Origin: Puniceicoccales bacterium
Lineage (GTDB): Bacteria > Verrucomicrobiota > Verrucomicrobiia > Opitutales > JAIRKQ01
Length of the DNA stretch: 44,945 bases
Assembly: GCA_031283685.1 (NCBI GenBank)
Contig: JAITBI010000027.1
Span: forward strand, 1 to 44,945
Direction of reading: 5' to 3'
Below the pieces are notes generated by a model. It had not been told where the DNA came from, did no database searches, and saw only the letters and a program-made list of their open reading frames with translations. Below are positions 1-44,945 of the stretch, one piece after another; position 1 is the first letter of the stretch; each line of letters begins with the position of its first letter. The translations under genes and the position numbers were made by a program.

Positions 1-43
1 CTTAGGTAACGTACACGCCGTCGTGGCGTTGTCAATGGCGGGC

Positions 44-119
<76 letters not shown>

Positions 120-164
120 GAGTTTAAAATTTAAATTTTATATAAAAGTAAAAAAGGAAACAAA

Positions 165-1355
165 ATGGCAAAAGAAACCTTCGAACGGAATAAGCCACAC
201 GTAAATGTTGGAACCATAGGGCACGTTGACCATGGAAAGTCAACGTTGACAACGGCTATATTAAAAGTGCAGTCGGACAAAAAGTTGGCTGAATTCAAGT
301 CCTACGCTGACGTTACAAAGGGTGGAACGGTTCGTGATTCTACCAAAACTGTTACGATTGCCGTATCGCATGTCGAATATCAGACGGAGCTTCGTCACTA
401 TGCCCACGTCGACTGCCCAGGACATGCCGATTTTGTCAAGAATATGATTACTGGAGCCGCCCAAATGGATGGAGCGATTTTGGTTGTTAGTGCCTACGAC
501 GGCCCCATGCCTCAAACCCGTGAACACATATTGCTTGCCCGCCAAGTAGGAGTTCCAAACCTGGTCGTGTTTTTAAATAAAGTGGACCTTTTGGATGATC
601 CGGAATTGCTTGATCTAGTCGAAATGGAAGTTCGTGAACTTTTGAATAAATATGAATATCCTGGCGATAAGGTCACCATTATTCGTGGATCTGCTCTGGC
701 AGCGCTTGAAGGTAAACCGGAAGGAGTTAAGGCCATTGGTGAGTTGCTAAATGCAATTGACAATGATATTCCAGAGCCCGTCAGGAACGTAGACATGCCA
801 TTTTTAATGGCCATTGAAGATGTTTTCTCAATTACGGGAAGGGGAACCGTCGCAACAGGTCGTATCGAACGTGGAACTATCAGAGTCGGAGAGGAAATCG
901 AAATCGTTGGATTACGCAATACGGTAAGAACCACATGCACTGGAATTGAAATGTTTCGCAAACTGTTAGATAAAGGGCAGGCCGGTGACAATGTTGGAAT
1001 ACTTCTGCGCGGTATTGACAAAGATGGTGTCGAACGGGGTCAGGTATTGGCCAAGATTGGGTCAATCCACCCGCATACAAAAGCAAAGGCTGAAATATAT
1101 GTCTTAACCAAAGATGAAGGGGGGCGCCATACTCCGTTCTTCAATGGATACCGTCCTCAGTTTTACTTTGGAACAGCCGATGTTACGGGTATTGTTAATT
1201 TGCCGGAAGGTAGGGAGATGGTAATGCCAGGAGATAATTTAGGCATAGAATTGCTTCTACAGAAACAAATAGCAATGGAAAAAGGACAACGTTTTGCTAT
1301 CCGCGAAGGGGGTCGTACCATAGGGGCAGGACGCATCACAGAGGTAGTAGCCTGA
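165..1355 (+). CDS. tuf: Translation elongation factor EF-Tu
   Basis: EF-Tu carries aminoacyl-tRNA to the ribosomal A site as a GTP complex. The 396-residue length is normal. The G1 loop GHVDHGKS is at residues 19-26, DCPGH at 83-87 with the catalytic His87, and NKVD at 138-141. Domains 2 and 3 are intact and the C-terminus ends in the usual [13 protein letters not shown] pattern. A Shine-Dalgarno AAGGAA lies before the ATG. The oddity is switch I: the near-universal RGITI is replaced by KTVTI (residues 61-65), and the preceding stretch KGGTVRDST replaces the usual APEEKA. Thr64, the Mg2+-binding threonine, is kept. The gene sits between tRNA-Thr and tRNA-Trp, upstream of secE-nusG. Confidence 0.98.
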
Positions 1356-1430
1356 CAATATTTGAGAAAAGCCCGTATGCTACCTTGTCGTTTGAAAAAG
1401 AAATATGGTTAGTTAATTGTTTGAAATCAA

Positions 1431-1506
<76 letters not shown>

Positions 1507-1533
1507 AGGCTTTTCCTATAAAAAAGATGATAT

Positions 1534-1731
1534 ATGCTAGGGAAGACGAAACGTTTTTTTGCTGAAACACTGGACGAGCTCAAAAGGGCAGCCTGGCCTG
1601 TGAAAAAGGAATTGGGGAAATCTACCATCGTTGTCATAGTTGGCATGCTTTTGATTAGCTTTTATGTAAGTATAATAGATTTTTCACTATTTAATGTCGT
1701 AGATTTTATGATCAAATGCATTAGAGGTTAG
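1534..1731 (+). CDS. secE: Preprotein translocase subunit SecE
   Basis: SecE clamps SecY in the inner-membrane Sec translocon. At 65 residues this is the short, single-membrane-helix form. An amphipathic N-terminal helix (KRFFAETLDELKRAAWPVKKE) contains the family's EL+R..WP signature, followed by one transmembrane helix at about residues 33-53. It follows tRNA-Trp and precedes nusG with a gap of only 6 bases, the conserved secE-nusG pair. The Shine-Dalgarno is weak. Confidence 0.95.
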   Translation: MLGKTKRFFAETLDELKRAAWPVKKELGKSTIVVIVGMLLISFYVSIIDFSLFNVVDFMIKCIRG

Positions 1732-1737
1732 AATAGA

Positions 1738-2352
1738 ATGGATGATGAGACATTAGAAGAGCTTGAGACTGTGTTCGACGAAAAGATGTTGCTGCCAAAA
1801 TGGTTCGTTTTGCAAACATTATCAAACCAGGAAAGTAAAGTTAAGGATGCCATCCATATTCTCGAAAAGGAGCATAATTTTGAAGATATTATCCAGGAAG
1901 TATTAGTTCCGACTGAAAAAGTTACAGAAATAAAAAATGGTAAAAAGTATTCCCGCGTGAGAAAATTTTATCCAGGCTATGTTTTTATTAAGATGAAAAT
2001 GTATGACCCCAATGGCAAGTTTCTCGAAGAGCCATTTTCTCTTGTAAAAAATGTTCCAGGGGTTGTTAGATTTGTAGGAGATCGAAATCCCGTTGCATTG
2101 AAACAAGATGAAATTGACAACATTTTGGCAAAGGTTGAAGCCGCTAGCGGACAAAGCATTCCGAAGGTTGCCTATGACCTGGGCGAAATTGTAAAAATTA
2201 ATGATGGTCCATTTTTAAACTTGACAGGAACAATAGAAGGTATTGATACGGAAGAGGGTCGGCTACGCGTAAATGTTTCGATGTTTGGTCGTTCGACTCC
2301 AGTCGATTTAGAATTTTGGCAAGTTAGACGGTGTGCTGACGGGGAAAATTAG
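1738..2352 (+). CDS. nusG: Transcription antitermination/pausing factor NusG
   Basis: NusG binds the RNA polymerase clamp, stabilises elongation and links RNAP to Rho or to the ribosome. The 204 residues comprise a NGN domain (about 20-140, beginning KWFVLQTLSNQESKV and containing the FYPGYVFIKM motif) and a KOW domain (about 148-200, GEIVKINDGPFLNLTGTIEG). An acidic 20-residue N-terminal extension precedes the NGN domain. The gene lies directly between secE and rplK. Confidence 0.97.
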   Translation: MDDETLEELETVFDEKMLLPKWFVLQTLSNQESKVKDAIHILEKEHNFEDIIQEVLVPTEKVTEIKNGKKYSRVRKFYPGYVFIKMKMYDPNGKFLEEPFSLVKNVPGVVRFVGDRNPVALKQDEIDNILAKVEAASGQSIPKVAYDLGEIVKINDGPFLNLTGTIEGIDTEEGRLRVNVSMFGRSTPVDLEFWQVRRCADGEN

Positions 2353-2370
2353 AGTTTTTAGGAGTAAAAG

Positions 2371-2796
2371 ATGGCAAAGAAGGTTATCAAAGAGATAAAG
2401 TTGCAGTTGCCCGCCGGCGCTGCAAATCCTGCGCCTCCGGTTGGCCCAGCATTGGGAGCAGCCGGAATAAACATCATGGGTTTTTGCAAAGAATTTAATG
2501 CCAAGACAAAGGAGCAAAATGGAATGATTTTACCGGTGGTCATATCGGTTTATGCAGATAAAACATTCAGTTTTATTCTTAAATCTCCACCTGCTGCGGT
2601 CTTGCTCAAAAAAGCCGCTGGCATAGAAAAAGCATCAGGAGTTCCAAATCGCGACAAAGTCGGAAAGGTTACAATGGCCCAGATTATGGAAATTGCTAAT
2701 ATTAAAAAGGAAGATTTGAATGCCAATTCGATTGAGCAGGCGGCTAAAATAATTGAAGGAACGGCAAGAAGCATGGGAATTGAGGTCCTCAAATAA
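2371..2796 (+). CDS. rplK: 50S ribosomal protein L11
   Basis: L11 forms the GTPase-associated centre with 23S rRNA and the L10-L7/L12 stalk. The 141 residues are the family's standard length. The N-terminal domain shows the proline-rich [17 protein letters not shown] signature, and the C-terminal rRNA-binding domain ends in [11 protein letters not shown] clear AGGAG lies before the ATG. Its methyltransferase PrmA is encoded at 23537-24427 in this window. Confidence 0.98.
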
Positions 2797-2804
2797 TAAA
2801 GTTT

Positions 2805-3497
2805 ATGAAAAAATCAAGCAAACGATATACTAAAGCGCTGGAAGTTTCCGACTTGGAGAGTGGATATTCCGTATCGGAAGCCATTGAATTGCTACAGAAA
2901 ATGCCAAAAACAAAGTTTGATGAAACCGTTGTATTGTCTGTCCACCTGGGGGTAGATCCAAAACAAAGTGATCAAATGGTTCGCGGGACTGTTTCATTGC
3001 CACACGGTAGTGGTCGGAGAGTAAAGGTGTTAGCGTTTACCGATGACCCGGCAGGTGCGTTAGCTGCGGGGGCTGACGAAGCAGGGCTACACGATATTTT
3101 ACAAAAAATCAATGACGGCTGGTTGGATTTCGATGTGGCCGTTGCAACAACGTCGGCCATGAAAGAGGTCCGTTCAGCTGCTAGGATTTTGGGTCCACGG
3201 GGTTTAATGCCCAACCCCAAGACCGGTACCGTTTCTGACGATTTGCCTTCTGCGATTCAAGCGGTGAAAGCTGGTCGGGTAGAATTTAAGATGGATAAAA
3301 CTGCTAATTTGGCAATTGTGGTAGGCAAACGATCATTTGATGGGTCAAAATTAATGGAAAATTGCGACGTAGCCATAGATGTTCTGTCGAAGATGCGTCC
3401 GGTAGATTTTCGCGGCAAATTTGTAGAATCGATGACAATAGCGGGAACTATGACGCCTGGCATTAGATTGTCACAGAAAATATTTGGAAAGTTTTAA
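2805..3497 (+). CDS. rplA: 50S ribosomal protein L1
   Basis: L1 forms the mobile stalk at the E site. The 230-residue protein shows the family signature GPRGLMPNPKTGTV and the two-domain layout. It starts 8 bases after rplK, so the pair is surely cotranscribed. In many bacteria L1 represses translation of the rplK-rplA message; I did not identify the mRNA target here. The 3' end of the gene provides the ribosome binding site of rplJ. Confidence 0.98.
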   Translation: MKKSSKRYTKALEVSDLESGYSVSEAIELLQKMPKTKFDETVVLSVHLGVDPKQSDQMVRGTVSLPHGSGRRVKVLAFTDDPAGALAAGADEAGLHDILQKINDGWLDFDVAVATTSAMKEVRSAARILGPRGLMPNPKTGTVSDDLPSAIQAVKAGRVEFKMDKTANLAIVVGKRSFDGSKLMENCDVAIDVLSKMRPVDFRGKFVESMTIAGTMTPGIRLSQKIFGKF

Positions 3498-3504
3498 GGG
3501 AAAA

Positions 3505-4017
3505 ATGAGAAACGAAAAGAAACTTTTGGTTGGAGAGATAGGGAAGCACCTTGACAAGTCGAGCTATGTATTTTTTACGGACTTTCGTGGCGTAACGGTT
3601 TCCGATGTTTCCAATTTGCGCCAAAAATTACGGCCGGAACAGGGCGAATTTCACGTTGTAAAAAAGTCCCTACTGAAAAAAGCAACGGAGGAGAGGTCAT
3701 TACCGATGCCGACAAGCGGCTTCGAAGGCCAAATAGCCCTCGTCGTTGGCGGGAAAAATCCTGCTGGAATAGCGAAATTGTTAAAGGAGTTTCACAAAAA
3801 TAGTAAGGAGGAAAAATTGGCGATGCGAGGTGGTTTGCTTGGCAGCAAGCTGCTTAGTTTACAAGATATAAGCATGTTGGCAGAACTTCCCGGAATGGAT
3901 ATTTTGCGTGCCCAATTTTTGGCACTGTTGAATACTCCAGTAACAAAATTGGTACGGACGATGGACGCTGTGCCACAGGGAATATTAAATGTGTTGCAGG
4001 CCAAAGCAAGATTATAG
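3505..4017 (+). CDS. rplJ: 50S ribosomal protein L10
   Basis: L10 anchors L7/L12 dimers to the ribosomal stalk. I chose the ATG at 3505, giving 170 residues beginning MRNEKKLLVGEI, because an AAGGG at 3496-3500 sits just upstream, overlapping the rplA stop codon. An in-frame TTG at 3484 would give 177 residues and overlap rplA, which is less likely. The body matches the family (FTDFRGVTVSDVSNLRQKLR; C-terminal helix for L7/L12 binding). Confidence 0.96.
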   Translation: MRNEKKLLVGEIGKHLDKSSYVFFTDFRGVTVSDVSNLRQKLRPEQGEFHVVKKSLLKKATEERSLPMPTSGFEGQIALVVGGKNPAGIAKLLKEFHKNSKEEKLAMRGGLLGSKLLSLQDISMLAELPGMDILRAQFLALLNTPVTKLVRTMDAVPQGILNVLQAKARL

Positions 4018-4107
4018 AATTTTTCAAAAAAATGAAACTTTGCTAGGAAAAGTGTTTCTTAAATGGCGTTTGGTGATGCCGCTAGCGAAATTTCGAAAGG
4101 AAAGAAA

Positions 4108-4497
4108 ATGGCAAGTATAACAAAAGAACAGGTAATAGATTGGTTAAGTGAACAGTCGGTATTGGAGATCGCTTCTTTAGTTAAAGACTTGGAGGCTAAA
4201 TGGGGTGTCAGTGCAGCAGCACCGGTAGCAGCGGTAGCAACCGTTGCAGCTACAGCTTCAGCGGATTCATCCACTGCGGAAGAGAAAACTGAGTTCGAAG
4301 TTGTGCTAAAATCAGCAGGCGATAAAAAGATTGAGGTCATCAAAGCTGTCCGTGAAGTCGCAGGACTTGGACTAAAGGAGGCTAAAGATCTTGTCGAAGG
4401 AGCTCCGAAGACCGTAAAAGAGGCGGTTTCAAAGGCCGATGCAGAGGAAATGAAGAAAAAATTAGAAGCTGCCGGAGCAACCGTTGAGCTGAAGTAG
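4108..4497 (+). CDS. rplL: 50S ribosomal protein L7/L12
   Basis: L7/L12 is the multicopy stalk protein that recruits translational GTPases. The ATG at 4108 gives 129 residues starting [13 protein letters not shown] and is preceded by AAAGGAAAG. A longer frame opens at 4063 but lacks a ribosome binding site. The protein has an N-terminal dimerisation domain, an Ala/Val-rich hinge (about residues 35-55) and the C-terminal factor-binding domain with the signature [20 protein letters not shown]. Confidence 0.97.
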
Positions 4498-4503
4498 TTT
4501 TTT

Positions 4504-4560
4504 CCATGTGATTATTTTCAATCATATGATCTTTTTTGGGAAAAAGCTGTGGTCTTTTTT
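4504..4560 (+). terminator. Attenuator-like hairpins between rplL and rpoB
   Basis: CATGTGATT (4505-4513) and AATCATATG (4520-4528) form a nine-pair stem with one G-T wobble and a six-base loop, followed after two bases by C and six T (4531-4537). A second weaker AAAAAG/CTTTTT stem (4541-4560) follows with its own T-rich tail. A partial terminator at this junction is known in E. coli, where it lowers rpoBC relative to ribosomal protein expression. I infer the same role here; no folding energy was computed. Confidence 0.45.
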
Positions 4561-4583
4561 ATTGTATTTGGTATAGGTACAGT

Positions 4584-4663
4584 AAAGGAGGCTATGGTTG
4601 AATAGTTTATATAAAAATTTTGAGCGAATCATTACATCCTATGATGGACAAAAATCACGTTAG
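4584..4663 (+). promoter_or_regulatory. Strong Shine-Dalgarno and overlapping leader frame ahead of rpoB
   Basis: The best ribosome binding site in this region, AAAGGAGG at 4584-4591, does not serve any start codon in the rpoB frame. It is only 2 bases before an ATG that opens a three-codon frame (4594-4605). It is 6 bases before a TTG that opens a 21-codon frame (4598-4663), which overlaps the start of rpoB out of frame. rpoB itself would start at TTG 4620 or ATG 4641/4644. This could be leader-coupled translation or a chance arrangement. Confidence 0.35.
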
Positions 4664-7600
4664 TTTCGGAAGTTTAAAAGAAGTAATAACTCCACCTTAT
4701 CTTATTGAAGCACAGATAAATTCATTTAAAGAATTTTTACAGGCTGATGTGGAAGCGAAGGATCGGCAAGATGTTGGTTTAGAAGCAGTTTTCAGGCGAA
4801 CATTTCCCATCGAAAGCTATGATGGAACGGCCTCGTTGAATTATGTGTCCTATAGGGTCGCTCCAGCCAAATACTCGGAAGATTTCTGCATCAAGGAAAG
4901 TCGAACTTACGCTGCTCCATTGTTTTTGCGCCTAAAGCTTTCCACAGGTGAGGATTCGAGGGAAGAAGAAATCTACTTGGGTGAAATTCCGCTCATGAGC
5001 GAACGTGGTTCGTTTGTGATTAGTGGGACAGAACGTGTTGTTGTCAGTCAGCTACACCGGTCTCCGGGCATTTGCTTCGAAGTCTCCACTCATGCGACGG
5101 GGAAATTGTTACATGCATTCCGTATAATGCCTGATCGCGGAACCTGGATAGAGGTACAAAATGATCAGAATGACCTTTTGTATGTCTATTTGGATAGGCG
5201 TCGTAGACGCCGCCGATTCCTCCTGACGACTCTGCTGCGTGCGTTTGGTTATGGTTCGGACCGGGAAATATTGTCGGTTTTTTACAAACTCCAAGAGGTT
5301 AGCGTAGATCGGTTAATCAAAGAAGAGTTTTTGGTCGATATCGTTCTAACGGATGATGTAATAGACGTGGAACATGGCATCGTTTTAGCACGAGCCTACG
5401 AACCTTTGGGCAAAGGAACGCTAAGGAGTTTTATCGAAGCTGGCATTACCACCATCTCGGTCGTAAATGTTTCAGAAGATGGCGGGCTAATGATTCGGAG
5501 CCTGAAAAAGGATACGACGCGAAACGAAGAAGAGGCACTCTATGAAATTTACAGACATTTTAGGCCTGGCGAACCTCTAAATTTACAAAACGCACAAGCG
5601 TTTTTTGTTCGCAGTTTCAAGGATAGTAAACGCTACGATCTCAGCAAGATTGGAAGGTTCAAAATCAATAGTAAACTGGGATTGCATAAAGATTTAAATG
5701 ATACCCTGGTGGGCGTAGACGACATTGTGGCGGCAACAAAGTATCTGTGTTTACTTCGAGCCGGTGAAGGCGGTTCCATCGATGACATCGATAGTTTGGG
5801 CAGCAGAAGAATTCGAGGAGTCGGTGAACTCTTGGTTAATCAATGTCGCATTGGGTTAGCTCGTATGGAAAGGGTCATACGGGAAAAAATGTCGCTGCTA
5901 AATCAAAGCGTTGATATACTTTCAGCGCAAAAATTAATCAACGGGAAAATGCTAATGTCCGTCATTAGGGACTTTTTTGCACGGAGTCAATTATCTCAGT
6001 TTATGGATCAGATAAATCCACTATCCGAACTCACCCATAAAAGGAGACTGTCTGCCATTGGTCCAAGTGGTTTGAATCGGGATCGTGCTGGCATGGAAGT
6101 CAGAGATGTACACGCATCACACTACGGCAGAATTTGTCCAATTGAAACACCGGAAGGTCCAAACATCGGTTTAATCAACTCTTTGAGCACCTATGCGCGT
6201 ATAAACGATTTCGGTTTCATTGAAACCCCGTACCGCGTGGTAAATAATGGTCATGTTTCCTCCGATGTTGTCTACCTATCTGCGGATAAGGAAGAAAATA
6301 AATTGATCGCTCAGGCAAATTCTGACATCGACGAAAATGGCAATTTGACCGGGAAAATTACCGTGAGGAAATCGAGTGAGATTCTGGAGGTTGACCCGAA
6401 GGATGTCGACCTAATGGATGTTTCTCCAAAGCAGGTAATTTCCATTGCGGCCGGACTGATTCCGTTCCTTGAACATGACGATACCAGCCGTGCCCTCATG
6501 GGGGCTAACATGCAACGCCAGGGAGTACCATTGTTAATAACGGAAGCACCTCTAGTTGGAACCGGGATCGAGAAAAAATTAGCCTGTGATTCTGGACATG
6601 TGATTTTAGCAAAATCCGACGGTATTGTCGCCTCCATCGACGGAACAAGGATTATCGTAACCAAAGATGGGGAACTGCCGAACAATTTTAATGAATCCGA
6701 TGTCTCCCATGGAAAAAATATTCAAATCTATCATTTGCGTAAATATTGGAGATCTAACGCCTCCACATGCTTCAATCAAAAGCCGGTGGTAAGTAAAAAC
6801 CAAAAGGTGCAAGAAGGTGATATTTTAGCAGATGGGGCGGCGACTGATAATGGTATTTTGGCCCTAGGGAAGAACGTTCTTGTAGCATTTATGCCATGGA
6901 ATGGGTATAACTTTGAAGATGCGGTAATTTTAAACGAACGCATGATTCGGGATGATGTTTTTACATCGATTCACATAGAAGAGTATGAAGTATCTGCCCG
7001 CGATACGAAGCTCGGTCCTGAAGAAATAACAAGGGATATTCCAAACGTTGGGGATGAAGCATTGAAAAATCTAAGCAGGAATGGCATCATTAAGATCGGG
7101 GCTGAAGTAAAACCAGGAGATATTCTGGTTGGGAAAATTACACCAAAAACGGAAACAGATTTGGCCCCGGAGGAAAAACTTCTGCGGGCTATTTTTGGTG
7201 AAAAAGCAGCTGACGTTAAGGATTCGTCACTGTTGGCACCTGCAGGATGCTATGGAACTGTTATGGATGTGAAAATTTCTAGCAGGATAGACAATGAACG
7301 GGAAGATATTTCCGAAATAGAGTGCAAACGAAGAGTTAAAAAGACTAACGAGGAATTTCGTGCCCAGGCAGATATGATCCGGGATGACCTAACAGAAGCA
7401 TTTTCTAGTATTTTATTGGGAGAAAAAATTCCATTGGATATTATAGATAGCGATAGTGGAGAAGTGATTTTGCCAGCTAATAGAAAAATCACAAAAACAT
7501 TGTTGCGCAGATTAGCAGCTTGTGGAAACAATGTTAGGATGGCCGCATCCCCCGTTAGAACTAAGATTATGGAAATTATCGATGTATACCAAGCAAAGTT

Positions 7601-8426
7601 TGATGACTTGGAAAAAGAAAGGTTGCATAAAATTGTGGCCATTGAATCTGGAAACATCGATGACAGTGGTATCATTAAAAATGTTAAAGTGTTCGTTGCA
7701 AACAAACGAAAAATACAGGTCGGAGATAAAATGGCTGGTCGTCACGGTAATAAGGGTGTCGTTTCAAAGATTGTCAAATCGGAAGATATGCCATTTTTAG
7801 AAGATGGAACTCCCATCGACATAATATTAAATCCTCTAGGTGTCCCAGCTCGTATGAACGTTGGACAGGTTTTAGAAACACATCTGGGCCTGGTATGCAA
7901 AAAACTTGGCATAACGGTTTCAACTCCCGTATTTGATGGTGTTAAAGAAAATAAAATGCAAGAGCTATATGAACAAGCAAACTTACCGGTAGGCGGAAAG
8001 GTTGATTTATTCGACGGTTGTACGGGTAGAAAATTTGATCAGAAAGTAATGGTTGGCTATATTTATATGATGAAACTGAACCATCTGGTCGCCGATAAAG
8101 TCCATGCCCGTGCCGTCGGTCCCTACAGTCTGATAACACAACAACCGCTGGGAGGTCGTGCACAATACGGAGGGCAGCGGTTTGGCGAGATGGAAGTTTG
8201 GGCACTTGAGGCCTATGGCGCGGCCTATTCGTTACAGGAATTATTGACTGTCAAGTCCGATGATTTACAGGGAAGGACAAGGATCTACGAATCGATAGTA
8301 AAGGGGGACACATCTTTGGATGCAGGAGTTCCACAATCATTTAATGTTCTTGTAAAAGAGATGCAAGGATTATGCCTAGACATCAAGTTGGAGGACGATA
8401 GGCTATTGGACATGGAAAATTTTTAA
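4620..8426 (+). CDS. rpoB: DNA-directed RNA polymerase subunit beta
   Basis: This is one of the two catalytic subunits of RNA polymerase. Its 1268 residues are shorter than the E. coli protein (1342). The rifampicin pocket is intact around residues 456-480, with D463, H473 and S478 matching E. coli D516, H526 and S531. The PIETPEGPNIGLI motif and the C-terminal GGRAQYGGQRFGEMEVWALEAYGA block are present. The start is uncertain: TTG at 4620 gives the coordinates listed, while ATG at 4641 or 4644 gives an N-terminus (MDKNHVSFGSLKEV) closer to family length. It lies 20 bases upstream of rpoC. Confidence 0.97.
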   Translation: MSESLHPMMDKNHVSFGSLKEVITPPYLIEAQINSFKEFLQADVEAKDRQDVGLEAVFRRTFPIESYDGTASLNYVSYRVAPAKYSEDFCIKESRTYAAPLFLRLKLSTGEDSREEEIYLGEIPLMSERGSFVISGTERVVVSQLHRSPGICFEVSTHATGKLLHAFRIMPDRGTWIEVQNDQNDLLYVYLDRRRRRRRFLLTTLLRAFGYGSDREILSVFYKLQEVSVDRLIKEEFLVDIVLTDDVIDVEHGIVLARAYEPLGKGTLRSFIEAGITTISVVNVSEDGGLMIRSLKKDTTRNEEEALYEIYRHFRPGEPLNLQNAQAFFVRSFKDSKRYDLSKIGRFKINSKLGLHKDLNDTLVGVDDIVAATKYLCLLRAGEGGSIDDIDSLGSRRIRGVGELLVNQCRIGLARMERVIREKMSLLNQSVDILSAQKLINGKMLMSVIRDFFARSQLSQFMDQINPLSELTHKRRLSAIGPSGLNRDRAGMEVRDVHASHYGRICPIETPEGPNIGLINSLSTYARINDFGFIETPYRVVNNGHVSSDVVYLSADKEENKLIAQANSDIDENGNLTGKITVRKSSEILEVDPKDVDLMDVSPKQVISIAAGLIPFLEHDDTSRALMGANMQRQGVPLLITEAPLVGTGIEKKLACDSGHVILAKSDGIVASIDGTRIIVTKDGELPNNFNESDVSHGKNIQIYHLRKYWRSNASTCFNQKPVVSKNQKVQEGDILADGAATDNGILALGKNVLVAFMPWNGYNFEDAVILNERMIRDDVFTSIHIEEYEVSARDTKLGPEEITRDIPNVGDEALKNLSRNGIIKIGAEVKPGDILVGKITPKTETDLAPEEKLLRAIFGEKAADVKDSSLLAPAGCYGTVMDVKISSRIDNEREDISEIECKRRVKKTNEEFRAQADMIRDDLTEAFSSILLGEKIPLDIIDSDSGEVILPANRKITKTLLRRLAACGNNVRMAASPVRTKIMEIIDVYQAKFDDLEKERLHKIVAIESGNIDDSGIIKNVKVFVANKRKIQVGDKMAGRHGNKGVVSKIVKSEDMPFLEDGTPIDIILNPLGVPARMNVGQVLETHLGLVCKKLGITVSTPVFDGVKENKMQELYEQANLPVGGKVDLFDGCTGRKFDQKVMVGYIYMMKLNHLVADKVHARAVGPYSLITQQPLGGRAQYGGQRFGEMEVWALEAYGAAYSLQELLTVKSDDLQGRTRIYESIVKGDTSLDAGVPQSFNVLVKEMQGLCLDIKLEDDRLLDMENF

Positions 8427-8445
8427 CTAGGGAATTGGTAATACA

Positions 8446-11400
8446 ATGAGTTTCGCAGAAAAAACTAATTTCAAAGAAGTGAAGTCAATTCTAGGGTTTG
8501 ATGATATCAGCAACTACAACCGTGTTGGTATTTCCATCGCTTCCCCCGACACTATTCGTTCATGGTCAAGCGGTGAAATAAAAAATCCGGAAACGATAAA
8601 TTACAGAACTTTTAAACCCGAGCCGGGAGGATTGTTTTGTCAGAAAATTTTTGGTCCAGTTCGTGACTATGAATGTGCCTGTGGCAAATACAAACGAATT
8701 AAGCACAAAGGAATGGTCTGTGAACGATGTGGCGTCGAAGTCACAGTCTCCCGTGTTCGTCGAGAAAGAATGGGGCACATCGAGCTTGCAGTTCCAATAT
8801 CACACGTTTGGTTCCTAAAAAGTTTACCAAGTCGGATCGGGTTGATGCTCGACATAACGGCAAAAAATTTGGAAAAGGTCATATACTATGAGCGTTATAT
8901 GATCGTTGATCCAGGGGTTACGCCTTTGCAAAAATACCAACTGTTAACGGAAAAAGAATATTCTCAGCTGCAAGAAGAATATGGGGATGACGCCTTTGTG
9001 GCAAAAATAGGAGCAGAAGCCGTGAGAGATGTTTTGGCTCAGATTGATTTGCAAGACCTCATAACGGAGTTGCAGGAACAATTGAGAGTCACTCATTCAA
9101 AACAGGCAAAAAAGGTTTTGACCAAACGGCTAAAGTTGGTGAGTGGATTTGAGGCAAGCAATATGCGGCCGGAGTGGATGATACTAGAAGTTTTGCCGAT
9201 TATTCCTCCCGATCTGCGTCCCCTGGTCCCTCTAGATGGAGGACGTTTTGCTACCAGTGACTTAAATGATTTATATCGCAGGGTTATCAATCGAAATAAT
9301 CGCCTGAAAAGTTTGCTGAGCTTAAAAACCCCTGACGTCATAATTCACAATGAAATGCGTATGCTCCAGGAGGCAGTCGATGCATTATTCGATAACGATA
9401 AGCATGGGAAGAGCGTCATGGGGGCAGGCAACAGACCTTTAAAGTCCCTTAGCGAAATGTTGAAAGGGAAACAGGGACGTTTTAGGCAGAATCTATTAGG
9501 TAAGCGTGTCGACTATAGCGGGCGATCGGTAATTGTTGTGGGCCCAGAATTGAAGATTCACCAGTGCGGGTTGCCAAAACGTATGGCTTGGATACTATTT
9601 GAGCCGTTTATCATAAGGCGTTTAAAGGAACTTGGTTTTGTACATACGGTTCGTAGTGCCCGTAAAATGATAGAAAAACAAGCTCCAGAAGTTTGGGACA
9701 TCCTAGAAGAAGTAACCCGTGAACATCCCATATTACTAAATCGTGCTCCTACGCTCCATAGATTGTCTATCCAAGCATTTGAACCAATTTTGATAGAAGG
9801 GGATGCCATACGATTGCATCCATTGGTATGTGCCGCTTTCAATGCTGACTTCGACGGCGACCAAATGGCCGTGCACGTGCCGTTATCTTTGGAAGCTGTA
9901 ATGGAAGCAAGGATGTTAATGTTAGCTTCGAAGAACATTTTTTCTCCATCGAGTGGAAAACCAGTACTTGTTCCCTCCCAAGACATCGTCCTGGGTTGCT
10001 ATTATCTAACGATCGATCCTATGACAAAGAAAGATCCAAATGCAACTCTGCCATTGATAGCTAGCATCGAAGAGGCATTGCGGATAGATGCAGAAAATAT
10101 TTTGAGAAAGCATGACAGGGTTCACTATGTGAATCCAGATTATAAACAGAATACTCGCTATGGCGATCCAAACGCAAAGATCATAGAAACCACGCTTGGT
10201 CGGATAATTTTTAACAGCATCTTTCCCCAGGCTTTGGGATTTGTCAACTCTCCCGTAGCTAAAAGCAAACTAGGGGACCTCGTACTTAATACGTACAAGG
10301 TGATCGGCCAAGAACTTGCTGTAAAAGTCTTGGATAAATTAAAGGACCTTGGGTTTAAGGAAGCTACAAAGGCGGGATTATCCATTGGAATTGGTGATAT
10401 GATAATTCCAGACAATAAGCAAAATGTCATTGCCACAGCTAAGAAGAAAATTACTGACGTAGAAGCACAACACAAAAGAGGGATCATTACTTCCGGTGAA
10501 CGTTACAACAAAATAGTTGATATTTGGACTACGGCTACCGATGACATTGCCCAAATGGCATTTGAATCGCTGGCAAAAAATGGCGGATTAGATGATGTAA
10601 ATTCGATATTTTTGATGATGGACTCCGGTGCCCGTGGTAATCGCCAACAGGTTCGTCAGCTATGTGGCATGCGGGGTCTCATGGCAAAACCGTCGGGAGA
10701 AATTATCGAACAACCAATATTGTCATCGTTTCGGGAAGGTTTATCTGTTCTAGAATATTTTAGTTCCACACACGGTGCTAGAAAAGGTTTGGCAGATGCT
10801 GCGTTAAAAACGGCAGATGCAGGGTATTTAACACGCAAGTTGTGTGACGTTGCCATGGACTGTGTAATAGAAGATCACGACGATGGAAATAGAAATGGCG
10901 TATGGAAATCGGCAATTTTGGAAGGAGATGACGAAATTGTTAGTTTGGCAGATAGGATCATTGGCCGTTGCGTCAGTGAAGATGTAAGAAATTTGCTCGA
11001 CCCAGACGAAATAATAGTCGCAGCTGGTGAGTTAATAACGGCGGATATCGCCAAACGCATAGAAGAATGTGGCATCGAACGTGTCAAGATTATGTCGCCG
11101 CTAACGCATATGACAAAAAGCACAATTCCAGCCAAGGCATACGGGATTAATCCTGCTACGAACAGTATAGTTGAGCGAGGAACTGCCGTAGGAGTAATTG
11201 CTGCTCAATCCATCGGTGAACCGGGAACACAGTTAACATTGAGAACCTTTCACGTAGGTGGTGTCGCCAGTCAAGTCTTGAAAAGTTCAGAATATCGCGC
11301 ACGGCATACTGGTTTTGTCAAATTTAATGGCTTGAGAATGGTTACAACCCTCGAAAACGCCAATATTGTGTTGAACAAAACAGGATCCATCCAAATTGTC

Positions 11401-12585
11401 GATCCCGAAGGTCATGAACTCGAGGCCTACTCTATTGTCCCTGGTGCCTTACTCTATGTTTCCGATGGTGCAAAAATTGAAAAGGGGGATTTGATCGTTA
11501 TGTGGGATCCGCATAATATGCCGATTTTATCGGAAAAACCAGGTATCATAAACTTTAAAGACATGATTCCTGGCGTAACAATTAAGCGAGATGTCGATGT
11601 TTCAACGGGGCGCATAACCATTATCATCATCGAACATAAGGATGACCTAAACCCAACGATTGAAATTTTAGCAGGTGCCAATGACCAGGGACTACCCATG
11701 GACAAAGTAGTTGCCACATATTCTATCCCGACCGGAGCTCAGGTCATAGTAAACAATGGCAATGAGGTTCAAGGAGGAGCATTGTTGGCAAAAACTTCCC
11801 GTTCTGCTTCTAAAACCCAGGACATTACCGGTGGATTGCCAAGAATTGCAGAGTTGTTCGAAGCTAGATGTCCTAAAGACGTCGCTGAAATGGCAAAATC
11901 GGATGGTATCGTATCCTTTGGTGGAACCTTGCGCAATAAGCGTCGCATTTTTATCACCGATAGTGAAACAGGCGAAAGGCAGGAACATTTGATTGCCCAA
12001 GGGAAGCATGTCATCGTCCACGAAGGTGATTTCATAAATAAAGGCCAAAGCTTGACCGATGGCTCTCCGGATCCCCATGAAATATTGAACATTCTGGGCC
12101 CATCGAGCCTTCAGGAATATTTGGTCTCTGAAATTCAAAAAGTCTACAGGTTGCAAGGTGTTGTCATTAACGACAAACACATAGAAATTATTGTTGCATG
12201 TATGCTGAAAAAAGTACGGGTACTAGAACCGGGAGATTCTGACTTTTTCTGGGGAGAGCAGGTTAGCCGTGACCTATTCATGGCCGAAAATAAAAAAATC
12301 CTAGAGGCTGGGGGAGAACCTGCTACCAGCGAACCAATTCTAATGGGCATAACAAAGTCGTCCATAGAAACGGATAGTTTTATTGCCGCTGCATCATTCC
12401 AAGAAACTACAAAAGTTTTGACGGAAGCTGCTACGCTTGGGAAATGCGACCCCTTGGAAGGATTCAAGGAGAATGTCATCATGGGACACCTGGTCCCTGC
12501 CGGTACCGGATTACCGGAATATCGTTATCTTAAAGTAAAACATTTGGTATCCCAGGAAGAATTGTTTGAAAAAAGATTAGAATGA
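8446..12585 (+). CDS. rpoC: DNA-directed RNA polymerase subunit beta'
   Basis: This 1379-residue subunit carries the active site: [12 protein letters not shown] at residues 466-477, with Asp468, Asp470 and Asp472 binding the catalytic Mg2+. The N-terminal zinc finger is intact (Cys77, Cys79, Cys92, Cys95). The trigger-loop region [16 protein letters not shown] is present. The second zinc site is lost: the residues aligned with E. coli Cys814, Cys888, Cys895 and Cys898 are Asp813, His888, Pro895 and Ala898. The flanking sequence aligns without gaps, so this is not an assembly artefact. The gene ends the ribosomal/RNAP cluster; I saw no convincing terminator in the 173 bases after it. Confidence 0.98.
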
Positions 12586-12758
12586 GCCACAATTTACAAC
12601 AAAGTAATCGGCATAAGATAGGTGAGTAAATTTTTGCATGTCTTGCTATCTTTGCGTGGACATATTTCCTTTTTCGATCAATGTATTTTATAGATTAATT
12701 CTTGTTGGTTTCGAAAGGATAAGTTACGCTATATTACATCCTAGTCCTATTTGGATAT

Positions 12759-14651
12759 TTGTTGGCGCATATGCCTAAGTGTGTTCTGCGATTGTTGTGC
12801 ATCGTGTGTGGTAGTATTGTTACGTTTGTAATGCCTTCCCGCAGACGACTTGTGCTGTCAAATTTATATCACGCTTTCCCCAGCCGAAGTGCACTCTGGC
12901 GCAGAAAGGTTTGTCGAGAAAACTTTTTCCGTCTCATAGAGCTTGGTTTGTTAAGCATTGCTGGAAACTTTCTCAGTAAAAAAAGGATAAAGGCAGATTT
13001 TAAATTAAGCAAAGAATATAAAACGGTCATTAATCAAATCCTAACTGGGAAACAGGGAGCCATTATTCTGGTTCCCCACTTCACTCTAATGGAGAGTATG
13101 ACACTTTTGCCAAAAATCGTAGATGACGTCGATTGGCCCGAAGTGGGCGTTGTTTATCGACCATTTGATAACCGATCACTGGAAAAGTTTATAAAGCATA
13201 CCCGTGAAGGATGTGGGATGAAATTGGTTTCCCGGAAAAAAGGAATATTTGAAGCGATGCAGATTCTAAAAAATAAAGGAATAGTATCGTTACTATTTGA
13301 TCAAAATGCCGGCGATAGCGGCCATCGCATGATATTTTTCAATCGGCTAATTGCATCAACGGACCTCCCAGCTTTGCTATATCAAAAGTTTAAAGCGCCT
13401 GTTTATTTCCTATATCCCAGGAGAGTTGGCTTTTGGGAAGCAAACATTAAGATCAAAAGACTAAATTTTGATGAAAATGACCCTAAAACAATCCTATTTG
13501 CTGCAAATAGACACTTGGAAGAAATTCTGAAGGCCAATGAAAGTGTCTGTTCCGACTGGCTATGGGCTCATGATAGGTGGAAAGTGGCAGCCTATGGCAC
13601 AAAAAATTTAGCAAAACGGAGGTGCGAATGGTTATCACAGTCTCAAAAGTACCTGAAAATCAAGCCCGAAGAAGTAGTAAATCTTCACGTTATGGTACGT
13701 ATGCCGAATTGGTTGGGGGATATCATCATGGCGGTAGCCGTGTTACGGACGCTAAAACATTATCGTCCCGATATGGAATTAATCCTGATTTGCCAGGAAC
13801 AGTTCGTCGATTTTCTTGCCGCATTGAAAATTGCAGACAAGGTAGTACAATTGCCCGAGAAAAATTTTAAATATTTTCTTAATATTCTAAAAATTAAAGA
13901 GGTTTACCCATACCCGGATGTTTATGCTTCGCTTGTTAACTCATTGCGCGGCGATATTGAAGCGATTTTAATGGGTGCTCCAAAAAGGATAGGAACAGAT
14001 TCCCAAAATAGATCCTATAGAAAAATTTTTATAAATAACTTGTATGAAAACAATGCTGATACTGAATCTCTACATCAAACAAAATTATGGAAAAATGCAT
14101 TGAATGAATTTGGTATTGAGTGTGAAGATAACCTTTCTCCATTTAAATTGTGTACAGATATAAGTATTGTTTCAAAAGCCAAACGTACGATCGGAGTAGT
14201 GTGTGGATCCATCAATACCCCCCGCAAACGGTGGCCTGCAAAATCTTGGAGAATTTTAATCGAAAGAATTCATGGAATATATAAAGACGTGCATGTGAAT
14301 CTGTATGGCACGAAAGCCGATGTCATGTTTATCGATGAAATTGCTCTTTTTCTCAATCGGGAAAGGATTTCAAACTTGGCTGGTAAAACGAACATACTCG
14401 AACTAGCAAGTTATGTGCAAAGGGATGCCCTGGTAATCGCCATTGACACCGGGGGCATGCATCTGGCCAGCATGTTCGGTCGTCCATTGATTTGCATATA
14501 CGGTGCCACCAATGCCCTTGTTACCGGGCCAATATTTGATTCCGACAAGATAATCGTCATGCCTGACGGTTGTCCTCAAAATGGTGGCTTCCCGACGGAA
14601 GATATCAGCATAGAATCTGTCTTCAGGGCCATTCAACTAATGCTAAAATAA
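12759..14651 (+). CDS. Fusion: LpxL-type acyltransferase + GT9 glycosyltransferase
   Basis: The 630 residues form two enzymes in one chain. Residues 1-300 are a lipid A-type (LpxL/HtrB family, LPLAT fold) acyltransferase with the catalytic H-X4-E motif at His107-Glu112 (HFTLME) and the family's DQNAG block near 181. Residues 309-630 are a glycosyltransferase family 9 domain resembling heptosyltransferases, with MVRMPNWLGD at 311-321, PRKRWPAKSW and the donor-site region DTGGMHLASMFGRPL. Its likely role is late acylation and core-sugar addition in lipooligosaccharide assembly at the inner membrane. The start is uncertain: TTG 12759, TTG 12762 or ATG 12771. The frame stays open and hydrophobic back to a stop at 12720. 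No other lipid A gene is adjacent; lpxB is at the far end of the window. Confidence 0.85.
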   Translation: MLAHMPKCVLRLLCIVCGSIVTFVMPSRRRLVLSNLYHAFPSRSALWRRKVCRENFFRLIELGLLSIAGNFLSKKRIKADFKLSKEYKTVINQILTGKQGAIILVPHFTLMESMTLLPKIVDDVDWPEVGVVYRPFDNRSLEKFIKHTREGCGMKLVSRKKGIFEAMQILKNKGIVSLLFDQNAGDSGHRMIFFNRLIASTDLPALLYQKFKAPVYFLYPRRVGFWEANIKIKRLNFDENDPKTILFAANRHLEEILKANESVCSDWLWAHDRWKVAAYGTKNLAKRRCEWLSQSQKYLKIKPEEVVNLHVMVRMPNWLGDIIMAVAVLRTLKHYRPDMELILICQEQFVDFLAALKIADKVVQLPEKNFKYFLNILKIKEVYPYPDVYASLVNSLRGDIEAILMGAPKRIGTDSQNRSYRKIFINNLYENNADTESLHQTKLWKNALNEFGIECEDNLSPFKLCTDISIVSKAKRTIGVVCGSINTPRKRWPAKSWRILIERIHGIYKDVHVNLYGTKADVMFIDEIALFLNRERISNLAGKTNILELASYVQRDALVIAIDTGGMHLASMFGRPLICIYGATNALVTGPIFDSDKIIVMPDGCPQNGGFPTEDISIESVFRAIQLMLK

Positions 14652-14684
14652 GTCAATTTAAATGTTTAAGCCATTGATAATTGA

Positions 14685-16082
14685 TCACCCAATTGCTTTT
14701 TCCGTTTGCATATCGATTAGACGTTTCATTTCGATGCTATATTCCATCGGAAATTCCCGCACCAAATCATTGATGAAACCGTTGACACTTAGACTCACTG
14801 CTTGGGCTTCCGAAACGCCACGCTGTTGCATATAGAAAATTTGTTCCTCGCTGATTTTTGACACACTGGCTTCATGTTGGACGACATTTTTATTGCCGGT
14901 AACATTAATTTTCGGGAAAGTTGCAGTTTTACTGGTGGGATTTATCAAAAGCGCGTCGCAGACGGTATTATTTTTGCAACCCTTTAAATCCTTTGAAATA
15001 TTAACAACTCCCCGATAGGACGCCATGCCTCCACCGAAGGAAACAGATTTTGATATAATATTTGAAGAGGTGTTATCGGCGAGGTGTATCATTTTGGCCC
15101 CGGTGTCTTGGATCTGGCCATCAGCAGCAACTGCTATGGATAAGACTTCACCCTTTGCATATTTCCCCTTCAGGTAAATCGCCGGATATTTCATCGTCAG
15201 GCGAGAACCGATGTTGCAATCAATCCATTTAATTTCTGCATTTTCATGGGCAATACCACGTTTGGTCACCAGATTAAAAACATTGTTCGACCAGTTCTGG
15301 ACGGTAATGTACTGAATTTTTGCATTTCTTAGGGCAACAATTTCCACAACGGCGGAATGTAAAGTTGACGTTTCAAATTTCGGAGCGGTGCATCCTTCCA
15401 AATACGTCACTTCGGCACCTTCATCCACGATGATTAAAGTGCGTTCAAATTGTCCAAACCGTTCTGAATTTATTCGAAAATATGCCTGCAACGGTTGTTT
15501 TACTTGAACGTTTTTAGGGACATAGATGAAACTACCACCACTGAAAACAGCACTGTTCAAAGCACTGAATTTGTTATCCGAAATGGGAACAACCGTTCCG
15601 AAATATTTTCGAAATATTTCTGGAAATTTGTTCAGTCCTTCCGTCGAATTGACAAAAATTACACCCTGTTTGCTGAGTGATTCTTGCATGCGTGAATAGG
15701 CTGATTCGCTGTCGAATTGAGCCTCGACCCCCGCAAAAAATTTTCTCTCTTTCTCTGGTACACCAAGTCGTTCAAAGGTTGCCTTTACGTCCTGAGGAAC
15801 CTTGTCCCAGGATGTTTGTGGCAATTGATCATTGGCCAAATAATATCGAATAGTAGAAAAATCCAAGTCGTGGACATCGCGATTAGTCACCCATGCCGGT
15901 AAAGATATTCCATGAAACTTTTTCCATGCAGTCTTTCGAAATTCACGAATCCAAGTGGCATCATTTTTGACATCGCAAATATAATCAATTGTCTGTTCAT
16001 TTAGACCGACACCAGCATCATACTTGTAGTCAATGTCATAGTGAAAGTTTGCAGCGTCAATGGACTGGTGAAGATTGTTCAC
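14685..16082 (-). CDS. sufB: Fe-S cluster assembly scaffold protein SufB
   Basis: SufB is the scaffold subunit of the SufBCD complex, on which [4Fe-4S] clusters are built. The 465 residues include the [20 protein letters not shown] block, the VCDALLI segment holding the conserved cluster-assembly cysteine, and [21 protein letters not shown] near the C-terminus. The start is GTG, 6 bases after the sufC stop, so the pair is an operon. No sufD, sufS or sufE/U follows; the next gene is convergent and ends 33 bases away. Clients in this window include IspG and IspH. Confidence 0.96.
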
Positions 16083-16088
16083 GTCGTT

Positions 16089-16841
16089 TTACGGTGTATG
16101 TTCATCATGGATAAATCCATAGCCAAATTTTTCCAACCTGTCGATGAGCTCTAAACCTCCGCTTTTTGCAATTTTTCCATCGGAAATGATATGGACAAAA
16201 TCCGGTTCTATATATTCTAAAAGTTTGTTGTGGTGCGTAATAATTATTGCTGCAAAAGTACCATCCCGCATGGCATTGACAGCATTTGAAACGATTTTCA
16301 ACGCATCGATGTCGAGTCCACTATCCATCTCATCGAGGATTGCATATTTTGGTCCGACCATCATCATTTGCAAAACTTCGCAACGTTTCTTCTCGCCGCC
16401 CGAGAAGCCGTCATTTAACGATCGCGAAGTGAAAGATTTATCCATTTGCAAAGCCTCCATTTTAGCGTACAAATTTCTATAAAAGTCTACCCCGTTCAGT
16501 GGGGTTCCCTTGGGCAGTCTCGCCTGAACTGCAGCACGAATAAAGTTTGCCAATGAAATTCCTGGCAATTCCATGGGAGATTGAAAGGCCAAAAAAAATC
16601 CTTTCCTTGCGATTTCATCTGGGGCTTTCCCTACCATACTTTCCCCATCCAGGACAATATCTCCCCGTTGAATTTTGTATGCCGGATGTCCTGCAATGGC
16701 CTTGGCCAAAGAACTTTTTCCGATTCCATTTTTACCAACAAAAGCATGAATCTCTCCTGGAAGAATTTTTAGGGAAAATCCATCCAATATGACGTTATCG
16801 TTTACCGACAATTTTAAATTTTTAATTTCGAAAGCACACAT
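16089..16841 (-). CDS. sufC: Fe-S cluster assembly ATPase SufC
   Basis: SufC is the ABC-type ATPase that drives conformational change in SufB. Starting at ATG 16841 gives 250 residues, the family length, with GGAAAAG upstream. A longer frame reaching 16922 would overlap the divergent transporter gene and adds a non-conserved tail. It has Walker A GKNGIGKSS (about 36-44), the ABC signature FSGGEKKR, Walker B YAILDEMDSGLD and the switch histidine in ITHH. It precedes sufB. The 79 bases up to the divergent gene must hold both promoters. Confidence 0.96.
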   Translation of the reverse strand: MCAFEIKNLKLSVNDNVILDGFSLKILPGEIHAFVGKNGIGKSSLAKAIAGHPAYKIQRGDIVLDGESMVGKAPDEIARKGFFLAFQSPMELPGISLANFIRAAVQARLPKGTPLNGVDFYRNLYAKMEALQMDKSFTSRSLNDGFSGGEKKRCEVLQMMMVGPKYAILDEMDSGLDIDALKIVSNAVNAMRDGTFAAIIITHHNKLLEYIEPDFVHIISDGKIAKSGGLELIDRLEKFGYGFIHDEHTP

Positions 16842-16920
16842 GGATCTTTTCCAATGGTTAATTATTAAAAATTCAAACACAACCATTTTGACGATACAGC
16901 AAAGAAAGTAGGATATTTTC

Positions 16921-17913
16921 ATGCTTGAGAATCTGGAAAATTTTATAAATATGGCGATAATGGCGTTGTTTCATGTTGTATTTATTTTGGCTATTGGGTT
17001 CATATTTTTGATATACGGAGCAAAATTTTTTTGTGATTCCGCTCTACACATACTGCGTAGGTTCAACATCAATTCAGCCATGGTTGAAATATTTTTGATT
17101 TCAATCGGAACGGCAGCTCCAGACCTCGTATCGACCATAACAGCAATTCTGGAAGACCATCCTAACATTGCGATGGGCAATATCGTAGGTAGCAATTTTT
17201 CGAACTTGGCCCTTGGGTTTGGCATAGCATCCATTATTGCTCCGTTCAAGTGCAATAAAAGAGTGGTGTGGATGGAATTTCCTCTATTGGTTGCATTGAC
17301 AATTTTTTTTACCTTTTGCTGCGTAAGGGGCCAAATAACACGGTACGCAAGTGCTATCTTTTTAACAACATTTGTGGGCTACCTATTGTGTCCGTTCCTG
17401 CGAAAAAAATCTAAAAATTCACCGGACAAAACATGTATCGCTGTAGAAAATTTTGACGTATGGTCCACCAAGAAAAGTGGCACCGTTTTCATATCTTCCA
17501 TTGTCCTTCTGACCATTGGAGCTCACTTGGTGGTAACATCTTGCTACCATATTTCGAACTTTTTCAAAATATCAGAAACGTTCATAGGGTTTTCGTTACT
17601 AGCCTTGGGAACGAGCGCTCCTGAGATTTTTGTTGTTACAACGGCGGCAAAACATCGACATTATACCATTTGTTCCGGAAACATCATTGGATCAAATCTA
17701 TTAAATCTGATGCTGATAACAGGCCTTTGCGCCCTAATACATCCTCTTTACTTTGTGAAAGGATCATTTCTGTTGGAAACCGGTGCTCTTATTTTTATAA
17801 CGGTGGTTACCTGGTATATTTTTGCAGTAAAAAATGTATTTTCTAGAAAATATGGCCTAATGTGCGTGGCGACATATTTCCTTGTGGTATTTTTTCTACA
17901 CAAGAGTATTTAA
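16921..17913 (+). CDS. Ca2+:cation antiporter (CaCA family, YrbG-like)
   Basis: This is an inner-membrane exchanger of 330 residues with about ten membrane helices. Both internally duplicated alpha repeats are visible: alpha-1 at GTAAPDLV (63-70) with AMGNIVGSNFSNLALGFG (84-101), and alpha-2 at GTSAPEIF (230-237) with SGNIIGSNLLNLML (252-265). The acidic residue that coordinates Ca2+ is Asp68 in alpha-1, where most of the family has Glu, and Glu235 in alpha-2. The likely role is extrusion of Ca2+ or another cation in exchange for Na+ or H+. It is divergent from sufCB, and its stop lies 34 bases from the convergent PilO-like gene. Confidence 0.88.
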   Translation: MLENLENFINMAIMALFHVVFILAIGFIFLIYGAKFFCDSALHILRRFNINSAMVEIFLISIGTAAPDLVSTITAILEDHPNIAMGNIVGSNFSNLALGFGIASIIAPFKCNKRVVWMEFPLLVALTIFFTFCCVRGQITRYASAIFLTTFVGYLLCPFLRKKSKNSPDKTCIAVENFDVWSTKKSGTVFISSIVLLTIGAHLVVTSCYHISNFFKISETFIGFSLLALGTSAPEIFVVTTAAKHRHYTICSGNIIGSNLLNLMLITGLCALIHPLYFVKGSFLLETGALIFITVVTWYIFAVKNVFSRKYGLMCVATYFLVVFFLHKSI

Positions 17914-17947
17914 CTGCGAAGCGTTTGCAAAAGGCAGGCATATGACC

Positions 17948-18856
17948 CTAAGGGGCAATTTCATAGGAAATTTTTCTATATAGTGCCGCACTCTTTTTAT
18001 TATTCTGTACAAGCTTTGGAGGAATGTCTAGAAACTCTATTACTAGTAAAAATGTCGACGCCAGACATTCCAATATTTGATTGGGATTATTTTTTACTAG
18101 CTTGAATGTATAATTTGGATGTATCGAAATTTGTCTAAAGATGATGGGAATTTCACTTTCATATAAATTTTTGAGAAAATTTCTGAAAGAATCGGTAAAT
18201 GTTGTAAATTTTATCTTGTAAAGATATGACTTACTGTCCCTCATTTGCCTAACATCAGGAGAAAATATATCACCGTTTTCAAAGTAGTTAGAATGTGGAA
18301 GATCTTCACGTTCAACGGATATAATTTTTAGATAAGAGGTTCGCGATTCTAGTAAGTAAGAAATGAGTAATCTGAGCTGTTCTTGTTGGCGGTGAATATC
18401 ATAAATCTCACTGAGTAAAGGTTGTTCGTTTTTTTCGAAAAAATCCCTAAAACCAAAGGAACAAGTGGGCTCAAATTCCACACCCAGCGCATCGCAAGAT
18501 TCCCGTGCCCACGTTAGGTACTCTGATATTTCAAAAAATACTGCTATATGGTTGGGGGGTAAACTGCGAGAATTACTAGCATGCGCTAATTTTGACATAT
18601 TTTCCCAGGTTTTTGATGCAAATTTTCTATACTGAATCACATCTGCTTTGAATTGTCGTTCTTTTTCAAAATGGTCATGGGGTAGCTTCGACTGTTTAAT
18701 ACCTAGGGAGCTTGTTAGGGCTGTAACACTTTCCTTTTGTAAAATTTTATTGCGATAGGCATGGAAGCAATTTCTCATAATTAAGATCTGGCACACCGCT
18801 AGTATGATGATAGTAGCGAAAAACAAGCAATGACGTTTAAAGAAAAGTTTTTTCAT
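17948..18856 (-). CDS. PilO-like inner-membrane protein, Amuc_1100-type architecture
   Basis: The 302 residues begin with a short positive N-terminus and one membrane helix (about 9-29), then a coiled-coil stretch and periplasmic alpha/beta domains. The segment with LTWARESCDALGVEFEPTCS resembles a region of the Akkermansia muciniphila pilus-locus protein Amuc_1100 as I recall it, where a cysteine-containing helix leads into a strand. The order of helix, long loop and second ferredoxin-like domain also agrees. PilO proteins form the inner-membrane alignment complex with PilM and PilN. Its start overlaps the stop of the PilM-PilN gene by four bases (ATGA), so the two are translationally coupled. 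The similarity is by eye only; overall identity is low. Confidence 0.65.
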   Translation of the reverse strand: MKKLFFKRHCLFFATIIILAVCQILIMRNCFHAYRNKILQKESVTALTSSLGIKQSKLPHDHFEKERQFKADVIQYRKFASKTWENMSKLAHASNSRSLPPNHIAVFFEISEYLTWARESCDALGVEFEPTCSFGFRDFFEKNEQPLLSEIYDIHRQQEQLRLLISYLLESRTSYLKIISVEREDLPHSNYFENGDIFSPDVRQMRDSKSYLYKIKFTTFTDSFRNFLKNLYESEIPIIFRQISIHPNYTFKLVKNNPNQILECLASTFLLVIEFLDIPPKLVQNNKKSAALYRKISYEIAP

Positions 18857-20454
18857 CTTACGAGAATTTCAGATTGTTGCCCTAGTATTATATCAAACGA
18901 AAAAGGTAAAATATCACCATTTACCAGTGACATTTGTATGTTCGCAATGTGATCGATTCCCCTTATTTCACCCAACGACGATATCAATTCTTCGATGATT
19001 TTGTTGATTAATTTTTTTGTTTCACCATCACCGATCCATATTTTCGCTGAAACTTCAACCTTGTTATTGCCATTGTCATCCTTTTTGTCTGCCCATGTGA
19101 ACGATTCTATCCAGGCAGTTTTCAAGTTCTCCATTTTACATTGGACTTCGTTGAATAAATCTGCCCAAGCAGCTTGAGAATACAGGGATAATTTAGCATT
19201 CGTGATAAATGAGCGCAAAACTTCATATTCTTCGTGGACTTCTTCATACCTGACAATATCCGCGTTAACTTCAAGCAATTTTGCTTCCAGTCGCCATTTT
19301 TTGGTTTCAAGATTTATCGCGTCTTTTTTTAATATTTTTAATCCCGTTAATAATGCTAACGTCATGACGATAAAAATAAGTAAATACCCAAAATTTTGAC
19401 GCTGGAATTCCACTTGGCTTGAAAAATCTACGGAAAACAGCTTCAACGGTTGCACTTGTTTAGAAACCAAACAATACACTGCCCCAACAAATACACCTAT
19501 ATTATTTTTTACGAGCATTATCTCTTCTTCGCGCAGATTACATGCAAATTTGTGCTTAAAAGTATCAAACATGTCGATAATTTCCATATCTTTTGCGGTA
19601 TTGAATGCATCGTACAGGTGGCTTTCACTCCCTGTCAGGTACAACTTTTTTATCGGATGCTGCTTCAAGGTTCTGCAGTAAAACAGTTCAGATTTTTTAA
19701 TTTCCTGGCGCAATTTTTGAGAAAATTGTTTTAGGTAGTAGGTCATGAATGCACGATTTTCACCTTCCTGATTGCTAGAAAATTTCGAAAGCAAAAGTTT
19801 AGCCTTTTCAAAAGATACTTTTTGCGATTCTGCAATCGTTTTAATTAGCTGTATTCCCGTAATAGGTACACTACGAAAGTATTCCGCGCCATTCCCAATG
19901 CACGCTAAATATGATGAATTTTCTCCCACATGTACCAGCATGGAATTCATTGGAGAATCGGCATATTTCTGAATGGCGATGGTATTGAGCACTATTTCCG
20001 GACAAATATATGAAAAATCTATTTTATTGCGAATCAGGATATCAACTATTTGTTCCGATACTGCCCTCGGAATGGCAACCCCAAGAGCATGATTTGATTG
20101 ATCATTGTCCCAATAAATATCCAAACACCACTCCCTGGTCCCTCCAGGGAAATTATGTTCACACTCAAATTTAAATGCTTCCTGAATACTTTTTTCCGTT
20201 ACTTCTGGAATTTGAATGTGCTTTATAAAAACTTGGTCGTTGGGCGGAACGATTAGCGTTATTCTTTTTTTCATCGCTTTTGGGATTTGAGATACCGCTT
20301 TTGCAAAAGCCTGTAACCAACCTTCGACATTTTCCTTGCAATCTTCTTCAGACTGGATTGCGTAGGATTCCACTTTTACGAAAATTCCCTGGCCATCGAC
20401 TTCCATTAGCGTGATCGATTCCATACCGCAATACATTATGACATTATTAGCCAT
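18853..20454 (-). CDS. PilM-PilN fusion, type IV pilus/T2SS alignment complex
   Basis: The 533 residues fuse two components normally separate. Residues 1-330 resemble PilM, an actin-like cytoplasmic protein, including a segment like its nucleotide-binding region (SMLVHVGENSSYLACIGNG, 171-189) and LYLTGSESHL near 271. Residues 355-374 are a single membrane helix, followed by a coiled coil (about 378-415) and a periplasmic ferredoxin-like domain, as in PilN. GspL of type II secretion has the same overall layout, so this could serve either machine. It follows two Bat-like relics by 69 bases and is coupled to the PilO-like gene. No pilus ATPase, platform or secretin gene is in the window. Confidence 0.72.
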   Translation of the reverse strand: MANNVIMYCGMESITLMEVDGQGIFVKVESYAIQSEEDCKENVEGWLQAFAKAVSQIPKAMKKRITLIVPPNDQVFIKHIQIPEVTEKSIQEAFKFECEHNFPGGTREWCLDIYWDNDQSNHALGVAIPRAVSEQIVDILIRNKIDFSYICPEIVLNTIAIQKYADSPMNSMLVHVGENSSYLACIGNGAEYFRSVPITGIQLIKTIAESQKVSFEKAKLLLSKFSSNQEGENRAFMTYYLKQFSQKLRQEIKKSELFYCRTLKQHPIKKLYLTGSESHLYDAFNTAKDMEIIDMFDTFKHKFACNLREEEIMLVKNNIGVFVGAVYCLVSKQVQPLKLFSVDFSSQVEFQRQNFGYLLIFIVMTLALLTGLKILKKDAINLETKKWRLEAKLLEVNADIVRYEEVHEEYEVLRSFITNAKLSLYSQAAWADLFNEVQCKMENLKTAWIESFTWADKKDDNGNNKVEVSAKIWIGDGETKKLINKIIEELISSLGEIRGIDHIANIQMSLVNGDILPFSFDIILGQQSEILVR

Positions 20455-20523
20455 TTTTTATGAATTTTATGCGAATTGATAAACTTTTCAAGCTATCTTG
20501 CAATGATTCTTATTTCAACACCT

Positions 20524-20898
20524 TCAAGCATGGGGCGATTTTTTGTCGACGTAATGGTTTTTAGCATGTTTCCTGGCTGAAACCAATTGTTCGACAATGA
20601 GTAAAATAATCAAAAATTTTGTCAAATCCCGACTTGTGCTGATTTTTAGCATAAAGTTTCCTGTTTTTCTGTCTCCTACCAATAGAAGAGAATATATGCA
20701 CGAAATGACCACACAAAGCAATACTTTGATTTTGAAATTCACGCCGCTAAAGTTTGATAAAATTTTACCCTGCATCTTTTCATCCGATAAAATTTTCAAT
20801 TTTTTATTCCTATGGTATAGGCTATAAATAAATAATAGGGCGACACAAAATGGTGCCATCAGCGCGGCTAGAAAAACCTTAATATCGGCGAAAACCAT
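20524..20898 (-). CDS. BatB-like membrane protein lacking its vWA domain
   Basis: The 124 residues consist of an N-terminal membrane helix (about 7-27), a basic linker (LYHRNKKLKILSDEKM), a second helix (about 57-75) and a third near the C-terminus (about 91-106) ending in basic residues. This is the start and end of a BatB/vWA-type Bat protein, whose normal layout is two helices, a vWA domain of about 200 residues and a last helix. Here the second helix runs through LLLVGDRKTG almost directly into the last one. No leftover vWA sequence lies in any frame. It starts 3 bases after the batA-like stop. The function is unknown; it may be a scaffold or a decaying gene. Confidence 0.5.
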   Translation of the reverse strand: MVFADIKVFLAALMAPFCVALLFIYSLYHRNKKLKILSDEKMQGKILSNFSGVNFKIKVLLCVVISCIYSLLLVGDRKTGNFMLKISTSRDLTKFLIILLIVEQLVSARKHAKNHYVDKKSPHA

Positions 20899-20901
20899 AG
20901 G

Positions 20902-21240
20902 TTACGGAATTTTTTGAAGGAAGGTGTTGCGCAAAAACATTTCCAAGAGAAAACATATCAGGCTTGCCACTACTAGATAATAGCTACATCGTATTATAAA
21001 TGTTTCCATAATAACCATTGGTTCCGCATATGCTAATAATAATAGCAGTACCGCAAGTATTCTATAATGAATGAGAGAATTTCCGGAAGGTTTTATATTC
21101 ACTCCAATGATTTTTTTCAGTAGTGATCCATCGGGAATTACAATGGACGGTTGACGAACATGTTTGCGATAAATACCTTTGAAAATCGGTAAAAACAATA
21201 AATACAATAGGATATGAGGGTATAAAAAAATTATGTTCAT
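20902..21240 (-). CDS. BatA-like membrane protein lacking its vWA domain
   Basis: The 112 residues start with a membrane helix, then a segment QPSIVIPDGSLLKKI that resembles the short strand ahead of the second helix in BatA proteins, then HYRILAVLLLLLAYAEP, which matches the family's second helix ending in ARP. The chain then goes straight to a C-terminal helix ending LLEMFLRNTFLQKIP, which closely matches the typical BatA tail (LLLE..LRRT.LR.LP). The metal-binding vWA domain that normally lies between is absent. It is the first gene of the minus-strand run to the PilO-like gene. The same batA-then-batB order is found in normal Bat operons, which supports the identification. Confidence 0.55.
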   Translation of the reverse strand: MNIIFLYPHILLYLLFLPIFKGIYRKHVRQPSIVIPDGSLLKKIIGVNIKPSGNSLIHYRILAVLLLLLAYAEPMVIMETFIIRCSYYLVVASLICFLLEMFLRNTFLQKIP

Positions 21241-21354
21241 CTATTGGTGTTCGAATTATAAAGGCTTATATTTTCTGTTAATTTTTATGTCTTTGCAATA
21301 AAATAATCAATGGTGGCAGGGCATTGACTTTTATTATTTTGCCGAGATGATCGA

Positions 21355-22218
21355 ATGTCTGTGAAGGTAATCATAGCAAAAGTTTCTGGATTTTGTGGCG
21401 GAGTAAAACGTGTCCTAGGACTGGCCTATGACGCGTGTAGGCAATGTACCGGTCAAGTATATGTTGCCGGTGAACTTGTTCACAATAAAGAAGTCATGGA
21501 AAATGTAAAAGCTGCCGGTGCAAAATTGCTCAAGGATTGTGATTTGAAGAAAATTACTCCGCAAGATGCCCTTCTAATCCGTGCCCATGGGTATCCCAGA
21601 GAGCAATTGGCAAAGTTCCATAAACTTTTTAATACCGTCATTGATGGGACCTGTCCGCATGTTGTCAGGATATCAAAAATGATAGAATGCGAATCAGAGA
21701 AAGGGAAAGCCATACTCGTCGTCGGAGATAAATCTCATCCAGAAGTACAAACATTGGTAAGTTTTGCAAAGGCTGACAAGGTATACGTAATAAATTCTGA
21801 GGAAGAATTGGGGCATTTGAAAGATAGCCTGAATAAAATATTGGTAATTGCCCAATCTACCATCGACGAAAGTTCTTTTAAAAATTTTTCCAATAAAATT
21901 TCAAAAATATATCCACATGCCGAAATAAAGAACACAATTTGCAACTCATCACGTAGACGTCAACAGGCAATCTTGGACTTCGAAAAGGAAGGTGTACAGG
22001 CCGTCATCATTGCCGGAGGAATACACTCCAATAACACTCGAACGTTGGCACAAATCGCCCAAAAGATTGGTTTTATCGCGTTCCATGTAGAAACCGCCAC
22101 AGATTTACCAATTCAAAGGCTGAAAACTTTCCATGTCATTGGGGTCATAGGCGGAGCATCAACGGACGAAAAAACAACAAAAGAAATAGTTGCTAAACTC
22201 CTAGCCTTAGAAAACTAA
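21355..22218 (+). CDS. ispH: 4-hydroxy-3-methylbut-2-enyl diphosphate reductase
   Basis: IspH makes IPP and DMAPP from HMBPP, the last step of the MEP isoprenoid pathway. The 287 residues carry the three cluster cysteines Cys14 (GFCGGV), Cys100 (GTCPHV) and Cys196 (NTICNSS), plus substrate-binding His43, His78 and His128 and the catalytic Glu130 in HPE. The segment after Cys196 reads NSSRRRQ, where the family usually has NATxxRQ. It is divergent from the Bat-like/Pil operon across 114 bases. Together with ispG at 27807-28970 it supplies the two [4Fe-4S] steps of the pathway. Confidence 0.96.
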   Translation: MSVKVIIAKVSGFCGGVKRVLGLAYDACRQCTGQVYVAGELVHNKEVMENVKAAGAKLLKDCDLKKITPQDALLIRAHGYPREQLAKFHKLFNTVIDGTCPHVVRISKMIECESEKGKAILVVGDKSHPEVQTLVSFAKADKVYVINSEEELGHLKDSLNKILVIAQSTIDESSFKNFSNKISKIYPHAEIKNTICNSSRRRQQAILDFEKEGVQAVIIAGGIHSNNTRTLAQIAQKIGFIAFHVETATDLPIQRLKTFHVIGVIGGASTDEKTTKEIVAKLLALEN

Positions 22219-22332
22219 ACGGCAAACGTTTTAATTCTTGTTCCACAATTTTTCCATCTTTCTGCGAATTGTAAAAACTTTTGCTAAATTTCCTTGCCTT
22301 AGAATGAAAAATGCATATATTGTCATTCATAA

Positions 22333-23436
22333 ATGAATAAATTATTCAAGACAGTGTGTGTTTGTGTTGCGGCTGCCATAGGGAGTACAGGATGCCAATC
22401 AATGGGGCCTAAAATTATTGAACATTCCCATCCTCAATACAACAATGCTGTGGTGTCGGTCATAGACAATCAGCTATTGTTGAATATCGTTCGCTTAAAG
22501 TATCGCGAAAATCCTTTTTTCCTAGAAGTCAACGGCATAACAGAATCGCGCAATGCAGGAGCCGATAGTGGTTTGAAATCTATGGAATGGTTTCCCCACG
22601 ATGTCTCTAGTAAAACTAAAGTTATGCCAACTTTTTTAATGAAAAACTACCAAATTCCGACAATTTCCTATCGTCCCGTACGAGGGAAAGAATTCATCAA
22701 ATACATGATGACACCAATCCCATTAAATGTAACCCTTGGCATGTCGTCTTCGGGCTGGAAATTGCAAAGGGTGTTCAACACATGTGTTGAAAAAATAAAT
22801 GACGTGGAAAATGCCCCAAGTGCTTCGGGACCAACTCCACGGAATAAGCCAAAATATGAAAAATTCTATGAAATGACGGATTTACTAAAAAAATTAGAAG
22901 ACGCCAACCTCATTGCCATTGGTATTGATCCTAATAATCAACAAGGTTTGGTTATGCGCATAAAGCAAGATACAACAAGCAATGCAGATGTCATCAAGTT
23001 TAAACAAATTCTCGGCCTTGACCAAAATAAAAATGAATTTTTCTTTGATAGTAACTTTCTAAAAACTGGTAGTAATGGTCTAGTAGTTCGCACTAGGTCA
23101 TTGATGGGGGTCTTGTTTTACTTATCCCATGCCGTAGATGTTCCTCTCGAAGATATCGAAAATGGTGTAGTCCAAACGACGGTTATGGAAGATGGGTCCG
23201 TGTTTGACTGGTCACAGAATGCAAGTGGCACACTATTGAAGGTACATTGTTCCAAAAACAAACCACGGGATGCTTTTGTCGCCACATACTATCGTGATCA
23301 CTGGTTTTATATTGCGGACAATGATTTACACTCGAAATCCACATTTATGTTTGTTTCGATGTTGTTCAATCTGCAGGCAGGCGAAGCATCTTCGGCTGAC
23401 GTTGCTCCGACGCTGACGATTCCAGTAGGAAGGTAA
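22333..23436 (+). CDS. Putative outer-membrane lipoprotein of unknown function
   Basis: The 367 residues begin with a signal peptide (MNKLFKTVCVCVAAAI) and a lipobox-like STGC at Cys21. The mature part has conserved-looking blocks: NAVVSVIDNQLLLNIVRLKY at the N-terminus, VVRTRSLMGVLFYLSHAVDV in the middle and DAFVATYYRDHWFYIADNDL near the C-terminus, ending FMFVSMLFNLQAG. I recall such blocks in an uncharacterised lipoprotein family found in several Gram-negative phyla, but I cannot name it. It has no recognisable catalytic motif. It stands between ispH and prmA on the same strand with a 114-base leader, so it may have its own promoter. Confidence 0.7.
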   Translation: MNKLFKTVCVCVAAAIGSTGCQSMGPKIIEHSHPQYNNAVVSVIDNQLLLNIVRLKYRENPFFLEVNGITESRNAGADSGLKSMEWFPHDVSSKTKVMPTFLMKNYQIPTISYRPVRGKEFIKYMMTPIPLNVTLGMSSSGWKLQRVFNTCVEKINDVENAPSASGPTPRNKPKYEKFYEMTDLLKKLEDANLIAIGIDPNNQQGLVMRIKQDTTSNADVIKFKQILGLDQNKNEFFFDSNFLKTGSNGLVVRTRSLMGVLFYLSHAVDVPLEDIENGVVQTTVMEDGSVFDWSQNASGTLLKVHCSKNKPRDAFVATYYRDHWFYIADNDLHSKSTFMFVSMLFNLQAGEASSADVAPTLTIPVGR

Positions 23437-23463
23437 TTTTGGATAGCGGGCTTAGGAAGTAAT

Positions 23464-23507
23464 GGGAATAAAATTAACCTTGCCTCACTGAGCCTTATTT
23501 TTATCCC
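23464..23507 (+). terminator. Possible hairpin between the lipoprotein gene and prmA
   Basis: GGGA and AAAAT on the left arm can pair with ATTTT and TCCC on the right arm across a short internal mismatch and an 18- to 20-base loop. A run of six T occurs at 23519-23524 but is not directly attached, so termination is doubtful. Confidence 0.25.
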
Positions 23508-23536
23508 AGGGAAACTTTTGTTTTTTGAGCGTATTT

Positions 23537-24427
23537 ATGCTAAAAATTTTTTCGAAGATTCTATCCCGGGAAAGTGCAAATTTAATTGGTGAATTTTTGG
23601 ACGACCAAAAATTGGTTCAGTGGAGTATCGAGAAAGATTGTCTACGCGATGAATATTTTTTATGCGGCTATGTTCCCAATGAGCAGGTTGGTAATGCGGA
23701 TTTTGCCAAGATAAAGTCTACTTTTAGCGACCTAGGAAACACCGAAATTTCAACCATAAATCCTTCCGATTGGGAAGAGGTATATAAAAAATCTGCTAAA
23801 CTATGGAAATGCGAAGATTTATATTGGGTTCCAACTTTCCTAAAAGGTGAAGTTAAAATTCCCGAAGACGGAATAAGGGTGTACATAGAGCCTGGAATGG
23901 CATTTGGATCTGGAAGCCATGAAACTTCACGGTTATGCGCCCGAGCGTTAGTAATGTTTAAAAGCTTATATAAGAAGACCAACGATTTGATAATAAAAAG
24001 TTGTATCGACATTGGCTGTGGTTCCGGCATATTAGGCATTTCAGCGCTGAAATTGGGGTTGTCCCATGCCACATTTATCGACATTGACGCGGATGCCACA
24101 AGAATTAGCCGAGAAAATGCACTGGCAAATGGGTTGTTCCTAGACCAGATGGATTTTGTCACTGGCGATGTTAGGGTGAGTCTACTGGGTAGACATGCGG
24201 ATTTGTTGATGGCAAATATTTTGTCAAACGTCCTCATTGAGAATGCCGATTTGTTAGTGAATTCCGTAAAACCTGGAGGCTTATTATGTGTAAGTGGAAT
24301 TTTAAAGGACGAAAAATTTAACGTAGCTTCTGAATTCACAAAATTTATCAAAAAAAGGTGGGCATCCGTGGTAGAAAGCTCCATGGACGATGGAGAATGG
24401 TCTCTGTTGGCATATTTTCGCGGATAA
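23537..24427 (+). CDS. prmA: Ribosomal protein L11 methyltransferase
   Basis: PrmA methylates L11, the product of rplK in this window. From ATG 23537 the protein has 296 residues; a TTG at 23525 adds four. The N-terminal substrate-recognition part is divergent. The catalytic domain shows the family's EPGMAFGSGSHETSRLC block, the SAM-binding CIDIGCGSGILGISALKLG and the MANILSNVL motif, which corresponds to the NPPY-like motif of PrmA (usually ANIL). The final YFRG is close to the usual ending. The GTxxH variant reads GSGSH. Confidence 0.92.
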   Translation: MLKIFSKILSRESANLIGEFLDDQKLVQWSIEKDCLRDEYFLCGYVPNEQVGNADFAKIKSTFSDLGNTEISTINPSDWEEVYKKSAKLWKCEDLYWVPTFLKGEVKIPEDGIRVYIEPGMAFGSGSHETSRLCARALVMFKSLYKKTNDLIIKSCIDIGCGSGILGISALKLGLSHATFIDIDADATRISRENALANGLFLDQMDFVTGDVRVSLLGRHADLLMANILSNVLIENADLLVNSVKPGGLLCVSGILKDEKFNVASEFTKFIKKRWASVVESSMDDGEWSLLAYFRG

Positions 24428-24457
24428 ATTTACTTGCCTTTAGGGATGAAATAAAGC

Positions 24458-24838
24458 ATGTTTACTCCTATGAAAAATGGAAATTCGATACCTAGGGGTC
24501 TATTGGTGGGTTTAATTATTTGGTTATTTCCAATGGCCGTTGGGTGTACACAGACCGGCGGAACATTGGGTGATACTCCTACTGGTACTGGGACAAGTGT
24601 CAGGGTAGGGTGTGCAATTGAAGGCAAAGGGGAAGCCGCCCTCGGAGATACCATAGGAGGGTTAGGAAGTGAAGCCGCGGCACGAAAGGAACAGACGTTG
24701 TCCGCAAAAACTTCACACAAAGAGACAGCCGCTCACACCCATGAGCATAGGTTGGAACTTGAAAAACAAAAACTTGAAGTGGAATGTCAACGGACTGAGT
24801 CAGAGAAGGAAACGCCAGAGCTTGAAAAAGCAAAGTAG
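24458..24838 (+). CDS. Small glycine-rich putative lipoprotein
   Basis: The 126 residues have an N-terminal hydrophobic segment (LLVGLIIWLFPMAVGC) ending in a lipobox-like AVGC at Cys30. A glycine-rich stretch follows (about 33-70) that recalls glycine-zipper lipoproteins, though the regular G-x3-G spacing is poor and several positions are polar. The C-terminal 45 residues are highly charged and predicted coiled coil (HEHRLELEKQKLEVE). It starts 30 bases after prmA and ends 34 bases before the next gene. I do not recognise a specific function, and the eroded zipper suggests relaxed constraint. Confidence 0.5.
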   Translation: MFTPMKNGNSIPRGLLVGLIIWLFPMAVGCTQTGGTLGDTPTGTGTSVRVGCAIEGKGEAALGDTIGGLGSEAAARKEQTLSAKTSHKETAAHTHEHRLELEKQKLEVECQRTESEKETPELEKAK

Positions 24839-24872
24839 GATTTGTCCCATTAGGAAGTTAAAGTAGGACACC

Positions 24873-26450
24873 ATGTCAGCCGAAGGAGATAATATTACGG
24901 ATTTGAGTGAGTTGGAAAATTTCTCATTTCAACCGAAGTGGGAGAAACAAAAGATAGAAGACTTTTCCTATCCACATGCGAAAAATAATGAAAAAAGCTT
25001 TCGCGGGCCAAGGTATGTCTCCGATGGCGCAGGCTCTAAAAAAAATCCTTGGCAAGAGAGAAAGGAAAGGAAGAATTTCCCTCAGGGTGGTTCTCGTCCC
25101 CAAAGGTTTGACAGGTCAGGTAGGAATAGATATGGTAGAAAATTGACAAAGACTCAAAACCTTTATCGACCTTTCGACCCGATAGTTGATGTCGAATTTT
25201 ACCCCAATGATACGGGTTTTGATGCCATAATATCTGCCCTGAAGTCTACCCATAAGACCTATGAATTATTTTCCGTGGCAAAGCTATTTCTAGAAAAGCC
25301 GGAACGATTTGCGATGGTGGTAAAGAAAAAAAGTACCCAGGAAGATAAATATCTTTATTTGACTACCGACGACAATTTCATTTTTGAAACAGCAAATGAA
25401 GCGATTGACCACGTAGTAGAAAATTACGCGGGGAAATATTTTGACATCGAAGAACAGGAAGTTCCTCCACCCACAGGAAAGTTTATCTGTTTGCACAAGT
25501 GTGGCATGACGGGCAAGGTTTTGGGCCCGCCGAATTACCACAAATATCAAGAAATTTTGGTGACGCACCACGATAGATTCTTGCCGCGCGTTCCTTTCGA
25601 AAAGTTTAAAGCGAGAATAGAAAAAATTACATCCGAAGAAGAAATAGAAAACTGGAAAGTTCAGTCTTCCAAGGTGCAAATTTTCAGGCCTAAAAGGCAA
25701 GAAGACTCCGTCGAAAAAATAGAGTTAAAATCTACGGGCGAGGTAAAGAAATATTTCATCGAACATCTCAAGGATCAAGCTATTACCAGCTATGATTCGG
25801 TGCGGGTTCCCGGTGAAACCTTCGATAGGATGCCGAAAAGTTTATTGAGCAAGTCAATCTTTGTCCTAATTAGCAGAGAAAAATCTTTTCCACTGAACTT
25901 TGCGAATAATTTGCGGGGACGTCTGGGACGTTCCGGTTTCATAATCTATAAAATTGGTAGCAAATCTGGTATCAGCTATGTTTCCGGAATTAGGCGTAAG
26001 TTTAGGCGGCCCGGAGATGTTTTCACGGATGATGTTCAGAAAATTATCACCATCATAGATGCTAATCCCAAAATTTTCATCACATCCCTATGTCTACAGT
26101 ACACACAAGGATGTCTTGGAACTCTTTCCGATGGTCTCGAAAAAGGAAGCGATCAAGCGTCAATGTCTGCTTCGACATCCCAAGAAACCTCAAGTGACAC
26201 GGAAAGCGTAGCAGTGTCCCCTTTGAACTCTCCCCAAAAATCCGTAGGTCAGGAATTTTTCAAAAATTTACACTGGTTGATCCGCGAAGGATATGTCATA
26301 GAATTTGAGGATGGCACACTGGTTTCTACCGAAATAATCGCACAGAAAGAACAGCCAAAGATAGAGGCGGAAGCGGAGTCAAAAGTTGTTGCAGAATCAG
26401 CAAATGAAGATGTGGGGAACAAATCCACAGAGGCCAGCGAAAAAGTTTAG
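24873..26450 (+). CDS. Conserved hypothetical protein, Opitutales-type
   Basis: The 525 residues divide into a polar, basic N-terminus (1-100) rich in Arg, Lys and Gly (RKNFPQGGSRPQRFDRSGR), which could bind nucleic acid, and a long central region (100-400). The central region includes DVEFYPNDTGFDAIISALKS, a LFLEKPERF motif, CGMTGKVLGPPNYHKYQEIL and a GRLGRSGFIIYKIGSKSGISY motif. A Ser/Thr-rich spacer (430-455) leads to HWLIREGYVIEFEDGTLV and an acidic tail. I recall proteins of this plan, annotated only as hypothetical, in Opitutaceae. No function is assigned. Its stop codon shares bases with the convergent pseudopilin gene. Confidence 0.75.
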   Translation: MSAEGDNITDLSELENFSFQPKWEKQKIEDFSYPHAKNNEKSFRGPRYVSDGAGSKKNPWQERKERKNFPQGGSRPQRFDRSGRNRYGRKLTKTQNLYRPFDPIVDVEFYPNDTGFDAIISALKSTHKTYELFSVAKLFLEKPERFAMVVKKKSTQEDKYLYLTTDDNFIFETANEAIDHVVENYAGKYFDIEEQEVPPPTGKFICLHKCGMTGKVLGPPNYHKYQEILVTHHDRFLPRVPFEKFKARIEKITSEEEIENWKVQSSKVQIFRPKRQEDSVEKIELKSTGEVKKYFIEHLKDQAITSYDSVRVPGETFDRMPKSLLSKSIFVLISREKSFPLNFANNLRGRLGRSGFIIYKIGSKSGISYVSGIRRKFRRPGDVFTDDVQKIITIIDANPKIFITSLCLQYTQGCLGTLSDGLEKGSDQASMSASTSQETSSDTESVAVSPLNSPQKSVGQEFFKNLHWLIREGYVIEFEDGTLVSTEIIAQKEQPKIEAEAESKVVAESANEDVGNKSTEASEKV

Positions 26451-26800
26451 GGAATATACTCATACAGGTGTGTTACGATCTCTCGGGATAGGCCGGGATA
26501 TTTTTTTATGGTGAGTGTCCAAAGCTGGAGATTAGATTTTACAGACTGCGCCTGGCATGTTGCTTCAAAATGTGCATTCGGATCAAACAAACAATGGACT
26601 TGCTTTTCAGACCGCAGATCTTGCCTATGAGTCATGCAATTATCTATGTCTGCTATTAGGGCAACAGCCGTTTGATCAACCCTTGGCACGGTTGCATGTT
26701 CCATAAAACATTTTATCATGGCCAACATAGCAGTCGTAAAAAGCATAATTGCACATAAGACTTCAATCAAAGAAAAAGCTTTTCGATTGCCGGGTTTCAT
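26447..26800 (-). CDS. Type II secretion/pilus pseudopilin, GspI-like
   Basis: The 117 residues begin with a short basic leader (MKPGNRKA) and the class III signal FSLIEVLCAIMLF, with Glu at +5 of the mature protein. The residue before the cleavage point is Ala, where most prepilins have Gly. The rest is short with two cysteines. Its size, EVL motif and position after G- and H-like genes suggest the minor pseudopilin I. It starts 5 bases after the H-like stop. No J or K gene follows; the next gene is convergent and overlaps the stop. Confidence 0.7.
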   Translation of the reverse strand: MKPGNRKAFSLIEVLCAIMLFTTAMLAMIKCFMEHATVPRVDQTAVALIADIDNCMTHRQDLRSEKQVHCLFDPNAHFEATCQAQSVKSNLQLWTLTIKKYPGLSREIVTHLYEYIP

Positions 26801-26805
26801 CTCTT

Positions 26806-27324
26806 TTATCTATATACTTGCGTTTGTGCATTTGTGTCGACGGTGATATAGCATTCTTGGCCATCAAGCAAAAATCTCAACTGGAAAGGGGGGGAAAATT
26901 TTTCTTCGAAAATCACTTTCTCTTGTGGTATATTGCCAGCTTGAAAGGAATTCTTTGGTAAGTTTGAGCTCCTACAATTCGAAGGAAAGTTTACCAACTT
27001 ACATTCCGAAATTCTCGAATCTAGCCTTTTGCTATATTTTTTCTCCAAGTAGTAGTAGTCGCGATTTTTTTTGACTTCTAATTCTTTTCCCCCTTCCAAA
27101 GTAAGAATGGCCGGAGCCTTGTATACGCCTAGTGCTCCTGAAGCCATAGAATGTAATCTTGCTAGAAATACAGCTTCAGAAAGAGCAACCTTTGTCCTAT
27201 AAACAACATCATCCTTGGATCTAAATGGCTTAATGGCAAAGCAGGCCGCAAACGCCCCCATTAGCGCTAGGATAAATATTAACTCTACCAGGCTGAATCC
27301 TAGCCGTTGTCTGTTTCCTCCCAT
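26806..27324 (-). CDS. Type II secretion/pilus pseudopilin, GspH-like
   Basis: From ATG 27324 the protein has 172 residues with a nine-residue leader (MGGNRQRLG) followed by FSLVELIFILALMGAF, the class III prepilin signal with Glu+5. A longer frame reaching 27423 overlaps the G-like gene and puts extra residues ahead of the leader, so I reject it. The globular part contains YRTKVALSEAVFLARLHSMAS, typical of the H pseudopilin helix region, and a C-terminal beta-rich part ending in VDTNAQTQVYR. It is second in the G-H-I run. Confidence 0.72.
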   Translation of the reverse strand: MGGNRQRLGFSLVELIFILALMGAFAACFAIKPFRSKDDVVYRTKVALSEAVFLARLHSMASGALGVYKAPAILTLEGGKELEVKKNRDYYYLEKKYSKRLDSRISECKLVNFPSNCRSSNLPKNSFQAGNIPQEKVIFEEKFSPPFQLRFLLDGQECYITVDTNAQTQVYR

Positions 27325-27394
27325 GACATTTTTTGATAAAACACCAAAAGCACCTGGTATTAAATAATTTTCGAACTTATCACCGACCCAAAAA

Positions 27395-27781
27395 TTATGG
27401 AATATATGGCGCCAAATCAACAACGACAGGGTTGACTAAATTGGCTGCTCCACTGCTTTTATCGACCTCGATTGTTACTGTTTTACCGCTCACAGCGAAC
27501 TCATATGCTTTACCAAAAGCATCGTTTATATCACCCAATCCAAGGGCTGTAGCTGTCAGATCAGTTGTAGAATCAGGTACTTTGCCAAGCAATGAAGCTT
27601 TTGAAATGATAGCTGTTTTGATCCGTCCCGTCATATCTATTTTCGTTTGATTGACTAGAGCTGCGTTACGTCCACCCATTGTGCCTTTTGTAAGCATGGC
27701 AACTATACCTGCCAAAATCACGAGAACAATCAGTATTTCTACCAGTGTAAAACCACGACTTTTTTTATTTAAAATATTCAT
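27395..27781 (-). CDS. Major pseudopilin, GspG-like
   Basis: From ATG 27781 the protein has 128 residues: the leader MNILNKKSRG, then FTLVEILIVLVILAGIVAML, a classical prepilin helix with Glu+5. The C-terminal part has DAFGKAYEFAVSGKTVTIEV, which corresponds to the D-x-W/F-G-x-x-Y-x-Y segment of GspG. Sixteen further in-frame bases up to 27820 overlap the end of ispG and would place residues before the leader. The G pseudopilin forms the body of the periplasmic pseudopilus. It follows ispG closely and may share its transcript. Confidence 0.8.
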   Translation of the reverse strand: MNILNKKSRGFTLVEILIVLVILAGIVAMLTKGTMGGRNAALVNQTKIDMTGRIKTAIISKASLLGKVPDSTTDLTATALGLGDINDAFGKAYEFAVSGKTVTIEVDKSSGAANLVNPVVVDLAPYIP

Positions 27782-27806
27782 AGTGAATGAATATTGTATG
27801 GGATAG

Positions 27807-28970
27807 TTATACTCTGTCAAGTTTTAATCGACAAATTTTTGTTAAATTTTTACAGATTTCTTTCCACGAAACATTTTTCAGGACACAATTCTTATTTTGA
27901 TATAGGGACAGGGTGCCATTTGGACTGCCAATAATTGCAAAATCGGCATCCCCCGCTTCCCCTAGGCCGTTGACCATACATCCCATCACAGCGATCTTCA
28001 AATTTTTAGCACTTGGCAGTTTTTCTAATTGTGTTCTGAGTTTTCCAAGAACGGACTGAATGTCATAGGATGTGCGACCGCAGGATGGACATGCGATGAA
28101 TTCTATGCCATAACGCCTCGCCCCACACCCTTGCAAAATGTTCTTTGCGACCTCTATTTCCCTGGTTGGATCTTCCGTCAACGAAACCCGAAGTGTGTCC
28201 CCGATGCCATCCATCAGAAGGCACCCTATGCCAATTGCTGATTTTATGCGGGCGTAATCCCCATTGCCAGACTCCGTAACCCCGAGATGAATAGGGTAAT
28301 AGCTTCCCATTTCATCGAGCTTGGAACAAGCTAGGCGATTGGCAGCTATCATTTTTTTTGCATCGCTGGCTTTAAACGAAAGAATGATGTTTTCAAATTG
28401 AACTTCCCGGGCCACCTCCAGGCACTCCTTGGCACTTTCCCACATGGCAACGTCCCCATGCCCAAATTTATAAACTATACGTGGAGCCAAAGACCCATGA
28501 TTAATTCCGATCCGCACGGATTTTTTTAAATCTTTTGCCTTTTGGAAAAATTTGCCCAAGGATTTTTGCAATTTGTTTTTCCCCACGAAGAATTCATCAT
28601 CCACAAACGATTTGGGTCCCATTAACCTGTCGGAAAAATTTCCTGCATTTATGCGAACCTTATCGGCCACTTCCAGGCAGTCCAAAGCAATGGCTGGAGA
28701 AAAATGCACATCGGCTACCATGGGGATTGGAATGTTCTTGGCCCGTAGAATTTTTCTGATTTCAGCGAAAAACTTTACATCCTCTAGGTTCGTTACCGCT
28801 AGCCGAATAATTTCACACCCACCTTCGAACAATTCACAGATTTGCCTCACATTGCCTTCCACGTTTTTCGTGGGAATATTCGTCATCGATTGGATACTAA
28901 TGTCATTGTTTCCACCAACACCAACATGGCCGATAACCACTTCCTTCGTTTGCCTACGTTTAGCGATCAT
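27807..28970 (-). CDS. ispG: 4-hydroxy-3-methylbut-2-en-1-yl diphosphate synthase
   Basis: IspG converts MEcPP to HMBPP in the MEP pathway using a [4Fe-4S] cluster. The 387 residues comprise the N-terminal TIM-barrel (GGNNDISIQSMTNI; MVADVHFSP; VRINAGNF) and the C-terminal cluster domain with the cysteine motifs CPSCGRT and GCMVNGLGEAGDAD. It is the compact two-domain form without a plant-type insertion. The start overlaps the rseP stop by 11 bases, indicating coupling. The reductant (ferredoxin or flavodoxin) is not encoded nearby. Confidence 0.97.
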   Translation of the reverse strand: MIAKRRQTKEVVIGHVGVGGNNDISIQSMTNIPTKNVEGNVRQICELFEGGCEIIRLAVTNLEDVKFFAEIRKILRAKNIPIPMVADVHFSPAIALDCLEVADKVRINAGNFSDRLMGPKSFVDDEFFVGKNKLQKSLGKFFQKAKDLKKSVRIGINHGSLAPRIVYKFGHGDVAMWESAKECLEVAREVQFENIILSFKASDAKKMIAANRLACSKLDEMGSYYPIHLGVTESGNGDYARIKSAIGIGCLLMDGIGDTLRVSLTEDPTREIEVAKNILQGCGARRYGIEFIACPSCGRTSYDIQSVLGKLRTQLEKLPSAKNLKIAVMGCMVNGLGEAGDADFAIIGSPNGTLSLYQNKNCVLKNVSWKEICKNLTKICRLKLDRV

Positions 28971-30717
28971 GGTGTATGATTAGCCGGGATTCCCTTTGAT
29001 TTTCGAAGATTACTTGCCTTTCAGCCCACATGCGCCTAAAGTCGAAAAAAGTAACATAGGTCAATAGTGCGACCAGCAGAGCAAAAAACACGATCTGCAC
29101 CTTTGCCAAAACCTTATTCAGAGATTTCCACGTTGTAAACCTTTCCAATAGAGCAATGGTAATTATACCGCCATCCAACACAGGCAAAGGTAGCAAGTTC
29201 AAAATCGCTAGATTTACATTGATCAAAATTACAAAACACAGCAAGGCGAGAAAACTGTCTTTTGCAAATGTATGCAAAGCTTTTATCAGGCCAGCCGGCC
29301 CCATCAAGTGTTTTGCAGAGATGCTAGAGCTTTTACTAAACAGGCTACCAAGAGTTTTAAAGGTAATATCCATCGAATCGACGATTTGCTGGACTGGTGT
29401 TGGCCTATGGATTATCCAGTGGGGCTCAAATACTATGCCACACATATGGTCAAATTTCGTATCAGACAAATGAATGTCGGTAATTTTTTCTATGGAAAGT
29501 TCTCGCTCTCCAGATTTTGTAAAAATTCTTAGTATCGCTTGATCATTATTCCTAAGGGCATTGCCAATTTCATCCAGGGAAAATATCCTGTTTCCCCCCA
29601 AAGCAACCAATTGGTCTCCATTGGAAATACCATTTTTTTCCAAAAACTTTTCGCTGCTGCAAAAAATTTGTACACGCGAAAAATTTTGCCGTAGATCTTG
29701 ATTCAACGACATAATGTCGTCATCCGCTGGGATAAAATCAAGTTTTAAACGTTTTTTCGAAAAAGCTAATCCGCAAAAAGGTTTCCTGACAGCTAATTTT
29801 ACAACTGGAACATTAACAGTCTGAAAATTCCCATTGCGCTCAATCCCCATGGCAATGGTTCCATTCTTTGAGGCCATATCACGCAATGTTTGCACATGAA
29901 ACAGAGGAACACCATTGGCCGACACTAGGCGATCTCCTTTTTTAAGCTCCAATACCTGTGTCTTATCCAAATGCCGTAAGTCACTAACAATTAATGTTTG
30001 TTTGGGATGGACTCCAATGACCCTAAATGCATCATGTTGTTGCTTGGAATAGGAGATGAGCACAGGATTTACTGACACTTGTAGCCTTACACCGTCGCGC
30101 TCGATTTCAAGGGTCGTCAATGGTTCCCTACGGTTGTCTTTTTTATTTCCAAGGGCGATAAATTGCACGATCTCATCGAATTTTTTGACCCTATGCCCGT
30201 CTACGGACAAAATTTTATCGTTCGGAAGAATCCCAGCCTTGGACGCCGGAGACTGAGCCTGGTTCCCATCGTGCATGGTTAACATTGGCGCAACATACCC
30301 GACAGTGGTCGTAAGTTCCTCTTCCAAGACTGGAAGGCCGATGAAATAGATAACAATTGCCAAACCAAACGCCAACAGCATATTGGCTAGTGGCCCTGCA
30401 AATGCGGCAATAACCTTGTCGCAGCAAGTAGCCGGTTTCGCATCATCTGGCAAATCAAATTTTCCTTCGATCTCATGTAAATCAGCCAACTGGGGGATCG
30501 CCACATATCCCCCAAAAGGTAGCAGAGAAATTACGAATTCTGTTTCCTGAACCTTAAATCCAAATATCTTTGGACCAAAACCAATGGAAAACTTCGGGAC
30601 GAACAGCCCTCTCTTTTTTGCCAGCACATAGTGTCCTATTTCGTGGATTAGAATCGACCCTCCAAAAAATATTATTACCAATAAAATTGGTACCAGACGG
30701 ATTAGGAATGCCTTCAT
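28960..30717 (-). CDS. rseP: Site-2 intramembrane zinc protease RseP, three PDZ domains
   Basis: RseP-family proteases cut anti-sigma factors and signal-peptide remnants within the inner membrane. From ATG 30717 the protein has 585 residues. The active-site HEIGH is at 25-29 in the first helix, and the third catalytic residue is in LPVLDGG near the C-terminus. RseP is usually about 450 residues. The extra length is a series of three PDZ-like segments, with cores near SKAGILPNDKILSVDGH, ELKKGDRLVSANGVPL and EKNGISNGDQLVALGG. In-frame TTG and GTG codons at 30738 and 30735 would lengthen the protein by seven or six residues. The gene order pgpA-rseP-ispG has close spacing, and the ispG overlap suggests cotranscription. 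Confidence 0.93.
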   Translation of the reverse strand: MKAFLIRLVPILLVIIFFGGSILIHEIGHYVLAKKRGLFVPKFSIGFGPKIFGFKVQETEFVISLLPFGGYVAIPQLADLHEIEGKFDLPDDAKPATCCDKVIAAFAGPLANMLLAFGLAIVIYFIGLPVLEEELTTTVGYVAPMLTMHDGNQAQSPASKAGILPNDKILSVDGHRVKKFDEIVQFIALGNKKDNRREPLTTLEIERDGVRLQVSVNPVLISYSKQQHDAFRVIGVHPKQTLIVSDLRHLDKTQVLELKKGDRLVSANGVPLFHVQTLRDMASKNGTIAMGIERNGNFQTVNVPVVKLAVRKPFCGLAFSKKRLKLDFIPADDDIMSLNQDLRQNFSRVQIFCSSEKFLEKNGISNGDQLVALGGNRIFSLDEIGNALRNNDQAILRIFTKSGERELSIEKITDIHLSDTKFDHMCGIVFEPHWIIHRPTPVQQIVDSMDITFKTLGSLFSKSSSISAKHLMGPAGLIKALHTFAKDSFLALLCFVILINVNLAILNLLPLPVLDGGIITIALLERFTTWKSLNKVLAKVQIVFFALLVALLTYVTFFDFRRMWAERQVIFENQRESRLIIHHDR

Positions 30718-30738
30718 CTTCTTAGAAAGTGTCACCAA

Positions 30739-31218
30739 CTACAAAATAGTCAAGCAAATCAAAATCATGGTAACATTTGTATAGGCTGCCGCAATGATAT
30801 CGTCGACAACAATACCTATTCCTCCCGAAAAATTCTGTGATTTTTTTATACCAAAGGGTTTCAAAACATCAAAGATACGAAATATGATAAAACCAAGCAC
30901 CCAAATTTTCCACATGGCAATTGTCGCCGGGATGAAATGTTTTATGCCCAGGAAACAAATGGGCATCGCAACGAACTCATCGAGGATAACACAGCTTGGA
31001 TCTTTTTCTTCCATCACTTTTTCTGCCATGTCACAAATGACGATGGCCAACAAAATAACGGCGATGAGCATAAAGATCATAGAAAAAACTGACAAGTTTT
31101 GTATGAGGATAATATGAAACAGTAATCCCATAAACGACCCCAGTGTTCCTGGCATAATTGAGAATTTCCCAAGGCCAAACAATGTGGCCGTGTTGATAAT
31201 AACATTTTCCAAAATCAT
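30739..31218 (-). CDS. pgpA: Phosphatidylglycerophosphatase A
   Basis: PgpA dephosphorylates phosphatidylglycerophosphate to phosphatidylglycerol in the inner membrane. Starting at ATG 31218 gives 159 residues; a TTG at 31227 would add three. The family motifs are GKFSIMPGTLGSFMG, the acidic VILDEFVAMP, FRIFDVLKPFGIKK and GIGIVVDDIIAA. About four membrane segments are visible. It lies 21 bases before rseP. A perfect hairpin lies just upstream of its start. Confidence 0.9.
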   Translation of the reverse strand: MILENVIINTATLFGLGKFSIMPGTLGSFMGLLFHIILIQNLSVFSMIFMLIAVILLAIVICDMAEKVMEEKDPSCVILDEFVAMPICFLGIKHFIPATIAMWKIWVLGFIIFRIFDVLKPFGIKKSQNFSGGIGIVVDDIIAAAYTNVTMILICLTIL

Positions 31219-31231
31219 TGGCAACAAGATG

Positions 31232-31256
31232 TTCTTTCAATGGAAAATTGAAAGAA
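31232..31256 (-). promoter_or_regulatory. Perfect 10-bp inverted repeat before pgpA
   Basis: TTCTTTCAAT and ATTGAAAGAA are exact reverse complements separated by five bases. The hairpin lies between the tsaC stop and the pgpA start, 13 bases before the ATG, so its downstream arm covers the expected ribosome binding region. No T-run follows on the minus strand, so it is more likely a translational control or mRNA-processing element than a terminator, or a protein-binding site. Confidence 0.4.
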
Positions 31257-31334
31257 GAATATTGCAACACTATCAAAGAATTTTTTCCTGTCCATTTTTA
31301 TTTTGCCGTTGATTGCCGAGTATGTTTTGGGTGT

Positions 31335-32330
31335 TCATTGCTTAAATTTCTCAGCTGCCCGGGATAGCCTATCGTCGATAGCTATACCAATTCCTGTACG
31401 TTGAGGCCGTTCGCACAAAATGGTATCATAGTGTACCGAATCAAGCCGTTGGAGAGTAGAAAACAGGTTCTTGGCCACCATGTCTAAATTGCCATCGTCG
31501 CTAAACCAAAGGATAGCTTTGAGAGGGAGTTGTAATTTTTCCGCAATTCCATCGACATTTTTCGGTTTTTGCATAAACACAATAGCCGTTTTCCCAGCGA
31601 GATACTGCGAAAGATTCCTGTTACGGTCAAAAAGGATCAGGCGAGTATTTGTACAATAGTGCTGTTTCAGTTGGCCAGGGGCATTTGGACTTTTGGAAAC
31701 AATTTGCGCATCATAGTCGATAACATCTTCTTCCAAAACTTTGGAAATGGTATCGGCGGTTATCGCTCCCGGCCTCAAAATCTTAGGAACCATGCTGGTT
31801 ATATCTAAAATTGTCGATTCCAGGCCAACGGTACATTCGCCACCATCAAGCATGATTTTTACCCTATTGCCAAGGGTTGCCTTTACTTGTCCAATGCAGG
31901 TCGGACTAACATAGCCAAACGGATTGGCACTTGGAGCAGCCAGGGGCAGATCAGAGTCCAACAGGACTGCTCGAAAAATTGGATGATCGGGACACCGGAT
32001 TGCAACGGTGTTAAAATCAGAGGTTACAATGTCCGGAATGATTGCCTTTTTGGGGAGAATGATGGTAATTGGACCTGGCCAAAATGCTCCAGTTATTTTT
32101 TCAACGCGTACTGAATATTTTTTCACATAACTATATCGTTCTAGCCAGGAACTATCTAGCACGTGCAAAATCAATGGGTTATTTAATGGACGACCTTTGA
32201 TGGTAAAAATTTTCCTAACAGCTTCTTCATCGAGTGCATTGGCGGCGAGACCGTAGACAGTTTCTGTTGGCAAAACAACAACTCCTCCTCCCTTCAATTC
32301 CCGGGATGCGGCAGCAATATCAGCATTCAT
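31335..32330 (-). CDS. L-threonylcarbamoyladenylate synthase (Sua5/TsaC2)
   Basis: The enzyme makes threonylcarbamoyl-AMP for the t6A37 modification of ANN-decoding tRNAs. The 331 residues are the long Sua5 form: a YrdC domain (about 1-200, with LPTETVYGLAANA, KGRPLNNPLI, the SAN motif in AAPSANPFG and GLESTILD), the linker SPNAPGQLKQHY, which closes the active site, and a Sua5 domain to the end (ERPQRTGIGIAIDDRLSRAA). The start ATG 32330 follows a GAG. It sits 9 bases after rpsR, so both may be in one translation-related transcript. Confidence 0.95.
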   Translation of the reverse strand: MNADIAAASRELKGGGVVVLPTETVYGLAANALDEEAVRKIFTIKGRPLNNPLILHVLDSSWLERYSYVKKYSVRVEKITGAFWPGPITIILPKKAIIPDIVTSDFNTVAIRCPDHPIFRAVLLDSDLPLAAPSANPFGYVSPTCIGQVKATLGNRVKIMLDGGECTVGLESTILDITSMVPKILRPGAITADTISKVLEEDVIDYDAQIVSKSPNAPGQLKQHYCTNTRLILFDRNRNLSQYLAGKTAIVFMQKPKNVDGIAEKLQLPLKAILWFSDDGNLDMVAKNLFSTLQRLDSVHYDTILCERPQRTGIGIAIDDRLSRAAEKFKQ

Positions 32331-32339
32331 AGGAACGCT

Positions 32340-32576
32340 CTATTTCATCAGAAGCATATTGCGGGCCCGTTTTATCATCCGCGTGACATGGCGTTGTTGA
32401 TGTGCTGTTAATCCGGTAAACTTCCGTGCCAAAATTTTCCCTGTTCCTGTAACAACCATGGATAATTTCTCCACATCCGTATACTTCAGTTCCAATGGAG
32501 AAACGTTTTTTATCAATTGTGACTCTGTGCTGGCTTCTTCTTCCATTGCCTGCAAATCAATGGGAAGGTACGACAT
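32340..32576 (-). CDS. rpsR: 30S ribosomal protein S18
   Basis: S18 binds the platform of the 30S subunit with S6. From ATG 32576 the protein has 78 residues; an in-frame TTG at 32588 adds four. The C-terminal half holds the family core: LKYTDVEKLSMVVTGTGKIL, then the signature RKFTGLTAHQQRHVTRMIKRAR. The N-terminal 25 residues are not conserved. S18 genes normally lie with rpsF, ssb or rplI; here the neighbours are tsaC and sucD, an unusual site. There is no second copy in the window, so I expect this to be the functional gene. Confidence 0.88.
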   Translation of the reverse strand: MSYLPIDLQAMEEEASTESQLIKNVSPLELKYTDVEKLSMVVTGTGKILARKFTGLTAHQQRHVTRMIKRARNMLLMK

Positions 32577-32747
32577 TTTGCAAGACAAAAATTAAAAAAC
32601 GAGATATAATTAGGCGTGAAAATGATTTTAAAATCAAAAATTTCTACTAGGAGAAGAATAATGATCTCCGAAATATCAATCGGAAGGATCACACTGCTAA
32701 TCAAACATTGAGAGATGTTGAAATTCTTTGCACAGACAAGGTAAGGC

Positions 32748-33626
32748 TCATTTGCTATAGATAGAAAATAAAGCTTCTGCCATCTTTGAAGGAATTTCTG
32801 CAATTGCAACACCGGCATCGCGGAGGGCTGCCAATTTGCTTTCAGCACTTCCATATTTGCCGGATACTATTGCCCCTGCGTGTCCCATGCGACGGCCTTG
32901 GGGCGCACTTGTTCCAGCAATGAACGCGGCGACTGGTTTTTTGACATGTTGCTTTATATAGGCAGCCGCAAGTTCTTCAGAATTTCCTCCGATTTCTCCC
33001 ACCATCAAAATCGCTTCGGTTTCCGGATCAGCATTGAACATTTTTATCACATCCAGGTGTGTCATCCCGATAATTTGGTCACCTCCAATACCAACGCATG
33101 TTGACTGGCCGCTGCCTCGTTGGGTCACCTGCCAGACTGCCTCATAGGTAAGTGTTCCCGACCGCGAAACGATTCCAATGGGTCCAGGCCTGTGAATATA
33201 GGCCGGCATGATTCCAATTTTACATCGCTGGCCAGGGGAGATTATTCCAGGACAGTTTGGGCCAACAAGGCGCGAATTAGAATGTTCCAACGCCACGCTT
33301 ACCCTAACCATATCCAGTACAGGAATCCCTTCCGTTATGCAAACTATGAGCTTTAAATTTGCTTCGATGCATTCCGTGATCGACGCGACTGCAAACATGG
33401 GAGGTACGAAGATCAAAGCCGTGTCGACTCCTTCATTGATTACACTTTCCTGAACCGAATTAAAAATCGGAACATTACTTGCCGTTATTTGACCACCTTT
33501 ACCCGGGGTAACCCCTGCCACTATTTTAGTTCCAAACTCCAGACACTGGTTTGAGTGAAATGTTCCAGCTTTTCCGGTAATTCCACAGACTACCACACGT
33601 GTTTCTTTGTTGACCAAGATACTCAT
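32748..33626 (-). CDS. sucD: Succinate-CoA ligase subunit alpha
   Basis: SucD carries the phosphohistidine and CoA-binding site of succinyl-CoA synthetase in the TCA cycle. The 292 residues contain the N-terminal Rossmann fold ([14 protein letters not shown]), the [13 protein letters not shown] block and the active-site histidine in [18 protein letters not shown]. It starts 22 bases after sucC, the usual C-D order. It is followed by a 171-base gap before rpsR that includes a 14-base AT palindrome. Confidence 0.97.
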
Positions 33627-33648
33627 TTGTTAAGTTCTAAATTAATTA

Positions 33649-34833
33649 TTATTTGCACAGGTTAACGATTGTATTGGCAGCATCATCGAGGTCATCGGCA
33701 AAGGTAATTCTTAGTCCACTGCTGTTTAATACCTCTTTCCCTTCTCTGACATTTGTACCTTCAAAACGAACAACCATGGGAATAGACAATAGGGTTGCCT
33801 GGGCGGCGTTTACAATCCCTTGTGCCACCGCATCGCATTTTACAATCCCTCCAAAAATGTTAACAACAATTCCCCTAATATTTGGATTTTTAAGGATGAT
33901 TTTAAAAGCACGGGTGATCTGCCCCTCATTTGCTCCTCCTCCAATGTCCAAAAAATTTGCTGGTTGCCCCCCATGGTACTGTATTAGATCCATCGTTGCC
34001 ATGGCAAGTCCAGCTCCATTTACTAAACATGCAATATTACCATCGAGGGCAATATAATTCAAATTATACTGCAACGCTTCCACTTCATTTGGATTTTCTT
34101 CCTCGATATCACGCAGTTTTACAATATCTGGGTGGCGTGGGAGAGCACTATCATCGAAATTTATTTTCGAATCAATTGCTAGAAAATGCCCACTTTTATC
34201 TAAAACAAGTGGGTTAATCTCAATTAGAGAACAGTCTTTGACTATAAACAGTGCGTATAGTTGCAATAGCAAGTCGGATAATTCCTGGGTTTGTTCTGTG
34301 GTTAATCTTATTCGGCTGGCCAACTCTTTTATTTGACTAATCGTCAGTCCCATGGAGGGTTCGATGATGATTTTATGTAATTTTTCCGGTGATTTGTCGG
34401 CTATGGCCTCTATGTTAACGCCTCCTTCCGTGGAAAGCATTAGCACAGGCCTTCGAAGATTTCTGTCGACCAAGATCGCGACGTAGTACTCCCGTGAAAA
34501 TCTTACCGGCTCTACCAAATATACTTTGTGGACAACTTTACCGCCATTTCCAGTTTGCTTGGTTACCAATGTATTTCCGAGCATGTTTTTAATAACATAA
34601 AAGGCTTCTTTTTTGGAAGAGGCAAATTTTACACCTCCATGACCAAGGTCATTTTTAAAATGCCCGGCTCCTCTCCCGCCAGCATGGATTTGGGCTTTGA
34701 CACAGATCTTGTCAAAATGCAACGCACCCAGAATAGCCTGACAATCATCCTTCGAAGCTATCATCACTCCAAATGGCACTGGTATGTTGAATTCCTTTAA
34801 TAAATTTTGTGCCTGATATTCATGGATATTCAT
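33649..34833 (-). CDS. sucC: Succinate-CoA ligase subunit beta
   Basis: SucC holds the ATP-grasp nucleotide-binding domain of succinyl-CoA synthetase. The 394 residues show MNIHEYQAQNLLKEFNIPVP at the start, the ATP-grasp residues in KAQIHAGGRGAG, the acidic Mg2+ sites in LIEINPL and the C-terminal NGAGLAMATMDLI / FLDIGGGA / NIFGGIVKCDAVA blocks. It is the first gene of the sucCD unit. A promoter-like TATAAT lies about 50 bases upstream. Confidence 0.97.
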   Translation of the reverse strand: MNIHEYQAQNLLKEFNIPVPFGVMIASKDDCQAILGALHFDKICVKAQIHAGGRGAGHFKNDLGHGGVKFASSKKEAFYVIKNMLGNTLVTKQTGNGGKVVHKVYLVEPVRFSREYYVAILVDRNLRRPVLMLSTEGGVNIEAIADKSPEKLHKIIIEPSMGLTISQIKELASRIRLTTEQTQELSDLLLQLYALFIVKDCSLIEINPLVLDKSGHFLAIDSKINFDDSALPRHPDIVKLRDIEEENPNEVEALQYNLNYIALDGNIACLVNGAGLAMATMDLIQYHGGQPANFLDIGGGANEGQITRAFKIILKNPNIRGIVVNIFGGIVKCDAVAQGIVNAAQATLLSIPMVVRFEGTNVREGKEVLNSSGLRITFADDLDDAANTIVNLCK

Positions 34834-34885
34834 AAACCACTGGCCAACAATATGACAGCAATTCTACACCATACAACATTTTTCT

Positions 34886-34891
34886 ATTATA
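34886..34891 (-). promoter_or_regulatory. Promoter -10 box for sucCD
   Basis: On the minus strand a perfect TATAAT occurs with CTT before it. With 17-base spacing the -35 position is CAATTA, which is weak. A start of transcription near 34879 would leave a leader of about 46 bases to the sucC ATG. It is the best -10 match in the divergent sucC/response-regulator interval. Confidence 0.45.
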
Positions 34892-34998
34892 AAGTGTTTT
34901 GTCCCATGTAATTGGTTCGCAATATTTGACCTCCTTAGGGCGTATTTATGGAGAATTTTTACAAAAAGCAGTTTTCTTTGGGAAAAATGTTTATTTTA

Positions 34999-35029
34999 TT
35001 GACTTTTAAAAATTCCCATATTAGAGAAT
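34999..35029 (+). promoter_or_regulatory. Possible promoter for the response regulator gene
   Basis: TTGACT at 34999-35004 is a good -35 match. The -10 is unclear: TAGAGA at 17-base spacing or GAGAAT at 19. The transcript would begin only about 15 bases before the ATG at 35048, leaving no room for a normal ribosome binding site, and none is visible. Confidence 0.35.
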
Positions 35030-35047
35030 AACCAATTTTTCATTCAA

Positions 35048-35830
35048 ATGAATACAAACACTCCTCTAGTTGTGCTGTCAGAAGATGACAAAAAATTGGC
35101 AGAGATCTTGCAAAAGCAAATAGAAATTTCCGGCATGGATGTCCGAACATTTTACGATGGTTCAGGTACCGTCGAGTTTTTGCAAAGGGAAACAGCCAGC
35201 ATATTACTTCTCGATATTAATTTACCCGACATCGATGGTTTTGATGTTATAAAACAACTCCAAAACAGTCATGTAGAAATTCCTGTAATTTTTCTAACGG
35301 CTTTTTCAGATGAATACTATAAGTTGAAAGGGTTCGACGCGGGTGCCGAAGATTTCATAACCAAACCATTCAGTTTTACGGAATTAATCGCGAGAATAAA
35401 AGTCGTGCTGCGGAGGACCTATGGCAGAGATAGGGATAATGTTTCCAGCAATGTTACCTTATGTGATGATGATTTTGAATTTTGTGGAGCGGTAATAAAG
35501 CCATCCTTGATGCAAATAATTTTCAAGAATGGTAATGCCATCCCGATAAGACGGAAGGAGTTGGGAATTTTAAAACACTTTGCTTCCAATGAAAATACTA
35601 TTCTAAGCAGGCGTAATCTTATCCATAATGTTTGGGGAAAGTATGCCAACATCAGGAGCCGGTCATTGGATCAATACATCGTCAAGATTCGTCAGTTGCT
35701 CAAAGAAAACGAATCCGACGCCAATGCTTTACGCACCTTACATGGAATAGGATATATTTATACAACAAAATCCGGTATTCCTGACATGACTCGGCGGGAG
35801 TATGCGGACACTTTCGACGTAATGCTATAA
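35048..35830 (+). CDS. OmpR/PhoB-family response regulator
   Basis: The 260 residues have a receiver domain (about 6-118) with acidic pocket Glu12/Asp13, phosphoacceptor Asp56 (LLLDINLP), Thr84 and Lys106 (TKPFS). A linker leads to a winged-helix DNA-binding domain (about 140-243, with IRRKELGILKHFASNENTILSRRNLI and the ending TLHGIGYIYT). A non-family tail of about 17 residues follows. No histidine kinase gene is adjacent on either side; the next gene is a YycJ-like hydrolase. Partner and target genes cannot be read from the sequence. It is divergent from sucCD. Confidence 0.92.
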   Translation: MNTNTPLVVLSEDDKKLAEILQKQIEISGMDVRTFYDGSGTVEFLQRETASILLLDINLPDIDGFDVIKQLQNSHVEIPVIFLTAFSDEYYKLKGFDAGAEDFITKPFSFTELIARIKVVLRRTYGRDRDNVSSNVTLCDDDFEFCGAVIKPSLMQIIFKNGNAIPIRRKELGILKHFASNENTILSRRNLIHNVWGKYANIRSRSLDQYIVKIRQLLKENESDANALRTLHGIGYIYTTKSGIPDMTRREYADTFDVML

Positions 35831-35982
35831 GTTTTTCTCCTACATAAGATAAAACCTCGGATAAAAAAAATTAGCAAAGTTTTTCTTGCTTGTTGACAGG
35901 TTTGCCTGTGAAGAGAGTCAAAGTTTTCGCCACGAAAGGCTACCGATAGGCAAATAGGGAATAAGAGGCACGTGGTACCATT

Positions 35983-36039
35983 ATGGAGGACGTGGTTGAC
36001 GCACTGCCTCATACAGCGTTTTTCCTTGCCAAATTCTAG
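35983..36039 (+). other. 18-codon frame resembling an IF-1 fragment
   Basis: In the 211-base gap between the response regulator and the hydrolase, a short frame reads MEDVVDALPHTAFFLAKF. Its VVDALPHTAFF resembles the VVEALPNxxF segment of translation initiation factor IF-1. Upstream codons are open to 35965; a stop follows immediately. This may be a relic of infA or chance. The rest of the gap has a TTGACA at 35893-35898 and a short inverted repeat ACAGG/CCTGT (35896-35909). Confidence 0.2.
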
Positions 36040-36041
36040 CA

Positions 36042-36833
36042 ATGAAATTTCATATTGCCGTTAGTTGCGCAACTATGAAATTCGATATGCTGGGCAGTGG
36101 GAGTACAGGGAATTGCGGTCTCATAAAGACAAAAAATAGCATCGTGTTAGTGGATGCAGGGTTCTCATGTAAACGCATAAAAGAAATGTTAATTGCCCGC
36201 GAGATTTGCCTTGAACAGGTGAGCGCCGTGTTCATAACCCACGAGCATTTTGACCATATCCAAGGGCTGCGTGGTCTATCAAAGTTTAGGCACATAAGCT
36301 TTTTTGCCAATGAAAATACTGCCAATGCCATAGAAAATAAATACAAATTTAACATACCCTGGCAGACATTTTCAACCGCTGATAGGTTGACATTTAATGA
36401 TTTAAGCATTGTTTCCTTCAGCGTCCCCCACGATGCCGTTGATCCCTTGGGGTACGTTTTTTCCGTGGAAGCTGACAGCAGTACTGGAGGGATGCATAGC
36501 ATAGCATGGATGACGGATTTGGGATACATTCCATCTCATGTTTTACCCTATGTTTCCAATGTTGACCTGCTCATACTTGAATCTAATTATGACAACGACC
36601 TATTGACCATGGATACGAAACGTCCACCTTTCATTAAGGCTAGAATTCGCAGTCGATATGGCCATTTGCCAAATGAAATGGCGATAAATTTTATAAAAAA
36701 TAACAAAAGCAATCAATGGAAAAAGATTATCCTGGCACATGTCAGTGCCGACTGTAACAATGAAAGATCCATACGGAAACTATTGGATACCATCGAGGGG
36801 CTCCAATTCGAGGTTGACATAGCACACCCCTAG
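36042..36833 (+). CDS. MBL-fold metallo-hydrolase, YycJ/WalJ-like
   Basis: The coordinates give 263 residues; ATG 36075 gives 252 and an N-terminus (MKFDMLGSGSTGNC) that matches the family's usual start, so it may be the true one. No clear ribosome binding site supports either. The family motif GSGSTGNC is followed by the metal-binding THEHFDHIQGL, then later FSVPHDAVDPLGY, ILESNYD and LAHVSADCN. YycJ/WalJ proteins are DNase-like hydrolases linked to the WalRK system in Firmicutes. Here it also follows an OmpR-type regulator, without a kinase. Its stop codon overlaps the stop of the next, convergent gene by three of four bases (CTAG). Confidence 0.85.
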   Translation: MKFHIAVSCATMKFDMLGSGSTGNCGLIKTKNSIVLVDAGFSCKRIKEMLIAREICLEQVSAVFITHEHFDHIQGLRGLSKFRHISFFANENTANAIENKYKFNIPWQTFSTADRLTFNDLSIVSFSVPHDAVDPLGYVFSVEADSSTGGMHSIAWMTDLGYIPSHVLPYVSNVDLLILESNYDNDLLTMDTKRPPFIKARIRSRYGHLPNEMAINFIKNNKSNQWKKIILAHVSADCNNERSIRKLLDTIEGLQFEVDIAHP

Positions 36834-37714
36834 AAACCCCTTCCCAAATATCGGTAATTTAGCATGTCACACCACAGGCGATATCGCCCCATACATGTTA
36901 GTGTTATGTTGTCATTTCCTTCCAATTTTTCACACAGTCCAGCGTTACAATTTTCTAGCTCGATTTGGTGTTGTTCTCCATTGATTGCTTCCCAGCTACT
37001 TTCATCGTCGATCGCTATGGTTTTCTTTTTTGCAATGCGAGATGCATGAATTTTCAGCAACTTTTCTAGGGAAGCCATCGGATAGCGCTTGACATCCCAA
37101 GATTGGGGATAAAAACTAGCAAAAACCGTCTGCAAGTTATTTGTTATAACTGCTTTCCCATCTTTGGTAAAGGAAGTCAGTATGCAATTCAACATCGGGC
37201 ACCCATTGCGAAGAAAATCGAAAATAATTTGCAATCGCGAATGCTGATTATCGCCATAAAATACAGGTGAATACATCACGAAACAATCATCGTTTCCTAT
37301 TTTTAGTAGGGTCTTTTCGTTAAATTTATGCGCAAGAATCAACTGCCGTGTTTGGTCGAAAAATTTTCCCATTGGCCAAATAAAATTTTCCGTACATTGC
37401 CTAAACCTTGGAAATATGGGAATATCAATTTTTGCAAAAATGTTTGTCAATCTCCATAATCTCATGGATTCTATCAAAAAGACCACCAATAATACTGTTA
37501 TCATGAGTAGCGGAATTGGTCTAGGTTCTTCGCTACACGCGTTTACCAAAAATGAAAAAAACAATGAACAGGAAATTCTTGCAGCCCACATGTTAACAAA
37601 CGCAAATTTTGGACTTCCAATGTGCCGTCTAAGATTCAAGAAAATTGCCGTTAGCAAAAAAAATATGGCGGCCCAATCTCCATTTGTTGATGATTCAAAA
37701 ATCTTCGATGTCAT
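36830..37714 (-). CDS. Membrane protein of unknown function
   Basis: The 294 residues have three hydrophobic N-terminal segments (about 14-28, 38-59 and 66-84), the third ending LIESMRLWRL. A large soluble domain (100-294) follows with no motif I recognise. The soluble part is of mixed alpha/beta character and contains several tryptophans, cysteines near the C-terminus and the segment SFYPQSWDVKRYPMASLEKLLK. It follows the RelE-like gene by 25 bases on the same strand and may be cotranscribed with it. Confidence 0.6.
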   Translation of the reverse strand: MTSKIFESSTNGDWAAIFFLLTAIFLNLRRHIGSPKFAFVNMWAARISCSLFFSFLVNACSEEPRPIPLLMITVLLVVFLIESMRLWRLTNIFAKIDIPIFPRFRQCTENFIWPMGKFFDQTRQLILAHKFNEKTLLKIGNDDCFVMYSPVFYGDNQHSRLQIIFDFLRNGCPMLNCILTSFTKDGKAVITNNLQTVFASFYPQSWDVKRYPMASLEKLLKIHASRIAKKKTIAIDDESSWEAINGEQHQIELENCNAGLCEKLEGNDNITLTCMGRYRLWCDMLNYRYLGRGF

Positions 37715-37739
37715 ATCTCCCCAGTGTTTCCCAATATCG

Positions 37740-38108
37740 TTAGCGTTTCCCAGTATTATTTTTCAATGATTCTAAATATTTCCAAAATGACGAATGTTGC
37801 TCGATCATTTGCATTTCACTAACCGGAAATTTTGCCCTGAATAAGAAATCCGACAGGGTATGTTGCGGCAGCACGTAGTGGCAATACAAAGTATCGCTAT
37901 TAATCTTTTCAACGTATACCCTGAGCATATCCACTTTCAAGCGATAATACGTTTTTCCATCGCGGTAGAAGTTGGGAATACTCGAATCCTCATTTTTAAA
38001 TGCTTTTTCTGAGAGTTCGCTAATGCGACTAACCAGCTGTAATTGTTCATCCTTTGCGAACTTATCCAATTCCGAAAGACTTTGCTCACTGAAGGTAAGT
38101 TGATACAT
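37740..38108 (-). CDS. RelE/ParE-fold-like conserved protein
   Basis: The 122 residues begin MYQLTFSEQSLSELDKF, like the first strand and helix of RelE/ParE proteins. The core YYRLKVDMLRVYVEK (54-68) matches the family's strand pair that carries the R-x-G-x-x-R-x-x-Y pattern, here with Val-Asp in place of Gly. The C-terminal LFRAKFPVSEMQMIEQHSSFWKYLESL tail is longer than in canonical toxins. I recall similar proteins in Opitutae without toxin annotation. No antitoxin-like gene adjoins, so a housekeeping role is possible. Confidence 0.6.
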   Translation of the reverse strand: MYQLTFSEQSLSELDKFAKDEQLQLVSRISELSEKAFKNEDSSIPNFYRDGKTYYRLKVDMLRVYVEKINSDTLYCHYVLPQHTLSDFLFRAKFPVSEMQMIEQHSSFWKYLESLKNNTGKR

Positions 38109-38169
38109 ATTTTCCTAAAATTAAATTCAGTTTTTTAAAAAAAGCAAATTTTGATTTCATACTAGTTCA

Positions 38170-38175
38170 TATAAT
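38170..38175 (+). promoter_or_regulatory. Promoter -10 box upstream of valS
   Basis: A perfect TATAAT lies 110 bases before the valS ATG. The region 15-16 bases upstream contains ATTTTGATT, a weak -35. It would give a leader of about 100 bases containing the hairpin at 38208-38234. Confidence 0.4.
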
Positions 38176-38207
38176 CCTACAACTAAGAGCAACCTTGGAG
38201 AGAAATG

Positions 38208-38234
38208 CCTTCCACGGTTCGTGGCTTCGGAAGG
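38208..38234 (+). promoter_or_regulatory. Leader hairpin upstream of valS
   Basis: CCACG pairs with CGTGG around a GTT loop; outer CCTT pairs with AAGG across a bulge. An alternative pairing CCTTCC/GGAAGG is also possible, so two mutually exclusive folds exist. There is no T-box consensus (GGGTGGNACCGCG) here, so a tRNA-sensing riboswitch is not supported. Confidence 0.3.
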
Positions 38235-38284
38235 GCGACATTCACACTCGACTTTTTTACTAAAAAGACTTTCTTGGTCGGCTC

Positions 38285-40993
38285 ATGGAAGCATTAAATA
38301 AGGTTTTTATCCCCGAACAGGTGGAAGGGAAATGGACGTCCAAATGGCTGAACGATTGTTGCTTTGACAAAGCAATGGATAAGGCAAAGAAGTCTTTTTG
38401 CATTTTGATGCCTCCACCGAATGTGACAGGTGTATTGCACATGGGACATTTGCTCAATCAAACTCTACAGGATGTGTTCATACGGCATGCCAGACATTGC
38501 AACAAATGTGCCACCTGGATTCCTGGCACGGATCATGCAGGAATTTCTCTGCAAGTAAAAATTGAAAAGGAGTTAATGGAAAACGCTCTCAATCCTAGGG
38601 AAATTGGACGTGAAAGGTTTCTGGAACGCGCCAGGGCCTGGCGTGATAAACATGGTGGGATCATTTTGTCGCAATTGAAAAGTCTTGGGGTTTCCTGTGA
38701 TTTCAAAAATCAAGTTCATACCCTCGATGAAAGCTATAGCCAGGGAGTATTGACAGCTTTCGTTGAACTATATAAACGCGGATATATTTACCGTGGGAAA
38801 CGGATGGTAAACTGGTGCCCTAAAACACTAACGGCCCTAAGTGATGAGGAAATAATCATGAAGCCACAAAAAAGTAAATTGTATTACATCCGCTACGAAG
38901 TTATAGAACGTCCTGGGCAGTTTATTGAAATTGCTACCACGCGCCCGGAAACAATTCCGGGGGATGTGGCGATTGCTGTTAATCCGGAAGATGAACGATA
39001 TAGAAACCTAGTCGGGCTACATTGCAGGTGCCCACTAAATGAAGCGGAAATTTCAATCATTGCGGATGATACCGTCGTTCGAGATTTTGGGACCGGAGCT
39101 TTGAAAATTACACCTGCCCATGCAGCTGTCGACCTAGCAATCAGCCAGCGGCACAATTTACCGATAATTGATATTTTAAATGCTGATGGAACTTTAAATG
39201 CTCTAGCCGGCAGCGAATTCGCTGGTTTAGATAGATTTGCTGCCCGTGAAAGAGCGGTGGAAAAATTGCAAGCGATTGGGACATTGGTAAGAATAGAAGA
39301 ATACGAAAATAGTATTGGATTTTCCGAACGGGGCGACGTTCCCATTGAACCAAGACTTTCCGAACAGTGGTTTCTAAAATATCCAAAGGTCAATGAGGCG
39401 AAACGTGCGGTCTCGGAAGGATTTATAAAATTCTACCCGAAACATTGGGAAAAGACCTATTTACACTGGCTGGATAACATCCAAGACTGGTGCATTAGCC
39501 GCCAGCTGTGGTGGGGCCATCGCATTCCTGTTTGGTACAAAAAAAATTCTGATCGTAGCGATAGCCACAATTTGCATGTTTCCGTTGATGGTCCTTCGGA
39601 CATTGAGAACTGGGAACAGGACGAAGATGTTTTGGACACCTGGGCATCGTCTTGGATATGGCCATTTGGCGTTTTCGGATGGCCGGATCAGGAAAAAATG
39701 CACAGAGAATATTTCTCATATTTCTATCCAACCAATATTCTAGTAACGGGCCCCGACATTATATTTTTTTGGGTTGCTCGAATGATCATCGCCAGTATGG
39801 AATTCATTGGACCCAACAAAAAATCTCTAAATAGCGAAGAAATTAAGGTACGCATTCCTTTTAAAAGTGTATATTTTACAGGGATTATACGGGATAAAGC
39901 TGGGCGTAAAATGTCAAAAAGCCTAGGGAATTCACCGGAACCATTGGATCTAATTGCTAAATATGGTGCCGACGGTGTGCGATTTGGGATTCTACTAAGT
40001 GCGGCCAGTGGCCAGGATTTGATTTTCAGCGAAGACAATTTGAAACTGGGAAGAAATTTTTGCAACAAACTATGGAATGCATTTCGTTTCAGCCGAATAA
40101 ACCGTGCATATAAACCGTATACTAAAATATCCTTGGCCGACATAATTGCAAAAATTTCCATTCAAGATCTAGACATAGACGACCATGCGATTTTGTTAAA
40201 TTTGATAAAATTTTGCAGCACGTTCGAGGAACAAATGGAACACTTTGAAATCAATGCTGCCGTAAATTCCATAAGTTCATTTTTTTGGAATGAATATTGC
40301 AGTTGGTATGTCGAAGCTTCCAAAACTAGATTAAGGGAAGGAAATAAAACAGTGTCTGCTGTCCATGACATCATTATGCGGCAGTTACTACTTCTTTTAA
40401 ATCCATTTATGCCATTCATTACCGATGAATTATGGAACATGGGCGAACATGACCAACATAGTATGCAAAATGTTTATTGTGAAACGTCGCAAGATTTACG
40501 ATTAGCATTTGGTATTCTTGGCTTGGATAAAACTGCTACCAACATGGTTACCCAACTTAAAGAGTTTTTAAATTTATCCCGACGGTTAATTTCTCAGTCC
40601 CAGGAATTAAAAGAGCGTACATCTCTGTTGATTTGTCCAAAAAACGAAATAGCAAGGAGGGTTGTGGGTGATTATATTCCTAAATTACAAAAGCTCGTTG
40701 GCATAGAAAAAATAGGTTTTACCAATGAAATTCTTCAATTTTCATCCGTTCAAACATCCCTAGGAACAGTTTATCTCCATGTGGAAAGGATTAATGCCGC
40801 TGAAGAAAAAAAGAAGCTTACTTTGGAAATTGAAAAGCTTTCCAAACTGATAAGGTTGAACAAGATACAATTATCGAATAAGAAATTTTTTAGCCATGCT
40901 CCTGCGCATATTGTTGAAGGAGCCCAAAGAATGCTACGGGAAAACACTTTCAAACAGGAAGAGCTACGCAAAATTTTATCAACGATGGAATAG
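38285..40993 (+). CDS. valS: Valine-tRNA ligase
   Basis: ValRS attaches valine to tRNA-Val. The 902 residues contain the class I signatures HMGH (52-55, in PPPNVTGVLHMGHLL) and KMSKS (542-546), the CP1 editing domain with TTRPET and the HAAVD block, the DWCISRQLWWGHRIP region, an anticodon-binding domain and a C-terminal coiled coil (about 835-900). It is slightly shorter than E. coli ValRS (951). It appears to be a single-gene unit, with a promoter-like element upstream and a hairpin after the stop. Confidence 0.97.
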   Translation: MEALNKVFIPEQVEGKWTSKWLNDCCFDKAMDKAKKSFCILMPPPNVTGVLHMGHLLNQTLQDVFIRHARHCNKCATWIPGTDHAGISLQVKIEKELMENALNPREIGRERFLERARAWRDKHGGIILSQLKSLGVSCDFKNQVHTLDESYSQGVLTAFVELYKRGYIYRGKRMVNWCPKTLTALSDEEIIMKPQKSKLYYIRYEVIERPGQFIEIATTRPETIPGDVAIAVNPEDERYRNLVGLHCRCPLNEAEISIIADDTVVRDFGTGALKITPAHAAVDLAISQRHNLPIIDILNADGTLNALAGSEFAGLDRFAARERAVEKLQAIGTLVRIEEYENSIGFSERGDVPIEPRLSEQWFLKYPKVNEAKRAVSEGFIKFYPKHWEKTYLHWLDNIQDWCISRQLWWGHRIPVWYKKNSDRSDSHNLHVSVDGPSDIENWEQDEDVLDTWASSWIWPFGVFGWPDQEKMHREYFSYFYPTNILVTGPDIIFFWVARMIIASMEFIGPNKKSLNSEEIKVRIPFKSVYFTGIIRDKAGRKMSKSLGNSPEPLDLIAKYGADGVRFGILLSAASGQDLIFSEDNLKLGRNFCNKLWNAFRFSRINRAYKPYTKISLADIIAKISIQDLDIDDHAILLNLIKFCSTFEEQMEHFEINAAVNSISSFFWNEYCSWYVEASKTRLREGNKTVSAVHDIIMRQLLLLLNPFMPFITDELWNMGEHDQHSMQNVYCETSQDLRLAFGILGLDKTATNMVTQLKEFLNLSRRLISQSQELKERTSLLICPKNEIARRVVGDYIPKLQKLVGIEKIGFTNEILQFSSVQTSLGTVYLHVERINAAEEKKKLTLEIEKLSKLIRLNKIQLSNKKFFSHAPAHIVEGAQRMLRENTFKQEELRKILSTME

Positions 40994-41295
40994 CCTTTTG
41001 CCGGGGCTTTCCTGCGTAAAGCCATGACCCAATAAAAAATGCATTCCCTTTTGGTTTTTCTATGGTTTGGAATGTTTCCATATACCCTAATGTCCTACAT
41101 GGCGATCCACAAGGACTTCGTCTATTATTGTCTTGCAATATGATTCCAATGCAGCAATGGAGCATCCATGCCTTCCTCGTATAGCTATTTTCATGAAACT
41201 CTCCTCACAAGACCATTTTGCTTATTATTTTTTTCATTAGAAATAAACTCTTGCCGGAATCGCTGGGATCACTGGGAAAGGGCATGATTTATCCA
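40994..41295 (+). other. 302-base interval after valS: hairpin and one small frame
   Basis: The interval holds GGCTTT/AAAGCC with a seven-base loop (41005-41023), 11 bases after the valS stop. It lacks a T-run, so it is a weak terminator candidate or an mRNA 3'-end stabiliser. A CATTCC/GGAATG pair with a long loop (41042-41074) follows. The only convincing coding signal is the small minus-strand frame at 41087-41194. I saw no RNA gene or repeat in the rest. Confidence 0.35.
41087..41194 (-). CDS. Possible 35-residue small protein
   Basis: On the minus strand an ATG at 41194 is preceded by GAGGAG with six-base spacing, one of the best ribosome binding sites in the window. The 35-codon product starts MKIAIRGRHGCSIAALESYC and ends DRHVGH. 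It contains two cysteines and no membrane segment. It lies 101 bases downstream of the MFS gene on the same strand. The MKIAIRGxH start faintly recalls the first strand of zinc amidases, so it could be the stub of a lost gene. No homologue is recognised. Confidence 0.3.
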   Translation of the reverse strand: MKIAIRGRHGCSIAALESYCKTIIDEVLVDRHVGH

Positions 41296-42612
41296 TTATA
41301 TTTCTGACTTTTCAGTATCATGGAATGCTCTTCCATCAATTTCTTTTTTTATGAAAAGTGACAGCAGCAGGCCAACAAAGGCTAAAATTGGCATGGTTAG
41401 GAGGGCATTTCTAAAAGCGACATGAGATATTACTTCCGTATCGCAGGTAGAATTTTTTCCCATCAGCCAGCCGACTATGGGTTGGAATATTCCTCCGACA
41501 AGCATTACAATCATGTTGATTACCGCAATTGCACTACCTTTCGCACTCGGTAAATTAGCCTCTAGACTTGCAACAAAACAAATCACCTGCGGACTCGAAG
41601 ATATGCCGGCTGAAAACAATAATAATCCTACGATAAATGGAGATTGTATGGGACATATCAGTACTACTGAGAAAAAAATTGTACTTAGAAAACACCCAAG
41701 GACTAACAGTTTCCTTCTACGCCCTATTAAATCTGATAATAATCCAACTAGCGGCCCTCCGACTAGCCACCCTATGTAAAGCATGCTGACAACTTTGGCA
41801 GCCTCTGCCTTGTGTAAACCCAATGCGCTCTGTATGTATTGAACCCCCCAAAGATCACCAAATACGACGGTTGGCATATACAAGCAGCTGGCTACTAACC
41901 CTACTATCCATGTTTGTTTGTTGCGGCAAACCGAAATTAGTCCAGCAACAAAATGTGCCAATGGGGATCGGTCAGATTTTGCAATCTGTTGTTTTTCTCT
42001 CTCCCAATAGGGTGTTTGCGGGATAAACAGGTATACAATTATAAACGTTACCAATCCTACAATTGCCAATAGCACCAATGACATCCTCCACCCGGATTTG
42101 TCTATCAAAACCGATAGTGGAGCCTGTCCCAAAAGAGCCCCACAGATCCCAAGTGATGTGGCTAGGCCCGACAAAAAAGCCAATTTATTTTCATGGAACC
42201 ACACCGCAGCTAGGTACATGACCCCAATGAAAGCACAACTTGAGCCTACTCCCGCTAAAATCCTTCCTGCAGTTACATAAATTAGGGAACCGCTTGGAAT
42301 AATCATGCAAAGACAACCAATGGATACTAGAATGGAAGCCGGGAAAAGCACTTTTTTGCCTCCAAATCTATCGAATAGTAGGCCGGCAAACAATTGTAGG
42401 GGAGCATAGACCAAATAATAGGCCCCCAATACGGCCCCCATCGTCGCAGCGGATGCACAAAACTCCACAGCCAGTTCGTGTTCCATTACACTGGGAGCAA
42501 TGCGGACTGCATATTCATATAAGTAGAAAATTGATGCTGCTATCCATGCAAACCAAGCAACACGACCACTCTTTTTCTCATGCTTCATTATGTCTCTGCC
42601 ATCAATTTGCAT
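41296..42612 (-). CDS. Major facilitator superfamily transporter
   Basis: The 438 residues have about 12 membrane helices with the MFS loop motif GLLFDRFGGKK between helices 2 and 3 and GLLSDLIGRRRK in the second half. The first helix begins WFAWIAASIFYLYEYAVRIAPSVM. I associate this beginning with MFS proteins of intracellular gamma-proteobacteria such as Legionella and Coxiella, though this is from memory. The substrate is unknown; a phosphate ester or amino acid is possible. ATG 42588 is an alternative start, eight residues in. It lies 48 bases after the DUF58 gene on the same strand. Confidence 0.85.
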   Translation of the reverse strand: MQIDGRDIMKHEKKSGRVAWFAWIAASIFYLYEYAVRIAPSVMEHELAVEFCASAATMGAVLGAYYLVYAPLQLFAGLLFDRFGGKKVLFPASILVSIGCLCMIIPSGSLIYVTAGRILAGVGSSCAFIGVMYLAAVWFHENKLAFLSGLATSLGICGALLGQAPLSVLIDKSGWRMSLVLLAIVGLVTFIIVYLFIPQTPYWEREKQQIAKSDRSPLAHFVAGLISVCRNKQTWIVGLVASCLYMPTVVFGDLWGVQYIQSALGLHKAEAAKVVSMLYIGWLVGGPLVGLLSDLIGRRRKLLVLGCFLSTIFFSVVLICPIQSPFIVGLLLFSAGISSSPQVICFVASLEANLPSAKGSAIAVINMIVMLVGGIFQPIVGWLMGKNSTCDTEVISHVAFRNALLTMPILAFVGLLLSLFIKKEIDGRAFHDTEKSEI

Positions 42613-42659
42613 AATTCTTCAACCCAAGACAATAGAAAAAGTCAAAACGATAACATAAT

Positions 42660-43481
42660 TTATTTAAAAAATTTAAAAAGAAATTCCATCGCAGAATTTT
42701 GGGTATTGATTGGGGAAATTTTTATCCCAATATTTTCCACATCTTTAAAAATTAATTTTTGGTAAGCGGCGTATTTGGTTTCTATCCTAGACATCGTTTC
42801 AGTATCATTGGTGTCAATTTCGAAAATTTCGCTGGTCTCCGAATCTTCGACCGTAATTCTACCAAGCTGCGCCAACAACATGTCGTTGTTATCCACTATC
42901 GGAAGTATCATTACATCATGCCTTGACTTCAAAATGTGTAGCTGGGCTAATATTGCCTTTCTACCGACGGTCAAAGCAAACGTATCACAAATCAAAATAA
43001 CCCTAGAGCGCTTGGTTAATACTTTGTTCAGGAATTTCAAGGCAACTAACAAATCTGTCCGTAGCTTTTCCTGCGAATGAACTATTTTGTCGATTGCGTA
43101 TTGGAAACACTGAACACGCCGCCGTGGCGGAAAATATTTTTCCACTCCACTGGAAAACATAAGACAACCCACCCTGTCGTTATTTTTTTCCGACAACCGG
43201 AATAGGGTCTTTAAAATATCCATGGCCAATGAAATTTTCGGCTGCCTTTTGGTTCCAAACTTGATGGATTCGCTGACATCCAATGCAAAAATGATGTCAT
43301 TTCCGCTATCGGCACAAATATTGTTCACGGACAAAGCATTGGTTTTTGCAGTGATATGCCAATTTATGAGACGGATGTCATCCCCTGCCACATACTCCCT
43401 AGCATCGGCCAATACAATACCACTTGGATAAAAGAACTTGCGATACAGTTTCGAAAGTACGTTTTTAGTCCACAAAGTCAT
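42660..43481 (-). CDS. DUF58 domain protein with vWA-like fold
   Basis: From ATG 43481 the protein has 273 residues; a TTG at 43487 adds two. The DUF58 signature is at 28-41 (REYVAGDDIRLINW; the family usually has IDW, here Asn). It is followed by FALDVSESIKFG, which keeps the D-x-S-x-S metal site of vWA domains. DUF58 proteins normally stand in MoxR-DUF58-BatA-BatB operons, where the MoxR ATPase and vWA proteins act together. Here it is apart from the Bat-like relics (20524-21240), and no moxR gene is in the window. It starts 10 bases after the lpxB stop, so they are likely cotranscribed. Confidence 0.82.
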   Translation of the reverse strand: MTLWTKNVLSKLYRKFFYPSGIVLADAREYVAGDDIRLINWHITAKTNALSVNNICADSGNDIIFALDVSESIKFGTKRQPKISLAMDILKTLFRLSEKNNDRVGCLMFSSGVEKYFPPRRRVQCFQYAIDKIVHSQEKLRTDLLVALKFLNKVLTKRSRVILICDTFALTVGRKAILAQLHILKSRHDVMILPIVDNNDMLLAQLGRITVEDSETSEIFEIDTNDTETMSRIETKYAAYQKLIFKDVENIGIKISPINTQNSAMEFLFKFFK

Positions 43482-43491
43482 AGCCAATTAC

Positions 43492-44745
43492 CTATTCAAT
43501 CGCCGACAGTAACCATTTGGCAACGGACATATCTTTTCCCGCGGATAGTATTTTTTCCAACTCCTTCGAAACCTTCCGCAATGGATGTTGAAGCTTTTCG
43601 TCGTCGATATATGGTAAAATATACTTTGCAACAGATTTTGGTTTCAATTGGGATTGTATAAATTCCCGCCACACGCATCGATTTAGTAAAATATTTGCAA
43701 TGCCCAAATGTTTTACATTTACTAACATTTTTCCCATAACATAGGTCAATGGATGAGTTTTATACACAATGGCACCAGGAATACCCTTCAGACAACATTT
43801 GAGAGACATGGTGCCCGAACTCATGATGGCGGCACACACATCAATGCTATCCCCGTCGGGTACGAATGTTATTTTATCTAACAGCTTTGAAAATCTCCTA
43901 TTTAAAATTTTTCGCAGGATAGCCAATATCGTTTCATCGGGATATACCACAATTGCCGTACATTCACTCCTATGTTTCAAAATTTCATTGAAACTATCTA
44001 ACAGTAAGGGGAAAATTTTTTTAACGGCAGGACACCTGCTGCCAGGAAGTAGCAAAACTGGTCCCCTAGGGTTGTAGGTAATATTTAACTTGTAAGAATC
44101 TGCTACAAAAGGATGGCCCACAAAACTGACGTCCAGATTGGTTTTCTTAAACCAATCTTTTTCAAAAGGGAAAATCGTTGCCATTTTATCGACAAATTTT
44201 GCCATTTTATAGCATCGCTTTGGTTTCCATGCCCAAATTTGTGGTGATATGTAATAGAGAACTTTTATATCCCCACCGGCTTTTTGAGAAAGCTTGCCGT
44301 CGAAGAGCATTTGGGCCAGCCGAATGTTGAAACCCGGGTAATCTATAAGACAAACGGCACGGGGATGATTGCTTTTGATCCAAAAAAATACCTGCTTTAT
44401 CAGTTTCGTAAAGAAGAAAAAATTCCGCAAAACTTCGTACAAACCAACCACTGAAAACTTTGTCATGTCTAAAATAACATCGGCTCCAGCGTCCCTAAGA
44501 GCGCTCCCTCCAAATGCCACAACATTGATACCGGGACGTATTTTTTTAATCTCTACCAGCATTTCTGCCGCATGCTGGTCGCCCGAATGTTCTCCTGCTA
44601 TGATAACTAAATCTACTTTCTTCCCTATGTGGGATTCTAGGTCAAATTTTGAATTCTTCACCTGTGGGGCAGAGTAAAATGAGCCAAACGGTTTTGTCAA
44701 ATCATATGGGAAAATACGCGCCAATTCCTGTTTAATACTTTCCAC
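43492..44745 (-). CDS. lpxB: Lipid-A-disaccharide synthase
   Basis: LpxB joins UDP-diacylglucosamine to lipid X in lipid A synthesis at the inner membrane. The 417 residues contain AGEHSGDQHAAEML (50-63), KFSVVGLYEVL, the LIDYPGFNIRLA block, YYISPQIWAWK and LLLPGSR. The first 45 residues are an extra N-terminal segment compared with E. coli LpxB. The start is GTG at 44745, overlapping the upstream frame by 14 bases. It is the only lpx gene in the window apart from the acyltransferase fusion, and it proves an LPS-type outer membrane. Confidence 0.95.
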   Translation of the reverse strand: MESIKQELARIFPYDLTKPFGSFYSAPQVKNSKFDLESHIGKKVDLVIIAGEHSGDQHAAEMLVEIKKIRPGINVVAFGGSALRDAGADVILDMTKFSVVGLYEVLRNFFFFTKLIKQVFFWIKSNHPRAVCLIDYPGFNIRLAQMLFDGKLSQKAGGDIKVLYYISPQIWAWKPKRCYKMAKFVDKMATIFPFEKDWFKKTNLDVSFVGHPFVADSYKLNITYNPRGPVLLLPGSRCPAVKKIFPLLLDSFNEILKHRSECTAIVVYPDETILAILRKILNRRFSKLLDKITFVPDGDSIDVCAAIMSSGTMSLKCCLKGIPGAIVYKTHPLTYVMGKMLVNVKHLGIANILLNRCVWREFIQSQLKPKSVAKYILPYIDDEKLQHPLRKVSKELEKILSAGKDMSVAKWLLSAIE

Positions 44746-44944
44746 AATGTTTTTTTGATAAAAAGAGCTTAGCTAAAAAACCCATCGGATTGCAGGGTGA
44801 GTTTTTATCTTTCTGAAATGTGGTCTCTTCCCTGGGCAACAAAAAAGTATCCGCTGCCATACAGCTAGAAAAGATGTACGGCAAAATACCCGTACAATCC
44901 GTTTCTGCCGTAAAATTATACCGGCGGACGGAACAATTTTTAAA
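44732..44944 (-). CDS. C-terminal end of an unidentified gene (partial)
   Basis: A minus-strand frame runs open from the window edge for 70 codons to a TAA that overlaps the lpxB start by 14 bases. It reads with protein-like composition (AADTFLLPREETTFQKDKN; NPMGFLAKLFLSKK). Tight overlap with lpxB supports a real upstream gene. I do not recognise the family. A competing plus-strand frame opens with GTG 44820 or ATG 44874 and runs off the edge; only one of the two is likely to be real. Confidence 0.4.
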   Translation of the reverse strand, partial: FKNCSVRRYNFTAETDCTGILPYIFSSCMAADTFLLPREETTFQKDKNSPCNPMGFLAKLFLSKKHCGKY

Positions 44945-44945
44945 A

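Follow-up and report, generated by a model that had tools for sequence, protein, structure and literature searches.

The window, the whole stretch of 44,945 nucleotides that was analysed, makes up contig C29 of a genome (G000) of 782 kb that is 89% complete. It contains four minus-strand open reading frames that follow each other with gaps of 3 and 69 bases and then a 4-base overlap, in agreement with an earlier note on this DNA. ORF1 (20902..21240) encodes mini-BatA, a protein of 112 aa composed of BatA helices 1-2, the C-terminal helix and an LRNTxLQKIP tail, with the vWA domain deleted. ORF2 (20524..20898) encodes mini-BatB (124 aa), in which the BatB membrane helices and a charged cytosolic loop are present and vWA and TPR are deleted. 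The neighbouring genes, outside the Bat set, encode an Amuc_1101-like PilM-PilN fusion of 533 aa (ORF3, 18853..20454) and a PilO/Amuc_1100-like periplasmic alignment protein of 302 aa (ORF4, 17948..18856). Within the gap between the two pairs a promoter-like TTGAAA-N16-TAAAAT (20464..20491, minus strand) was found, whose -10 hexamer ends 9 bases before the pilM start. Further along the window, 4 bases after lpxB, lies a minus-strand gene for a DUF58 protein with an intact MIDAS (DVSES; 42660..43487).

The best named relatives of PilMN are found in Puniceicoccales (Verrucomicrobiota) MAGs, Pcl387_bin12 (85% identity) and Nm470_bin68 (84%). Other bins of these two samples have been described as lower-termite MAGs, and the host of Nm470 is Neotermes meruensis (PMC12887300, PMC11707648). 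Comparisons were carried out within family f1, comprising genus g1 (n = 7, G000-G006, with G000 as the window's genome) and the sister genus g2 (n = 4, G007-G010). All 11 genomes, which are incomplete MAGs, have a size of 0.7-0.9 Mb, and PilMN identity across the two genera is ~36%. The f1 bacteria are probably gut symbionts with small genomes.

Truncated BatA and BatB proteins and their retention

The two small proteins had been read in the earlier note as vWA-less Bat anchors, and both profiles and alignment to full-length BatA and BatB bear this out. ORF1 matched Pfam BatA with 4e-5 and 24.4 bits, slightly below the cut-off of 25.9 that is passed by mini-BatA of G001, G002, G004 and others; the N-terminal BatA domain with its paired membrane helices is present. 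Using a profile of the ORF1 family, eight full-length BatA proteins ranked first among order-level relatives (2e-16 to 3e-8). ORF2 gave no match in Pfam; when 137 ORFs of order-level relatives were ranked with its family profile, BatB proteins came out on top (best 6e-8). Alignment of mini-BatA to full-length BatA, from which the G032 row (wrong frame) was left out, revealed an internal deletion of ~225 residues that corresponds to the vWA and joins helix 2 to helix 3. The vWA with its MIDAS, located between these helices, is absent from mini-BatA of every family member, and ORF1 is thus BatA-derived and not a full BatA. The C-terminal helix and tail are retained (LRNTFLQKIP in the window versus LKNTKLQRIP in full-length BatA of G038), and N, T and P of this motif are invariant in the family. 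An AlphaFold model of mini-BatA has three helices at low confidence (pLDDT 57). Mini-BatB likewise comprises the BatB anchors without the vWA and without the TPR that follows it.

In nearly all BatA and BatB sequences, K and R are abundant in the C-terminal tail and in the loop that connects helices 1 and 2. This places loop and tail on the cytosolic side and the vWA on the periplasmic side. Indeed, a periplasmic vWA was demonstrated experimentally for BatA of Borrelia (BB0173; helices 7-25, 57-77 and 310-328) (PMC5700661).

Mini-BatA (105-115 aa) was detected in 10 of the 11 f1 genomes over both genera, in all except G003, and never at full length. Mini-BatB adjoins it in each of these 10 genomes. 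G003 (g1, 88% complete) has the DUF58 and DUF4381-like genes, with mini-BatA, mini-BatB and a PilMN match absent. Comparison of G000, G001, G004 and G006 gave dN/dS values of 0.11-0.22 for mini-BatA and 0.20-0.31 for mini-BatB; the comparison genes pilMN, the pilO-like gene and ispH had 0.09-0.25. Both mini-Bat genes are kept under purifying selection. Retention, which the earlier note had taken as a premise, is therefore supported by the 10 of 11 genomes and the overall dN/dS range of 0.11-0.31, and the occurrence of the pair in two genera argues against decaying debris. A pseudogene reading of the mini-Bats is disfavoured on the same grounds, dN/dS and family-wide retention.

The surviving anchors could also be relics that linger without function while Bat genes are being lost from reduced genomes. 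The small genomes (0.7-0.9 Mb), the scattered genes and the somewhat faster evolution of mini-BatB (dN/dS up to 0.31) would fit such a process. However, stops and frameshifts are absent, both proteins have invariant positions, several subunits are trimmed alike, and the genes are retained family-wide over deep divergence. Moreover, G034 and G038, two other 0.9-Mb genomes of the order, keep full-length Bat proteins (BatA 343 aa; BatB 819 or 686 aa), so that small genome size alone is not the cause of the domain loss. We consider the relic explanation unlikely.

Of 236 sampled genomes of the class, 73 had a match, and G000 alone had a true mini-BatA. The only other short frame, of 161 aa in G145, was considered as a second truncated BatA outside the family and rejected, because a frameshift splits what is otherwise a full-length BatA. 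This batA gene (L152:6337-7375), from another family of the same order, lies in an otherwise complete Bat operon; the frameshift reflects either an error in sequencing or a true pseudogene. Bat proteins without a vWA were not found described in the open-access literature searched.

The remaining Bat genes of the family

The canonical operon of relatives in the order consists of MoxR, DUF58, DUF4381-like, BatA, BatB and BatD genes. The Bat genes are scattered in g1, and in the window's genome this includes MoxR, DUF58, the DUF4381-like gene and a BatD stub. A single contiguous Bat operon is absent in g1 and partial in g2 (DUF4381-like, mini-BatA, mini-BatB, BatD stub). There, a 154-aa protein, mini-BatA and mini-BatB are followed, where the contig continues, by a 152-aa protein; this is the canonical order with every gene shortened. 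Because the g1 genes are scattered, support for the set from linkage comes from g2 alone. In canonical operons BatA is preceded by a DUF4381-like gene, and the 154-aa protein matched it (3.5e-23; hhalign 99%). The DUF4381-like protein is found in 10 of the 11 family genomes and starts directly at the membrane helix; in the window's genome its gene (C39:34451-34963) runs to the contig end. The 152-aa protein aligned to the C-terminus of BatD, which canonically follows BatB (hhalign 95.5%, E 1.4e-8), a moderate profile match. With a profile from g2 alone, a BatD stub was recovered in the window's genome at 3e-9 (C11:19566-20021). BatD stubs, consisting of one membrane helix and a tail, were found in three genomes (G000, G007 and G009); none was found near MoxR in G001.

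The two cytosolic components are kept with intact ATPase and MIDAS motifs. MoxR of G000 (C11:24994-25983; Pfam AAA_3, 7.9e-64) has intact Walker motifs. In a search covering G000-G002, MoxR was present in G000 and G001, and G002 (83% complete) gave no match above the cut-off. The DUF58 protein of the window matched Pfam DUF58 (1.6e-43) and VWA_2 (1.1e-13), and it is the only VWA_2 match found in G000 in a vWA search of family genomes G000-G005 with this single Pfam model. DUF58 is present in 10 of the 11 family genomes. Its MIDAS DxSxS is intact in 8/8 aligned family members; the motif REY..GDD is degraded in g2, where the MIDAS is kept. DUF58 and lpxB are adjacent in g1 (42660-44745, minus strand, in the window). 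In G007 of g2 they lie two genes apart (L168:114-3282), an arrangement unlike that of g1.

The alignments show that the family lost the BatA vWA as well as the BatB vWA and TPR, and that the BatD-like gene was cut to one helix and a tail. The TPR of BatB, the N-terminal domains of BatD and the DUF4381-like leader are presumably periplasmic, as we assume on general grounds and from inspection of the sequences by eye. Thus all Bat parts predicted to be periplasmic (BatA vWA, BatB vWA/TPR, BatD ectodomain, DUF4381 leader) are gone, and the membrane and cytosolic parts stay.

The proximity of DUF58 to lpxB, adjacent in the window and two genes away in G007, would be in line with mini-Bats that no longer work with MoxR and have been taken over by a different envelope process, for instance one around LpxB, as small scaffolds. 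However, neither mini-Bat gene is located near lpxB, and the catalytic motifs of MoxR and the MIDAS of DUF58 are kept. Such a recruitment is improbable, slightly more so than the persistence of relics.

The adjacent pilus genes

ORF3 matched NCBIfam Amuc_1101 (3.5e-12) and NCBIfam pilM (1.2e-9) and, in the PDB, the Myxococcus PilM structure 3jc8 (8.3e-9). Its C-terminus is PilN-like, judged by position and length. ORF4 had no sequence match, and a PDB sequence search was empty. When its low-confidence model (pLDDT 55) was searched with Foldseek, the top seven matches were Amuc_1100, followed by PilO (2rjz); the modelled protein thus resembles the Amuc_1100/PilO fold. The PilM-PilN and PilO-like identities proposed earlier for the two genes hold, for ORF4 by this low-confidence model. 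Both have counterparts in the type IV pilus cluster Amuc_1098-1102 of Akkermansia, namely the PilM-like Amuc_1101 and the PilO-fold Amuc_1100. Unlike the window, that cluster has no Bat genes, and unlike in the cluster, the Pil pair of the window stands alone, and secretins and ATPases are encoded in other parts of the genome.

According to the earlier note, the Bat anchors belong to a pilus alignment operon. The Bat and Pil pairs adjoin in G000, G001, G004 and G006 only, 4 of the 10 genomes holding both pairs, so that the four-gene order is kept in one clade. In the six others (G002, G005, G007-G010) the pairs are apart, mid-contig in at least four of the six; in most of G002 and G007-G010 the contig also carries flanking genes. 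In G005, ispH-batA-batB is arranged as in the window, other genes come after batB, and pilMNO is located on a different contig.

The Bat-Pil gap of the four linked genomes measures 60-69 bases and is 86-95% identical. The hexamers TTGAAA-N16-TAAAAT are the same in all four, and the gap identity of 0.86-0.95 compares with a synonymous difference (pS) of 0.23-0.59 in neighbouring genes. Similar elements precede the unlinked pilM genes of G002 (TTGCAA-N16-TAGAAT, 9 bases before the start) and G010 (TTGATT-N16-TAAAAT, 12 bases before the start), and weaker ones occur elsewhere. In shuffled gaps a match of at least 9 of 12 occurred in ~25%, so a single match of such strength is not unusual by chance; the case for a promoter-like element of pilM is made by its conservation and not by the strength of a single match. 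Of the signals that could separate the pairs, the 69-base gap therefore has a promoter-like element, and a terminator-like site was not found in it, so that read-through into pilM may occur. Across the four linked genomes (20455-20491, minus strand, in the window), no more than 7-10 bases separate the end of the -10-like element from the start of pilM, and the pilM message may therefore be leaderless. Shine-Dalgarno-like sites are located upstream of only 6 of the 38 genes of the window.

Synteny and the promoter-like element led us to reject the pilus-operon reading: the linkage is confined to one four-genome clade, and pilM has its own promoter-like element. It is highly improbable that the vWA-less Bat proteins are co-transcribed with PilMNO and add to its alignment platform in the inner membrane. 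In favour of this model, the genes share a strand with short gaps and keep their order in four genomes, the gap shows no terminator-like site, and Bat and Pil both involve inner-membrane complexes. Against it, the two pairs are separated in six other family genomes (in at least four of them mid-contig), pilM is preceded by a conserved promoter-like element, and in g2 the Bat pair is part of a Bat operon. The mini-Bat pair tracks the other Bat genes, with which it forms one operon in g2. The pilus genes beside it are most likely just neighbours, and the case is a warning against reading function from the gene order of a single clade.

A proposed reduced Bat complex

We think it rather probable that the mini-Bats act as membrane subunits in a Bat (MoxR-vWA) complex reduced by its periplasmic half, and that the pilus genes form a separate unit. 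As no candidate vWA other than DUF58 was found, MoxR-DUF58 docked on a truncated Bat scaffold is the simplest reading. In this reduced complex, MoxR hexamers would use the DUF58 vWA as an adaptor and would dock with it on a membrane scaffold of mini-BatA, mini-BatB, the DUF4381-like protein and the BatD stub. By analogy to NorQ-NorD, ATP hydrolysis may remodel or mature a client at the membrane or at its cytosolic face. For NorQ-NorD, ATP-driven rotation of the vWA domain was proposed to remodel the membrane client (PMC13036017). The machine would face the cytosol and have no periplasmic read-out, and PilMNO would be a separate unit that came to lie downstream in one clade. Our judgement is evenly balanced on the more specific proposal that f1 runs a Bat/MoxR machine lacking the periplasmic half, in which a cytosolic MoxR-DUF58 motor works on truncated BatA, BatB, BatD and DUF4381-like anchors.

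The proposed complex shares its MoxR, DUF58, DUF4381-like, BatA and BatB components, and with the putative stub also BatD, with Bat operons that include MoxR (Bacteroides fragilis batA-E, Leptospira bat, Borrelia BB0170-BB0176 and Puniceicoccales relatives), and also the gene order in g2 and the three-helix BatA anchor with its tail. It differs from the canonical operon in that f1 has lost all predicted periplasmic Bat domains, the g1 genes are scattered and DUF58 is the only VWA_2 match found. Like NorQ-NorD and RavA-ViaA, it combines a MoxR-family ATPase with a cytosolic MIDAS-bearing vWA partner, here DUF58; unlike these, the f1 pair appears to have dedicated Bat-derived membrane anchors.

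A deletion study in Leptospira did not find the proposed role in oxidative stress and termed Bat function elusive (PMC3557215). The family offers a natural domain-deletion experiment, in which parts predicted to lie outside are gone and the inside parts are kept. If the proposal is true, the essential Bat core is cytosol-facing, and the periplasmic vWA/TPR parts are a dispensable layer for sensing or client binding. The client of MoxR-DUF58 would then be cytosolic or in the membrane, and a small set of proteins fit for reconstitution would be defined.

Two further observations concern other genes of the window. Three consecutive prepilin-like ORFs with GFTLVEILIVL-type N-termini (26447-27820, minus strand) lie just downstream of an ispG-like gene, which suggests pseudopilins, either of a type II secretion system or of a type IV pilus. 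By eye only, a 630-aa ORF at 12759-14651 (plus strand) resembles a fusion of a lipid A acyltransferase with a heptosyltransferase-like domain.
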